Source: Lactobacillaceae bacterium (GTDB taxonomy: Bacteria > Bacillota > Bacilli > Lactobacillales > Lactobacillaceae). Taken from it: a DNA stretch of 60,094 nucleotides. The position numbers and the translations under genes are program-made. The first letter of the stretch is position 1. Each line of letters opens with the position of its first letter. Positions 1 to 60,094 of the stretch are shown piece after piece. Where the stretch lies: positions 70,846 to 130,939 of the forward strand of contig JAITQG010000072.1 in assembly GCA_031289015.1 (NCBI GenBank). Reading direction: 5' to 3'. The notes below the pieces were generated by a model. The model saw nothing but the letters and a program-made list of their open reading frames with translations, did no database searches and was not told the origin of the DNA.

Positions 1-2942
1 GCCCCAGTGAATGATGGCGTTGTTGAAACTTCATACGTATAATCGCCATCCGGTACGTTTTTACCGGTGTTGTCAGTTCCATTCCAACCCAATTCTAGCG
101 AGGTTTGAATCCCGTTTTCTGGTGATGCAATATCTAACTCAGCGTGCGCCAATGGTTCTGAAACATAGAGATTTTTGACGACTTGATGGGCAGAATTATA
201 AATTTTCACACTGACGTCCTCTGCATCGCGCGTCAAAGGCAGGTATGGCAAGTAAAACTTCTTTGTACCCAAGATGTCAGCAAGATTTTCGCCACCAGAT
301 GGTGAGAACCACATGTCGTCAAGTTTGTTGCTCTTGATATATTGGTGGTCATTTGAATCCAAGCCAATCGTTGAACCGATTAAGTTACCTTGGATATCTT
401 GAATGTGTCCAAGGTTCATCTTGCTACCTGGCAGACCAACCAATGGATCAACGACTTGTTGTTGATTGAAATCGCCATAGAAACCAAAGTATGGAATTGA
501 AATGGCTTTATGTGTGGCGGCATTAATAAAGCCAACATAGCCTTCTACCCAGCGTTGCTTAGTTGCGTTCTTCAAGTTGGCAGTGAAAGTAACTTCAACG
601 GTTGCTCCAGCTGCAACTTTGAAAGCCTTCTTTGATGGCGTAAGCGCCGTTTTTGGAATTGCTACATCGGCTAAGTCACCATTTGCCAGTGTCTTTGATT
701 CAGCTACTGTCAAATACTTATCATCTAATTGATAATTGGCAGTCTTGTCACTGTAATTAGTCAAAGTCACCGTGAATTTGGCTTGATTACTTGAAATTTG
801 CTTCAAAGTCACGCCACCATTACCATCGGCTTTATTAGCCAAAACCGTCGTATTGTTCAATGCGTCTTCAACTTGAATATTTCCAGTTCCTTGACGACGT
901 GGTGAATAATATGTGCCATTAGCTTTGTCAAATGCCGGTACAGCTGCATTTTCGACTGCTAATTTTGCAGCATTAGTTAACTTATTACCAATTGGTGCGT
1001 TGGGTTGCTTCTTTAATTGCGATAATACCAACGCTTCACTTCCAGCGACGAATGGTGTGGCCATTGATGTTCCAGACATTGAGCCGTAGCCATTGTCATT
1101 CATAGTTGACCAGACATTACCACCAGTAGCCATAATTTCTGGCTTGAAGCTAAAGTCCTTACCAGTTCCCCAAGAGGTGAAACTAGTTGGTTGAGCCGCT
1201 GTTGGATCGGCGACGGTACCTGATGTTAACTTCTTATCCAATGTGATGGTCTTGCCTGTCCCGATATACTTCAACAAGGCTTTACCATCGCTTAGAGTGG
1301 TTGAAAAGGCTGGTGAAAGCGCTGTAACCGTCATAGTATTGGGCGTTGGAGCATCGACATTGTCTATAATGATGACACCCTCTGCACCCTTGGCAAATGC
1401 ACGGTCAATTTTTTCATTAAAGGTAATGTCACCACGCAAGATGACTACCCATTTATTTTTGACATTCAAACCAGCATAATCAGCTTCCAACCCACGGCCA
1501 GGCAACCCGGCATTTTGACTATCAGTTTGGTTAGGCACTGGCACTACGTCAATGTCATGGATACCATTTGGATTATTAACAAATCGTTGAAAACTATCTG
1601 TCGGATAGACTGATAAATCAGCTAAACTAGCAGGTACATCTTTATTTAAGAGCGCTACCTTATTAACTTTTAACTTAGCGTTATTTGAAGCTGCGACTGC
1701 CAATGCACTTGGCGCAACGGCAGGCCGACCAACCGTGCGTTGATCATCAAAGCCCGCTTTATCAGTGATGCCACCTTGAGTCAACGATGAATAATTTCCT
1801 GAATTACCAGCGGCTGCAACGGTCAAGACACCCTTTTTAGAGGCTTGTTCGACAGCATTAATTTCAGCATTATCAGGATTGTATGTGTTGCTGGCGTCAC
1901 CAATCGACATGTTGATCACATCAGCACCCAACTTAACTGAATCTTCAATGGCAGCAATAATTGCATCTGATGAAATTGCACCAGTTTTATCTGCACCTAC
2001 CTTCATCATCAACAATTGAGCTTCAGGGGCGACTCCGTCAACGTGGGTTTTACCATCAATTGGCTTGCCGTTATTGGCAGCGGTACCATTGGCGGCTACA
2101 ATTCCCGTAACGTGATGTCCGTGATAATGACCCAAACCTTGGTCTTTGATTTCGGTATTGTCATCAGCATAATTAAAGCCATATGGCACCTTATCAGTGA
2201 AATATTCACCAGCACCATTCAAAATACCAGATTTAACAACTTGATTAATCCGATTAGCGTCCAATTTCTTATGCGCTTTACCTGATTCACCTAAAATCAA
2301 ATCTTGATGATCAGGATCCGTTCCTGTATCAAGCACTGAGACAACCATGCCTTCACCCTTGGTGGCATGCTTATCTGACTTCCAAACTTGATCAATCTGA
2401 GCTAAAGCGTTCGCATCAACGTCTTCAGGTGTGTAATCTTGAACCTCTGACACAGTACCAACACCGGCAACTTTTGCTTTAATTTCCTCGATTTCAAGCG
2501 GTGTAGCCGAAATTTTCAAGCCGTTAATTAAATAAGTGAAGCTCTTTTCGACTTTTGCATCAGCAATTGTCTCAATGGCCTTTCGTTCATCATTTTGGCC
2601 TTCTTCAACCTTTTCATCTGCGGCCGCAATTTCCCGATTTGTCTGCGTGGTTCCATCAGGTGCTGGTGCTAATTGCGCGGCTGGCTTTGCATCTAATTGA
2701 ATGATATATTCACGTGCTTTATTTTGATCAGAATCTTTTAACTTATTCGCACTTTGTTTTTCATCATCTTCAAAAGCTTTCTTCAAAGCGTCCAACGGAT
2801 TATTTTTAGGCGTTGGTGCAGCTTCGGTTAGGCTACGTTCAGCTTGTGCAGCAACCGCTACTGCTGGTGCGCCCAAATTTCCAGCCAAAATTGCCATTAA
2901 GATAACTGCTGAACATTTACTCCACTTATTTTTCTTCTTCAT
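1..2942 (-). CDS. S8 subtilisin-like cell-envelope protease (lactocepin-like), partial at window edge
   Basis: This is an open frame from an ATG at 2942, preceded by AAGGAG, running off the left edge after about 980 codons with no stop. The N-terminus is a signal peptide: KKKNKWSK basic head, hydrophobic core, cut probably near AVA-A. A propeptide and a subtilisin domain follow, with the triad Asp in LDTGTDPDHQD, His in YHGHHVTGI and Ser in GSMSGTSMATPF. The oxyanion Asn is in AAAGNSGNYSS. A PA-type insert lies between His and Ser, and Fn3-like domains follow. The family degrades extracellular protein to peptides for uptake. It is a clear paralogue of the protease encoded at 3218-7291, sharing long stretches such as the one around FTSWGTGKDF. 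The C-terminus and anchoring type cannot be seen. Confidence 0.93.
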   Translation of the reverse strand, partial: MKKKNKWSKCSAVILMAILAGNLGAPAVAVAAQAERSLTEAAPTPKNNPLDALKKAFEDDEKQSANKLKDSDQNKAREYIIQLDAKPAAQLAPAPDGTTQTNREIAAADEKVEEGQNDERKAIETIADAKVEKSFTYLINGLKISATPLEIEEIKAKVAGVGTVSEVQDYTPEDVDANALAQIDQVWKSDKHATKGEGMVVSVLDTGTDPDHQDLILGESGKAHKKLDANRINQVVKSGILNGAGEYFTDKVPYGFNYADDNTEIKDQGLGHYHGHHVTGIVAANGTAANNGKPIDGKTHVDGVAPEAQLLMMKVGADKTGAISSDAIIAAIEDSVKLGADVINMSIGDASNTYNPDNAEINAVEQASKKGVLTVAAAGNSGNYSSLTQGGITDKAGFDDQRTVGRPAVAPSALAVAASNNAKLKVNKVALLNKDVPASLADLSVYPTDSFQRFVNNPNGIHDIDVVPVPNQTDSQNAGLPGRGLEADYAGLNVKNKWVVILRGDITFNEKIDRAFAKGAEGVIIIDNVDAPTPNTMTVTALSPAFSTTLSDGKALLKYIGTGKTITLDKKLTSGTVADPTAAQPTSFTSWGTGKDFSFKPEIMATGGNVWSTMNDNGYGSMSGTSMATPFVAGSEALVLSQLKKQPNAPIGNKLTNAAKLAVENAAVPAFDKANGTYYSPRRQGTGNIQVEDALNNTTVLANKADGNGGVTLKQISSNQAKFTVTLTNYSDKTANYQLDDKYLTVAESKTLANGDLADVAIPKTALTPSKKAFKVAAGATVEVTFTANLKNATKQRWVEGYVGFINAATHKAISIPYFGFYGDFNQQQVVDPLVGLPGSKMNLGHIQDIQGNLIGSTIGLDSNDHQYIKSNKLDDMWFSPSGGENLADILGTKKFYLPYLPLTRDAEDVSVKIYNSAHQVVKNLYVSEPLAHAELDIASPENGIQTSLELGWNGTDNTGKNVPDGDYTYEVSTTPSFTG

Positions 2943-3071
2943 AAACTATTCTCCTTAGGTTTGTGATTAGTTTAGTCTCGCTTTGTGCCTATTATTAGAA
3001 GTTTATACGGATAATTAGAGATAAATGAGATACAAATGAGTGACATTTAATGTGGTTTTATTAAAATTAAC

Positions 3072-3089
3072 CTATGTTTCGTAACATAG
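3072..3089. other. Perfect 7 bp inverted repeat upstream of the first S8 protease
   Basis: CTATGTT and AACATAG flank a 4 nt loop, about 130 bp upstream of the protease start at 2942. No T-run follows, so it is not a terminator. It could be an operator, but nothing identifies a regulator. The rest of the 2943-3217 gap holds the upstream protease's terminator and AT-rich sequence only. Confidence 0.35.
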
Positions 3090-3144
3090 TCGACATAAAA
3101 CCTATTAATGATAGTTTTAGATGTCAAACACTTTTCAATTTAAC

Positions 3145-3176
3145 GCAAAAAACAGCCCCCAAGAAAAGGGACTGTT
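3145..3176 (-). terminator. Rho-independent terminator of the full-length S8 protease
   Basis: On the minus strand, AACAGTCCC pairs with GGGGCTGTT across a short loop and is followed by a run of T. It lies about 40 bp past the stop at 3218, so the two tandem proteases appear to be separate transcription units. Confidence 0.8.
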
Positions 3177-3217
3177 AATTTTCAATTAAGGAATTAAGGG
3201 AAATGCTGTTAAATCGA

Positions 3218-6200
3218 TCATGTCATATAATAAATTTCGTAATTACCGACTCCGTATTGCTTGATCGTTACCCAACTACCATTTAATTTAATCCATGTTT
3301 CTTTACCAGCGATACCTGTCGTAATTTCATCAACAAGGTCAGTACTCTCAATTGTTGCCAAGAACGGATCTGGATTGCCCGCTTTTTCAAAGTCACTTGA
3401 TCGCACGATAAGCCAACTACGTGATGTAATATGTTGATTTGCAGCGGATAAAAATAGTTTTGAGGTCTTGCCATTCCACTCAACCGTATACGTGTTATCC
3501 TCATCCTGAACATCTGCGTATCTAGGATTGTACATACGTAATGAACGATAACCCAATGGCTTGTCCCCGTTCAAATTGATTTGCTTGCCCAGATGAACTG
3601 CCTTATCGCTTTCAATACCGGCTTGATCATGAACCATGTAGTACCCATCCACAGCTGGTTGAGCCGTATTAAAGTACGTAATCTTTTGTTCACGATCGTA
3701 AATCATCAAGCGTGCTTCATGCGTTTGTGGATCTGTATGCATCAACAACTCTTCTGAAGGCAACAAATCGGGATGTGACTCCAAATCATCGGTGGCTCGA
3801 CTCCAAACAACTGCACCGGTATCAAACACGGTAGTATATAATCCACGCGACGTAACAAAACTTTTAACAAACACATCATTTGACGTCAATTCATAGGCGT
3901 GACTAGCCGAACGAATCGCATGTGGATCAACATGTTCTACTGTGCTATCAGCATTCGTCCGCCAAGCAGTCGCAGTAAAGTTTGCTGCATCATCTTGAAC
4001 AGCCAAATACACGATATTGGCTTCATCATAGATGGTCATAGATGCAGCTTCTTCGTCTGTCAAAGTAAAGTCAAGGTGCTTTTCACCGACAAACTTGGCA
4101 CCATTTGTAAAGCCACTTACTGGACGACTAATTGGTGTGCCGCCATTACTATTAATAGCAAATAAGATATTTGTATCTGGAGTAATCCCTGAGGCAGTCT
4201 CCTTCAAGTCCAATGCCACATGGTATTTACCATTATTGGCATCCTTGTAAAGCTTGGCATTGTTAATTTCTGGAGCAACCCGATCGATACGGGCCTTTAA
4301 CGTAACCTTTTGTGTCTTAGCCCCCTTAAATGCTGGTGCACCAGTAATTTCATACGTATAATCACCATCTGGTACGGCTTGACTCTGATCATCATAACCC
4401 GTCCACATCATTTCAGCAGGGACACTAATTCCTAATTCAGGAACTCGATTCGAGTTGTTGACTTGCGAGTGGGCCAAATAATTATTTTCTGTCAGGTGCT
4501 TAACCAACTTGTGCTTTGCATTATAGACTTTGGCACTTACCTGCTCAAGGTCACGGGTCACAGGGATCCATGGCACGAAGGCTTGCTTAGTACCTCTAGC
4601 TTCAGAAATAGCTTCGCCACCAGTTGGTGCGAACCAGAAATCATCTGGGTTGTTACCGCTGATTCGGAGTACATTTTTTGCATCATAGTAGCCTTCTGAA
4701 CCAATCAATACTCCATGGTAGTCTTGGACGTGGCCCACATTCATGATACTACCTTCTTGACTAGCCAACTTATCAAAGGCAGCTTGTTGGTTGTAATCTC
4801 CATAGAAACCAAAGTAGGGAATTGAAAGTGACTTGTGCGTCTTGGCATTGATGAACCCAACATAGCCTTCAACCCACTTTTGCTTCGCCGCATTTTTCAA
4901 ATTAGCCGTAAACGTGACTTCAACAGTCTTGCCAGGCTTGATTACCACTTGCTTTGTTGATGGTTGTAGCTTCACATTTGGCAAGGCAACGTCTGCAATG
5001 TTACCATTGTCAGTCGTTTGTGATTCTGACACCGTCAAGTACTTATCATCTAATTGATATTTAGCGTTCTTATTTCCATAGTTACTCAAAGTCACTGTGA
5101 AATTGAATTTATTGGTTGAGATTTGCTTCAAACTGATACCGCCAGTCTTATCAGCCTTATTGGCCAAAACCGTCGTGTTTGAGATTGCATCATCAACTTG
5201 AATGTTTCCGGTTCCTTGTTGACGTGGTGAGTAATAAGTATTATTTACCGTATCAAAGGCTGGCACGGCAGTATTTTCGACAGCTAATTTAGCGGTTTCG
5301 ATTAACTTGTGGCCAGTTGGAGCATGCTTTTGCTTCTTGATTTGTGACAATACCAATGCTTGACTCCCCGAAACAAACGGTGCCGCCATTGAAGTCCCTG
5401 ACATTGAACCATACTTGTTATCGTTCATCGTTGACCAAACATTACCTCCAGTGGCCATGATTTCTGGCTTAAACAGAAAGTCCTTACCAGTACCCCATGA
5501 TGTAAATGACGTTGGTTTTGCAACGGATGGATTCGCAACAGAAATCGTCGTAAAGCTCGTACCGAACGTCAAGCTTGCCTTGTTGTTCAAGTACTTAACG
5601 AGATGTTGCCCATCAGCTAAACGAATCCCAAATGTTGGTAATCCTTCATTGAATTGCATTTGGGTGGGTGATACGGCATCGATGTTATCGATGATAATCA
5701 ACCCTTTGGCCCCGGCTGCAAGAGCATTGTCTTGTTTGTCTGTGAAGTTCAATTCCCCACGTGAAACCACTGCCCACTTGTCTTTGACATCAACTGCTTT
5801 AAAGTCTGCAACTGAACCTAGCCCCGGCAAGCTGGTATCAGCATCAGCAACGGTGTTTGGTACCACGACAAAGTCATTGGTATGGTCGGCAGTCTTATCA
5901 GCAATCAACTTTTCAAATGCTTCATTGCCCCATGTTTGAATCTTTTGGATTGATTCATCCAGGTCAGCATTCAAAAGTGGCAATGCTGCCACTTTAACCC
6001 CGGTGTTATACGAAGCAGCAACTGACAACGCACTAGGCGCAACTGATGGTTCATGCACCGTTCGTTGATCATCAAACCCTGAATTGTCTGATGTGTCGCC
6101 ATCTTCAAGTGATGCATAGTTTCCTGAATTACCAGCTGAAATAACTGATAACACACCACTATTCGCCGCTTGTTCAACAGCATTAATTTCCGCATCATCA

Positions 6201-7291
6201 GCGGCGTACACACTACGGTCAGCTCCTAGTGACATGTTGATGACGTCAGCGCCGAGTTTAACCGCGTCTTCCATTCCTTCAATGATGGCATCGGTTGACA
6301 AGTGACCATCAAGGTTACTTCCGACCTTCATCATCATGATTTGGGCTTCAGGTGCCACCCCATCCACATGAGTAATACCATCAATCGGCTGTCCACCATT
6401 GGCAGCAGTCCCATTAGCCCCGACAATCCCTGAAACGTGATGCCCATGATAACCACCAAGCCCATTATCAAGAATTTCTTCTTCATGATCAGCATAATTG
6501 TAGCCATACGGAACTTTATCTGAAAAGTATTTACCTTTACCATTCAAGACGTCTGCATCAACTGCAGCTTGCACAGCTTCAGGTGTTAACTTAGCTTGCT
6601 TTTTACCAGTAGCGCCCAATACCATATCTTGGTGATTAGGATCCATCCCAGTATCAACAACGGCAACCAACATCCCTTCACCCTTAGTCGCATGCTTGGT
6701 AGATTGCCAAACTTGGCTAACTTGAGCCAAGTTGTTCGCGTCGATATCGGTCGTTTCATATTGTTGAACTTCAGACACCTTAGCGACATTTTCAACCTTA
6801 TTTTTAATTTCTGAGGCTTCAGCAGCTGTAGCTTTGATTTTGAATCCATTAATTAGATACGTAAAGTTCTTCTCAACTTTTGCATCTGTAATTTTTTCAA
6901 TAGCCTTCTTTTCGGCAGCTTGGTCTGCTTCAACTTGATCTTCCGCCGCATTGATTTTGGCGTAAGTTTGCTTTGTGCCATCTGCATCAGGTGCAATTTC
7001 AGCCGCCGTTTTTTCATCTAGTTGTACGATGTATTCCTTAGGCTTTGATTGATCAGCCCCAGTCAATGTTGTCGAGATTTTTTGAGCATCTTTTTTAAAA
7101 GCATTTGTCAAATCATCCAAGGTTGCCTGAATTTTATTGGTCTTGGTTGACTTTGTTGCCTGCTTTGTTTTGCCACTCGCTTGATCCGCCGTTGTTGCAG
7201 CTGAAACCGCAACAACTGGAACAGCTAAGTTTCCCGCTAAGATAGCAGTCAAAATTATCGCTGAGCATTTACTCCATTTGTTATTTTTCAT
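3218..7291 (-). CDS. S8 subtilisin-like cell-envelope protease (lactocepin-like)
   Basis: This is a complete secreted serine protease of about 1357 residues. An in-frame ATG lies two codons upstream (7297), but the AAGGGG ribosome site is well spaced only for the ATG at 7291, and that start (MKNNKWSK) matches the paralogue next door. The order is signal peptide (about 1-32), inhibitor I9-like propeptide (about 85-180), then the catalytic domain. The triad is Asp about 213 (VDTGMDPNHQD), His about 282 (HGHHVSGI) and Ser about 634 (GTSMAAP), with oxyanion Asn about 388. A PA domain is inserted at about 430-580, followed by Fn3-like and FlgD-like beta domains. The C-terminus ends in a tryptophan-rich module (WIKLNGSWVTI) with no LPXTG motif, so attachment is probably non-covalent or absent (inference). 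Substrates are presumably environmental proteins. Confidence 0.93.
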   Translation of the reverse strand: MKNNKWSKCSAIILTAILAGNLAVPVVAVSAATTADQASGKTKQATKSTKTNKIQATLDDLTNAFKKDAQKISTTLTGADQSKPKEYIVQLDEKTAAEIAPDADGTKQTYAKINAAEDQVEADQAAEKKAIEKITDAKVEKNFTYLINGFKIKATAAEASEIKNKVENVAKVSEVQQYETTDIDANNLAQVSQVWQSTKHATKGEGMLVAVVDTGMDPNHQDMVLGATGKKQAKLTPEAVQAAVDADVLNGKGKYFSDKVPYGYNYADHEEEILDNGLGGYHGHHVSGIVGANGTAANGGQPIDGITHVDGVAPEAQIMMMKVGSNLDGHLSTDAIIEGMEDAVKLGADVINMSLGADRSVYAADDAEINAVEQAANSGVLSVISAGNSGNYASLEDGDTSDNSGFDDQRTVHEPSVAPSALSVAASYNTGVKVAALPLLNADLDESIQKIQTWGNEAFEKLIADKTADHTNDFVVVPNTVADADTSLPGLGSVADFKAVDVKDKWAVVSRGELNFTDKQDNALAAGAKGLIIIDNIDAVSPTQMQFNEGLPTFGIRLADGQHLVKYLNNKASLTFGTSFTTISVANPSVAKPTSFTSWGTGKDFLFKPEIMATGGNVWSTMNDNKYGSMSGTSMAAPFVSGSQALVLSQIKKQKHAPTGHKLIETAKLAVENTAVPAFDTVNNTYYSPRQQGTGNIQVDDAISNTTVLANKADKTGGISLKQISTNKFNFTVTLSNYGNKNAKYQLDDKYLTVSESQTTDNGNIADVALPNVKLQPSTKQVVIKPGKTVEVTFTANLKNAAKQKWVEGYVGFINAKTHKSLSIPYFGFYGDYNQQAAFDKLASQEGSIMNVGHVQDYHGVLIGSEGYYDAKNVLRISGNNPDDFWFAPTGGEAISEARGTKQAFVPWIPVTRDLEQVSAKVYNAKHKLVKHLTENNYLAHSQVNNSNRVPELGISVPAEMMWTGYDDQSQAVPDGDYTYEITGAPAFKGAKTQKVTLKARIDRVAPEINNAKLYKDANNGKYHVALDLKETASGITPDTNILFAINSNGGTPISRPVSGFTNGAKFVGEKHLDFTLTDEEAASMTIYDEANIVYLAVQDDAANFTATAWRTNADSTVEHVDPHAIRSASHAYELTSNDVFVKSFVTSRGLYTTVFDTGAVVWSRATDDLESHPDLLPSEELLMHTDPQTHEARLMIYDREQKITYFNTAQPAVDGYYMVHDQAGIESDKAVHLGKQINLNGDKPLGYRSLRMYNPRYADVQDEDNTYTVEWNGKTSKLFLSAANQHITSRSWLIVRSSDFEKAGNPDPFLATIESTDLVDEITTGIAGKETWIKLNGSWVTIKQYGVGNYEIYYMT

Positions 7292-7483
7292 AATCATTTC
7301 CCCTTATTCCTTTTTACAAGATAATGATTATTATGCTAATAACCTGTGAACTTTTTACGTTTTATTAGAGTTTTATTATAATTTAATTAGAAACAAACGC
7401 GTAACAAAAGATTTCGTTTTTATTACAAAATCCCGTTTTGTGGATTTTGTGTGAATTTCTCGCAAATTATTTCGGTTGCGCAA

Positions 7484-7531
7484 CAAAAAAAAGCGCTGAA
7501 TTTATACACAAGTGTTCACAAATTCAGTGCT
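7484..7531 (-). terminator. Terminator of pepF
   Basis: A 12 bp stem (AGCACTGAATTT with AAATTCAGCGCT, one mismatch on the minus strand) is followed by eight T, just after the pepF stop at 7543. Confidence 0.8.
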
Positions 7532-7542
7532 TTATTGTATTT

Positions 7543-9348
7543 TTATTCAACAAATTGTGCGGATAATGTTAAGAATTCATCAATATCGGCTTTAACCAAA
7601 TCAGCAGCCTTTTGCCAGAAGTCTGGTTGCGTCAAATCAACACCCAAGTGCTTCTTAGCCAAGTCTTCAGAACTCATATTTGCGGTATCTCGCAACAAGG
7701 CAATGTAGGCTTCTTCAAAATTAGCCTGATCCTTAGCCCACGCATAGATGCTCGTTGAGAACAAATAACCAAACGTGTATGGGAAGTTGTAGAATGGCAC
7801 GTCATCAATGTAGAAGTGCAACTTTGATGACCAGAAGTGTGGATGATCCACCGTCAAATTACCATCAAAGGCATCTGCTTGAGCCGCCGCCATTAATTCA
7901 TTAAGACGTGAGGCCGGCACATAACCCTGCTGGCGTTCTTTATAGAAGGCATTTTCAAATTCGAAGCGCGCATGGATATTCAAGAACATCGCAATTGGAT
8001 TCGTCATCTTAGCATCTAACAAAACAACCTTTTCAGCATCGCTCTCCGCTTTTTGCACATTCGCATCGTTAATCAGCATTTCAGCAAACGTTGACGCCGT
8101 TTCAGCCACGTTCATGGCATAACGATCACGCAACTCAGGCAAGTCTATCAATACCGAGGTATGGAAGGCATGGCCAAGTTCGTGAGCAATCGTCGCCGCA
8201 TCATTGACCGAACCAGTAAACGTCAAGAAAATTCGTGATTCTTTGGTATCTGGTACACTTTCCATCCAACCACCGGGTGCTTTACCCGGGCGATCTTCAG
8301 CTTCAATCCAGCGCTTTTCAAAGGCTTGTTGCGCAAAGGCTGACATCTTTGGTGAATACTTAGCAAAGTTCTCAACGATAAAGTTAGCCGCATCATCATA
8401 CGTCAATGCTTTAGGCTTATAATCCCCGATTTCAGTGATTGGCGCCACTTGATCTTGCCAACCAATCCCATCAGTCCCTAGCAATTGGGCTTTACGCGCA
8501 AAGTAAGCTTTAAACATCCCCTTATTTGCATCAACCACGCCCCACATCGCTTCCAACGTCTCACGTGACATCCGATTTAAGGCGAGGGGCTTTTCTAAAT
8601 AATCTTTGTAGCCGTGGGCCGCTTGTTCAGTCAAGCGCGCCCCGGCCAAGTGATTGAGCGTGTCAGCTGTTAATTGATCAGCATCGCCCCACATCTTTTC
8701 ATAACCCTTCATCAACTCGGCGCGAACCTTTGCATCAGGATACCCATCCAATTGATTCAAAGCTTGCCCGGCTGAGATGGTTGTAGTTACACCATGTTCA
8801 TCCGTGAATGGCATGCTCAAAGTACTAGCAATCGTGTCGTAGTGTGATGACCACGCATTGATGCCGTCCAAATTCAGCTTGTTCAACAACGCCTCAGCAT
8901 CATCAGCCAATAAGCGCTTAGCATCTTCACGAGATTCTTGTAAGGCAAAAGCAACTTCTTGGAGCGCTGGCAAATCAAGAATGGTGGCAAACTCCGCATC
9001 ATCAAAGGCTGCCAACAACTTATCAAAGGCATCTGAAGGCGCTTTGAATTCAACCATCAAAGTCTCTAAGCGTGAAAAATAAGGCCGGTGCGCTTCATTG
9101 GTGAAATCCGCCGCATGCAAGGCATTCACGAACAAGAATGCGGTCCGCGACCCGGCGGCAATGGTTTGCCCTAATTCAACCAATTCAATCAAATTTGCAT
9201 ACGCTGGAGCATCCGGTTGATACGCCGCAACCTTTTGCTTGTACTCAGTGGTTTGCTCCTTTAGCAATGCCATCTTCGCCGCAAATTCTGGTGACTCAAT
9301 TCCGCCTGGATAAATGCTATCCAAATCCCAATTCAAAGAATACGCCAT
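7543..9348 (-). CDS. pepF: Oligoendopeptidase F (M3B metallopeptidase)
   Basis: This 601-residue cytosolic zinc peptidase has the usual length of PepF. The gluzincin site HELGH is at 389-393, with a downstream Glu expected as third ligand in the NVAETASTF segment. No signal peptide is present. PepF hydrolyses peptides of roughly 7-17 residues, which fits a role downstream of the extracellular proteases encoded to its left and peptide transporters elsewhere. The ATG at 9348 has a GAGG site nine bases upstream. It is a single-gene unit with its own terminator. Confidence 0.95.
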   Translation of the reverse strand: MAYSLNWDLDSIYPGGIESPEFAAKMALLKEQTTEYKQKVAAYQPDAPAYANLIELVELGQTIAAGSRTAFLFVNALHAADFTNEAHRPYFSRLETLMVEFKAPSDAFDKLLAAFDDAEFATILDLPALQEVAFALQESREDAKRLLADDAEALLNKLNLDGINAWSSHYDTIASTLSMPFTDEHGVTTTISAGQALNQLDGYPDAKVRAELMKGYEKMWGDADQLTADTLNHLAGARLTEQAAHGYKDYLEKPLALNRMSRETLEAMWGVVDANKGMFKAYFARKAQLLGTDGIGWQDQVAPITEIGDYKPKALTYDDAANFIVENFAKYSPKMSAFAQQAFEKRWIEAEDRPGKAPGGWMESVPDTKESRIFLTFTGSVNDAATIAHELGHAFHTSVLIDLPELRDRYAMNVAETASTFAEMLINDANVQKAESDAEKVVLLDAKMTNPIAMFLNIHARFEFENAFYKERQQGYVPASRLNELMAAAQADAFDGNLTVDHPHFWSSKLHFYIDDVPFYNFPYTFGYLFSTSIYAWAKDQANFEEAYIALLRDTANMSSEDLAKKHLGVDLTQPDFWQKAADLVKADIDEFLTLSAQFVE

Positions 9349-9413
9349 CTTGTAATTCCTCTATTTCTAATTTTATTCTAATTAGCATACCACTTTTTGA
9401 GGGGTACTGACGA

Positions 9414-9464
9414 AAAAAGAAGTTCACACGCTGTTGAGCTCTTCTCAGACTGTGAACTTTTTTG
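9414..9464. terminator. Bidirectional terminator between pepF and the HigA-like gene
   Basis: AGTTCACA and TGTGAACT arms enclose a long loop containing the small palindrome GAGCTC. Runs of T occur on the plus side and A on the other side. It serves the minus-strand regulator ending at 9468. Confidence 0.65.
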
Positions 9465-9467
9465 TAG

Positions 9468-9800
9468 CTAACCAATCGACCAATCGTAACTTTCTAAAAA
9501 TAGTTCATTATCTGTGACTGAGTGTTCCGGTTTATTCGTATGCAACAACTGATAATTAGTATCTAATCGCAGCATAAGCCTTGCTGATAAACCAGTGACT
9601 AACTCAATCCGCAATGCTAAGTCAGGTGACATAAAGGCTTTTTTATTTAAGACCCGTGATAAATGTTTTTGCGACACCCCAATGCGTACAGCGAACTCAG
9701 TCTGTTTGATTTTGTGCATCGCTAGCGTTTCTGCCAACATATCTGCTGCCGAAGTTTCGCCAGCATCTGACAAAATAATTTTGTTTTTATGTTTTAACAT
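9468..9800 (-). CDS. HigA-type helix-turn-helix protein (XRE superfamily)
   Basis: This is a 110-residue regulator. After a short N-terminal tail comes a HigA/VapI-like HTH: ETLAMHKIKQTEFAVRIGVS then HLSRVLNKK, followed by LALRIELVTGLSARLMLRL, the hallmark of HigA-family antitoxins. The start is the ATG at 9800; seven consecutive G directly upstream form its ribosome site. No HigB-like or other toxin ORF lies next to it on either strand, so it is an orphan or regulates something else. An extended -10 (TGGTATAAT) lies about 60 bp upstream. The family assignment is good; the biological role is unknown. Confidence 0.8.
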   Translation of the reverse strand: MLKHKNKIILSDAGETSAADMLAETLAMHKIKQTEFAVRIGVSQKHLSRVLNKKAFMSPDLALRIELVTGLSARLMLRLDTNYQLLHTNKPEHSVTDNELFLESYDWSIG

Positions 9801-9881
9801 ACTCCCCCCCAATGTTTTAAAAATATTCCAAACTTTTACCTCTTGGGTTAATTATACCAGACCATTTACCCAATTTTAATT

Positions 9882-9910
9882 AAAAAAACACCTACTTTAT
9901 CGTAGGCGTT
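9882..9910 (-). terminator. Terminator of the XRE / methyltransferase-like operon
   Basis: On the minus strand AACGCCTAC and GTAGGTGTT form a 9 bp stem (one wobble pair) with a 6 nt loop, followed by at least five T. Confidence 0.85.
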
Positions 9911-9926
9911 TACAACCTTATTAAAC

Positions 9927-10766
9927 TTACTGAACCAGATAAACCCGTTCATCAATCAAATCAAAACTTTGATGATGCACATTCAAACTAGCGATTTCTG
10001 TTAATCGCGCATCTTGCCAAAACTTCGCCGAATTCGTCGCGCCGTCTTTTTCGCCAATTACAATCAGTTCAAAATTAAAACGTGCTTGATTGTCGCGAAT
10101 GTAGTGCAACACTTCCCAATCAGCTTCCGTCGTATCCGGTGCCCAACTCAACAACACAAACTGTACCTGCGCACCATATTTATCTAACGCGGCCAGCGCA
10201 TCCAAATTTTCAATTGCTGTGACTGGTTGAGCCGTCTGCAAATCGGGTTGGTCCAACCAAGCGAGATTATCTGTCGCAATTATCTTTTGCTCATAATCTA
10301 ATTCACGCAACCCAGCCGAGATGTAGCCATGCCCCGCCATAAGCTCCAGCACGGGTGCTCCAGCCAAGTAGCTCGCCAAATCCCGCACCCACGTATCACT
10401 GACGTACCCATACATACTGTAATCACTAATTAACTTGTCCCGTAAATGACGCAAAAGATAATCAACTTCTTCAAGCGGCTCCGTTAACTTCTGCCACAAC
10501 CGATTACCGGCGCTTTGCTGCTTGGGATACTTAGCCAGCACATACTCCGCCACCTCAGCTACCACGGTCTCTGGCAGTTCCAATACTGGTAGCAACGGCG
10601 GTAAATACCCCGCATGCAAGCTTTGGATGACTTTAATTGCATCCGCTAATAACGTTTCGATTGTTGGTACTGCTTGATATAACTGCTGATAATGCAACAG
10701 CTCACTGAGATATTCATCCCCAGCGAGCTGTCGTTCAGCACCAAATCTAATCTGGTGGTTTGTCAT
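9927..10766 (-). CDS. Putative SAM-dependent methyltransferase-like protein
   Basis: This 279-residue protein has an all-helical N-terminal half and a C-terminal Rossmann-like half. The motif VLELMAGHGYISAGL (about 135-150) resembles the SAM-binding motif I of class I methyltransferases. It is followed by IIATDN (motif II-like acidic end) and VQFVLLSWAPD (motif IV-like). It lies 12 bases downstream of an XRE regulator and before a terminator, so the two are probably co-transcribed. The substrate is unknown. It may be a non-catalytic member, since the motif I glycine pattern is not canonical. Confidence 0.6.
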   Translation of the reverse strand: MTNHQIRFGAERQLAGDEYLSELLHYQQLYQAVPTIETLLADAIKVIQSLHAGYLPPLLPVLELPETVVAEVAEYVLAKYPKQQSAGNRLWQKLTEPLEEVDYLLRHLRDKLISDYSMYGYVSDTWVRDLASYLAGAPVLELMAGHGYISAGLRELDYEQKIIATDNLAWLDQPDLQTAQPVTAIENLDALAALDKYGAQVQFVLLSWAPDTTEADWEVLHYIRDNQARFNFELIVIGEKDGATNSAKFWQDARLTEIASLNVHHQSFDLIDERVYLVQ

Positions 10767-10778
10767 TTTTAACTTCCT

Positions 10779-11186
10779 TTAGAACAAATCTTCTTGATGG
10801 TTAATCTTGATGTCCTCATCCTTTACAAAACGATTATCTTTTTCATGGAAATATGCATTGATATTTTGGAAAATCTCAAACCGTTCTTGATCTTTCAGAG
10901 CACGACCGTTAAAGTCGATTTCCTTACCTGACAAGAACAGCAATGACAAGTCGGTTTTTTCGACACTCACGCGACCAACCAAGAAATCCATGGTCACTTC
11001 AAAAAACTCAGCTAACTTACGCACTTCGAGGTATGAAGGTGAACGATCGCCACGTTCCCAATTACCAATTTGGGCAGCAGTATTCGGTTTTTGACCTGGC
11101 TCGAGTTGCTTGTTGAGCGCATCGGCCAAGGTTTCCAAGGTGATATTGCGACCCTTACGCAATTCACGCAAACGATCAGGAAACAT
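10779..11186 (-). CDS. XRE-family transcriptional regulator
   Basis: This is a 135-residue protein. The N-terminal HTH_3 domain (about 3-70) reads FPDRLRELRKGRNITLETLADAL, then AAQIGNWERGDRSPSYLEVRKLAEFF, then VTMDFLVGR, typical of Cro/C1 repressors. The C-terminal half (DFNGRALKDQERFEIFQNINAYF) resembles the regulatory tail of several Lactobacillales XRE proteins. I chose the ATG at 11186 because GGAGAA lies seven bases upstream; an in-frame upstream start gives only an unsupported extension. It is first gene of an operon with the methyltransferase-like gene. A small inverted repeat over its putative -10 suggests autoregulation. Confidence 0.85.
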   Translation of the reverse strand: MFPDRLRELRKGRNITLETLADALNKQLEPGQKPNTAAQIGNWERGDRSPSYLEVRKLAEFFEVTMDFLVGRVSVEKTDLSLLFLSGKEIDFNGRALKDQERFEIFQNINAYFHEKDNRFVKDEDIKINHQEDLF

Positions 11187-11228
11187 GGCGCATTCTCCAA
11201 TCCACATAGTTTATGGGCTAAAACCCTA

Positions 11229-11243
11229 GTAACTCTATGTTAC
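11229..11243. promoter_or_regulatory. Possible autoregulatory operator of the XRE gene
   Basis: GTAAC and GTTAC arms flank a 5 nt centre, overlapping the -10-like TAACAT about 45 bp upstream of the regulator's start. Operator function is inferred only from symmetry and position. Confidence 0.35.
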
Positions 11244-11347
11244 CGTAAAAAAATTAACTTTTCCACATTTTTATCCTTTGTTGTTGATATTAAAGTAGAT
11301 TCGACGTAATTTTTAAACTTTATTTAGCTCACACCCTGATAAATTAA

Positions 11348-12817
<1,470 letters not shown>

Positions 12818-12925
12818 CTACTAATCAAGCCGGTTAAATGCGTTAATATCATTACAATTACTTATTAATTGTACTTATTATATATCATTTTAAATACGTG
12901 AATTGAGCCCCACAACTGCAGCAAA

Positions 12926-12965
12926 AAAAGGCGGGCAATTAAGGGAGATCCCTTGCTTGCACACC
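12926..12965 (-). terminator. Terminator of the rlmA / DUF697-like operon
   Basis: On the minus strand an outer stem GGTGTGCAA/TTGCCCGCC (imperfect) and an inner AAGGGA/TCCCTT stem are followed by seven T. Confidence 0.75.
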
Positions 12966-12978
12966 TTTATAAATAACT

Positions 12979-13500
12979 CTATTTTTGCTTCAAATTAAGT
13001 AGTTTCAAAGCTGCATTGACTGATTTTTGAATGTCCTTGGGTTTTACATCTTCGCCTTTTTCTAAGCTATCGACAATTTTCCAGCCCATGGTTTCAGTAA
13101 TCGTGGCCGCAAAGCTCGCATTAATCGCCCCGCCAGCCAATGAACCAATCCCAGGGACGATTTTCATCAAATTCCCCAGCGTTAGTTTAGCAAAAGTCGT
13201 GGCTAAGGTCGAAAGTGAGACTCCACGAGCAAAACCATCTTTTAATTCACGCCCGTAAATCTTGTATAACGAAGAAATCATCGCCACTTGTGCTGGTACG
13301 ATAACTGCTTCGTCAGCAAACGGTACTGGAGCAGCCCCAATCCCGGCTGAGGTGACGGCGGCCGTATGAATCACGGCCGCTGCTTTTTGCCGCGGCGTCA
13401 TATTTTTGGCACCATCAACGACTTGATCCATCTGCGCCTTAACTTGATTCGGCTTTAATTTATTGGTCACCGTATCTAATTGCTTTTTAAATTCAACCAT
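12979..13500 (-). CDS. DUF697/EcsC-like small membrane-associated protein
   Basis: This is a 173-residue protein with alternating amphipathic and hydrophobic segments rich in Ala and Gly: AAVIHTAAVTSAGIGAAPVPFADEA and VPGIGSLAGGAINASFAATI. The pattern PxPFADxxxxxxxQxxMI and the Gly-rich hairpin are typical of the DUF697 family found in or beside membrane GTPases, though no GTPase domain is present here. It starts four bases after the rlmA stop and shares the terminator at 12926, so it is co-transcribed. Function unknown. Confidence 0.6.
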   Translation of the reverse strand: MVEFKKQLDTVTNKLKPNQVKAQMDQVVDGAKNMTPRQKAAAVIHTAAVTSAGIGAAPVPFADEAVIVPAQVAMISSLYKIYGRELKDGFARGVSLSTLATTFAKLTLGNLMKIVPGIGSLAGGAINASFAATITETMGWKIVDSLEKGEDVKPKDIQKSVNAALKLLNLKQK

Positions 13501-13504
13501 TTAC

Positions 13505-14362
13505 TTACTCCTTGGTAACTTGCGCTTTTAAAACCATGACATGCACGGTCACGCTTGGTAGCGGTGTCGCTTCAGCCGCTGCTTGGGCTTCCGGCCGGGC
13601 GCCCCAGTGCAAAGGGGTCATGTGCAATAAATCTTTGTATAACTCGGCTGGGATTGCCCATTCATACCTGACTTCTTCGACCGTTGCCTCAGGATAATGC
13701 TGTTTGAACAACTCTACCACTTTATCATTATTATACGTGTGATTAGGTGAGTCAACCGGATATAAAATCTCGCGCAATTCATGCAGGTATCCAGAACTCG
13801 GTACAACCTTAACGATGGTGCCTTGATCTTTAATCACGCGTTCAAATTCACCATACGCGGATGGCGAAAAGAACTCAATGACACTATCAAAGCTCCCGGC
13901 GGTAAATGGCAAGTTAGCCAAATCAGCCACCGCAAAAAAAGCATCAGAGTCTAATTGAGTCGCTAAATTGACCCCTTCACGACTAATGTCAAAGCCAATC
14001 CCGACATCTCGACCACCCCGTTGATCCAGCAACTTCACAAACGGCGTACCCTCACCAGTCCCCACATCCAATATGCGTTGTGCCTCATCTGGTAATGCCC
14101 GCTCAACCGCATCGACAATTCCATCAAACAAGCCCGCACTCAAAACTCGCCGGCGCGCGGCCAGCATATTATCATCGTATTCAGTATTGACGGTATGCGT
14201 TAAAAAGACCAGACTGCCCTTTTTATTCATGTCCAACCGATGCCCATTTACACAGATAAGACTATGCCCATCAATCTGCGTATACGGCAAATCATCAACC
14301 AAACAGCGAAACATGCTTACATGAGCCCGCGCAAAGGCAGTACCCTTATCAATTTTTTTCAT
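13505..14362 (-). CDS. rlmA: 23S rRNA (guanine-N1)-methyltransferase, RlmA/TlrB type
   Basis: This 285-residue SAM-dependent methyltransferase modifies hairpin 35 of 23S rRNA (G745 or G748, depending on subfamily). The N-terminus has the family layout FRC...SLICVNGHRLDMNKKGSLVFL, a zinc-ribbon region followed by the conserved D-x-x-K-x-G segment. The usual second Cys of the first CxxC is replaced (CLVD), so the zinc site may be weak. Motif I is ILDVGTGEGTPF and motif IV is SVIEFFSPSAYGEFERV, matching the family's FSP signature. It heads an operon with the DUF697-like gene. Three 30 bp tandem repeats cover its promoter. The substrate nucleotide is not decidable here. Confidence 0.8.
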   Translation of the reverse strand: MKKIDKGTAFARAHVSMFRCLVDDLPYTQIDGHSLICVNGHRLDMNKKGSLVFLTHTVNTEYDDNMLAARRRVLSAGLFDGIVDAVERALPDEAQRILDVGTGEGTPFVKLLDQRGGRDVGIGFDISREGVNLATQLDSDAFFAVADLANLPFTAGSFDSVIEFFSPSAYGEFERVIKDQGTIVKVVPSSGYLHELREILYPVDSPNHTYNNDKVVELFKQHYPEATVEEVRYEWAIPAELYKDLLHMTPLHWGARPEAQAAAEATPLPSVTVHVMVLKAQVTKE

Positions 14363-14399
14363 ACTAATTCTCTTTATATTTCGATTTTTATTTTACTTA

Positions 14400-14428
14400 A
14401 TACTACTCTTTCCTACTCTTTTAATCAA
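14400..14428 (-). promoter_or_regulatory. Putative sigma-A promoter of rlmA
   Basis: TTGATT and TAGTAT are spaced by exactly 17 bp on the minus strand, about 40 bp upstream of the rlmA start. The spacer contains two AGAGTAG units from the tandem repeat array. Confidence 0.45.
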
Positions 14429-14490
14429 AATACTACTCTCTCCTACTCTTTGCGTTCTAATCCTACTCTTTCCTACTCTTTTTTACCCTG
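14401..14490. repeat. Three tandem 30 bp repeats, each with two AGAGTAG boxes
   Basis: Units 14401-14430, 14431-14460 and 14461-14490 each begin with a near-identical 20 bp core (TACTACTCTTTCCTACTCTT on the plus strand). A variable 10 bp tail follows. On the minus strand this gives six AGAGTAG boxes, paired 11 bp apart, with pairs repeating every 30 bp. All six boxes therefore fall on roughly the same DNA face. The array sits between the rpoC terminator and the rlmA start. Confidence 0.9.
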
Positions 14491-14494
14491 GCAA

Positions 14495-14529
14495 TAAAAA
14501 AGCCCGCAGATCATTGATCTACGGACTTC
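14495..14529 (-). terminator. Terminator of rpoBC
   Basis: AAGTCCGTAGAT pairs with ATCTGCGGGCTT (wobbles) on the minus strand, followed by six T, about 20 bp after the rpoC stop. Confidence 0.85.
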
Positions 14530-14547
14530 ATTAATGATTACCCTAAC

Positions 14548-17500
14548 TTACAGGTTCATCATATTTTCGATATCTGAGGTTGATGGAATCTTAGTTCCGC
14601 CTGCTTCAGTTGTAACCACAACAGGGTCAGCAACGACTTCAGGCTTAACTTGACGATATTCCGGCATACCTGTACCGGCAGGAATTAACTTACCGATGAT
14701 AACATTTTCCTTCAACCCAACCAGTGGATCGTTCTTTCCACGGATGGCAGCATCAGTCAAGACACGTGTTGTTTCTTGGAATGATGCGGCTGACAAGAAT
14801 GAGTTAGTTTCCAATGATGCCTTAGTAATACCAAGCAAAACTGGCCGCGCAGTAGCTGGAATGCCACCGTTTAGTAACGTATCCTTGTTAGCGTCACGGA
14901 ATTGTGCGATGTCCATCAAGTTTCCAGGCAACAAATCTGTCTCACCTGGATCCATGACACGGACCTTACGCAACATTTGACGCGCCATAACTTCGATGTG
15001 CTTGTCAGAAATTTCGATACCTTGCAAACGATAAACTTGTTGTACAGAACGCACAATGTAGTTTTCAGTAGCAAGCGTATCACGGACTTGAATCAATTCC
15101 TTAGGATCAATTGACCCGTCATTAATGGCAGATCCACGGTGAATAATATCACCTTCCGCTACAAGCATACGAGCAGCCATTGGCAACGTGTAAGTACGTT
15201 GGTCAGTAGCACCCTTGATTGTAACTTCCTTAGTACGATCGGCTGGATTCTCTTCAATTGAGACCACTTCACCAGAAACTTCAGTGATTTCAGCACGCCC
15301 CTTAGGGTTACGTGCTTCAAAGATTTCCTGGACACGAGGAAGTCCCATCGTGATATCGTTACCACCGGCAACTCCACCCGTGTGGAAGTTACGCATTGTC
15401 AATTGCGTACCAGGTTCACCGATTGATTGAGCGGCAACGGTACCAACAGCTTCACCAACTTCGACAATTTCACCCGTAGCCAAGTTGCGACCGTAGTCAC
15501 GAACACAGACTCCGTGCTCAGTATTACAAGTGAAGGCAGAACGGATGTTAACCTTAGTTACTCCGGCAGCCACAATTGCAAGTGCCTTGTCTTCGTCAAT
15601 CATTTCGTTGTGGGCAACAATTACTTCACCAGTCTTAGGATCAGTAACCGTCTTTTGGGCATAACGTCCCAAGATACGGTCATACAATGATTCAATGACT
15701 TCGTTTCCGTTCATGATTGCTTCAACGTCCAAACCACGATCGGTTCCACAGTCGAGCTCACGAATGATAACGTCTTGGGCCACGTCAACCAAACGACGAG
15801 TCAAGTAACCTGAGTCGGCCGTCTTCAAAGCCGTGTCGGTCATTCCCTTACGAGCTCCGTGGGTTGAGAAGAACATTTCCAACACAGACAAACCTTCACG
15901 GAAGTTCGCGATGATTGGCAATTCCATGATCTTACCATTAGGAGCGGCCATCAAGCCACGCATTCCGGCAAGTTGCGTAAAGTTAGAAATGTTACCACGA
16001 GCACCTGAATCCGACATCATGAAGATGTTGTTGTCAGGTTCGAATGATTCGATCAGCTTTTCAGTAACGTCATCTTTAGCCTTGTTCCAAATATCAATAA
16101 CTCGGGCATAACGCTCGTCGTCAGTGATCAATCCACGGCGGAATTGCTTTGAAACATTGGCAACTTGCTTGTGAGCTTCTTCGACAATCGCTGTCTTTTC
16201 TGTTCCCAAGTCGGTTACGTCGGCAACTCCAACTGTCAACCCTGACTTAGTTGATTCGTCATAACCCAAGTCCTTCATCCGGTCCAAAAGCAATGAAGTT
16301 TCAGTAACCTTATATTGCTTGTAGACTTCGGCGATGATGTTTGACAAGAACTTCTTCTTGAATGGATCGATGACACTCTTGTCAGCCAAGAATGCATTGA
16401 TATCTTCCCCAGGCTCCATAAAGAACTTGTCATCAATAGCTTGCAAGTTGCTTGCCGTTGGTTCGTTCAAGTATGGGAAGCCAATTGGCAAGATTTCATT
16501 GAAGAATAACTTACCAACCGTCGTCACCATGATGCGGTTGCGTTGTTCAGGTGTGAATGGCTTAGTATCAGGGAATGAAGACGTTTGAACCCCAATTCGC
16601 GTATGCAAATGAACATACTTGTTTTGGAAGGCCGTGTGCGCTTCGTTAATATCCTTGAAGATCATGCCTTCACCTTCGCGCCCAGCTTCTTCAGTGGTTA
16701 GGTAGTAGTTACCGATAACCATGTCTTGTGAAGGGGCAACGATTGGTGTTCCATCCTTTGGCGCCAAGATGTGACCAGCGGCCAACATCAACAAACGCGC
16801 TTCGGCTTGTGCTTCGTCAGACAAAGGCACGTGGACGGCCATTTGGTCTCCGTCAAAGTCGGCGTTGTACGCTTCAGTTACCAACGGGTGCAAACGCATG
16901 GCCTTACCTGAAACCAAAACTGGTTCGAAGGCTTGGATTCCAAGACGGTGCAGCGTTGGGGCACGGTTAAGCAAAACTGGATGCTCTTGGATAACGTTTT
17001 CCAAGACGTCCATAACATCATCATCGTGGTTGTCGATCTTACGCTTAGCTGCACGAATGTTAGCTGCGATAGGACCCAAATCACCACGTTCTTCAGTCAA
17101 CTTACGGATGATAAATGGCTTGAACAATTCCAAAGCCATTGGACGAGGCAAGCCCATTTGGTTCATCTTCAACTTAGGTCCAACGTCAATAACTGAACGA
17201 CCTGAGTAGTCGACACGCTTTCCAAGCAAGTTTTGACGGAAACGGCCTTGTTTACCCTTCAGCATGTGTGACAAAGACTTTAATGGACGGTTTCCTGGTC
17301 CCGTTACCGGACGACCACGACGACCATTGTCAATCAATGAATCAACGGCTTCTTGCAACATCCGCTTTTCGTTTTGCACGATGATACCAGGCGCATTAAT
17401 CTCTAACAAACGCTTCAAACGGTTGTTACGGTTAATTACTCGACGGTACAAATCGTTCAAATCAGAAGTTGCAAAGCGACCACCTTCTAATTGCACCATT

Positions 17501-18219
17501 GGACGCAAATCAGGTGGGATCACTGGGATAACATCCATTACCATCCACTCTGGCTTGTTACCAGACTTAACGAAGGCTTCGATGATATCTAAACGACGTA
17601 CGGCACGCACACGCTTTTGCCCAGTGGCTTCACGCAAGTTTGCCTTCAATTCTTCAACTTCACCTTCTAAGTTCACATTAGCCAACAATGTCTTGACGGC
17701 TTCAGCTCCCTTAGCAGCGGCAAAGGCATTACCATATTGTGCCTTCAATTCGCGATAACGCTCATCAGACAACAATTCTTTAACTTGTAATGGTGTATCA
17801 CCAGGTTCAGTAACCACGTAATCTTGGAAGTAAATGATTTCTTCCAATGATCGTGGTGACATATCCAAGACCAAACCCATCCGTGATGGGATTCCCTTGA
17901 AGTACCAGATGTGTGATACTGGTGCGGCCAATTCAATATGACCCATGCGTTCGCGACGGACCTTTGATGATGTTACTTCAACACCACAACGGTCACAGAC
18001 GATACCCTTATAACGAATTCGCTTGTACTTTCCACACGCACATTCGTAATCCTTGGTAGGTCCGAAGATACGTTCGTCAAACAATCCATCTTTTTCAGGC
18101 TTTAGAGTACGGTAGTTGATAGTCTCGGGCTTTTTAACTTCCCCGTATGACCAGCTGCGAATCTTGTCTGGTGAAGCTAGACCGATTTGCATACTTTCAA
18201 ACTTATTGACATCAATCAA
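14548..18219 (-). CDS. rpoC: DNA-directed RNA polymerase subunit beta'
   Basis: This is the 1223-residue largest subunit of core RNA polymerase, normal length for Firmicutes. The N-terminal zinc finger reads [20 protein letters not shown]. The catalytic magnesium loop [12 protein letters not shown] and the trigger-loop/bridge-helix region ([20 protein letters not shown]) are intact. The second zinc site (CGT...[13 protein letters not shown]) is intact too. The start is TTG at 18219 behind an AAGGGG site; no nearby ATG fits. It lies 139 bp downstream of rpoB with a strong hairpin between, and has its own terminator. Confidence 0.99.
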
Positions 18220-18275
18220 TGGTTCGACCCCTTTCGAAATAGGTTCCTATATACGACATCCCATCTCACTTGGCT

Positions 18276-18327
18276 AGGCCAGTGCTTACTAATGACTAAA
18301 TGAATAATCATCACTAAGCACTGACCT
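18276..18327 (-). other. Intercistronic hairpin between rpoB and rpoC
   Basis: Arms AGGTCAGTGCTTA and TAAGCACTGGCCT (13 bp with one G-U wobble) enclose a 26 nt loop in the rpoB-rpoC spacer. There is no T-run, so it is more likely a processing or stability element than a terminator. Confidence 0.6.
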
Positions 18328-18358
18328 AACCTAAGTTAGATCGGGCTTTTTAAATTAA

Positions 18359-21300
18359 TTAATCAAGCAAACCTGCATCGGTTGCCACGGCCTTGGGTTC
18401 GTCACTAGAAGCATTAAATTCTTGTGCCAAACGTTGGGCTTGGGCATTGGCGGCTTCGATGTTAACGATTGAATCGTCTTCATCCATGTCGCGCAATTCG
18501 ATTTCTTTATGGTCAGCATCCAAAACAGTCATGTCCAAACCAAGTGCTTGCAATTCTTTAACCAACACACGGAATGATTCTGGCACACCAGGATTAGGAA
18601 TTTGTTCACCACGGATGATGGCTTCATACGTGTTGTTACGGCCTTGCACGTCATCCGACTTGTAAGTCAAGATTTCTTGCAAAGTATGCGCAGCCCCATA
18701 AGCTTCAAGGGCCCAAACTTCCATTTCACCGAAACGTTGTCCACCGAATTGAGCTTTACCACCCAATGGTTGTTGTGTAACCAATGAGTAAGGTCCGGTT
18801 GAACGGGCGTGCATCTTGTCGTCGACCATGTGGGCCAACTTCATGTAATGCATGATTCCAACTGCAACGCGCTTGTCAAAGGCTTCACCAGTCCGACCAT
18901 CATACAAAACCGTCTTACCATCAGATGGCAAACCAGCTTCATTGATAGCTTCCCAGATATCCGTATCACGCGCTCCGTCAAAGACTGGCGAAGCAATGTG
19001 GATGCCTAATTCACGTGCGGCCATCCCCAAGTGCAATTCAAGCACTTGACCGATATTCATACGTGAAGGCACACCCATTGGTGACAACATGATATCAATT
19101 GGTGTTCCATCTGGCATGTACGGCATGTCTTCAGAAGGTACGATTACTGAAACCGTACCCTTGTTTCCGTGACGACCGGCCATCTTGTCACCAACTTGAA
19201 TCTTACGACGTTGGGCAATGTAGACACGGACCATCTTGTTAACACCTGGTGACAATTCGTCATTGTTTTCACGCGTGAAGACCCGGACGTCTTGGACGAT
19301 TCCGCCCCCACCGTGCGGCACACGCAATGATGTATCACGGACTTCGCGCGCCTTTTCACCAAAGATCGCGTGGAGCAAACGTTCTTCGGCTGATAATTCA
19401 GTCACACCCTTTGGCGTAACCTTACCAACCAAGATGTCACCGTCGTTAACTTCGGCTCCGACACGGATAATTCCTTCTTCATCCAAATCCTTCAACTGCT
19501 TTTCACCAGCATTAGGAATTTCACGGGTGAACTCTTCAGGGCCGAGCTTTGTATCACGCGCCTCTGATTCATATTCTTCCATGTGGATTGAAGTATAGAC
19601 ATCATCACGAATCAAACGTTCATTGATGATGATGGCATCTTCGAAGTTATATCCTTGCCAAGTCATAAAGGCAATCAATGGGTTTTGTCCCAAAGCCAAT
19701 TCACCTTGTTCCATTGAAGGACCATCAGCCAAAACTTCGTCAGCATCAACTTGGTCCCCAACAGTTACGATTGGGCGTTGGTTATAGTTCTTACCGGCAT
19801 TTGAACGACGGAACTTCATCAACTTGTAAGTATCCAAAGAACCATCTTCGCGACGCACGCGGATTTCGCGACCGTCAACGTATTCAACTGTACCAGGGAA
19901 GGCAGCGATAATCGCCACCCCAGCATCGTGGGCAGCCGTATATTCGATTCCAGTTCCAATCAATGGAGCATGTGGATCGATCAACGGAACTGCTTGACGT
20001 TGCATGTTGGCTCCCATCAAGGCACGATTTGAATCATCGTTTTCCAAGAAAGGAATCGCAGCAGTGGCCACGGCAACCATTTGCTTAGGTGAAACGTCCA
20101 TGTAGTCGACTTGTTCAACAGGGACTTCCTTGTTGTCATCTCCTACTCGGGCCAAAACTGTGTCAGTCGCAAATGAACCATCGTCGTTTAAGACTGAGTT
20201 TCCTTGCGCAACAACGAATTGGTCCTCTTCATCGGCTGTCAAATAATCAATTCGGTCAGTAACCTTGTGATCATCCCATGACACACGACGATATGGCGTT
20301 TCGATGAAGCCATAGCGATTCACCTTACCATAAGTGGCCAATGAATTAATCAACCCAATGTTAGGTCCTTCAGGCGTTTCGATTGGGTCCATCCGACCAT
20401 AGTGGGTATAGTGCACGTCTCGAACTTCGAACCCGGCACGATCACGTGTCAAACCACCAGGGCCAAGGGCTGACAGACGACGCTTGTTCGTCAATTCGCC
20501 CAACGGATTAGTTTGGTCCATGAATTGTGACAGTTGTGATGAACCAAAGAATTCCTTAACAGCCGCAACCACAGGACGGATGTTGATCAACCGTTGTGGT
20601 GTGATTGTTTCAGGGTCTTGGGTCGTCATTCGTTCGCGAACCACACGTTCCATCCGAGTCAAACCGATTCGGAAGGTGTTTTGCAACAATTCTCCAACTC
20701 GCCGGATTCGACGGTTTCCCAAGTGATCAATATCATCTGGTGCGCCGATACCCAATGGCAAGTTCAAGAAATAGTTCATACCAGCAATAATATCGGCTGG
20801 CGTAACTGTGCGAATTGAAGCATCAATGTGGCCGTTACCAATGATTGGCAAAGCCTTTTCTGGATCTTCTGGTGATTCAACCAAGATAGTTTGCAAAACC
20901 ATTGGTTCAGTCACAACAGCGTCATCAGATGGTGTGTAAGTCACCGTCTTGAAATCTTCACGATCCAAGAATGGTACCAAGTCAGCCATGACCTTTTTGT
21001 CGATCAAAGTTCCCTTAGTAGCGATAACTTCACCAGTATCAGGATCAGCCAAAGTTTCAGCCAAAGTCCAACCCATCAAACGCGTCTTCAATGACAACTT
21101 CTTGTTCATCTTGTAACGTCCAACCGGTGCTAAATCATAACGCTTTGGATCAAAGAACCGCGCTGTCAACAAAGCACGTGATGATTCAGCCGTCTTAGGT
21201 TCGCCGGGACGCAACTTTTCGTAGATGTCCTTCAAAGCTTCTTCGACACGTGAATCATTTGTATCCTTGTGCACGTCCTTTTCAAGCGTCAATGCGATTG

Positions 21301-22009
21301 AATCGTATTGATCACCCAAAATTGACAAAACTTCTGAATCAGATCCAAACCCTAAGGCACGCACCAATTCAGTCACTGGCAACTTACGCGTCCGGTCAAT
21401 ACGTACGTAATTAAGACCCTTCGCATCAGTTTCAAATTCCAACCATGCGCCACGGTTAGGAATATAAGTCGTGCCAAACTTGTCACGACCATTCTTGTCG
21501 ACTTCCTTGTTGAAGTAGACACCTGGTGAACGGACCAATTGTGAAACGATTACTCGTTCGGCCCCGTTGATGATGAAAGTTCCCTTTGCCGCGCTATCCA
21601 CAGGCTTGTGGATGCCAGGTACGGTAACTCCAGTCATCAATGGGAAATCGCCAAAGAAGACACTTTCTTGTTTGATTTCACCAGTTTCATTGTTAACTAA
21701 ACGCAAAGTCACATGCAAAGGAGCTGAATAGTTGGCATCATGTGCCCGAGCTTCTTCAATTGAGTACTTAATCTCACCCTTTGGACCACCCAAACTAAAA
21801 TCAACAAATTCTAGTGAGAACTTGTCTTGGGGACCGCTAATCGGAAGGATATCGGTAAACACTTCACGCAATCCCTCATCCAAGAACCAGTTGTATGAAT
21901 CCGTTTGGATCTCTACCAAGTCTGGCATGTCTAGGACTTCTTTGATTCGCGCATAACTACGGCGTTGACGATGCTTACCGTATTTTTCGATCTTGAATCG
22001 TTCTTCCAC
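18359..22009 (-). CDS. rpoB: DNA-directed RNA polymerase subunit beta
   Basis: This is the 1216-residue beta subunit. Landmarks are [18 protein letters not shown] at the N-terminus and the rifampicin region [19 protein letters not shown] followed by [13 protein letters not shown]. The latter reads as a sensitive-type sequence, with Gln, Asp, His-equivalent Asn and Ser positions as in other lactobacilli. Further landmarks are [12 protein letters not shown] and the C-terminal [23 protein letters not shown]. The start is GTG at 22009 with AGGTGA six bases upstream. It has a strong promoter about 205 bp upstream. The gene order clpC-rpoB-rpoC is common in lactobacilli. Confidence 0.99.
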
Positions 22010-22212
22010 GTCTCATCACCTCATAAAATTTTTGCCAATTGCGTATCCGAGAATGTTACAATCCTGTTACAAATTGCCCATTTTACCGGTTTTTAAGTGC
22101 AAAAAAGACAACGACATAATCATTGCTAATCATCCCGATGTCCTTGCTATACAGGCATTCGGGGACAATATTTCCCGGATACCATTGTTTATACACAACT
22201 TAACTAGTTACT

Positions 22213-22241
22213 ATTATAGGCCAATTGCGGCGAAAATTCAA
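22213..22241 (-). promoter_or_regulatory. Sigma-A promoter of rpoBC
   Basis: TTGAAT, 17 bp, TATAAT on the minus strand. The implied leader of about 200 nt contains a bulged hairpin (CCCGA..TG..CC with GG..CA..TCGGG, near 22130-22165). Confidence 0.75.
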
Positions 22242-22267
22242 GGGGCGCAACGGGTTGGCCAACAGCA

Positions 22268-22302
22268 GCAAAAGACGCAGATGCCTTAATTGCATCTACG
22301 CC
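22268..22302 (-). terminator. Terminator of clpC
   Basis: AGGCGTAGATGC pairs with GCATCTGCGTCT on the minus strand, followed by four T, 15 bp after the clpC stop. It overlaps no part of the rpoB promoter. Confidence 0.7.
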
Positions 22303-22316
22303 TTTTCAAATTAACT

Positions 22317-24821
22317 CTATTCAACCACTAACTCTTTAACTTCAGCCACTTGCTTAGGCTTAACTGTCACGGTAATTTCACCCTTCTTAGCACCGATGGT
22401 TACAATGTCATTGGTGGTAATCTTACCTGCTAACAATTCCTCACTCAAGCGATCTTCAACCTTGTTTTGCAATGCCCGCCGAATTGGTCGTGCCCCGTAT
22501 TCAGGGTCAAAGCCAGCTTCCGCCACCGCATCAATCGCAGCGGCCGTAATCTTAACTTCAAAGCCTTGTTCGGCAATCCGCTTCAAGACTGAATTAGCCA
22601 TCAACTTCACGATTTGGTGCAATTCAGGCTTCGTCAAACTACGGAAGACCACAACTTCATCGATTCGGTTGATAAATTCAGGGCGGAATGAATCCTTCAA
22701 TGCCTTGCGCACTACAGAATTCATGGCATCATAATCCTCGGCCTTATTCTTTGCGCCAAAGCCAACTGACTTTTCATCGCGCAGAATCGTGGCTCCCAAG
22801 TTCGAGGTCATGATAATAATCGTGTTTCTAAAGTCAACTTTGCGACCCTTGGCATCCGTCAAGAACCCATCGTCAAAGACTTGGAGCATCAAATTATAGA
22901 TGTCAGGGTGCGCCTTTTCAGCTTCATCCAACAAGATAACTGAGTACGGATGACGACGCACCTTCTCTGTTAGTTGGCCACCTTCATCATAACCAACATA
23001 ACCTGGCGCTGAACCAATCAAACGACTCGTTGAATATGACTCCATGTACTCTGACATATCCACGCGAATCATGTTATCTTCTGAACCAAACATTGATTCA
23101 GCCAACGCCTTGGCCAATTCAGTCTTACCAGTTCCAGTTGGGCCAAGGAACATAAACGTCCCGATTGGTCGACTTGGATCCTTCAAACCTGAACGTGCTC
23201 GGCGAATTGAACGAGCAATCGCAGAAATCGCTTCATCTTGGCCAATGACCCGCTTGTGCAATTCCTTTTCCAAATTAAGCAAGCGTTCTTGTTCGTTCTT
23301 TTCAAGTTGCGTCAATGGAATCCCCGTTTGATCAGCAATTACTTCGGCAATATCATCAACCGTCACTTCTAAGTCGTATGCAGCCGTACCATCTGGCTTT
23401 TCGCTTAATTGAGCGGCGACAAACTTGTCGAGCTTCTTCTTTTGCGCCATTTCCTTCTTACGGATTTGAGCCGCTAATTCAAAGTCAAGGTTTTCAATGG
23501 CCACGTCTTTTTCAGCACGCAAGGCCGTGAGCTTTTCTTCTAACTTGGCCTTAGGGGTTTGATGCCCAGTTTGATCGATGCGGACCTTAGCTGAAGCCTC
23601 GTCCATCAAATCAATCGCCTTATCTGGCAAGAACCGATCAGTAATGTAGCGCACTGACAACTTAACAGCTTCAACAACGGCTTCATCTGAAATCGAAACT
23701 TGATGATGCGCCTCATAACGCGGCTTCAAGCCCTTCAAAATTTCAATGGCATCGGCTTCGTTTGGTTCATTGACTTGCACTTGGGCAAAACGGCGCTCCA
23801 AGGCTGAGTCAGATTCGATGTACTTCTGATATTCATCTAATGTCGTGGCTCCGATAGTTTGCAATTCACCACGTGCCAAAGCCGGCTTCAAGATGTTAGA
23901 CGCATCAATCGCCCCTTCAGCACCCCCAGCGCCAATCAAAGTATGCAATTCATCGATGAACAAAATCACATTGCCATCGGCTTGAATTTCTTCGATGATT
24001 TTCTTCAAGCGGTCTTCGAATTCACCACGATACTTGGTTCCAGCCACCAATGAGCCCATATCAAGCATCATCAACCGCTTTTGAGCCAAATCTTCAGGTA
24101 CGTCCCCCGCGATAATCTTTTGGGCCAAACCTTCAGCAATCGCCGTCTTACCAACCCCAGGCTCACCAACAAGAACTGGATTGTTCTTAGTCCGGCGTGA
24201 CAAGATTTGAATCACGCGCTTAACTTCACTCGCCCGACCAATCACTGGATCCATTTGTTGATTACGTGCTTGCTCCGTCAAATCACGGGCTAACCCGTCC
24301 AAAGTTGGCGTACCTTCAACTTGCTTTTTAGCATTGGCACCATTGCGTGAATTACGATTGTCAACACGTTGGCGCTCAGTAATCCCTAACTTGCGCAAAA
24401 CTACCCGTCGGAGTTCTTGTGGGTTTGCATCAAGTGACAACAAAATCCGTGATGACAGGATACTCTCATCGGCCAAAAGCGCCATCAAGAGATGTTCCGT
24501 CCCAATCTTGCCGGTATTCATATTGCGCGCTTCAGCAGCCGCTAAATCAAGAATTTCAGCGGCTTTAGGAGAATATGGTAGGTACGTGTCTTGGTTTGCC
24601 CGCCTTAGAGTTCCATAACCCGTGAAGCGTTCGATTTCTTCGCGCACGTCATCGGCAGAAACATTAAATTGTTGCAAAACTTTACTAGCAATCCCATCTT
24701 TTTCAATCGCCAAGGCCAACAAAAGATGCTCAGTCCCCACGGCTTGGTGTTTAAAATATTTAGCTTGTTCTTGGGCCAAAACTAAGACGTTTTTGGCACT
24801 CGGAGTGTATTGATTATCCAT
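22317..24821 (-). CDS. clpC: ATP-dependent Clp protease ATP-binding subunit ClpC
   Basis: This is an 834-residue class I Hsp100 unfoldase that feeds substrates to ClpP. Two N-terminal Clp_N repeats (about 1-150) precede the first AAA+ module with Walker [14 protein letters not shown] and Walker [22 protein letters not shown]-domain coiled segment follows ([19 protein letters not shown]). The second AAA+ module has [16 protein letters not shown] and [14 protein letters not shown]. The tripeptide IGF-type loop (VGFGAKN) required for ClpP docking is recognisable. It is monocistronic here, without ctsR-mcsA-mcsB, and no CtsR box (GGTCAAA repeat) or CIRCE element is visible upstream. The ATG at 24821 is supported by the conserved [13 protein letters not shown] start. 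Confidence 0.97.
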
Positions 24822-24872
24822 AAATGGTCACGCTCACTTTCAGTTGCAAATCACAAAGATTTATTACATTCA

Positions 24873-24902
24873 ATTATAAGGTTTTACGGGTGCATTTACC
24901 AA
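24873..24902 (-). promoter_or_regulatory. Putative promoter of clpC
   Basis: TTGGTA, 18 bp, TATAAT on the minus strand, about 50 bp upstream of the ATG. No heat-shock operator is seen around it. Confidence 0.5.
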
Positions 24903-24965
24903 TAAAACCGCCCGTCAAAAAAATAGACAGAAAAACCACCAAGTTTCCTTGATGGTTAATATCTA

Positions 24966-25039
24966 TGCACCTAGCAGGACTCGAACCTGCAACCTTCTGA
25001 TTCGTAGTCAGACACTCTATCCAATTGCGCTATAGGTGC
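24966..25039 (-). tRNA. tRNA-Arg (anticodon ACG)
   Basis: A 74 nt cloverleaf has acceptor GCACCTA/TAGGTGC with discriminator A. The anticodon stem-loop is CTGAC-TACGAAT-CAG... and the T-arm has GGTTCGAGTCC. CCA is not encoded. First of three tRNA genes spaced 40 and 13 bp apart. Confidence 0.95.
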
Positions 25040-25080
25040 ATTATTACCTAATTGTACAACTTTTCTTACAAAAAGTCATA

Positions 25081-25153
25081 TGCCGACTACTGGATTCGAA
25101 CCAGCGACCCCTTCATTACTAGTGAAGTGCTCTGCCAACTGAGCTAAGTCGGC
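25081..25153 (-). tRNA. tRNA-Thr (anticodon AGT)
   Basis: A 73 nt cloverleaf has acceptor GCCGACT/AGTCGGC, anticodon loop CTAGTAA in a CTTCA/TGAAG stem, T-loop TTCGAATC and discriminator A. CCA is not encoded. Confidence 0.93.
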
Positions 25154-25166
25154 GACATAAGTATAA

Positions 25167-25249
25167 TGCGGATGACAGGAATCGAACCTGCACGCCACTA
25201 GGACACAAGAACCTAAATCTTGCGCGTCTGCCAGTTCCGCCACATCCGC
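25167..25249 (-). tRNA. tRNA-Leu (anticodon TAG)
   Basis: An 83 nt class II tRNA with long variable arm has acceptor GCGGATG/CATCCGC, anticodon loop TTTAGGT in a CAAGA/TCTTG stem and T-loop TTCGATT. CCA is not encoded. Confidence 0.94.
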
Positions 25250-25355
25250 AATGCTTGTTTATTAGATAACATTTCGTTTCTAAACAACTTTTATATAGTA
25301 TCAGTTTAAAGAATTTGTGTCAATAGCTTTCAGCAAAAAACATTGCAACAAAGAT

Positions 25356-25388
25356 AAAAGGCAGCAGACAAATTTGGTCTGCTGCCTT
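25356..25388 (-). terminator. Terminator of serS
   Basis: A perfect AAGGCAGCAGAC / GTCTGCTGCCTT stem is followed by TTTT on the minus strand. Confidence 0.88.
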
Positions 25389-25394
25389 GCTTAA

Positions 25395-26678
25395 TTACAA
25401 AGTATCTTCAGCAACAATCTGATCAGCACCAAAGTAGGGGCGCAAAACTTCAGGGATTGTAACCGTGCCATCTGCATTTTGGTAGTTTTCCAAAATTGCG
25501 GCGACCGTCCGGCCAACCGCCAAACCTGAGCCATTCAAAGTGTGCACAAATTGCAGCTTACCATCTTCATCACGATATTGAATTTGAGCTCGGCGTGCTT
25601 GGAAAGCTTCAGTGTTTGAAACTGAAGAAATTTCACGATACACGTTTTGTTGTGGCATCCAAACTTCAACATCATATGTCTTAGCGGCTGAGAAACCCAT
25701 ATCACCAGTTGATAAGGTGATCACGTGGTATGGCAAATTCAACTTTTGCAAAATGTTTTCTGCATTCGCCGTCATCTTTTCCAATTCCGCATATGATTGT
25801 TCTGGCTTTGCAAACTTAACCATTTCAACCTTGTTAAATTGGTGCATCCGAATCAACCCACGCGTGTCTTTACCAGCCGAACCAGCTTCTTGGCGGAATG
25901 AAGGTGACACGGCCGTAATTGAAATTGGCAACTTTTCAGCTGGAATAACTTCTTCACGGTAATAATTCGTCAATGGGACTTCCGCCGTTGGAATCAACGT
26001 CATATCGTCGTTCGTCCCAACCCGGTAAGCATCATCCATGAATTTAGGATATTGCCCCGTCCCAAACATCGCCAAATCCTTGACCAAGTATGGTGTGATC
26101 ATTTCCTTGTAGCCTTCTTTTTGGTGTTCATCGAGCATGAAGTTATAAACTGCCCGTTCCAAGCGCGCACCTTGGCCAACGTAATACACAAAGCGAGCAC
26201 CTGATACCTTAGCACCACGTTCCCAATCCAAAATCCCCAAATCCTCACCAATCTCATAGTGGGCCTTAGGAGTAAATGGCAATTCAGTAATGTCACCCCA
26301 AACGCGTTCTTCACGGTTAGCGGCTTCATCTGGGCCAACCGGAATACCTGGATTAGGCAAGTTTGGGAAATGTAAGGCCCGAGCTTGCAGTGCTTCATCA
26401 ACCAAAGCAACTTGTTCATCTAATTCTTTGATTTTGGCAGAAACAGCTTGCATCTCAGCAATTACGTCAGAAGCATCCTCTTTAGCACGCTTCTTTAACC
26501 CGATTTCATCAGAGACCGTATTGCGACGAGCCTTCAATTCTTCAGTTTGTACGAGCAATTCACGACGCTTCACATCATCAGCCAAAAAGGCGTCGATTTC
26601 AGTTGCATCAACCCCACGAGTAGCTAAACGTTCTTTCACTTCATCCGCATGGGCACGGACATACTTCAAATCTAACAC
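25395..26678 (-). CDS. serS: Serine--tRNA ligase
   Basis: This 427-residue class II synthetase charges tRNA-Ser. The N-terminal long coiled-coil arm (about 25-105) binds the tRNA. The catalytic core shows motif 2 [22 protein letters not shown] and motif 3 [18 protein letters not shown]. It follows the deoxynucleoside kinase by 32 bp with no promoter or T-box leader visible between them, so co-transcription is likely. Confidence 0.98.
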
Positions 26679-26710
26679 GGCAATTCTCCTTATACGGGCA
26701 GGTCAGCGGC

Positions 26711-27358
26711 TTATTTCAACCCCAGTTCGCTAACTTTGGCATCAATTTGGGCAATAACAGCTTTCAAATCAGCTGGATTATTTACAAAATCATATTTATC
26801 GCCATCAATCGCTAACTTTGGTGAGGCGCTATATTGCTCAAACCATGCAGTGTAGCGCTTATTAAGTTCCTGATAGTAATTATACAACGATGGATCGGTT
26901 TCCACTTGTTCATAATCACGGCCACGCGCTTGAATCCGCGCCAACATGGTATCAAATGAAACATGAATATACAGTAACAAGTCTGGCGTTTTTACAATTG
27001 CTTCATCCGTGAAATCGATTTGTTCCATCATATTGTGTAACAAATCACCGTAAATTTGCACTTCGGTTTGCGTAGCGCGTTGTAAATCAGCATTTAATTG
27101 AAATAACAACAAGTCTTCATAAATTGAACGGTCAATGACATTCAAGGCACTTCCCTGGGCATCCTTGATGTTATCTAAACGCTTATTTAAAAAATAATTT
27201 TGCAATAAGAAAGCGTATTTTTGCGGGTTTTCATAAAACAGCGGCAAAATTGGGTTATCGTCGACACTTTCATAGAATGCTTCTGTTCCAAAATGCTTTG
27301 CTAAAACACCGGTCAAACTAGTTTTTCCAGCCCCGATTGTTCCTGAAAGTACAATCAT
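26711..27358 (-). CDS. Deoxynucleoside kinase (dGK/dAK type)
   Basis: This 215-residue kinase phosphorylates deoxynucleosides in the salvage pathway. The P-loop is SGTIGAGKTSLTG at the very N-terminus. The substrate-binding FYESVDDNPILPLFY, the DRSIYEDLLLF (DRS-type) motif and the lid ARGRDYEQVETD are all present. In related Lactobacillus species such enzymes form a dGK/dAK heterodimer from two adjacent genes; only one copy is here, so specificity is left open. It precedes serS, an arrangement suggesting a shared transcript. Confidence 0.9.
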   Translation of the reverse strand: MIVLSGTIGAGKTSLTGVLAKHFGTEAFYESVDDNPILPLFYENPQKYAFLLQNYFLNKRLDNIKDAQGSALNVIDRSIYEDLLLFQLNADLQRATQTEVQIYGDLLHNMMEQIDFTDEAIVKTPDLLLYIHVSFDTMLARIQARGRDYEQVETDPSLYNYYQELNKRYTAWFEQYSASPKLAIDGDKYDFVNNPADLKAVIAQIDAKVSELGLK

Positions 27359-27477
27359 TACTCACTATCTCCAAGTCTCTTTTTCTCTTAACTATATTAT
27401 CAAAATTCAGCGCTATATGCTAATGGAAAATCACAATGCTTACTTTTTGTGTGATTGTATTTTTATCGTGGGTTTGC

Positions 27478-27496
27478 TTAGCCGTGAAACGGCTAA
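27478..27496. repeat. 19 bp interspersed palindrome, copy 1
   Basis: TTAGCCGTGAAACGGCTAA lies downstream of atpC. An exact inverted copy is at 37782-37800. The arms TTAGCCGT/ACGGCTAA form a hairpin with a 3-4 nt loop. Confidence 0.8.
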
Positions 27497-27517
27497 ACAA
27501 CCAAACTCCAAGAAACC

Positions 27518-27547
27518 AAAAAACGACAAGAGTCAAAACTCTCGTCG
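27518..27547 (-). terminator. Terminator of the atp operon
   Basis: CGACGAGAGT and ACTCTTGTCG (one wobble) on the minus strand are followed by six T, 20 bp after atpC. Confidence 0.85.
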
Positions 27548-27568
27548 TCTATTTGGTTTGATGCAAAA

Positions 27569-28000
27569 TTACTTACCATCAGCCACATGAATCCGATTAA
27601 CCGCACGGCGCAAAGCAACCTGCAACCGATCCATATCATGGTCTTGTGCATCAACGTCAGTCTGAGCTTCCCGCAAACGGCGCTCGGCACGTTGACGAGC
27701 AGATTCAGCCCGACGCAAATCAATTTGATCAGCCAACTCAGCCGAATCACCAACAATCGTTAATTTGTTGTCAGAAAACTCAGCAAATCCGCCATTAATT
27801 GCGAGGCTCTTTTTAAGATCATTAGCACTATCAATAACCCGAGCTTCATCAATTCGTAACGCTGAAATAATTGGCACGTGATTCGCCATGACCCCAACTT
27901 CACCGCTCGTTGTGTTTAAAACAACCAGGGTCGCCGTGTCATATTCGTATACAATGCCATCCGGTGTCACAACTGACACCGCAAAATTGTGTTCACTCAT
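27569..28000 (-). CDS. atpC: ATP synthase F1 subunit epsilon
   Basis: This 143-residue subunit sits in the central stalk and can inhibit ATP hydrolysis. The N-terminal beta-sandwich reads FAVSVVTPDGIVYEYD, then TTSGEVGVMANHVPIISAL. The C-terminal helical hairpin (ESARQRAERRLREAQ) is complete. It is the last gene of the operon, 16 bp after atpD. Confidence 0.96.
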   Translation of the reverse strand: MSEHNFAVSVVTPDGIVYEYDTATLVVLNTTSGEVGVMANHVPIISALRIDEARVIDSANDLKKSLAINGGFAEFSDNKLTIVGDSAELADQIDLRRAESARQRAERRLREAQTDVDAQDHDMDRLQVALRRAVNRIHVADGK

Positions 28001-28016
28001 GACAACACCTCATTCA

Positions 28017-29429
<1,413 letters not shown>

Positions 29430-29462
29430 TTAATTAAACATTTAATAGTGAGGCTGTCTGGT

Positions 29463-30347
29463 TTAATCCAGGGCAGCCATACCACCTGTGATTTCTGTAA
29501 TTTCTGTCGTAATTGCACTTTGACGCGCACGATTGAATTGCAAGTTTAACTTGTCAATTACTTCCTTCGCGTTATCCGTTGCTGAACGCATGGCTGTTGA
29601 AGACGCTGAATGTTCAGCCGTCTTAGCATCCAAAATTGCGCTGTAAACCAAGCTTTGGGCATATTGGGGTAAGACTACCGCCAAGATGTCCTCGACTGAA
29701 GGCTCCATCTCATATTCAGCCTTGATGGCCTTCTTAGTGATGGGTTCTTCAGCTTCGGTTTGGGCTACAACTGGCAATAATTGCTCAGCGCGGAATTCGT
29801 TTAAGATACGTGAGGCAAAGTGGTTATACACAACTGTCACTTCATCAAAGATTTCGTTGTCATACATTTGCACAACGGTTCTAACAACTTCACGTACATC
29901 ATTGTACGTTGGTACGTCAGGTACACCGCGGTGCTCAAAGACAATATTAAATCCTTGCTTCCTAAAGAAATCAGCCCCGTTACCACCAACAGCCATAATA
30001 ACTACGTCGTCAACTGACAAGTTACGTTCTGCGATGATTGCGAGCAATTCCTTAAAGATAGTTGCATTATAACCGCCGACCAGACCACGATCTGAAGTGA
30101 TGACCAAGAAGCCAACCTTCTTCACCGGGCGTTGATTTAACAACGTCCCCTCTACGCTAGGTAGATTTGCTGAGGCCATATGCGCCACTACTTCGTGCAA
30201 GCTATTAGCATACACGCTGTATGAATTACCGTGGCGTTGAATTTGACTCAGTTTTGAGGTAGAAACCATTTGCATGGCAGATGTGATTTGACGCGTCTTT
30301 TTGGTTGAGGCAATACGGCGTTTGATATCTTGCAAAGAAGCTGCCAT
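29463..30347 (-). CDS. atpG: ATP synthase F1 subunit gamma
   Basis: This 294-residue rotor shaft has the long N-terminal helix ([20 protein letters not shown]) and the conserved C-terminal helix ending [19 protein letters not shown]. The Rossmann-like middle ([19 protein letters not shown]) is typical. It lies 16 bp from atpA upstream and 48 bp from atpD downstream. Confidence 0.98.
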
Positions 30348-30363
30348 TGCACCCCTCCTCTAC

Positions 30364-31923
<1,560 letters not shown>

Positions 31924-31930
31924 TTAGTGC

Positions 31931-32473
31931 TTAGCGGACGATACTTTGACGAATAGCTTCCAATTTGGTTGCTAATGACCCGTCCACGATTTGGTTGTTG
32001 GCATGAATAATCACCCCACCAATCAATGATTCATCGACATTTTGATTCAATTCAACCGCATTTGCATTAAAGCGCTTTGCAATTGAAGTAGCCAAACGTG
32101 AAGCTTGATCAGCATCCAATGGTACGGCGGTTGTGACATAAGCCACAATCCGACCATCAGCTTGATCGACTAATTGCGTGTAAGCATCAATAATCTTCGT
32201 CAAGATATTGAAACGGCGATAATCATACGTCATTTCAATCAAATTCTTAACTAGTTGTGATGCTTGGTCAGTAATCGTCTTCAACAAGGCTTGTTTATCT
32301 GAATCTGCAATCCCAGCAGAATCAATTGTTTTTACCAAATCAGGATTTTCTTGTAACACTTTTTTCAATTCGACTAATTCAGCCAAAGTTGTTGTATCAC
32401 TGTTTTGGTCATGGGTTAATTCGAACAAAGCAACGGCATACCGCTTCGCAATGGTTGCAGTATCGTTTGCCAT
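31931..32473 (-). CDS. atpH: ATP synthase F1 subunit delta
   Basis: This 180-residue peripheral stalk cap has the N-terminal six-helix domain (AKRYAVALFELTHDQN) and the C-terminal VTTAVPLDADQASRLATSIAKRF with DESLIGGVIIHANNQIVDGSL, all family landmarks. Its ATG shares the last A of the atpF stop (TAATG), indicating translational coupling. Confidence 0.97.
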   Translation of the reverse strand: MANDTATIAKRYAVALFELTHDQNSDTTTLAELVELKKVLQENPDLVKTIDSAGIADSDKQALLKTITDQASQLVKNLIEMTYDYRRFNILTKIIDAYTQLVDQADGRIVAYVTTAVPLDADQASRLATSIAKRFNANAVELNQNVDESLIGGVIIHANNQIVDGSLATKLEAIRQSIVR

Positions 32474-32988
32474 TACTTGTCTCCTAACCCTTCGATGTAG
32501 GCATCAATTAAGGCCTTTTGATCGTCTAACTTCAGTTCTTTTTGAATAATCTTTTGTGCAATTGAAACTGACATTTCAGCAACTTCATTTTTTACAGCTT
32601 GCATTGCTTCAGTACGCTCTTGTTCGATTTGAACCTTCGCTTGCGTCTTCAATGAATCAGCCGTGGCCGTAGCGTCCGTGATAATTTGTTCACGTTGCTT
32701 GGCTCCAGCGTCTTTTGCATCCGTAATAATTGAATTTGCTTCTCCGCGTGCAGCTTGTAATTGACTTTGACGTTGGCTAGCAAGCTCTTGAGCTTCTACC
32801 CGTGATGTCTCGGCCGTATCCAAGTCGTTGGCGATTTTATCAGCTCGTTCTTGCATCATCTTTGTCACAGGACCCCAAGCGAATTTCTTGATGAAATACA
32901 TCAAGACAACGAATGAACCTAGTACAAAGACGAAATTACCCAAAGCCAACTGATCACTGGCACCAACCAGTAAAATACCATTTAACAT
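32473..32988 (-). CDS. atpF: ATP synthase Fo subunit b
   Basis: This 171-residue stator has one N-terminal membrane helix (LGNFVFVLGSFVVLMYFIKKFAW) followed by a long charged coiled coil. It dimerises and links a to delta. The ATG at 32988 has GAGGAG eight bases upstream. It overlaps atpH by one base. Confidence 0.95.
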   Translation of the reverse strand: MLNGILLVGASDQLALGNFVFVLGSFVVLMYFIKKFAWGPVTKMMQERADKIANDLDTAETSRVEAQELASQRQSQLQAARGEANSIITDAKDAGAKQREQIITDATATADSLKTQAKVQIEQERTEAMQAVKNEVAEMSVSIAQKIIQKELKLDDQKALIDAYIEGLGDK

Positions 32989-33018
32989 GTCGTTGGCTCC
33001 TCTTTATCTGTGCGTGGC

Positions 33019-33273
<255 letters not shown>

Positions 33274-33285
33274 TTAAAAATAATT

Positions 33286-34005
33286 TTATTCGGCAATAGT
33301 TTTTTCACTTATGTAAACATTCATAAGAGTTACGAATACATAGGCTTGTACTGCGCCGATAAACAATGAGAAGCCTTGCCAAATCATTGACAAGAAGAAT
33401 GCAGGGACGGTTTGCCAACCGAATGAACCACCTGGCAAGCCGAAACCGGCAATAAGCATCAATAGCATTTCGCCAGCCATGATGTTTCCAAACAAACGCA
33501 TGCTGAGCGTTAAGAAACTCGTGAACTGTTCCATGATATTGATTGGTAACAACAAAGTATAAGGCGTTAAGTAGACATTTTTGAAATATCCCTTAAACCC
33601 AAGCTTAGCAACCCCAAGCATGTGCCCCAGGCCAATTGCAACCAAGCCCAACGTCATCGTCACTAACAAATTAGCTGTCGCACTCTTTAAGAATGTAACG
33701 CCGCCGACTTCAACTTGAAGGGCTAGACCTAATTGGTTTGAGACGAAGATGAAAAGGAACATAACGAATGCAAATAATTTCACTTCTGTTCCTGTTGCGT
33801 TCGGAAGCGAACTTTCGACAATGCCATTAACAAAATCGATCATCCACTCGAGAATATTCTGCTTACCCTTAGGCCGCATTTGCAGATTGCGGGACAAGAA
33901 GAACACTAATAGGAAAACAAGTATGGCTGCAACCAAGGTTGAAATAACCACTGGCCAGTCGAAAGTCAACATCCCGATTGAGAATGTTGAAGACTTTTCA
34001 TCCAC
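33286..34005 (-). CDS. atpB: ATP synthase Fo subunit a
   Basis: This 239-residue channel subunit has several membrane helices. The essential Arg is in LTLSMRLFGNIMAGEMLL, and the last helix has FSLFIGAVQAYVFVTLMNVYIS. I place the start at the GTG 34005 (VDEKSSTFSIG), six bases after GAGGTG; the longer in-frame extension to 34113 runs through a leader hairpin and is not family-like. No atpI precedes it. Confidence 0.92.
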   Translation of the reverse strand: MDEKSSTFSIGMLTFDWPVVISTLVAAILVFLLVFFLSRNLQMRPKGKQNILEWMIDFVNGIVESSLPNATGTEVKLFAFVMFLFIFVSNQLGLALQVEVGGVTFLKSATANLLVTMTLGLVAIGLGHMLGVAKLGFKGYFKNVYLTPYTLLLPINIMEQFTSFLTLSMRLFGNIMAGEMLLMLIAGFGLPGGSFGWQTVPAFFLSMIWQGFSLFIGAVQAYVFVTLMNVYISEKTIAE

Positions 34006-34044
34006 AGAGCTCACCTCTTTCCTTTCTATAATGTTGACCATGCA

Positions 34045-34068
34045 AAAAAGCGGCTTACACCACTTTTT
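34045..34068 (-). promoter_or_regulatory. Terminator-like hairpin in the atp operon leader
   Basis: AAAAAGTGG and CCGCTTTTT form a 9 bp stem with a 6 nt loop, followed by T residues. It lies between the putative promoter (34083-34110) and the atpB start, so it could act as an attenuator. Confidence 0.5.
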
Positions 34069-34082
34069 ACATTTACCCTTAA

Positions 34083-34110
34083 AGTTTACTCTTATCCAAA
34101 AAAAAATCAA
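34083..34110 (-). promoter_or_regulatory. Putative promoter of the atp operon
   Basis: TTGATT, 16 bp (containing a nine-T run), TAAACT on the minus strand, about 80 bp upstream of the atpB GTG. Confidence 0.45.
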
Positions 34111-34159
34111 CAAATTTAATGTAATTTGTTTACATTATCTTCACTATTTAAAAGTAACT

Positions 34160-34191
34160 AAAAACCCCGCTATAACAACACTAGCGGGGTT
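34160..34191 (-). terminator. Terminator of the uraA pair
   Basis: AACCCCGCTA and TAGCGGGGTT form a perfect 10 bp stem followed by TTT. The opposite strand also has a loose T-run, but no plus-strand gene ends here. Confidence 0.85.
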
Positions 34192-34210
34192 ATCAATTTT
34201 TAAAAATCCA

Positions 34211-35491
34211 CTATTTGGTACCGTTTTCTTTTGGCAAAATTAGGTTCAAGCCAATTCCCAAAACGGTCGCAATTGCAACTCCGGAAAACTGCACAATGTT
34301 ATCGCCAGTTCCGACCTGCAAATAAGCATTGCCAATTCCGATAACAAGGACCGAAGATGCGATCATTAAATTGCGTTTTAAGTTGAAATCGATATTGTTT
34401 TCAACGACAATTCGCAACCCTGACGCAGCAATAACTCCAAACAACAAGAATGAAACGCCACCAGTGACTGCCCCTGGGATTGAAGAAATCAAAGCTGACA
34501 ACTTGCCGACAAATGAGAACAGGATGGCAAAGACGGCAGCCCCAATCAATACGTAGACTGAGTGCACCTTGGTGATCGCCATAACGCCGATGTTTTCACC
34601 ATACGACGTCACAGATGGTCCACCAACCATACCAGCAAACAATGAGGCAGCTCCATCACCAGCCAACGTCCGCTTCAACCCTGGGTTCTTAAAGTAATCA
34701 CGATCCGTCAATTCACCCAACACCATCAAGTGACCCAAATGTTCCGTAATGGTCACTAAGGCCAATGGCGCCATGACAATGATCGCGCCCCAATGCATGA
34801 TTGGTTGATATTCAACGAAGGGAATTTCAAACTTAGGCAATGCAAACCAAGCTGCATCGGCCACTGGTTTCAAATCAACCAAGCCAAACGCAATCCCTAA
34901 GATGTACCCTGACACAATTCCTAGCAAAATTGGAATCATGCCCAGGTAGCCTTTCAAATACATGTTGTAAAAAATCGTCAAGCCCAACGTCAACATGGCC
35001 ACGATAAAGACCCGCAAATCATATTTACCGTTCAACAAGGTAGCCGATGAAGCAGCCGATGATGATAATGACAATCCGATGACCATCACGATTGGTCCCA
35101 CCACGATAGGTGGCAAAATCTTTTCAATCCATGCTGAACCAAACAAAGCCACCAAGCCAGCAACCAATAGATAAATAATACCAACTGAAATAACTCCGGT
35201 TGCAACGCCTGGATAGCCGGTTGTCTTCATTAATGCCGTCATTGGAATGATGAAGGCAAATGATGAACCCATGTACGCTGGAATTTGCTTACGCGTAATC
35301 AAGATGTGCAACAAAGTTCCAACCCCGGAACTAAACAACGCAATCCCTGGATTCAAACCAACCAACAATGGCACCAACACTGTGGCCCCAAACATTGAAA
35401 ACATGTGTTGCAATGACAACCCAATCCACTGGAAGAATTTAGGTTTGTCTTGGACGTCTAAAATTGCGCCCGTTTTTATATTCCCTGCCAT
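34211..35491 (-). CDS. uraA: Uracil permease (NCS2 family), copy 1
   Basis: This is a 426-residue, roughly 14-helix uracil:proton symporter. NCS2 landmarks are GLSLQHMFSMFGATVLVPLLVGL, AYMGSSFAFIIPM, the substrate-site Glu in TITEHLGHLMVLGEL and the NIGVMAITKVHSVYV segment with Gly-rich GDGAASLFAGMVGGPSVTSYGEN. It is 97 bp downstream of a second, highly similar permease and shares the terminator at 34160. The proximity to upp supports uracil as substrate, though xanthine/uracil discrimination from sequence is not absolute. Confidence 0.9.
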   Translation of the reverse strand: MAGNIKTGAILDVQDKPKFFQWIGLSLQHMFSMFGATVLVPLLVGLNPGIALFSSGVGTLLHILITRKQIPAYMGSSFAFIIPMTALMKTTGYPGVATGVISVGIIYLLVAGLVALFGSAWIEKILPPIVVGPIVMVIGLSLSSSAASSATLLNGKYDLRVFIVAMLTLGLTIFYNMYLKGYLGMIPILLGIVSGYILGIAFGLVDLKPVADAAWFALPKFEIPFVEYQPIMHWGAIIVMAPLALVTITEHLGHLMVLGELTDRDYFKNPGLKRTLAGDGAASLFAGMVGGPSVTSYGENIGVMAITKVHSVYVLIGAAVFAILFSFVGKLSALISSIPGAVTGGVSFLLFGVIAASGLRIVVENNIDFNLKRNLMIASSVLVIGIGNAYLQVGTGDNIVQFSGVAIATVLGIGLNLILPKENGTK

Positions 35492-35588
35492 TCGTACTAC
35501 TCCATTTCTTTTATCGCTCGTTATTTACACAGTAAGAGCATTATACGTTCTTATAACCGTATCTGACAACAATATTGAGCCAAAGCGT

Positions 35589-36866
35589 TTATTTAGAAGC
35601 ACTTTCTTTAGGTAAGATTAAATTCAAAATGATCCCGACCACCGTGGCAATGGTTAGCCCTGAAAATTGAATTAGATGTGGTCCAGCCCCAATTTGTAGA
35701 TAAGCATTCCCGATGCCAATCACTAAGATACTCGAACCAATCATCAAGTTGCGCTTGTCATTGAAATCTAGTTTGTTTTCAACAATGATCCGCATCCCAG
35801 ACACCGCAATCACCCCAAATAGCAGAAATGAAACTCCACCGGTGACCGCGGCTGGCACAGTAGCCACCAAGGCGGCCAGTTTACCCACAAACGAGAACAT
35901 GATTGCAAAAATTGCCGCACCGATTAAAGCATAGACTGAATGGACCTTGGTCAGTGCCAAAACCCCAATATTTTCTCCATAAGAAGTCAAAGCTGGTCCA
36001 CCTACTAAGCCAGAAAACATGGTGGCAACTCCATTACCGGCAATTGTCCGCTTCAAATCCGGATTTTTCAGATAATCGCGGTCAGTCAATTCCCCCGTTG
36101 TCATCAGGTAGCCAAAATGATCGGTCATGGATACCATCGCTAACGGAGCAATCGCGACAATCGCTTCCCAATTCAAGACTGGTTTAAAACTCACAAACGG
36201 AATTTGAAATTGGGGCACGGCAAACCAATGCGCATGGACGACTGGTTGCAAATCAACTAAGCCAAACACAATCGCTAATATGTAACCTGAAATAATGCCT
36301 AACAGAATTGATAGCATCCCAAATGGGCCTTTGAAAAAACTGTTGAAAAATATCGTTAATCCCAACGTCAACATCGTCACGATGAAAACGCGGATATCAT
36401 ATTTGCCATCCAACAGCGTGCCGTTGGTCGCAACCGACGTAGCTAACGACAACCCCACCGCCATAACAATCGGTCCGACCACAATTGGTGGAAATATTTT
36501 GGCAATGATTTTCGTCCCGACCAAAGCAATTAAGGCAGCGATAATCAGATAGATAATCCCAACTGAAATCACGCCACTAGCCACACTTGGGTAGCCGGTG
36601 GTGTGCATCAAAGCAGCCATGGGAACCAAAAACGCAAATGAAGCTCCCATATACATCGGGATTTTCTTGCGCGTAATTAAAATGTGTAGTAATGTTCCAA
36701 CCCCAGAACTAAATAGGCCAACCGCGGGACTTAACCCGACTAACAAGGGAACTAAAAGGGTACCTGAAAACATCGCAACCATGTGTTGTAATGACAACCC
36801 GACTAACAATGGCAACGCCGGTTTGTCTTGCACGTCTAAAATGACGTCAGTATGTTGTTTTGACAT
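35589..36866 (-). CDS. uraA: Uracil permease (NCS2 family), copy 2
   Basis: This 425-residue paralogue of the neighbouring permease is colinear throughout. It has the same QHMVAMFSGTLLVPLLVGL, YMGASFAFLVPM and GNGVATMFSGLVGGPALTSYGEN motifs. The substrate-site acidic residue differs: SMTDHFGYLMTTGEL has Asp where copy 1 has Glu (TITEHLGHL). That change could alter affinity or specificity (inference). It is first of the two in transcription order, about 180 bp after upp and its terminator. No PyrR attenuator is recognisable upstream. Confidence 0.88.
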   Translation of the reverse strand: MSKQHTDVILDVQDKPALPLLVGLSLQHMVAMFSGTLLVPLLVGLSPAVGLFSSGVGTLLHILITRKKIPMYMGASFAFLVPMAALMHTTGYPSVASGVISVGIIYLIIAALIALVGTKIIAKIFPPIVVGPIVMAVGLSLATSVATNGTLLDGKYDIRVFIVTMLTLGLTIFFNSFFKGPFGMLSILLGIISGYILAIVFGLVDLQPVVHAHWFAVPQFQIPFVSFKPVLNWEAIVAIAPLAMVSMTDHFGYLMTTGELTDRDYLKNPDLKRTIAGNGVATMFSGLVGGPALTSYGENIGVLALTKVHSVYALIGAAIFAIMFSFVGKLAALVATVPAAVTGGVSFLLFGVIAVSGMRIIVENKLDFNDKRNLMIGSSILVIGIGNAYLQIGAGPHLIQFSGLTIATVVGIILNLILPKESASK

Positions 36867-37000
36867 ATGTATTCTCCACTTATTTACGTTATGTATAGCT
36901 TAATAATTTGATATCAGATATTTGTTTTCAAGCTTTTTAAAGCACAATCAGCACAGGTTAATCGTGCTACTTTTGATTAGAATTCTACCATAGTTACAAC

Positions 37001-37034
37001 AAAAAAAGGCTGACAAACCTTGAGGTATCAGTCC
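37001..37034 (-). terminator. Terminator of upp
   Basis: AGGACTGATACC pairs with GGTTTGTCAGCCT (one bulge and mismatch) on the minus strand, followed by seven T. Confidence 0.75.
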
Positions 37035-37046
37035 TTTATCTCAGTT

Positions 37047-37676
37047 TTAATGGGTTCCAAACAAACGGTCACCGGCATCGCCCAACCCTGGAACGATGTA
37101 GCCATGTTCATTCAACGTTTCATCAAGTCCAGCGGTGAAGATATCCACATCCGGATGAGCAGCTTGCACAGCTTCAACACCTTGTGGGGCAGAAACTAAG
37201 GTAATCAACTTGATGGTTTGAGCCCCGCGCTTCTTCAAAGCATCGATGGCCATATTGGCTGAACCACCAGTTGCCAACATTGGATCAACTACCAAAACTT
37301 CACGTTGATCAATGTCCTCTGGTAATTTAATGAAGTATTCAACTGGTTCCAGGGTTTCTTCGTCACGATACATCCCGATGTGGCCGATACGTGCGGCTGG
37401 AATCAATTTCATGATGCCATCAACCATCCCTAGCCCGGCCCGCAAAATTGGGACAATGGCCAATTTCTTACCAGCAAGCTTCTTTTTCATAGTTGTGGCT
37501 ACTGGAGTTTCAACTTCCACTTCAACCGTTGGTAAATCACGGGTAACTTCGTAGGCCATTAATGAAGCAATTTCATCAACAACTTCACGGAATTCCTTAG
37601 TGCCGACGTTTTTGTCACGGATGATGGTTAGTTTGTGTTGAATTAGCGGGTGATCAAACACTGTTAGTTTTGACAT
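37047..37676 (-). CDS. upp: Uracil phosphoribosyltransferase
   Basis: This 209-residue enzyme converts uracil plus PRPP to UMP. The PRPP loop is [19 protein letters not shown], the uracil-binding C-terminus is [17 protein letters not shown] and the N-terminal [16 protein letters not shown] is typical. It works with the two uracil permeases beside it in pyrimidine salvage. The order glyA-upp-atp is conserved in many Firmicutes. Confidence 0.98.
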
Positions 37677-37781
37677 TTTATGCTCCTCTTAAATGCTTTG
37701 CCTATTTCTTTGTTTATTATACTACCCTTTTGGTTTTGTTTGGGTATATTTACTTCTTTTTTAACGGTGTCTTGGGGGTGA

Positions 37782-37800
37782 TTAGCCGTTTCACGGCTAA
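37782..37800. repeat. 19 bp interspersed palindrome, copy 2
   Basis: TTAGCCGTTTCACGGCTAA is the exact reverse complement of the copy at 27478-27496. It lies between upp and glyA. Confidence 0.8.
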
Positions 37801-37813
37801 ACATCCCAGCACA

Positions 37814-37848
37814 AAAAAAGCCCCACCACCAAAAAGGCAGCAAAGGCA
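37814..37848 (-). terminator. Possible terminator of glyA
   Basis: A weak GC-rich stem (GCTGCC...GGGGC) is followed by seven T on the minus strand directly after the glyA stop. The T-run is good but the stem is poor. Confidence 0.35.
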
Positions 37849-37858
37849 TTAAAAATTA

Positions 37859-39106
37859 TTAATTGGCATACTCAATCTTGTTAAGGGGGAACTTTTCAGT
37901 CAAAGCCCGCACATCCTTAGCAACAGCTGCCAATTCAGCTTCGTCTTCAGGCTTCGCAAACACCCGCAAAATCAATTCAGCAACTAACCGGGCCTCAGCT
38001 TCTTTAAACCCACGCGTCGTAATCGCTGGCGTCCCAATCCGAATTCCTGAAGTAACGAAGGGACTGCGTGGCTCATTTGGAATCGCTTCTTTATTAGTCG
38101 TAATCGCCACCGTATCCAACAAGTTTTGGGCTTCCTTACCAGTCAAGCCAGTTGGTGTTAAATCAAGGTTGAACAAATGATTATCCGTCCCACCAGAAAT
38201 GACACTCACCAAATCAGACTCAGCAAAGACTTCAGCCATCGCCTTAGCATTGGCCACAACTTGTTGCCCATATACCTTAAAACTTGGTTGCATGTCTTCA
38301 TAGAACGCAATGGCCTTACCAGCAATCACATGTTCCAATGGTCCGCCCTGAGTACCAGGGAAGATAGCCGAATTCAATTTCTTGGCAAATTCAGCCTTGG
38401 CCAAAATCAACCCACCCCGTGGTCCACGCAAAGTTTTGTGGGTCGTGGTCGTGACAACATCGGCAATTCCAACTGGTGATGGATGTACCCCAGCGGCAAC
38501 TAAGCCAGCGATGTGGGCCATATCGACCATCAAATAGGCTCCAACGGCATCAGCAATCGCGCGGAAACGGTCAAAGTCGATGAAACGTGAATAGGCTGAT
38601 GCCCCCGTCACAATCAACTTTGGCTTGAATTCTTGTGCCAACGCTTCAACTTGATCATAATCGATCAATTCATTTTCATCTAAACCATAAGCGTGGAATG
38701 TATAGTTTTTACCTGAGAAATTCACTGAAGAACCATGCGTCAAATGCCCGCCAGCATCCAAGTCCATCCCCAAAACATGATCACCATGTTCCAACAACGC
38801 AGCATAAACTGCGGCATTGGCTTGTGAACCTGAATGGGGTTGCACGTTGGCATATTCTGCCCCAAACAACTCCTTAGCCCGATCAATCGCCAATTGTTCA
38901 ACTTGATCGACGAACTCGGTCCCACCATAGTAACGCTTGCCAGGATAACCTTCAGCATACTTATTTGTCAAAACGCTGCCTTGCGCGGCCATTACGCCGG
39001 CTGAGGCAATGTTTTCTGAAGCGATTAATTCGATATTGTGTTCTTGGCGGTCGGCTTCCCGATCAACTGCCGCCCATAATTCAGGGTCAAATTCGCGGTA
39101 ATTCAT
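37859..39106 (-). CDS. glyA: Serine hydroxymethyltransferase
   Basis: This 415-residue PLP enzyme interconverts serine and glycine with tetrahydrofolate. The PLP lysine is in [16 protein letters not shown], and other landmarks are [23 protein letters not shown] and [17 protein letters not shown]. An AGGAGG site precedes the ATG at 39106. Its TATAAT lies within a 43 bp repeat that also occurs on the far side of the BspA gene. Confidence 0.98.
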
Positions 39107-39155
39107 GGATAAATCCCTCCTGTTGGTGCAATTATTTTAATTTACAAGTTAAATG

Positions 39156-39186
39156 AAAAAGCCAGCCCGTATATCAGAACTGGCCT
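39156..39186 (-). terminator. Terminator of the BspA-like gene
   Basis: GCCAG..CTG and CGG..CTGGC on the minus strand are followed by five T. It also lies just past a TATAAT that could drive glyA, so it might double as a glyA leader hairpin. Confidence 0.6.
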
Positions 39187-39193
39187 TCTTATT

Positions 39194-39236
39194 ATTATAC
39201 TTGTTCTACCCAATTTAAGGCGAACCTTTTTTAAAG
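39194..39236. repeat. 43 bp direct repeat, copy 1 (between BspA gene and glyA)
   Basis: This matches the copy at 40981-41023 with an identical 21 bp core, TTCTACCCAATTTAAGGCGAA. A few differences occur at the edges. On the minus strand it ends in TATAAT. Confidence 0.9.
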
Positions 39237-39318
39237 CTATGCATGTGAAATCAGTCTACTTATATTTTTTGCTGGATAATAATGTGAATTTATCCTGATT
39301 TCTCCAGCGTTTTTCACG

Positions 39319-40719
39319 CTATGAAGCGGCGGTTTGAATCGTAAACGTTACAGTGTCCTTGTAAGCACCCGCATACTTAAACTTGTGTGTATTATCTGTT
39401 AACGAAGCTGAAACTGTTTTCGTTATCGCCGGTGCTTCCCCATCAGCTTCCAAAACAAGATTAAATCCAGCTTTCAAATTAACTCCACCCTCGGCATAAA
39501 AATCATACTCGGCGCCGGTAGCATCACCGGTTGTGGTCAAATGCCAAGGATTCGGTGTCCCTGATGCCGCTGAAATATGAATAAAGCGTTCCTCATACGG
39601 TACCTTTGGATATGCACTCAAGGTAACGACTCCAGTCCCCGCCACTGTTGCACTTGGAATCGTGATGGTAGCTGGGATCGTGATGGTATATGTCGGTTGC
39701 ACGACATATTCGGCCGTGGTGAACCGATCCCCTTGCCAAGCAAATGTATCCGTGTGACCCTTAACATGCTCTGTGGGTATTTGAGCAGCTGTACATACAT
39801 AAAGCTCAGTCGTTTGTAACCATTGATTTGAGGTAACTACGAAATTTTCATTGAATTTTGTGCCAACCACTGGATCTAGTAAGCCAGTGGCTTGATCATT
39901 AAAAACAAAATCTGGGCCAAGCGTTAATTTCCACAAAGCGGTTGTATTACTAAACATACTTTGCATATACGTGACTTGGGATGTGTCAAACCTGCTCAAA
40001 TCAAGTTCTGTTAAACTATTACAACCAGAGAACATATTGTACATGCTTTCGACTTTGGCTGTGTCAAACTCGCTTACATCAACTGCGGTTAAAGCTTTAC
40101 AATTATCGAACATATTCTCCATGGTTGTGACTTCGGATGTGTTAAACCTGCTTACATCAACTGAGGTTAAAGCATGACAATTACTGAACATAAACCTCAT
40201 GCTGACGACTTTGGGTGTGTTAAACCCGCTTACATCAACTGAGGGTAACACCTTACAATTATAAAACATATAGTTCATATTTGTGACTTCGGACGTGTTA
40301 AAACTGCTCAAATCAAGTTCTGTTAAACTTGTACAACCATAGAACATGCTACTCATACTCGTAACATTTGATGTATCAAGATTTTGCATTCCTTGGAATC
40401 GTTTTAAATTCGTTAAACCATAAAACAAGTTAACCGAATTCTGAGGAGCTACGACTTTATCACTTTGCTCATTGGTCAAAAACACAATTGTCTCAGCCAA
40501 ATTAACATAGGTTTTATTTCTTAAATCAGCTGGCAATTCACCCGGTTCGACTGTTAATGTTTTGGTATCTGGGGAATACGTCAAACTACTTACAGCCGCA
40601 CTGGCTAACGTTGGTCCGCCGGTAAACGACATATTCGTAAACAGTGTAATTGCTCCCAGCACGCCCACAAATAACACCAATGCGCGGACGAGGCGATAAC
40701 TTAATTTATGTATTTTCAA
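39319..40719 (-). CDS. BspA-family leucine-rich repeat surface protein (DUF285 repeats)
   Basis: This is a 466-residue secreted protein. A signal peptide (about 1-42, cut near ASA) is followed by at least six DUF285-type LRR units of about 24 residues (T/S-MxxMFxxCxxLTxLDLSxFNTSxV) spanning about 115-275. The C-terminal third has a TITIPATITIP segment and a beta-rich domain ending HKFKYAGAYKDTVTFTIQ. That resembles the cell-surface domains found with WxL or fimbrial-like proteins, although no WxL or LPXTG motif is present. BspA repeats are known in adhesins that bind host or matrix proteins. The start is TTG at 40719 with GGAGG eight bases upstream. A G8 tract lies about 80 bp upstream, and 43 bp direct repeats flank the gene. 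Confidence 0.85.
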   Translation of the reverse strand: MKIHKLSYRLVRALVLFVGVLGAITLFTNMSFTGGPTLASAAVSSLTYSPDTKTLTVEPGELPADLRNKTYVNLAETIVFLTNEQSDKVVAPQNSVNLFYGLTNLKRFQGMQNLDTSNVTSMSSMFYGCTSLTELDLSSFNTSEVTNMNYMFYNCKVLPSVDVSGFNTPKVVSMRFMFSNCHALTSVDVSRFNTSEVTTMENMFDNCKALTAVDVSEFDTAKVESMYNMFSGCNSLTELDLSRFDTSQVTYMQSMFSNTTALWKLTLGPDFVFNDQATGLLDPVVGTKFNENFVVTSNQWLQTTELYVCTAAQIPTEHVKGHTDTFAWQGDRFTTAEYVVQPTYTITIPATITIPSATVAGTGVVTLSAYPKVPYEERFIHISAASGTPNPWHLTTTGDATGAEYDFYAEGGVNLKAGFNLVLEADGEAPAITKTVSASLTDNTHKFKYAGAYKDTVTFTIQTAAS

Positions 40720-40797
40720 TGCAAAAACCTCCTGGCTTTATATATACTCACTTATATTTTATAACTAGCATGTGTAATAATATCCATCAATGCTGTA

Positions 40798-40805
40798 CCC
40801 CCCCC
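40798..40805 (-). promoter_or_regulatory. G8 homopolymer upstream of the BspA-like gene
   Basis: Eight consecutive G on the minus strand lie about 80 bp upstream of the start codon. Such tracts are prone to slippage and can change promoter spacing. Function is inferred. Confidence 0.5.
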
Positions 40806-40913
40806 GAATTTTTTGTGATTCTATGTGCAACGTATGCTTTTATGGATTTAATTGCTATGTATCTCAAAAAAGCAAAAGCCTAAAATATTACTACATTTTT
40901 AGGTAAAAAAGAA

Positions 40914-40958
40914 ACTCCCCTAAACGCCTATATTTCGGCATTTAGGGGAGCTTTTTTT
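40914..40958. terminator. Bidirectional terminator after the GH43 operon
   Basis: CTCCCCTAAA and TTTAGGGGAG arms continue inward through CC/GG and are flanked by T-rich tails on both strands. It ends the minus-strand sugar operon. Confidence 0.85.
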
Positions 40959-40980
40959 CAAATTAAGTGTCAAACTCGGG

Positions 40981-41023
40981 ATTATCCTGGTTCTACCCAA
41001 TTTAAGGCGAATCTTTTTAAAAG
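40981..41023. repeat. 43 bp direct repeat, copy 2 (overlapping the GH43 stop codon)
   Basis: This is the partner of 39194-39236. It contains the TAA stop of the GH43 gene (41017-41019), and the promoter-like TATAAT of copy 1 reads GATAAT here. Confidence 0.9.
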
Positions 41024-41880
41024 TAGCTGAGCAATTGTTCGTCGGTAATCTCAAATAAGATTGGATGCTCTTTTTCGCGATCATTTGGCTGATGCAAAAC
41101 AAAGTACAGTTTGCCATCAAAACTGGTAAAGACCATCCCATGGCCCCCATCTTTAGCAAAAAATGGTTCGGCCGCATTTAGCCAATTGCCATTGATATCG
41201 CCATTTTCGGCCAATGCAATCGCCTCAACGTAGGCATCTTCTTTCATTGACGACCAAAACAACAATACTTCACCCGTTTTAGTCGTATAAACAAATGGTC
41301 CGTCCGTCACAAAGCGATTTTCTTCAACCCTGACCCATGCCGGGCTCGACGCCGTAACTAGCGTGCGTGGCGTTGAGACGGCTCGCGTCAAATCCGGGGT
41401 TAGTTGGACACTAGAAATCGTCCCATCTTTGATTTGTTTCCATTCATGGCAAAAGATCATGTACGGGGTCCCAGTTTGATCGACATAAAAGGTCCCATCC
41501 AAACATTCCCAATCGCTTGGCGTAATTGCCCCTTCACTATGGGGTTCAAACCAAGCCGTTGGGTGATCAGCGGCCAAAATGTACGTGCCCCGTCTTTGTC
41601 CTTGACAAATAAAGGTGGCAAACATGTAAAACCGGCCTTGGTAATAATGAACTTCTGGCGCCCAGAAATTCTGATCGGCTGGAAAGGCTTTTGAATAACT
41701 AAACACCTCAATTGGCGCCGACCACTCAAGCAAATCTTCACTTACATATACATCAAAGCCTAAGGTCGTTAAGTCAGCTGGTTGTTCCCACGCATTATAA
41801 CCGCGGGTGCCATACAAATAATAACGCCCCTCAAACGGCAAGATAAACGGATCGCGAATATTGATTTCATCAAGCTTCAT
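41017..41880 (-). CDS. Glycoside hydrolase family 43 enzyme, intracellular
   Basis: This 287-residue five-bladed beta-propeller hydrolase acts on arabinose- or xylose-containing oligosaccharides (family knowledge). The base Asp10 is in NIRDPFIL, the pKa-modulating Asp128 in ECLDGTFYVD and the acid Glu146 in FCHEWKQI; FWAPEVHYYQGRFYM is the usual blade 2 motif. There is no signal peptide, so it acts on imported substrate. It overlaps the DUF624 gene by 11 bp and is last in the ABC transporter operon. Its final codons lie at a 43 bp repeat. Arabinosidase versus xylosidase specificity cannot be decided. Confidence 0.88.
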   Translation of the reverse strand: MKLDEINIRDPFILPFEGRYYLYGTRGYNAWEQPADLTTLGFDVYVSEDLLEWSAPIEVFSYSKAFPADQNFWAPEVHYYQGRFYMFATFICQGQRRGTYILAADHPTAWFEPHSEGAITPSDWECLDGTFYVDQTGTPYMIFCHEWKQIKDGTISSVQLTPDLTRAVSTPRTLVTASSPAWVRVEENRFVTDGPFVYTTKTGEVLLFWSSMKEDAYVEAIALAENGDINGNWLNAAEPFFAKDGGHGMVFTSFDGKLYFVLHQPNDREKEHPILFEITDEQLLSYF

Positions 41881-42577
41881 GTTGGCCCTCCAAATCTCCT
41901 TGCAAATAACTTTGCTCAGCGGTATGGAACTTGTTGATCAAATATGCGACCAACCCTGGCATAAAGCAAACGGCAAACAAGATGTTTTGTTCAAAGATCA
42001 CGACGCCCACCAAAATCAAAACTAGCGAGTAGATATGCAGTGGAATGAATTTTAAGGTCGTGTGCAATAGCCACTTAATGCTTTGCCGTTGTGGTGCATG
42101 ACCCTCGGCATAAACGTCTAACAAAATGTTATTTAACACTAACGCCAACGCCATAATCAACAAGACCACGGCGATTGGCAAAAAGAAATGCATTTGCAAG
42201 ACATTTTGCATGAAGTATAAATCCGCACACATAATCAACAACAATGCCGCCAAGCCAACATAACGGCTGAGTTGTTGCCATCTGATTTGACGCCAAGTTA
42301 ATTTGAAATTGGTAAACACATTATCATTGCGTGAATTAAAGGTTTTATCAATCGTGGCAACGCTCAAAAATACCGTCAATTGGGCGATCAATAACTCACC
42401 AAAGCTAATTAACGCTAATTGCACCAGATTATTTCCTCGATACAACAAGGGCAAATAGGCCAACAGCCCGATCAAGAGGACTACTAACAAATTCACCTGT
42501 AGCAATTTATACGCCGTAATGACTAATTTATAAATTAACTTGTCTTCTAAATTTTTAACCGGCTTCTTCTTGGCCAT
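41870..42577 (-). CDS. DUF624 (YesL-like) membrane protein
   Basis: This 235-residue protein has about five to six membrane helices (LLQVNLLVVLLIGLLAYLPLLY near the N-terminus, LYSLVLILVGVVIF-like near the C-terminus). DUF624/YesL proteins are commonly encoded with carbohydrate ABC transporters of the CUT1 type and glycosidases; their role is unknown. It overlaps the GH43 start and follows the permease gene by 27 bp, so all are co-translated from one transcript. Confidence 0.8.
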   Translation of the reverse strand: MAKKKPVKNLEDKLIYKLVITAYKLLQVNLLVVLLIGLLAYLPLLYRGNNLVQLALISFGELLIAQLTVFLSVATIDKTFNSRNDNVFTNFKLTWRQIRWQQLSRYVGLAALLLIMCADLYFMQNVLQMHFFLPIAVVLLIMALALVLNNILLDVYAEGHAPQRQSIKWLLHTTLKFIPLHIYSLVLILVGVVIFEQNILFAVCFMPGLVAYLINKFHTAEQSYLQGDLEGQHEA

Positions 42578-42604
42578 ATTTTTTACCTTCTATATCTACG
42601 TGCA

Positions 42605-43450
42605 TTAAGCCTTCATACCACTGGTGCTGATGCCTTCGACGAGATACTTATTAAAGAATAAGAAAATCAAGAAGACCGGCAACAATGACAGTGTTGACAT
42701 GGCAAACATCGCTCCAAAGTCTGTCCGTGACGATGAATCAGCAAACATCTTCAAGGCGAGTGACACAGTGTAGCTCGTGGGCTTGTTCAAATAAATCAAT
42801 GGGCCCATGAAATCGTCCCACTTCCAATAAAATTGGATGATAATCGTTGTGATAATCGAGGGCTTTAAGAGCGGCATAATAATCTTCGTGAAGATTGTAT
42901 ACTTGCTAGCCCCGTCCATGTAGGCTGATTCGTCCAATTCAACGGGAATTCCAACCATGAATTGCATCATTTGATAGATGAAGAACGCAACTCCAAAGAA
43001 ATGGGGCAAAATCAAGGGTACATATGACCCCACAAAGCCTAGTTGATTCCAAATGATGTATTGAGGAATCATGATAACTTGTGCTGGAATCATCATCGTC
43101 GCTAGCATAATCACAAACAAAGCACTGCGCCCGCGAAACTTAATCCGGGTGAACGCATAGGCCACACAAGCAGAACTCAGCGTCGTTCCCAGCGTTGATA
43201 GGACGGTGATGATGAGCGAATTGGTGATGAAGGTTCCAAAATTGATGCCCCCAAACCCTTTCCACCCAGTCACAAAGTTGTCAAAGCGCCAATGGGGTGG
43301 TACCAAATTCAAGGCGTCGTTTAAAATTTCGGTGTTGTTTTTCATCGAGCCAGAAATCATCCAAATCACTGGATAAATCATGACGATTCCCAGGGCGATG
43401 ATGAATAGATGCAGCAATAAGCGCATAAATTGTTGTTTTTTAAAATACAT
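42605..43450 (-). CDS. Carbohydrate ABC transporter permease (MalG/CUT1 type)
   Basis: This is a 281-residue integral membrane subunit with six helices. The EAA loop, where the ATPase docks, reads ELDESAYMDGASKYTIFTKIIMPLLKPS. The C-terminus VEGISTSGMKA is typical of MalG-type permeases. It pairs with the permease encoded 14 bp upstream. Confidence 0.94.
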   Translation of the reverse strand: MYFKKQQFMRLLLHLFIIALGIVMIYPVIWMISGSMKNNTEILNDALNLVPPHWRFDNFVTGWKGFGGINFGTFITNSLIITVLSTLGTTLSSACVAYAFTRIKFRGRSALFVIMLATMMIPAQVIMIPQYIIWNQLGFVGSYVPLILPHFFGVAFFIYQMMQFMVGIPVELDESAYMDGASKYTIFTKIIMPLLKPSIITTIIIQFYWKWDDFMGPLIYLNKPTSYTVSLALKMFADSSSRTDFGAMFAMSTLSLLPVFLIFLFFNKYLVEGISTSGMKA

Positions 43451-43464
43451 CGGCAGCCTCCCTG

Positions 43465-44400
43465 TTATTTGTCATAACTAACCCATTTCTTCGATGATTT
43501 AAAGATGAGCAATGTCACAATACTGATGATTACCAACAAAACCCAACTCATCGCACTGGCATAACCCATGTCATAGTATTTAAACGCGGTATTATACACG
43601 TACAATGAATAAAAATTGGTTGAGTCACTCGGCCCACCCTTGGTAATCACAAAGGCCTGGGTGAATGACATAAAGGCGGTAATCGTTTGCATCACCAAGT
43701 TGTACAAAATGATAGGTGATAATTGGGGAATCGTGATTTTAATGAAACTCTGCCATTTATTAGCGCCGTCAATTGTGGCGGCTTCATACAATGTTTGCGG
43801 GATTTCTTTGAGCCCTGCCGCAAAGATAATCATCGATGACCCAAATTGCCAAACCGTCATCAAAATCAAGGGAATCATCGCTAATTTAGCTGACCCAAAC
43901 CATGATAAATGCGGTAGCCCAATCGAGCCCAACAAAATATTAATCAACCCTGAGCCAGAAAACAGTTCTTTCCAGACCAGTGCGACGGCAATCGAGCCAC
44001 CAATCAATGATGGTACATAATACAATGATCGATAAACCGTTACGCCTTTGATTTTACGGGTTAGTAAATAGGCGACAAACAAGGCAAAAATTAACTTAAG
44101 TGGCACTGAAATAACGACATAAATCAGGGTGACTTTGACCGAATTTAAGAACCGTTCATCGGTGAAGAGCCGGGCGTAATTAGCCAACCCTTTCCAATTG
44201 GCGGTCACCAAGTTGAAATCAGTAAACGAATAGTAAAACGAAATCAGCATTGGAATCAGCGTCAAGGCTAGGAAGCCAATAATAAACGGCCCTGAAAAGA
44301 TGTATCCGGCGACACTATCTTTATTGGTAAATTGCTTGAATTTTTCAACCAAAGATGGCTGAACAGCTAAATTCAAGGCATCAGAATTTGTATTAGCCAA
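43465..44400 (-). CDS. Carbohydrate ABC transporter permease (MalF/CUT1 type)
   Basis: This is a 311-residue partner permease. The EAA loop is PQTLYEAATIDGANKWQSFIKITIPQLSP. I take TTG at 44400 as the start because AAGGAG lies at proper distance; a further in-frame TTG at 44433 lacks a ribosome site. It comes 57 bp after the binding-protein gene. Confidence 0.92.
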   Translation of the reverse strand: MANTNSDALNLAVQPSLVEKFKQFTNKDSVAGYIFSGPFIIGFLALTLIPMLISFYYSFTDFNLVTANWKGLANYARLFTDERFLNSVKVTLIYVVISVPLKLIFALFVAYLLTRKIKGVTVYRSLYYVPSLIGGSIAVALVWKELFSGSGLINILLGSIGLPHLSWFGSAKLAMIPLILMTVWQFGSSMIIFAAGLKEIPQTLYEAATIDGANKWQSFIKITIPQLSPIILYNLVMQTITAFMSFTQAFVITKGGPSDSTNFYSLYVYNTAFKYYDMGYASAMSWVLLVIISIVTLLIFKSSKKWVSYDK

Positions 44401-44457
44401 ATTAATCACTCCTTTTTTAATCAAAGTAGCCAAGTTGTTGCTTTGCCACTAACGCGC

Positions 44458-45765
44458 TTATTCTTGCGTCTTTTCCTTTGCAAACTTATACAGCTCAGTT
44501 GCGGCCTTATCTGGCTTCATTTCACCAGCGACGACTTGTTGCAACAACAAAATGTAATGGTCTTTGATTTCGTTGTTATATGGGCTTTCGACGTTATTAG
44601 CGTTTTTATTGCCAATTTCTCCAACTAAGTCGACATAATCAATCAATTGCTTAGTTGTTGGATCTGCCTTAGTACTCAATTCATTTCGGACCTTAGTCAT
44701 GATTGGAACACCACGTTCGGCATTCAAAATTTTGTTAGCCTTCAAATCGTTTTCAAACCATGAAATGAATTTTGCCGCTTCCTTTTTCACCTTAGAATTC
44801 TTGGCAATACACATCATTTGGGCTGATGAAACGCTCACCGCTGGTACGTCTTTTTCCCGTTTTGGCAACGTAACCATCTTGATTTGGCGCTTTGACGCAT
44901 TTGTGACTGAAGTGATTTGGTTGGCAGCAATCCATGTCATGGCAGCCTTACCAGTAACCAAATAGTCACCTTCGATATCCTTGATTTCAGCGATGGCACC
45001 AGTATCTGGATATGCCCCCGCATCAACCAACTTTTTGCGCATTTCTAAGTAAGGCACCAATAATTTAGCATTCTTAAAGCCTAACTTCTTTGAGTCTGAA
45101 GCCTTATCAAAGAATTCTTGGCCCTTACCATATTGACCGACCCCTACAGTGGCACCGGCAATAAAGTCGTCAAAATTTGAAAAGCCGTAAATGCCCAACT
45201 TCTTGTGGATTTTTAAAGCAATGTCTTCAAATTCATCCCATGTCCAATCAGAAGTTGGTTCTGGAATCCCAGCTTTTTTGAAAATACTTGGATCATAAGC
45301 AATAGCATATGCCCCAGCCCCGTTCGAAATCCCTAATTGATCTTTATTGTATTTGGTCGTCTTCAAATATTGTTCAGACGTATCCGAAACATCAATCGTG
45401 CCGTCTTTAATATACTTGTTCAACGGTTGAATACTTGAGAGATATGTTTGGTAATTATTCCCCATTTGGAAAACATCCCAAACTGTTTTTGAGGCTTGGA
45501 GCGTATTCATTTTGGTGAAATAGCCATCAAAATCGTAAAATTCATAATCGATATCGATCTTGGGATGTAGTTTTTCATACATCTTAATAACTTTGACAGT
45601 GGCGTCATGACGAGTTTGCGCTCCCCACCAAGCCATCGTGATTTTGGTCTTTCCATCTTTGGTTTTCGTGCTCGTTCCATCACCCTTAGAAAAATGATTG
45701 ACCGCAAGCGCACCAACCGCTACAATAACCAAAACAATTCCTAAAATTTTTTGCCAAGACTTCAT
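44458..45765 (-). CDS. Carbohydrate ABC transporter substrate-binding protein (CUT1)
   Basis: This 435-residue extracellular solute-binding protein (SBP_bac_1 type) captures an oligosaccharide for the adjacent permeases. The N-terminus MKSWQKILGIVLVIVAVGALAV is a membrane segment, and there is no lipobox Cys. The protein may therefore stay anchored by an uncleaved helix rather than as a lipoprotein (inference). Family landmarks are ITMAWWGAQTRHDATVKVIKMYEK, SDWTWDEFEDIALKI and KAAMTWIAANQI. The start is the ATG at 45765 behind AAAGGAG. It is first gene of the operon, which contains no ATPase gene, so a shared MsmK-type ATPase must act in trans (inference). Confidence 0.92.
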   Translation of the reverse strand: MKSWQKILGIVLVIVAVGALAVNHFSKGDGTSTKTKDGKTKITMAWWGAQTRHDATVKVIKMYEKLHPKIDIDYEFYDFDGYFTKMNTLQASKTVWDVFQMGNNYQTYLSSIQPLNKYIKDGTIDVSDTSEQYLKTTKYNKDQLGISNGAGAYAIAYDPSIFKKAGIPEPTSDWTWDEFEDIALKIHKKLGIYGFSNFDDFIAGATVGVGQYGKGQEFFDKASDSKKLGFKNAKLLVPYLEMRKKLVDAGAYPDTGAIAEIKDIEGDYLVTGKAAMTWIAANQITSVTNASKRQIKMVTLPKREKDVPAVSVSSAQMMCIAKNSKVKKEAAKFISWFENDLKANKILNAERGVPIMTKVRNELSTKADPTTKQLIDYVDLVGEIGNKNANNVESPYNNEIKDHYILLLQQVVAGEMKPDKAATELYKFAKEKTQE

Positions 45766-45936
45766 TATAAAGTCTCCTTTCAAAATAGATAATATAATGT
45801 CTGCATAGTACGTTTATAACTAATCTATATTTTGTAGTTAAGACGTGAATATACATGCCCTAATTAGACCATTCATAAAGAAGATTTTATGACATTATGA
45901 GCAAGCTCCATGTTCTTGGACGAGTATGAACCGCAC

Positions 45937-45976
45937 AAAAAAACACCGTATCCGCAGATATACGAATTAGGTGTTT
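45937..45976 (-). terminator. Terminator of the tdk-prfA-prmC-sua5 operon
   Basis: AACACC...CGTAT and ATACG...GTGTT arms on the minus strand are followed by seven T, about 20 bp after sua5. Confidence 0.75.
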
Positions 45977-45995
45977 AAATTAAGCTTATTAGTAA

Positions 45996-47015
45996 CTATT
46001 CAGCGCTGAAAAATTGACCACCAGCTGCCTTTGCTAACCGATTATTATAGGCTGCATTGGCTTGCGTCGTCGGTAATGCAGCTACCAAGATTGTTTGAAT
46101 GTCAGCGCGGTCATCAAAATAGCGTAACCCCGCAAATAATTTACTAGCCGCTTGCGCACCATCATTACCGAGCGTCCAAACAAAGTCCATCCCCGCCAGT
46201 TGATGTTCAATAATTAAATCATTGGTCAACATCAAGCCGACTGGTTCTAACTGACTTTGTGCCCAAATAATGGCTTGGGTCCAATCGGCGTGATTCACCA
46301 TGTAAACTGTTTTATCTGGCGCATAATGCCGATACTTCATCCCCGGCGCTTTGGGTGTCTCGGTCGCACTGACATGGTGTTGCTCAGAATCAACCGGTAC
46401 ACCCAACACGGCTTGAATTTGATCCGGTGTGATTTGACCAGGTCGCAAAATCGCGGGCGTTGGCACTGATAAGTCCAACACGGTAGATTCAACCCCGATT
46501 TGCGTGGCCCCATCATCTAAGATACCCGCGATTTTACCATGCAAATCATGAAAAACGTGCTGGGCAGTAGTTGGGCTAGGCTTCCCCGATGTGTTTGCGG
46601 ACGGACCAACTAATGGTGTATCAGCAAGGCGAATCAATTCGCGTGTTAAATCATTGGCTGGCATCCGCGAGGCAACCGTGGTCAGGCCCCCAGTTACGGT
46701 TTTTGACACCGTATCAGGGATGGCTGGCAAAATAATGGTCAGCGGCCCGGGCCAAAAGGCATCCATAACTTGTTTTGCCCGTGCATCAACAATTGCATAG
46801 CGTTCGACTTGCTCCGCCTCTGCCACGTGAACAATTAATGGATTATCAGATGGCCGCCCTTTAGCTGCATAGACTTTGCCAACAGCTGCCTCATTAAATG
46901 CATCAGCGCCCAAGCCATACACCGTCTCAGTTGGAAAAGCCACCAACGCTCCACGTTTGATGGCTTTAACAGCTTGATTCAATTCACTTGCTTGCCAAAT
47001 TTTAGTTTCCATCAT
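45996..47015 (-). CDS. L-threonylcarbamoyladenylate synthase (Sua5/TsaC2)
   Basis: This 339-residue enzyme makes threonylcarbamoyl-AMP for the t6A37 modification of ANN-decoding tRNAs. The YrdC domain occupies about 10-195: RGALVAFPTETVYGLGADA, KGRPSDNPLIVHV, FWPGPLTII and VGPSANTSGKPSPT. The C-terminal Sua5 domain (about 225-339) includes APGMKYRHYAPDK in the linker. Full length for the two-domain type. It follows prmC by 19 bp. Confidence 0.96.
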   Translation of the reverse strand: MMETKIWQASELNQAVKAIKRGALVAFPTETVYGLGADAFNEAAVGKVYAAKGRPSDNPLIVHVAEAEQVERYAIVDARAKQVMDAFWPGPLTIILPAIPDTVSKTVTGGLTTVASRMPANDLTRELIRLADTPLVGPSANTSGKPSPTTAQHVFHDLHGKIAGILDDGATQIGVESTVLDLSVPTPAILRPGQITPDQIQAVLGVPVDSEQHHVSATETPKAPGMKYRHYAPDKTVYMVNHADWTQAIIWAQSQLEPVGLMLTNDLIIEHQLAGMDFVWTLGNDGAQAASKLFAGLRYFDDRADIQTILVAALPTTQANAAYNNRLAKAAGGQFFSAE

Positions 47016-47034
47016 TTGTGCCTTCTTATTTGCA

Positions 47035-47895
47035 TTAATTCTGTTTTGAAACTCTCAACATGCGATCGTGGCCCGATAAATCTTGCCGCAATTCAACGGC
47101 AACATCAGGCAATTCACCAAAGACGCCCAATAAAGTTGGTCCTTGCAAGTAGCCAATTTCAAAATACGCCACACCCTTTGGATTCAGGTGATCCAATAAT
47201 TCAGTAGCAATTTGCTTATAGAGCGCATAGCCTTCATCATCTGCAAACAGGGCCAATTCAGGTTCGTAAATCAAAACTGATTCATCCATCACGTCTTTTT
47301 CGGCCTCACCAATATATGGTGGATTGCTAACAATCAAATCGAATTTGCCATCAATTTTAGCAAACAAATCACTTTCGACAAACTTCACATCGAGGTTAAA
47401 TTTTTCCGCATTAGCTTTAGCAACTTCAAGTGCATCATGGGAAATATCGCTTAAAGTCACTTGCCAATTTGGTCGTTGATCAGCCAATGTTAGGCCGATT
47501 GCGCCTGAACCAGTGCCCAAATCCAACACCGTTAAGTCGGTGCCTTTACCATTAGCTTTGAGAATCCATTCGACGATTTCTTCGGTTTCTTGGCGTGGAA
47601 TCAATACGCGTCGGTCAACACTAAATTCGCGTCCATAAAAAGCCGCCGTCCCAAGTGCATATTGCACCGGGAGGCCACCTTGAATTGAGCGCACCGCTAC
47701 TTCAAAGCGAATGCGTTTTTCGTCCTCAATGACCGTATTTAAATTGTTGTTGAGTTGCGGATAGCTCCAGTTCATCATCCCGGTGAGGAGATAATCTAGT
47801 TGCGCCATCCGTTCGTCCTTATCGTGCATGTATGGTTCTAACCGGAAATCACCCCAATTGCGGAGGGCTTGAAACGTCATTTGCTCTTCAAACAT
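47035..47895 (-). CDS. prmC: Release factor glutamine methyltransferase
   Basis: This 286-residue enzyme N5-methylates the GGQ glutamine of release factors. The N-terminal helical domain is followed by the SAM motif VLDLGTGSGAIGLTLA and the signature LIVSNPPYIGEAEKDVM, with PRQETEEIVEWIL preceding. It lies 14 bp after prfA, its substrate's gene. Confidence 0.96.
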   Translation of the reverse strand: MFEEQMTFQALRNWGDFRLEPYMHDKDERMAQLDYLLTGMMNWSYPQLNNNLNTVIEDEKRIRFEVAVRSIQGGLPVQYALGTAAFYGREFSVDRRVLIPRQETEEIVEWILKANGKGTDLTVLDLGTGSGAIGLTLADQRPNWQVTLSDISHDALEVAKANAEKFNLDVKFVESDLFAKIDGKFDLIVSNPPYIGEAEKDVMDESVLIYEPELALFADDEGYALYKQIATELLDHLNPKGVAYFEIGYLQGPTLLGVFGELPDVAVELRQDLSGHDRMLRVSKQN

Positions 47896-47909
47896 TGAAA
47901 TTCTCTCTC

Positions 47910-48989
47910 TTAGTTCTTCAAATCTTCCATCTTGGCAGTTTGTTCGGCGATCACCAATGCATCAATCACATCGTCTAATTCACCGTTCATGATGCGGTCC
48001 AACTTGTTTAATGACAAGCCAATTCGGTGATCCGTCACCCGGTTTTGGGGATAGTTGTATGTCCTAATGCGTTCGGAACGATCCCCAGATCCAACGGCCG
48101 TCTTACGTTGTTCAGCATATTCAGCTTCGTTTTGTGAAGCATAAAAATTATACACACGGGCCTTCAAAATTTCCATGGCCTTGGCCCGGTTTTGTTGTTG
48201 TGAACGTTGATCTTGCATCGCTACAACAACCCCCGTTGGCAAGTGAGTCATTCGCACGGCTGAAGAAGTCTTGTTAATGTGTTGACCTCCAGCCCCAGAT
48301 GAACGATAAACATCGACGCGCAAATCTTTTTCTTCAATTTCAATGTCGACATCTTCGTATTCAGGCATAACGCCAACGGTGGCCGTTGAAGTATGCACAC
48401 GCCCAGCTGATTCAGTTTCAGGCACACGTTGAACACGATGCGCGCCGTTTTCAAACTTCAACTTTGAATAGACGTTTTCACCTGAAATCATCAACACGAT
48501 TTCTTTGTAGCCACCGATTTCAGTTTTGTTTTCATCGACAACTTCGACCGACCAGCCTTGCTTTTCAGCATATCGCCCGTACATGTCATACAAATTAGCC
48601 GCAAACAAAGCCGCTTCGTCACCACCAGCTGCCCCGTGGATTTCCATGATGATATTTTTGTCATCATTTGGATCCTTAGGCAACAACAAAATCTTAAGTT
48701 GATCTTCCATAGCCGTCTTTTCAGCGGTCAATTCTTTCAACTCTTCTTTAGTCAATTCTTCCATCTCAGGGTCGAGTTTTTCACGCAATAATTCATTGTC
48801 GCCCTCAATGCCTTCAACGACTTGCTTGTAGTGGCGGAAGACATCAACAGTGTCGCGCAAACTACCTTCTTCTTTTGAGAGTGCCATAAACCGATTGGTG
48901 TCCCCAATCACATCTGGGTCACTCAACAATTCGCTAATTTCGTCATAACGATCAACGATTGACTGAACTTTTTCAAATATATCATCCAT
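47910..48989 (-). CDS. prfA: Peptide chain release factor 1
   Basis: This 359-residue factor recognises UAA/UAG. The GGQ loop is [19 protein letters not shown], and the codon-recognition segment contains [26 protein letters not shown] upstream. Complete. It lies 17 bp downstream of tdk in the usual order. Confidence 0.98.
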
Positions 48990-49006
48990 TATTTAAATTC
49001 TCACTT

Positions 49007-49609
49007 CTACTTATAGGTCTGCATGCGCTTTGCCAATGCAACTAGGTCCGGGTGATTATAATGTTGGCGACAAACTGGCATATATGCTTCATCGCCCCCA
49101 ATTTGGACTTGTTCACCATCATAAACTGGTTGTCCATCTGACACACGCAGATTCATCAAAGCCTTGCGGGTACAAAACGAACATAAGGTTTTCATTTCTT
49201 CAATCTTGTCCGCAAATAGTAACAAGGCTTCTGAGCCAGGGAACAAATGATTGAAGGCATCGTTTTTCAAACCAAATGCCATCACTGGGATTTGCAATTC
49301 ATCAACGACTTGGGTTAATTGCAACACTTGGACTTTGGTCATGAATTGGGCTTCATCGATGAGGACAGCAGAAATATCAGGGTGGGTATCTTTGACAAGA
49401 ACGAACAAATCATCTTGATCGTGAATGGCGATGGCGGGGCGTTGCATACCGATGCGTGATGCGATTTCACCAATTTCGGTGCGGTTGTCCAATGCGCTAG
49501 TTAGCAATAGGACGTGGCGGTTTTGAACTTCGTAGTTGTGGGCAACTTTTAGAATTTCAATACTTTTGCCACTGGCCATTGCTCCGTAGCGGAAAAATAA
49601 TTGAGCCAT
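49007..49609 (-). CDS. tdk: Thymidine kinase
   Basis: This 200-residue type II thymidine kinase has P-loop [15 protein letters not shown] and Walker B-like [12 protein letters not shown]. The structural zinc ligands are CSFC and CRQH. The lasso segment is [16 protein letters not shown]. It salvages thymidine and heads tdk-prfA-prmC-sua5. A TATAAT (complement of 49669-49674) lies about 60 bp upstream. Confidence 0.97.
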
Positions 49610-49750
49610 GCTCTGCTCCTTTTTTGTGGGGGTTTTATTTTGTTATTTGTTTAGTATCTCAAACAAACATTATACTCCGAATTGGGGGTGTTTTGGAAGA
49701 GCTGTTTTGTGGTGTGGTTCAGAGTTGGTTGGGTCGCCCCTTTGGTGCGA

Positions 49751-49942
49751 AGGATTTTAGGATTGGTTAGGGAATTGACTTCGCTTTGCTACTGTTGAAG
49801 GGGGCGACACGAATCAATACGACCAAAATTTCATGCCCCAAGAACAGGGGCCATGAAATTGGTCTTAATTGTTTCGCTACCTCGCTTAACCCCCTACAAC
49901 AGCAGCAAAGCTCCGCCAATTCCCTAACCAACCCTAAAATCC
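49751..49942. repeat. 192 bp imperfect palindrome in the tdk-gatD gap
   Basis: The outer arms 49751-49804 and 49890-49942 are about 85 percent identical when one is inverted (shared GATTTTAG, TTGGTTAGGGAATTG, CTTTGCT, CTGTTG). Inside is a tight hairpin, CCAAAATTTCATG.CCCC (49822-49838) with GGGGCCATGAAATTGG (49847-49862). The 49610-50290 gap has no coding sequence; it also holds a second repeat (50121-50218) and the gatD terminator. Confidence 0.85.
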
Positions 49943-50120
49943 CGGCCTCCTCTTCGTTCCGGCCCTAAAACTTCAACCGTACTCCATTACTTTTTTAATC
50001 TCGTAACATCACACTTAAATATAACGATTAATTATTGTCTAACATTCACTGACAAATCATTAGGTTAACTACTTTCTCGTCATCACATACCCAGTACACA
50101 CGAAATGAACAGTATGCACC

Positions 50121-50218
50121 AGCAAAGGAGCGAAGAAGTGAAGCAGAAGTTTTAGTAACCGGAAGGAGCTAAAGCGACTGGAGGTTGGTGTTTTGACTTG
50201 GTGGTGGCAAGGGGCACC
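50121..50218. repeat. Interspersed repeat, copy 1 (GGAAGGAGCTAAAGCGACTGG core)
   Basis: The core 50161-50181 is identical for 21 bp to 59920-59940, with related flanks on both sides (AGAAGTT.TAG before; GG.GGTGG..CAAGGGC after). It lies between tdk and gatD. Confidence 0.85.
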
Positions 50219-50234
50219 AAAAACCCACCAACAA

Positions 50235-50269
50235 AAAGAAAAAGAGCCAAGCAACCAAAGCTCGACTCT
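50235..50269 (-). terminator. Terminator of murT-gatD
   Basis: AGAGTCGAGC and GCTTGGCTCT form a 10 bp stem (two wobbles) on the minus strand, followed by five T. Confidence 0.75.
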
Positions 50270-50290
50270 ATAAATCTTAAATGTGTAAAA

Positions 50291-50998
50291 TTAAAAGCTC
50301 TCAGCAACAACCCCAGCAAGTTTAGCCCCCCAATCAACATCAGGGTACTTTCTAAGCAAAGCAATTTCCAAAACCCGCAAAGCCAAATTTCCATTCCGAG
50401 TAAAAATCGGCCCATGAAAATAAGTCCCGTAAACGTTCTTGTAAATCAAGCCTTCACTACCATCTTCACCATTATTCCCATTACCTTGCACAATGTTGCC
50501 CAAAGGCCGTTCATCATCACTTAAAAATGTCCGCCCCTGGTGGTTTTCAAACCCGCGATATTCTTGCTTAGTTTCTTTGTTTTTTACCAACACATTGCCA
50601 ATAAACCGGTTGTGAGGTTGATTGAGCGTGTAATGATCCATCGCTGCAATCCCTTCAATCCGCGTCCCATCTGCCAATAAGAAGTATTGACCAAGCAATT
50701 GAAACCCGCCACAAACTCCCAACAATGGCCCATCATTTTCGATGTAGCGCTTGATGGCTTCAGCTTTATTTGGTAAATCGTGGGAAACCACTTCTTCTTC
50801 GTAGTCTTGCCCACCACCAAATAAGACGAAATCAAATTTGGTATCGTCAAATTCGTCACCCAACGACACCATTTCAACATCGACATCAACGCCGATTTGA
50901 TTGGCATAATACCGCAGAGCAACGATATTGCCGTAGTCGCCATACGTGTTCATTAAATCCGCATACAAATGGGCGGCGTGAATTACATATTCTGACAT
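50291..50998 (-). CDS. gatD: Lipid II isoglutaminyl synthase, glutamine amidotransferase subunit
   Basis: This 235-residue class I glutaminase supplies ammonia to MurT. The nucleophile Cys96 is in LLGVCGGFQLLGQYF, and the catalytic His is in GTYFHGPIFTRN. The complex amidates the D-Glu of lipid II to D-isoglutamine, which is needed for efficient cross-linking. It starts three bases after murT ends, so the two are coupled. Confidence 0.94.
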   Translation of the reverse strand: MSEYVIHAAHLYADLMNTYGDYGNIVALRYYANQIGVDVDVEMVSLGDEFDDTKFDFVLFGGGQDYEEEVVSHDLPNKAEAIKRYIENDGPLLGVCGGFQLLGQYFLLADGTRIEGIAAMDHYTLNQPHNRFIGNVLVKNKETKQEYRGFENHQGRTFLSDDERPLGNIVQGNGNNGEDGSEGLIYKNVYGTYFHGPIFTRNGNLALRVLEIALLRKYPDVDWGAKLAGVVAESF

Positions 50999-51001
50999 GC
51001 T

Positions 51002-52354
51002 TTATTCCCCCATTCCACCTTTGATATAGCCTTGCGTGGCCAACTCACCGCGCAACTGCAACATTGCTGTATACGTGGCCGCGATGTACACATGCTTAGT
51101 CGGCATGTCTTTAATCGCTTTGATTACATCCTTTAAATCCGGATATGTTGGGTGGTCACCATACCCGGCCATTTTCAAACGCACGTACAAATCCTTGTAG
51201 CGCTCGCCACCCGTGGCAATCGTTTGGACTCCCATTGATTTGAGTGATTCAAAATCAGCATCCCAAATCCAACTCGTGTCAATCCCGTCTGCATAATTAG
51301 CATTTAAGAGCGCAATTAATGAAAAGGGCTCGTCATCAGTCTTCATCATGTCGAGGACTTGATTAGCCCCCACCGGATTTTTAATCAAAACAATCGTGAC
51401 TTCCTTATCGTCGACCTTGAAGGCTTCTTGGCGGCCAAAAATTTGCGCATTTGACTCAAAGGCATGCTTGATTTGTTCAGTTCCCACCTCTAACCAGCGT
51501 CCCACCGCATAGGCAGCCAACGCGTTGTAAACGTTGTACAACCCACCAACTTCAATTTGGAAGGCTGCCCCATCGATGTCGACATTTGAAAATTGCGGTG
51601 ATAATTTATTGATTTTAGTGACTGCATAATCCAATTCAGGCCGGGCAAAATCACTCGTGGTTGAGAAATAATAACCTTGGTTGGCATACGTACGGAAATG
51701 ATATGACAACACCGTATCGTCAATTGGTGAAAGCACCCCATCCGTGTTATGTGGCGCCCGTTCTTGGCCAGTCGCTGGTAAATGGTTGAAGCCATAATAA
51801 ATTTTTGGATTAGGTAAATTACCGCGCATGAAAATTGGTGAATCTGCATTGGCAATCACTGTGGCTTTGGGGCATAGACGAATGCCGTTTAAAATTTTAT
51901 CGTAGGTCGTGTAAATTTCGCCATACCGATCCATTTGATCCCGGAAAATATTGGTTAACACGAACGCTTTGGGCTTCAATTGGCGGGCCACTTCTTCTAC
52001 GTTAGCCTCATCGACTTCTAGGACCGCCAGTGGCTTTTGCGTCTTGTCTTGCACTTTGGCCGTCAACATCGTCCCGGCAATCCCTTGCATCATATTTGAG
52101 CCAGACGGATTAGTGATGACATCCGCGTATTTTTCACGCAATACCCGGGTGGTTAACGCCGTCGTCAGGGTCTTGCCATTCGTGCCCGTGATGATGATGA
52201 CGTCGTATTTATCGGCGACCGTTTGTAAAATTTGCGGATCAATTTTGGTTGCTAATTTTCCCGGCAATGAAGTCCCACCACGGTGCAACACATCATGTAA
52301 CCCCCAGTAGGTGGCTTTGCCGACCAAGGTTGCAATTGAACTTTTCAAACTCAT
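51002..52354 (-). CDS. murT: Lipid II isoglutaminyl synthase, Mur ligase-like subunit
   Basis: This 450-residue ATP-dependent ligase partner of GatD has Walker A VIIITGTNGKTLTTALTTR and a Mur ligase middle domain with FRDQMDRYGEIYTTYDKIL. The C-terminal DUF1727 domain contains NPVGANQVLDMM and the active Asp in WDADFE. Characterised MurT proteins carry a Cys4 zinc ribbon inserted in the middle domain. Here the equivalent stretch (around DGVLSPIDDTVLSYHFRTYANQGYYFS, described not aligned) has no Cys, and the whole protein has one Cys. The fold may be held without zinc (inference). Confidence 0.94.
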   Translation of the reverse strand: MSLKSSIATLVGKATYWGLHDVLHRGGTSLPGKLATKIDPQILQTVADKYDVIIITGTNGKTLTTALTTRVLREKYADVITNPSGSNMMQGIAGTMLTAKVQDKTQKPLAVLEVDEANVEEVARQLKPKAFVLTNIFRDQMDRYGEIYTTYDKILNGIRLCPKATVIANADSPIFMRGNLPNPKIYYGFNHLPATGQERAPHNTDGVLSPIDDTVLSYHFRTYANQGYYFSTTSDFARPELDYAVTKINKLSPQFSNVDIDGAAFQIEVGGLYNVYNALAAYAVGRWLEVGTEQIKHAFESNAQIFGRQEAFKVDDKEVTIVLIKNPVGANQVLDMMKTDDEPFSLIALLNANYADGIDTSWIWDADFESLKSMGVQTIATGGERYKDLYVRLKMAGYGDHPTYPDLKDVIKAIKDMPTKHVYIAATYTAMLQLRGELATQGYIKGGMGE

Positions 52355-52411
52355 GGTGTCTGCCTCCTAATCGTTTTTCTTAATACTAACTATTTTACCA
52401 TTGAAAATCAC

Positions 52412-52448
52412 AAAAAACGACCGACTACTTACTTGGCAGTCGGTCGTT
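52412..52448 (-). terminator. Terminator of manA
   Basis: AACGACCGACT and AGTCGGTCGTT form a perfect 11 bp stem followed by six T on the minus strand. Confidence 0.88.
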
Positions 52449-52453
52449 ATTTA

Positions 52454-53422
52454 TTAACGTGAAAGGGGACCTGGGGTTGATGAAATAATGGTTAAATCAC
52501 CACTAATTTGCCATTCTGCCGCGTGGGCTGGAATGATGAAGCTCTGCCCTAATGCCAATGGATACTCTTTACGCTCAATCGTGATTGAACCTGAACCACT
52601 AATTACCGTGGCTTGCGTATACGGTGCTTGCTTAGTAAAGTAGGCATCCCCATTGACTTCAACCTTGAACACACTAAAGTACGGTGCCGCTACTAAGGTT
52701 GTCTTCTTCAAAGCGCCCATGGTAACCACGCTTTGTTCTGGTGCAGCTGGTGTGAATGGAATCGTTGTCACGTTCTTGGCATCTTCTAAATGCAATTCAC
52801 GCAAGACCCCAGTTTCTGGATCTGGCCGATCAAAGTCATAGACGCGATACGTCACATCTGAACTTTGTTGGGTTTCGATGGCTAACACACCAGCGCCCAA
52901 TGCATGCAAAGTTCCAGCTGGTACGTAGTAGAAATCACCGGCTTTAACGGGCTCTTTGCGCAAAAGTTTATCCCACTCGCCATTATCAACCATTTCGTTG
53001 AATTCGGCTTTAGTCTTGGCATTGTGCCCAAAATAAATTTGGGCATCTGGTGTGGCTGCCAAAATGTACCATGACTCGGTCTTACCAAGTTCGCCATTAT
53101 TATGTTCAGCCGCATAAGCATCACCGGGGTGGACTTGGACTGACAGGTCTTTGTTGGCATCCAAAAACTTGACCAACAATGGATATGGCCGCTCTGGATC
53201 ATTGTTATCAAATAAATCAGGGCGGGCTTGCCACAATTGGGCCAACGTCATGCTTGCATACTTTTCAGTTTCAATTGGTGATACGCCGTTTGGATGACCG
53301 GAAACAATCCAAGCTTCTCCAGTTGTCTCACTTGGTAGGTCAAAGCCGAATTGCTCACGAATTGCTGTGCCACCCCACATTTTTTCATGCAAGACGGGCT
53401 TTAAGAAAATTGGTTCTGCCAT
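52454..53422 (-). CDS. manA: Mannose-6-phosphate isomerase, class I
   Basis: This 322-residue zinc cupin interconverts mannose-6-P and fructose-6-P. The metal site LSVQVHPGDAYAAEHNNGELGKTE is intact, as is the signature segment IETQQSSDVTYRVYDFDR. The ATG at 53422 follows GGAGG at seven bases. It lies 24 bp downstream of the MucBP-like gene and is followed by a terminator. Confidence 0.95.
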   Translation of the reverse strand: MAEPIFLKPVLHEKMWGGTAIREQFGFDLPSETTGEAWIVSGHPNGVSPIETEKYASMTLAQLWQARPDLFDNNDPERPYPLLVKFLDANKDLSVQVHPGDAYAAEHNNGELGKTESWYILAATPDAQIYFGHNAKTKAEFNEMVDNGEWDKLLRKEPVKAGDFYYVPAGTLHALGAGVLAIETQQSSDVTYRVYDFDRPDPETGVLRELHLEDAKNVTTIPFTPAAPEQSVVTMGALKKTTLVAAPYFSVFKVEVNGDAYFTKQAPYTQATVISGSGSITIERKEYPLALGQSFIIPAHAAEWQISGDLTIISSTPGPLSR

Positions 53423-53446
53423 GGTACATTCCTCCAAATTAATTGC

Positions 53447-54157
53447 TTATAATACTTCAATCTTAACATATACGCTCGAAACCCACCCGCGGTCAGCTAT
53501 TAAATACCAACGTACACCGCTAGGGTCCAAGACGACTTCTTTGATTTGAATCGCTGTGCCGTGTTTGATGTTTTCAACTTCGGATCCATACGGTTGCGTA
53601 TACACCGCTACGGCCTCGTCTTCAACATAATCAATCGTCCCATTGGCATCAAAGGGCATCGGTGTCCAATCAAATTTTTCAGTTGGTAGCTTGACCTGGG
53701 CGGCGTCGGTAATCGACATTTGCTTGCGATCATATTTGACCCAGCGGCCATCCGCTAATTGATGCCAAAAAATCCCCTTGGTCGTTGCCATGCGGGCCAC
53801 CACTTGCCAGACGCTGCCAGCCAACAATGGATAAGTCATGGGCTCAGTTTGCAAATCCGGCTCAGCATACGTATCGACCGTGCCGACCACATGCAAAAAC
53901 TTCTCTTCTAATTGTTCAACTTGGGCCACATCGGCTTTGCGGTAATACACGGTGACCATGTGCATCCCTTCGTCAAACGTACCTTCTAAATCACCATCAA
54001 TGTTTGTGACGATATAGCCCGGCAATGTTTCGGGTTCAATCTTATATTGGCTACCCATTTCACCTTCGACTAAATTGGCCATCTTAATAGTTTTGTTCGT
54101 GCCTTGTTCTTTCATGTAGACCCAAACCGGGGTTCCATTCAAATGCATGTCAGCCAT
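53447..54157 (-). CDS. MucBP-domain-like protein with SH3-like region
   Basis: This 236-residue protein has an N-terminal MucBP-type module (about 10-75: PVWVYMKEQGTNKTI, then LPGYIVTNIDGDLEGTF, then HMVTVYYRK). Two SH3b-like stretches follow (WHQLADGRWVKYD; RWYLIADRGWVSSVYVKI). Such modules normally occur on the cell surface, yet there is no signal peptide, membrane segment or anchor. Either export is non-classical or the protein acts in the cytoplasm; I cannot say which. Start at 54157 is supported by GAGGAGGT. Probably co-transcribed with manA. Confidence 0.7.
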   Translation of the reverse strand: MADMHLNGTPVWVYMKEQGTNKTIKMANLVEGEMGSQYKIEPETLPGYIVTNIDGDLEGTFDEGMHMVTVYYRKADVAQVEQLEEKFLHVVGTVDTYAEPDLQTEPMTYPLLAGSVWQVVARMATTKGIFWHQLADGRWVKYDRKQMSITDAAQVKLPTEKFDWTPMPFDANGTIDYVEDEAVAVYTQPYGSEVENIKHGTAIQIKEVVLDPSGVRWYLIADRGWVSSVYVKIEVL

Positions 54158-54281
54158 CCCACTGACCTCCTCGCCTAGTTTCTTATCTTCTAGTTTAGCA
54201 AGAAGTTAACTTTCTGGTTAGTTTACACCCAATGTCTTAACGTTTCCTTGCAAATTAATTATTTAATTTCGGCTATTTTAG

Positions 54282-54310
54282 TTGACAAATCTCGCCAACG
54301 ATTATAAGAT
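54282..54310 (+). promoter_or_regulatory. Promoter of tRNA-Asn
   Basis: TTGACA, 17 bp, TAAGAT on the plus strand, about 18 bp before the tRNA 5' end. Confidence 0.75.
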
Positions 54311-54327
54311 ATTAACATTCTTACTAT

Positions 54328-54399
54328 TGCTCAGTAGTTCAGCGGTAGAATCGCGCACTGTTAATGCGTTGGTCGCTGGTTCGAATCCAGCCTGAGCAG
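54328..54399 (+). tRNA. tRNA-Asn (anticodon GTT)
   Basis: A 72 nt cloverleaf has acceptor TGCTCAG/CTGAGCA with discriminator G, anticodon loop CTGTTAA and T-loop TTCGAATC. CCA is not encoded. It is transcribed opposite to the neighbouring genes, from its own promoter and terminator. Confidence 0.95.
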
Positions 54400-54407
54400 C
54401 TAATCAA

Positions 54408-54451
54408 AATCCGGCATGCCAATGTATATAATTGGTATGCCGGATTTTTTG
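54408..54451 (+). terminator. Terminator of tRNA-Asn
   Basis: AATCCGGCATGCCAAT and ATTGGTATGCCGGATT form a 16 bp stem (one wobble) followed by TTTTTTG. Confidence 0.9.
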
Positions 54452-54539
54452 TTTTATTCACAATTTAGCGCCGATTTATACAAATCTCAGCCAAGCAGAA
54501 TTCGTCTCAATATACAACATTGAATAATACTTTTTGTTA

Positions 54540-54581
54540 GTGGGTAATCAATAACTGTAGTGAAGTGGCTTGATTACCCAC
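54540..54581. other. Perfect 12 bp inverted repeat upstream of the small ORF
   Basis: GTGGGTAATCAA and TTGATTACCCAC are separated by 18 bp, just before a -35-like ATGACA. There is no T-run. It is an operator candidate or an RNA hairpin. Confidence 0.6.
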
Positions 54582-54686
54582 CTAGCTATGACAGGTTCTA
54601 TTAGGGTATATACTAAGGCTCTCCAACCAATCTAAGACGATCGGGGGCGACTAGATGATACTAAATAGTGAGGGGTACTGCGGGAG

Positions 54687-54788
54687 GTGATAGAATTTGC
54701 GATCGCATTTTCTATCATTCTTTACGCCATTGGGAAGTTAGCTATTAATTTAGCGCTTGCTTATGCCGTAAAGAAAAAAGCTGACTAA
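54687..54788 (+). CDS. Small hydrophobic peptide, candidate type I toxin
   Basis: This 33-residue ORF starts with GTG and reads (M)IEFAIAFSIILYAIGKLA then INLALAYAVKKKAD. It is a single membrane helix with a basic tail, the general build of type I toxins. The GTG lies inside a perfect GGGAGGTGAT ribosome-binding sequence; a GAGGGG lies 11 bases upstream, so the true start needs checking. A TATACT at 54609-54614 with ATGACA 15 bp upstream could drive it. A convergent promoter and terminator suggest an antisense RNA over its 3' end. I do not recognise the peptide as a named family. Confidence 0.45.
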   Translation: MIEFAIAFSIILYAIGKLAINLALAYAVKKKAD

Positions 54789-54865
54789 TCATCAGCTTTC
54801 CACCCGTAGTATACCCTAAGACTTGTCGACGTCGAGGTCTAGCCACCTCGGCGTCTTTTTTGTAT
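54773..54865 (-). ncRNA. Candidate antisense RNA overlapping the small ORF 3' end
   Basis: A strong minus-strand promoter, TTGAAA (54895-54900), 17 bp, TATACT (54872-54877), points at the small ORF. A minus-strand terminator follows at 54777-54799 (AAAGCTGA/TCAGCTTT then T residues). The transcript would be about 90 nt and antisense to the last codons and 3' UTR of the small ORF. Alternatively these are only the terminator of the ABC exporter operon ending at 54911. Confidence 0.4.
54828..54861 (+). terminator. Terminator of the small-ORF transcript
   Basis: GACGTCGAGG and CCTCGGCGTC (one wobble) enclose 8 nt and are followed by six T on the plus strand. No T-run follows it on the minus strand. 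Confidence 0.75.
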
Positions 54866-54910
54866 GGTTTAAGTATATAACCAATGCAGCCAGATTTCAA
54901 CTCACATTCG

Positions 54911-56692
54911 TTATTCAAAGACCATTTGGTTCGTATACAACTCGTAATAGAAGCCTTTTTGTGCCAATAACTCTGCATGGCTGCCTTGCTCAATCACGTT
55001 TCCATTGCGCAACACCACAATCTTATCCGCATTCAAAATCGTCTTCAAGCGATGTGCAATCACAAAGCTGGTCCGCCCGCTGATGACATTATCCATCGCT
55101 TTTTGAATCTTGGCTTCAGTCACCGTGTCCACGTTTGACGTTGCTTCGTCTAAAATCAACAAATCTGGATTCGTCAAAATCGTCCGCGCAATCGACAATA
55201 ATTGCTTTTGTCCTGTTGAGAAGCTTGAATTTTCATCGTCCACCAACGTGTCGTACTTGTCCGGCAACGTCATTATGAAGTCGTGAATATTAGCTTGCTT
55301 GGCGGCCGTTTCTAATTCTCCCGTCGTTGCTTCAGGCTTACCAAAGACGATGTTATCGCGCACTGTGCCGCTAAACAACACCGAATCTTGTAAGACGATC
55401 CCGACATGATCACGCAAACTTGTTAAATTCATGTCGCGCACGTCAACCCCGTCAAAGGTCACGGCGCCATCCGTCACGTCATAGAACCGGTTCAACAAAT
55501 TCATGACCGTGGTCTTACCAGAACCAGTTGGGCCCACCAAAGCAACCATTTGGCCCTTGTCGACTTCAATATCAATCCCATGCAAAATTTCATGGCCTGC
55601 GTTGTAGCCAAAGTGGACATTTTCTAACTTGATATTAGATTGCACGCCATTAAACATCACGCCGTCTTGGGCATTGATTTCATTTTCTTGTTCAAAGACT
55701 TCTTGCAACCGGTTGGCACCAGTCACGGCCAATTGGAGCATGTTGTACGTTGAGGTGATTTGGGTGATCGGTTGATAGTATTGTTGTGAGAAGCTCACGA
55801 ACATCACAATCAAGCCCAGCGCAGTCGTACGCGCCAAGTCACCATTCAAAGCAAGGTAGCCCCCAAAGAAGATGACAATCGCCGTGTTAACCAAGCTCAT
55901 CCCCATCATCAAGGGGAACAAAATCCCTGACCAAACTTGCCCCTTAAAGGCCGCTTGCCGAACTTTGGCATTGTGTTCGCTAAATTGCGCGATTGATTCT
56001 GCCTGCAAACCATTGGTAATAATGACTTTTTCACCGTTAATTTGTTCGTTGATGTACCCGTTCATATGCCCGACTTCAGCTTGTTGCCGATCAACATACT
56101 TACGCGCATGCACAATCACAAAGCCAGCAATCAACAAAGCAACTGGGGTTGAGGCAATCGTCACCCAGGCCATTTCAGTATTTTGCTTAAACATCATGAT
56201 GATAATCCCAATCATCAACGCTAATTGCGTAAACAATTGGAAGATTGCTTGGTTCATCGCATTAAAAATATTATCCAAATCTGACGTAAAGCGTGACAGG
56301 ATTTCGCCGTCTTGATGGGCATCAAAATAGCGGATCGTCATCTTTTGCATCTTACCAAACAAGCCACGTCGCATATCATTGGTTGAATGCGCAGAAATGA
56401 TTGATTGCATGAGACTCATAATCAAAAGCCCCACCGCCATCATCAAAACAAATAAAAAGAAATGCCACAGTGCCCCATGAAAATCGGTTAATGAAGCTTT
56501 ACTAGCGGTCATTGGATTGAGTTTCACCATTAAATACTTGGCCAATTCTTGAATCGAATTCCCCATGTAAACTGGCGCCTTAACTTGTAGCCACGTCGAA
56601 AGAATCGTGAAGATGACCACAATCGTCAATCCGAGCTTAAAGCGCTTGAAGTAATAAGCGAAAAATTTAATTGCATTCCAAAATTCGGTCAT
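54911..56692 (-). CDS. Heterodimeric ABC exporter, canonical-site subunit (LmrD-like)
   Basis: This is a 593-residue half-transporter with six membrane helices (about 1-330) followed by a nucleotide-binding domain. Walker A is GPTGSGKTT, Walker [13 protein letters not shown] with the catalytic Glu, and the switch His is in [10 protein letters not shown]. The signature is FSTGQKQLL, one residue off the usual SGGQ. In heterodimeric exporters this pattern marks the half that supplies the catalytic Walker B and the weak signature. Overlaps its partner by four bases (ATGA). Substrate unknown; relatives export drugs or lipids. Confidence 0.92.
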
Positions 56693-58413
56693 TTCCCAAT
56701 TACCTCCTGCGCTTTTTGTGTTGCATAAATCTCACGGTAAATGTCTGAACTTTGCACCAATTCGGCGTGCGTTCCGGCAGCTACAAGTTTTCCTTCATCC
56801 ATAACCAAGATGCGATCGGCATGAATCACCGATGAAATCTTTTCGGCAATAATCAAGGTCGTCGTATCAGCCAACTCGTGATCGAGGGCTTCTTGCACCA
56901 ACTTTTCAGATTTGGCATCCAAGGCTGACGTTGAATCATCTAAAATCAAAACTTGTGGATTTCCAACAACCCCACGGGCAATTGACAACCGTTGCTTTTG
57001 GCCACCCGAGAAATTAGCCGAGCGCTCTTCAACGACGTGTTCATACGTATCATCATAGCGTTCTACGAATTCAGCTGCCTGAGCAATTCGAGCCGCGCGT
57101 TGCATATCGGCTTGACTGGCATCAGCTTTACCTTGGCGCAAATTCATCGCGATTTGGCCAGAGAACAAAGTTGCCCGTTGCAAAACAAACGAAACGGCTT
57201 TGCGCAACGATTTTTCATTGACCTCATGCAAATCAACCCCACCGACTTTGACTGTACCTTCAGTCGGATCAAACAAACGTGGAATCAATTGCGCTAAGGT
57301 CGTTTTACCAGACCCCGTCGCCCCAACAATTCCAATCATCTCACCAGCAGCCACATTAAAGGTAATGTCTTGGAGGGTTGGCTTATCATCACCTGGATAG
57401 GTAAATGAAACATGGTCAAACTCGATTGAACCGGCCAAATTTTGTTCAGCAATTCCATCTTGATACGTTAATGAAGGCACTGTATCGGTAACTTCCTTAA
57501 TCCGCTTTAACGAAACCATCCCACGCGCCGCAAAAGTCATCATCATCCCACCGATAATGATGGCCATCATGATTTGCATCAAATAATTGATAAATGAGGT
57601 CACAGCCGCAATCCAAGTTGGATGGGCGCCAGCATTTTGTCCGACGTACCAAATCGATATCGCGATGGCCCCTTGCCCGATAAAGGTAAAGAAGGGCATC
57701 AAGATTGAGAAGAGGTATCCAATTTGCAAATTAACATGGTTGAGTTGATCAGAAGCGACATTAAACTTCTTTTCTTCATTGCGTTCTTGGTTAAATGACT
57801 TAACCACGCGCACCCCTTGCAGATTTTCTTTGGCAATGTTGTTCGTCTTTTCAATTAAGCCTTGAATCATGCCGAATTTTGGTCCCATTTGACTAAATAG
57901 CACCACGACAATCAGCAAAACCACCACAACCATCGCCATAATTACCCACCAAAGTTCTGGTAAGGTCATCATCGCCAAAATAAAGGCGCCGACAAACAAA
58001 ATTGGCATCCGAATTAGCGCTTGGAAGCCCATCATGACCAAATTTTGCACTTGTTGGACGTCATTAGTCATCCGCACGACTAAATTCCCAACCGAAAACT
58101 TTTCAATGTCACCATATGAGAAGCTTTGAATCTTACGATAAGTCGCTTCACGGATATCAGCCGCCACATTTTGCGCTAACTTAGCGGAGAAAACGGCGTT
58201 AACAGCCCCAGCCACCAAACCAATCAGCGCAATGATAATCAATTGCACCCCTAGTTCATTCACTTTGGCCATTTTGTCATCCGAAATCGCTTGGATGACA
58301 TTTTGGAGCAATTTGGGTTGCCATAGAGCAGATCCGGCCATGAGGGCTACGGATATGATGGCAAAGAACATATCTAATTTGTATTTTTTTAGATATGGCA
58401 TTAAGACATTCAT
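56689..58413 (-). CDS. Heterodimeric ABC exporter, degenerate-site subunit (LmrC-like)
   Basis: This is a 574-residue half-transporter with six membrane helices and a nucleotide-binding domain. Walker [10 protein letters not shown] and signature FSGGQKQRL are canonical, but Walker B ends in Asp ([12 protein letters not shown]). The switch His is replaced as well ([11 protein letters not shown]). These two changes predict one consensus and one degenerate ATP site in the dimer, as in LmrCD and TM287/288. It is first of the pair, divergent from the sdpR-like gene 209 bp away. Confidence 0.93.
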
Positions 58414-58528
58414 CTCTATCTCCTTGTTGATTTTTAATTAGTAACGAGTTCACATGTAAAGTATGTTACCACGTTTTACAGGGCTTGGGTATTAATTTTG
58501 CCGAGCTGTTACAATGGTTGTCAACATC

Positions 58529-58607
58529 TATTTAGACAAAATTCTAAATAACTATTGACTCACCAAAATATCCAAGTTATAATCTATTTAGAGATATATC
58601 TAAATAG
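58529..58607 (+). promoter_or_regulatory. Promoter with two inverted-repeat operators for the sdpR-like gene
   Basis: TTGACT (58555-58560), 17 bp, TATAAT (58578-58583). Operator 1 (58529-58550) is TATTTAGA-6 nt-TCTAAATA, upstream of the -35. Operator 2 (58584-58607) is CTATTTAGA-6 nt-TCTAAATAG, directly after the -10. Both share TATTTAGA-N6-TCTAAATA, the layout of an ArsR-family repressor bound at two sites. Confidence 0.85.
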
Positions 58608-58622
58608 AGAGGAGTTATCCAC

Positions 58623-58904
58623 ATGGCATTCGAAACCACATTTAAAGCGTTGAGTAATCCAGTCCGGCGTGAAATAGTAATTTTACTGCGGGCGGGGAAG
58701 CAATCAGCCGGTGAGTTGAGCGACCACTTTGAATTATCTGGCGCGACCATTTCGCATCATTTGAAGCAATTGCGGGAAGCCGATTTAATCCGTGAAACCA
58801 AGTATAAAAACTTTATTTATTATGAAATCAATCTGTCCGTGTTTGAAGAAGCCTTGTTTTGGCTCACGGAATTTACGAAAGAAGGTGACCAACATGAAGC
58901 TTAG
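58623..58904 (+). CDS. ArsR/SdpR-family transcriptional repressor
   Basis: This is a 93-residue winged-helix repressor: TFKALSNPVRREIVILL, AGELSDHFELSGATISHHLKQLREADLI and the wing ETKYKNFIYYEIN. No metal-binding Cys motif (ELCVCDL) is present, matching the SdpR rather than the metal-sensing branch. It overlaps the SdpI-like gene by 11 bp, as in B. subtilis sdpRI, where the membrane protein sequesters the repressor (established). Autorepression through the two operators is inferred. The start has GAGAGGAG nine bases upstream. Confidence 0.9.
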   Translation: MAFETTFKALSNPVRREIVILLRAGKQSAGELSDHFELSGATISHHLKQLREADLIRETKYKNFIYYEINLSVFEEALFWLTEFTKEGDQHEA

Positions 58905-59538
58905 AACAATTATTATCACAACCATGGCAACCGCCCTCCCCATCGTGTATGGAGTCATATTCTATAATCAACTACCAGCTCGAATGGCGATTCACTTTGG
59001 GCTGAGCGGACAAGCCAATGGTTGGAGCAACAAGTTTTCGGCGGTCATTGGGATTCCCTTATTATTAGCAGTCTTCCAGTTAATCATGGTTTTGAGTATG
59101 AAGTTTAATCTCAAGCAACAATCTCAATCACCAAAAGTCACCTTGATCATCTTGTGGCTGATTCCGTTGATTTCAAACGTGATTTCGGTTGTGATTATCA
59201 GCAAAGCCTTGGGACAAAATTTCCCTATCTTGCCGGTTATTAGTGTGATGCTTGGGGTAATTTTCATTGGGTTAGGCAATTATTTACCAAAGACCGCTCC
59301 AAACTACCTGATTGGCTTTCGCATACCGACCACGTTTAGCAATCCCGAAAATTGGCAAAAGACCAATCGCTTAGGCGGGTTAATGATGGTTATGAGTGGT
59401 GTGCTTGTGACGTTAGCAGGCATTATTGGCTTTTGGATTACAAGTGTACCGACAATCGCTTTGATTATTGCGATGGTATTAATTGTGATTGTACCGCTGA
59501 TTTATTCATTAAAATTGGCAAGTAACGCCAAAAACTAA
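58894..59538 (+). CDS. SdpI-family membrane protein
   Basis: This 214-residue protein has six predicted membrane helices. The N-terminal DUF1648 motif is LPARMAIHFGLSGQANGWSNKF, and the C-terminal SdpI signature is NYLPKTAPNYLIGFRIPTTFSNPENWQKTNRLGG. In B. subtilis SdpI confers immunity to the SDP peptide and captures SdpR. No sdpABC toxin genes are in view, so immunity to another peptide or to a neighbour's toxin is possible. The start is the ATG at 58894 with GAAGGTG upstream; a longer upstream frame belongs to the overlapping regulator. Confidence 0.88.
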   Translation: MKLRTIIITTMATALPIVYGVIFYNQLPARMAIHFGLSGQANGWSNKFSAVIGIPLLLAVFQLIMVLSMKFNLKQQSQSPKVTLIILWLIPLISNVISVVIISKALGQNFPILPVISVMLGVIFIGLGNYLPKTAPNYLIGFRIPTTFSNPENWQKTNRLGGLMMVMSGVLVTLAGIIGFWITSVPTIALIIAMVLIVIVPLIYSLKLASNAKN

Positions 59539-59547
59539 ATCTGGTTT

Positions 59548-59579
59548 AACCTCTACAGTAATTGTTGTGGAGGTTTTTT
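59548..59579 (+). terminator. Terminator of sdpR-sdpI-like operon
   Basis: AACCTCTAC and GTGGAGGTT form a 9 bp stem (one wobble), followed by six T on the plus strand. Confidence 0.85.
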
Positions 59580-59621
59580 ATTGTTTGGGGTGCTCTGCCG
59601 GTTGCCGCTTTCAGCGTCAAC

Positions 59622-59834
59622 ATGTTTTGAAATTCGGCGGGTTTTGGGGCTCTCCGGCAAAGATAAATTTGTGGGAAACGGGTGGCGCAAATCGGGGAAA
59701 TGGTCCGCGAGCGGCCCATTGCCACGCCCGTTGTAATCCTGAATGTCGGGCGGCAGTTCCCCCGATTCGGCCACCCTTGCTTTTCCCACAAATTGATCGC
59801 TCCGAGCCCCAAAACCCGCCGAATTTTAAAACAT
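59622..59834. repeat. 213 bp GC-rich imperfect palindrome
   Basis: The outer 31 bp arms, 59622-59652 and 59804-59834, match with one wobble (ATGTTTTGAAATTCGG...). Inner blocks AATTTGTGGGAAA, GGGTGGC and AATCGGGG repeat in the same order on both arms. Composition is richer in G+C than the neighbours. Short ORFs on both strands here are mirror images of each other, so I treat them as non-coding. The 59539-60094 stretch holds this element, a second repeat and a terminal hairpin, and no convincing gene. Confidence 0.85.
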
Positions 59835-59893
59835 AGGGCAGAAATAATCTGGATGTTAATATGAAACGAGATGTAACATTGAAAAATTTAAAA

Positions 59894-59980
59894 GGGAGCA
59901 AAGCTGAAGTTCTAGGGCTGGAAGGAGCTAAAGCGACTGGAAGCCGGGATTTGAGGTGGTGGGTTCAAGGGCGGAGCATT
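59894..59980. repeat. Interspersed repeat, copy 2 (GGAAGGAGCTAAAGCGACTGG core)
   Basis: The core 59920-59940 is identical to 50161-50181. The inverted right flank of the 49751-49942 palindrome also resembles it (GAAGTTTTAGGGC.GGAA ... GCCGGGATTT). Confidence 0.8.
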
Positions 59981-60026
59981 GGTGCAATAGTGGTGGAAAA
60001 AGCGAGGTAAACATACTAAGGTTAAT

Positions 60027-60069
60027 GGTAGATGAAGTTCTGACGGGAGCTTTATCTACCACTTTTTTG
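60027..60069 (+). terminator. Hairpin / possible terminator at the window end
   Basis: GGTAGATGAAGTTC and GAGCTTTATCTACC form a 14 bp stem (wobbles), followed by ACTTTTTTG. No gene for it is visible on the plus strand, so it may end a transcript from the repeat element. Confidence 0.55.
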
Positions 60070-60094
60070 TTAAAGTGGTAGCGAAGATATGCTG

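What the first reader, a model, noticed from the sequence alone, without database searches (positions are those of the whole stretch)
54540..54900. Candidate type I toxin-antitoxin module on the plus strand
Seen: a 33-codon hydrophobic ORF with a KKK tail (54687-54788) behind an excellent ribosome-binding sequence, ending at a strong plus-strand terminator (54828-54861). A near-consensus convergent promoter (TTGAAA-17-TATACT) and a minus-strand terminator (54777-54799) predict an antisense RNA of about 90 nt over its 3' end. Known: Fst/RNAII and BsrG/SR4 have this converging architecture. Inferred: this is an undescribed type I toxin family. The peptide does not look like Fst or TxpA, and its GTG start sits inside the Shine-Dalgarno sequence.
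Basis: partly seen in the sequence, partly recalled or inferred. Interest (0 to 1): 0.8.

Follow-up and report, generated by a model that had tools for sequence, protein, structure and literature searches.

The report
New type I toxin-antitoxin family, lactobacilli
A tiny unannotated gene in a Weissella genome belongs to a recurring module in lactic acid bacteria whose layout looks like a membrane-peptide toxin held in check by a small antisense RNA, with a peptide unlike the known families.

Summary
The 33-codon ORF (54687-54788), plus-strand terminator, convergent promoter and minus-strand terminator are present. In the window alone they barely exceed chance; relatives settle it. A peptide profile hits 11 of 28 genomes of the genus and 35 of 397 of the family, in 8 of 40 genera. 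A Lactobacillus member hits 21 plasmid records; the 20 rows listed name no gene there. Over 53 loci the frame is under purifying selection (pN/pS 0.37). A minus-strand terminator is found at the stop codon in 53 (overlapping it in 51). An antisense promoter-like site lies 71-95 nt beyond the stop in 48. Both hairpins show compensatory changes in 21 non-Weissella loci. A locus-specific direct repeat links the sequence upstream of a leader ribosome-binding site with the antisense-covered 3' end (z 16.4, 0 of 5000 permutations). The peptide matches no family in Pfam, NCBIfam, PHROGs, PADLOC or PDB at curated or significant levels. Best reading: a new family of type I toxin-antitoxin modules with an Fst-like antisense mechanism. 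Toxicity and transcription are untested.

The parts
54687..54788 (+). toxin-like ORF, 33 codons, GTG start: one hydrophobic segment, KKKAD tail
   Evidence: profile hits in 35 of 397 family genomes, own included; pN/pS 0.37
54655..54690 (+). leader ORF MILNSEGYCGR, its TGA overlapping the GTG toxin start; SD-like GGGGG at 54643-54647
   Evidence: sequence; a leader ATG with SD-like word in 47 of 53 loci against a mean of 7.0 of 53 in shuffles
54632..54638 (+). 5' copy of the direct repeat (CTAAGAC), upstream of the leader SD
   Evidence: 7 nt, not distinctive for this locus alone
54816..54822 (+). 3' copy of the direct repeat (CTAAGAC), inside the antisense-covered region
54800..54816 (+). 3' UTR segment predicted to pair with the SD region (about 54670-54687)
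   Evidence: folds; toxin SD unpaired probability 0.16-0.18 in six transcript forms
54828..54861 (+). terminator of the toxin mRNA
   Evidence: plus terminator in 52 of 53 loci; covariation in non-Weissella relatives
54872..54900 (-). antisense promoter TTGAAA-17-TATACT; start predicted near 54865
54770..54866 (-). predicted antisense (antitoxin) RNA, about 95 nt
   Evidence: inferred from promoter and terminator; not observed
54777..54799 (-). antisense terminator hairpin across the toxin stop codon; the KKK codons supply its U run
   Evidence: 53 of 53 loci, overlapping the stop in 51; covariation in relatives
54540..54581 (+). 12-bp perfect hairpin, possibly the 5' end structure of the toxin mRNA
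   Evidence: transcript start not established

Best explanation
A type I toxin-antitoxin module of a peptide family without a name in the libraries searched. The plus strand makes a structured mRNA for a 33-residue one-helix membrane peptide that is presumably toxic in excess. A convergent antisense RNA of about 95 nt, ended by a hairpin across the toxin stop codon, overlaps the 3' end of that mRNA. Through a locus-specific repeat it can also pair with the mRNA just upstream of the leader ribosome-binding site. Shown by comparison: the reading frame is selected as protein, both hairpins are maintained (with compensatory changes in the relatives aligned), an antisense promoter-like site is kept, and loci keep their own two repeat copies alike. 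Inferred: both RNAs are made; the antisense blocks the leader RBS and exposes the duplex to RNase III; toxin translation is coupled to the leader ORF because the toxin SD is buried in structure; the peptide harms the membrane; plasmid and viral-contig copies act in post-segregational killing.
For: Peptide family. Purifying selection, other frames closed by stops in 52 and 47 of 53. Antisense terminator at the stop in 53 of 53 loci against a mean of 13.9 of 53 in shuffles. Covariation over 21 loci, 12 of 19 pairs changed on both sides, covariation score reached by 0 of 500 shuffles. Antisense promoter, mean score 12.7 against 10.3 in shuffles and 10.4 in other windows. Direct repeat z 16.4, 0 of 5000. 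The same kind of test is positive for Fst (z 9.0, in another pair of regions) and not for Hol_Tox (z -1.0 to 2.2 over five region pairs). Repeat copies in predicted unpaired stretches (mRNA 44 of 47, antisense 39 of 47 scored loci). Leader start with SD 47 of 53 against 7.0 shuffled. mRNA folds z -3.3 to -10.2 in the 20 loci tried of 53. Four copies within 1.8 kb in G016.
Against: No transcript or toxicity datum was seen. For this locus alone the repeat is 7 nt and 8 of 41 swapped 3' ends do as well, and its antisense copy is no more open than the rest of the antisense (0.43 against 0.42). The toxin promoter is unclear. The segment that buries the SD lies in the antisense-covered 3' UTR, so antisense binding there would by itself free the SD; repression must then work by the repeat or by RNase III. 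One control pair of regions also exceeds chance (z 3.4). The number of further pair types is not above shuffles (21 against 20.3), and no Weissella copy was in that alignment. 17 of 28 genus genomes have no match. The leader's frame relative to the toxin is not conserved (24, 15 and 8 loci in three frames).
Confidence: 0.86

Rival explanations
1. A divergent branch of the BsrE/BsrH-type holin-like toxin (Hol_Tox, RatA/rli28) systems rather than a separate family; it would then still be a type I module.
For: Same gross layout by eye in 20 Hol_Tox loci: leader SD plus ATG, hydrophobic ORF with a lysine tail, hairpin after the stop. Copies in G016 match Rfam rli28 below its cut-off (36.4 against 45 bits); the A6 subfamily gives 58% over 20 columns against Hol_Tox.
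Against: 0 of 26 members hit Hol_Tox up to E 1; A5 against Hol_Tox only 26% over 9 columns; 20 Hol_Tox loci show no clear direct repeat; no Rfam sRNA hit in the window at the gathering cut-offs.
Confidence: 0.3
2. A small membrane protein with a physiological role, regulated by antisense RNA but not a toxin.
For: Sequence cannot show toxicity; 2 of 26 members weakly touch the YtzI small-protein model (best E 0.0086, 15.4 bits against a cut-off of 33).
Against: Patchy distribution, tandem copies, plasmid and viral-contig copies, locus-specific repeats of the kind Fst loci have.
Confidence: 0.1
3. Chance ORF between two operon terminators; the minus-strand hairpin only ends the ABC operon.
For: In the window alone the signals are near chance, and the ABC operon does run towards it.
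Against: The comparative evidence.
Confidence: 0.02

Closest known systems
par/Fst-RNAII of pAD1 and Lpt of L. rhamnosus (Fst/Ldr family)
   Same: Short one-helix peptide, converging RNAs, locus-specific direct repeats (DRa/DRb) through which the antisense can reach the toxin's translation start region
   Different: Peptide lacks the PXXXG motif and the tryptophan and is not homologous by profile. Repeats sit upstream of the leader SD and between the two 3' hairpins; in 15 Fst loci they sit at the toxin start and 40-110 nt beyond the stop. The antisense terminator lies across the stop codon.
TxpA/RatA, BsrG/SR4, BsrE/SR5, BsrH (Hol_Tox; Listeria rli28)
   Different: No significant peptide similarity for the main family; 20 Hol_Tox loci show no clear direct repeat
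hok/mok/sok (recalled, apart from what PMC7472228 says of hok mRNA folding)
   Same: Leader ORF overlapping the toxin start, SD buried by long-range pairing, possible coupling
   Different: Unrelated peptide as far as recalled, Gram-positive hosts, antisense at the 3' end; coupling not shown

Membership tests
Type I toxin-antitoxin (general) | Small hydrophobic peptide gene under selection | tested here: met
Type I toxin-antitoxin (general) | Antisense RNA gene overlapping the toxin gene | tested here: inconclusive
   promoter-like site and terminator conserved; the RNA itself not observed
Type I toxin-antitoxin (general) | Peptide toxic, antisense neutralises it | not testable with these tools
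   needs expression assays
Fst/Ldr (par) | PXXXG motif and conserved W in the peptide (PMC7472228, section read) | tested here: not met
   absent from the window peptide; hhalign 0.7%
Fst/Ldr (par) | Direct repeats linking the translation start region with the antisense region | tested here: met
   z 16.4 for the family, at other positions than in Fst loci; weak for the window copy alone
Hol_Tox / BsrE-BsrH / TxpA | Match to the Pfam Hol_Tox profile | tested here: not met
   0 of 26 members up to E 1; profile-profile 26%; the A6 subfamily at 58% is inconclusive
Hol_Tox / BsrE-BsrH / TxpA | 3'-overlapping antisense RNA | tested here: inconclusive
   its signals are met; the RNA was not observed
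hok/mok/sok | Toxin translation coupled to an overlapping leader ORF | tested here: inconclusive
   leader start in 47 of 53 loci, stop exactly overlapping a toxin start in 7; frame not conserved

The most novel reading that the evidence does not exclude
A type I toxin family of Gram-positive bacteria that joins three logics known separately: Fst-like repeats through which a 3' antisense RNA reaches the ribosome-binding site, a 3'-overlapping duplex as in TxpA/RatA, and hok/mok-like coupling, in which the antisense shuts off a leader ORF whose translation alone can open the buried toxin start. In some copies (4 of 53 loci) the toxin frame has no ATG, GTG or TTG in reach of its core and would depend on AUU or other rare initiation, or on coupling.
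Probability: 0.35. Interest if true: 0.72.

Novelty: new variant of a known kind. Interest (0 to 1): 0.58.

Why it matters
Type I modules are easily missed because their peptides are too short for routine annotation; the 20 plasmid rows listed name no gene there (that gene table is incomplete by the tool's own account). A module spread over Weissella, Lactobacillus, Ligilactobacillus and other Lactobacillaceae, on chromosomes, plasmids and viral contigs, would add a family to a short list. The locus-specific repeats give natural variants to test how antisense specificity between co-resident copies is set. Several species are food or gut bacteria, where plasmid stability and growth arrest matter.

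Tried and rejected
Rfam at its own cut-offs gave only tRNAs in the window. Pfam, NCBIfam, PHROGs, PADLOC and PDB sequence searches gave no family; the weak hits whose cut-offs were shown (DUF5411, DUF2851, DUF7262, YtzI) lie below them. The phage-record search gave no match, but with one blended query, so it is a weak negative; viral contigs gave 12 loci in 11 contigs. The window peptide itself hits 7 plasmid records only at E 0.01 to 9. Looking for the toxin promoter gave no consistent answer: the best window candidate is ATGACA-15-TATACT at 54588-54614, while in many Lactobacillus copies the best site lies further upstream, before a 5' hairpin. A programmed frameshift from leader to toxin was considered and set aside because the needed direction differs between loci. 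Rows dropped: L024 (broken copy) and L064 (5' part not recognisable) before the counts, leaving 53 of 55 stored loci; L068b (tandem duplicate) before the repeat test; 10 near-duplicates by clustering; L056 and L059 from the 23 listed before the alignment. In one search the hairpin of L018 and L054 lies about 10 nt beyond the stop; L018 is a decayed copy, has no plus terminator, and its antisense hit may be chance; the plus terminator scored for L049 lies at +107. L051's 'leader' is the toxin start itself. Matches first seen were not analysed. No structure prediction was run. Papers: PMC7472228 outline and two sections read; PMC9484302, PMC6064168, PMC5608710 and PMC6562991 passages; PMC8003834 outline and abstract; others search listings only. 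That I found no description of this family rests on the eight searches in an open-access library. An earlier count gave the 5' repeat as 54634-54640; the right place is 54632-54638.

Full report
What is in the window. The interval 54540-54900 lies between a tRNA gene with its terminator (54328-54448) and the 3' end of two ABC-transporter-like ORFs on the minus strand (54911-58413; named by eye). It holds, on the plus strand, a 12-bp perfect hairpin (54540-54551/54570-54581), a leader ORF (54655-54690, MILNSEGYCGR), and a 33-codon GTG ORF (54687-54788) overlapping the leader by GTGA. A strong terminator follows (54828-54861). On the minus strand there is a promoter-like site (TTGAAA-17-TATACT, 54900-54872) and a hairpin (54777-54799) with a U run. 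The predicted antisense RNA is about 95 nt. Judged by consensus scans alone none of this exceeds chance clearly, but the plus strand folds far better than shuffles (z -8.3, 0 of 100).

The peptide family. The first DNA search, of 100 genomes with the own one included, found matches in 4. Two of these, L003 and L004, carried recognisable relatives. A four-row profile found 11 of 28 genomes of the genus at E 0.01. A 19-row profile found 35 of 397 genomes of the family at E 0.001, in 8 of 40 genera. A 26-row profile found 20 of 395 genomes of the order, 7 of 80 genera; all 20 belong to the same family. These counts include the window's own genome. With a Lactobacillus member as query 21 plasmid records match at E up to 1 (14 Lactobacillus, 7 Ligilactobacillus), and the 20 rows shown have no gene annotated there; with the window peptide 7 records match at E 0.01 to 9. 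Twelve loci lie in 11 viral contigs. Copies may be tandem: four within 1.8 kb in G016.

It is a protein. Over 251 pairs of moderate divergence pN/pS is 0.37, and differences fall 1296/1066/2918 on codon positions 1/2/3. The other two frames have ratios of 1.06 and 1.35 and contain stops in 52 and 47 of 53 loci. The peptide has one hydrophobic stretch and a net charge of +2.

Two converging RNAs. The loci were found by the peptide alone, so the RNA features are largely independent evidence. A minus-strand terminator was found at the stop codon in 53 of 53 loci, against a mean of 13.9 (at most 20) of 53 in shuffled sequence and 4 to 18 in shifted windows. It overlaps the stop codon in 51 and lies about 10 nt beyond it in two, L018 (decayed, perhaps chance) and L054. 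A plus terminator was found in 52 of 53. In an alignment of 21 loci from outside Weissella, 12 of 19 pairs of the two hairpins changed on both sides (3 of 8 in the antisense terminator, 9 of 11 in the plus terminator): 52 cells against 15.0 in shuffles, 0 of 500 as high. The number of further pair types is not above shuffles (21 against 20.3), and sliding the partners destroys the pairing. The lysine codons double as the U run of the antisense terminator. The best antisense promoter-like site lies 71 to 95 nt beyond the stop in 48 of 53 loci, mean score 12.7 against 10.3 in shuffles and 10.4 in other windows.

Locus-specific direct repeats. A word just upstream of the leader SD recurs between the two 3' hairpins: for example ACTTAATTCTTG in L007, ATTCTAAGTTACG in L044, CTAAGAC here. 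The word differs between groups of loci but agrees within each. With 42 dereplicated loci the own-pair score is 8.93 against 5.64 for permuted pairs (z 16.4, 0 of 5000); the own 3' end is best or tied in 25 of 42. Four control pairs of regions give z -1.4, 0.7, 1.7 and 3.4; the last, with the same 5' region and a more distant 3' region, is itself above chance. For this window the repeat is only 7 nt, and 8 of 41 swapped ends score as high. As controls, 15 dereplicated of 18 Fst loci show repeats around the toxin start and 40-110 nt beyond the stop (z 9.0), though not in the region pair used for our family (z -1.8). Twenty Hol_Tox loci show none there (z -0.4) and -1.0 to 2.2 in the other four region pairs. 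The repeats lie in predicted open stretches of the mRNA (44 of 47 scored loci) and of the antisense (39 of 47). The antisense RNA thus carries a tag complementary to the mRNA next to the ribosome-binding site.

Translation. A leader ATG with an SD-like word precedes the toxin in 47 of 53 loci, in frame 2, 1 or 0 relative to the toxin in 24, 15 and 8; in 7 its stop overlaps a toxin start exactly. Shuffles give a mean of 7.0 of 53 and shifted windows 4 to 10; with GGAGG alone the count is 39 of 53 against 0 to 4. In the window the toxin SD and GTG are paired in the six transcript forms tried (unpaired probability 0.16-0.18 and 0.09-0.13), while the leader start is more open (0.5-0.7) and the 5' repeat is open (0.88). 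In the 20 loci folded of 53, z lies between -3.3 and -10.2 (40 shuffles each). The simplest working model is that ribosomes on the leader open the toxin start, and that the antisense, seated on the repeat, blocks the leader. This is inferred. A difficulty is that the 3' segment pairing with the SD lies within the antisense-covered region, so duplex formation there alone would free the SD; RNase III decay of the duplex, as described for txpA/RatA (PMC6562991 passages), would resolve it.

Relation to known systems. The Fst signature (PMC7472228, section read) is absent and profile comparison is null (0.7%). Against Hol_Tox the main family gives 26% over 9 columns. The G016/G025 subfamily, which joins the main family at 97.6%, gives 58% over 20 columns, and G016 copies match the Listeria rli28 RNA model below its cut-off (36.4 against 45 bits). 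rli28 overlaps a BsrH-like putative toxin gene beside RatA (PMC9484302 passages). A common origin with Hol_Tox is therefore possible but unproven. BsrE/BsrH-like and Lpt/Fst systems are already known in Lactobacillus (PMC6562991, PMC5608710 passages); by the tests above this peptide is neither.

Verdict. A real, conserved, unannotated module; [quoted passage not shown] What remains to be shown is that the RNAs are made, that the peptide is toxic and that the antisense neutralises it.

Noticed in passing
L067, L070, L130-L139: In these copies (Ligilactobacillus is a guess from the plasmid hits) the toxin frame has no ATG, GTG or TTG near its core; in L067 and L070 an in-frame ATT lies about 7 nt after GAGG/GGAGG (by eye). 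L011 and L055 also lack such a start. Initiation would be at AUU or by coupling.
   Followed up: partly
L002 1-250, L005 1500-1700, L006 1-250 (G009): Terminator sequence 75-80% like the window's stands behind a different basic-tailed ORF (KKKRKR...), at or near contig ends: possibly a further peptide type on a repeated element.
   Followed up: no
L013 738-1102 and 1501-1599: The W. paramesenteroides copy lies about 400 nt downstream of the tmRNA gene; the window copy lies downstream of a tRNA gene.
   Followed up: no
L071: Beside the two copies in W. muntiaci a third stretch keeps an antisense-type terminator and 3' end but no recognisable ORF.
   Followed up: no
59622-59834: Long inverted repeat (31-nt arms, 97% complementary) near the window end, with overlapping open frames on both strands.
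   Followed up: no
54462-54471 and 54747-54756: 10-nt direct repeat AATTTAGCGC between the tRNA-side spacer and the toxin ORF; may be chance.
   Followed up: no
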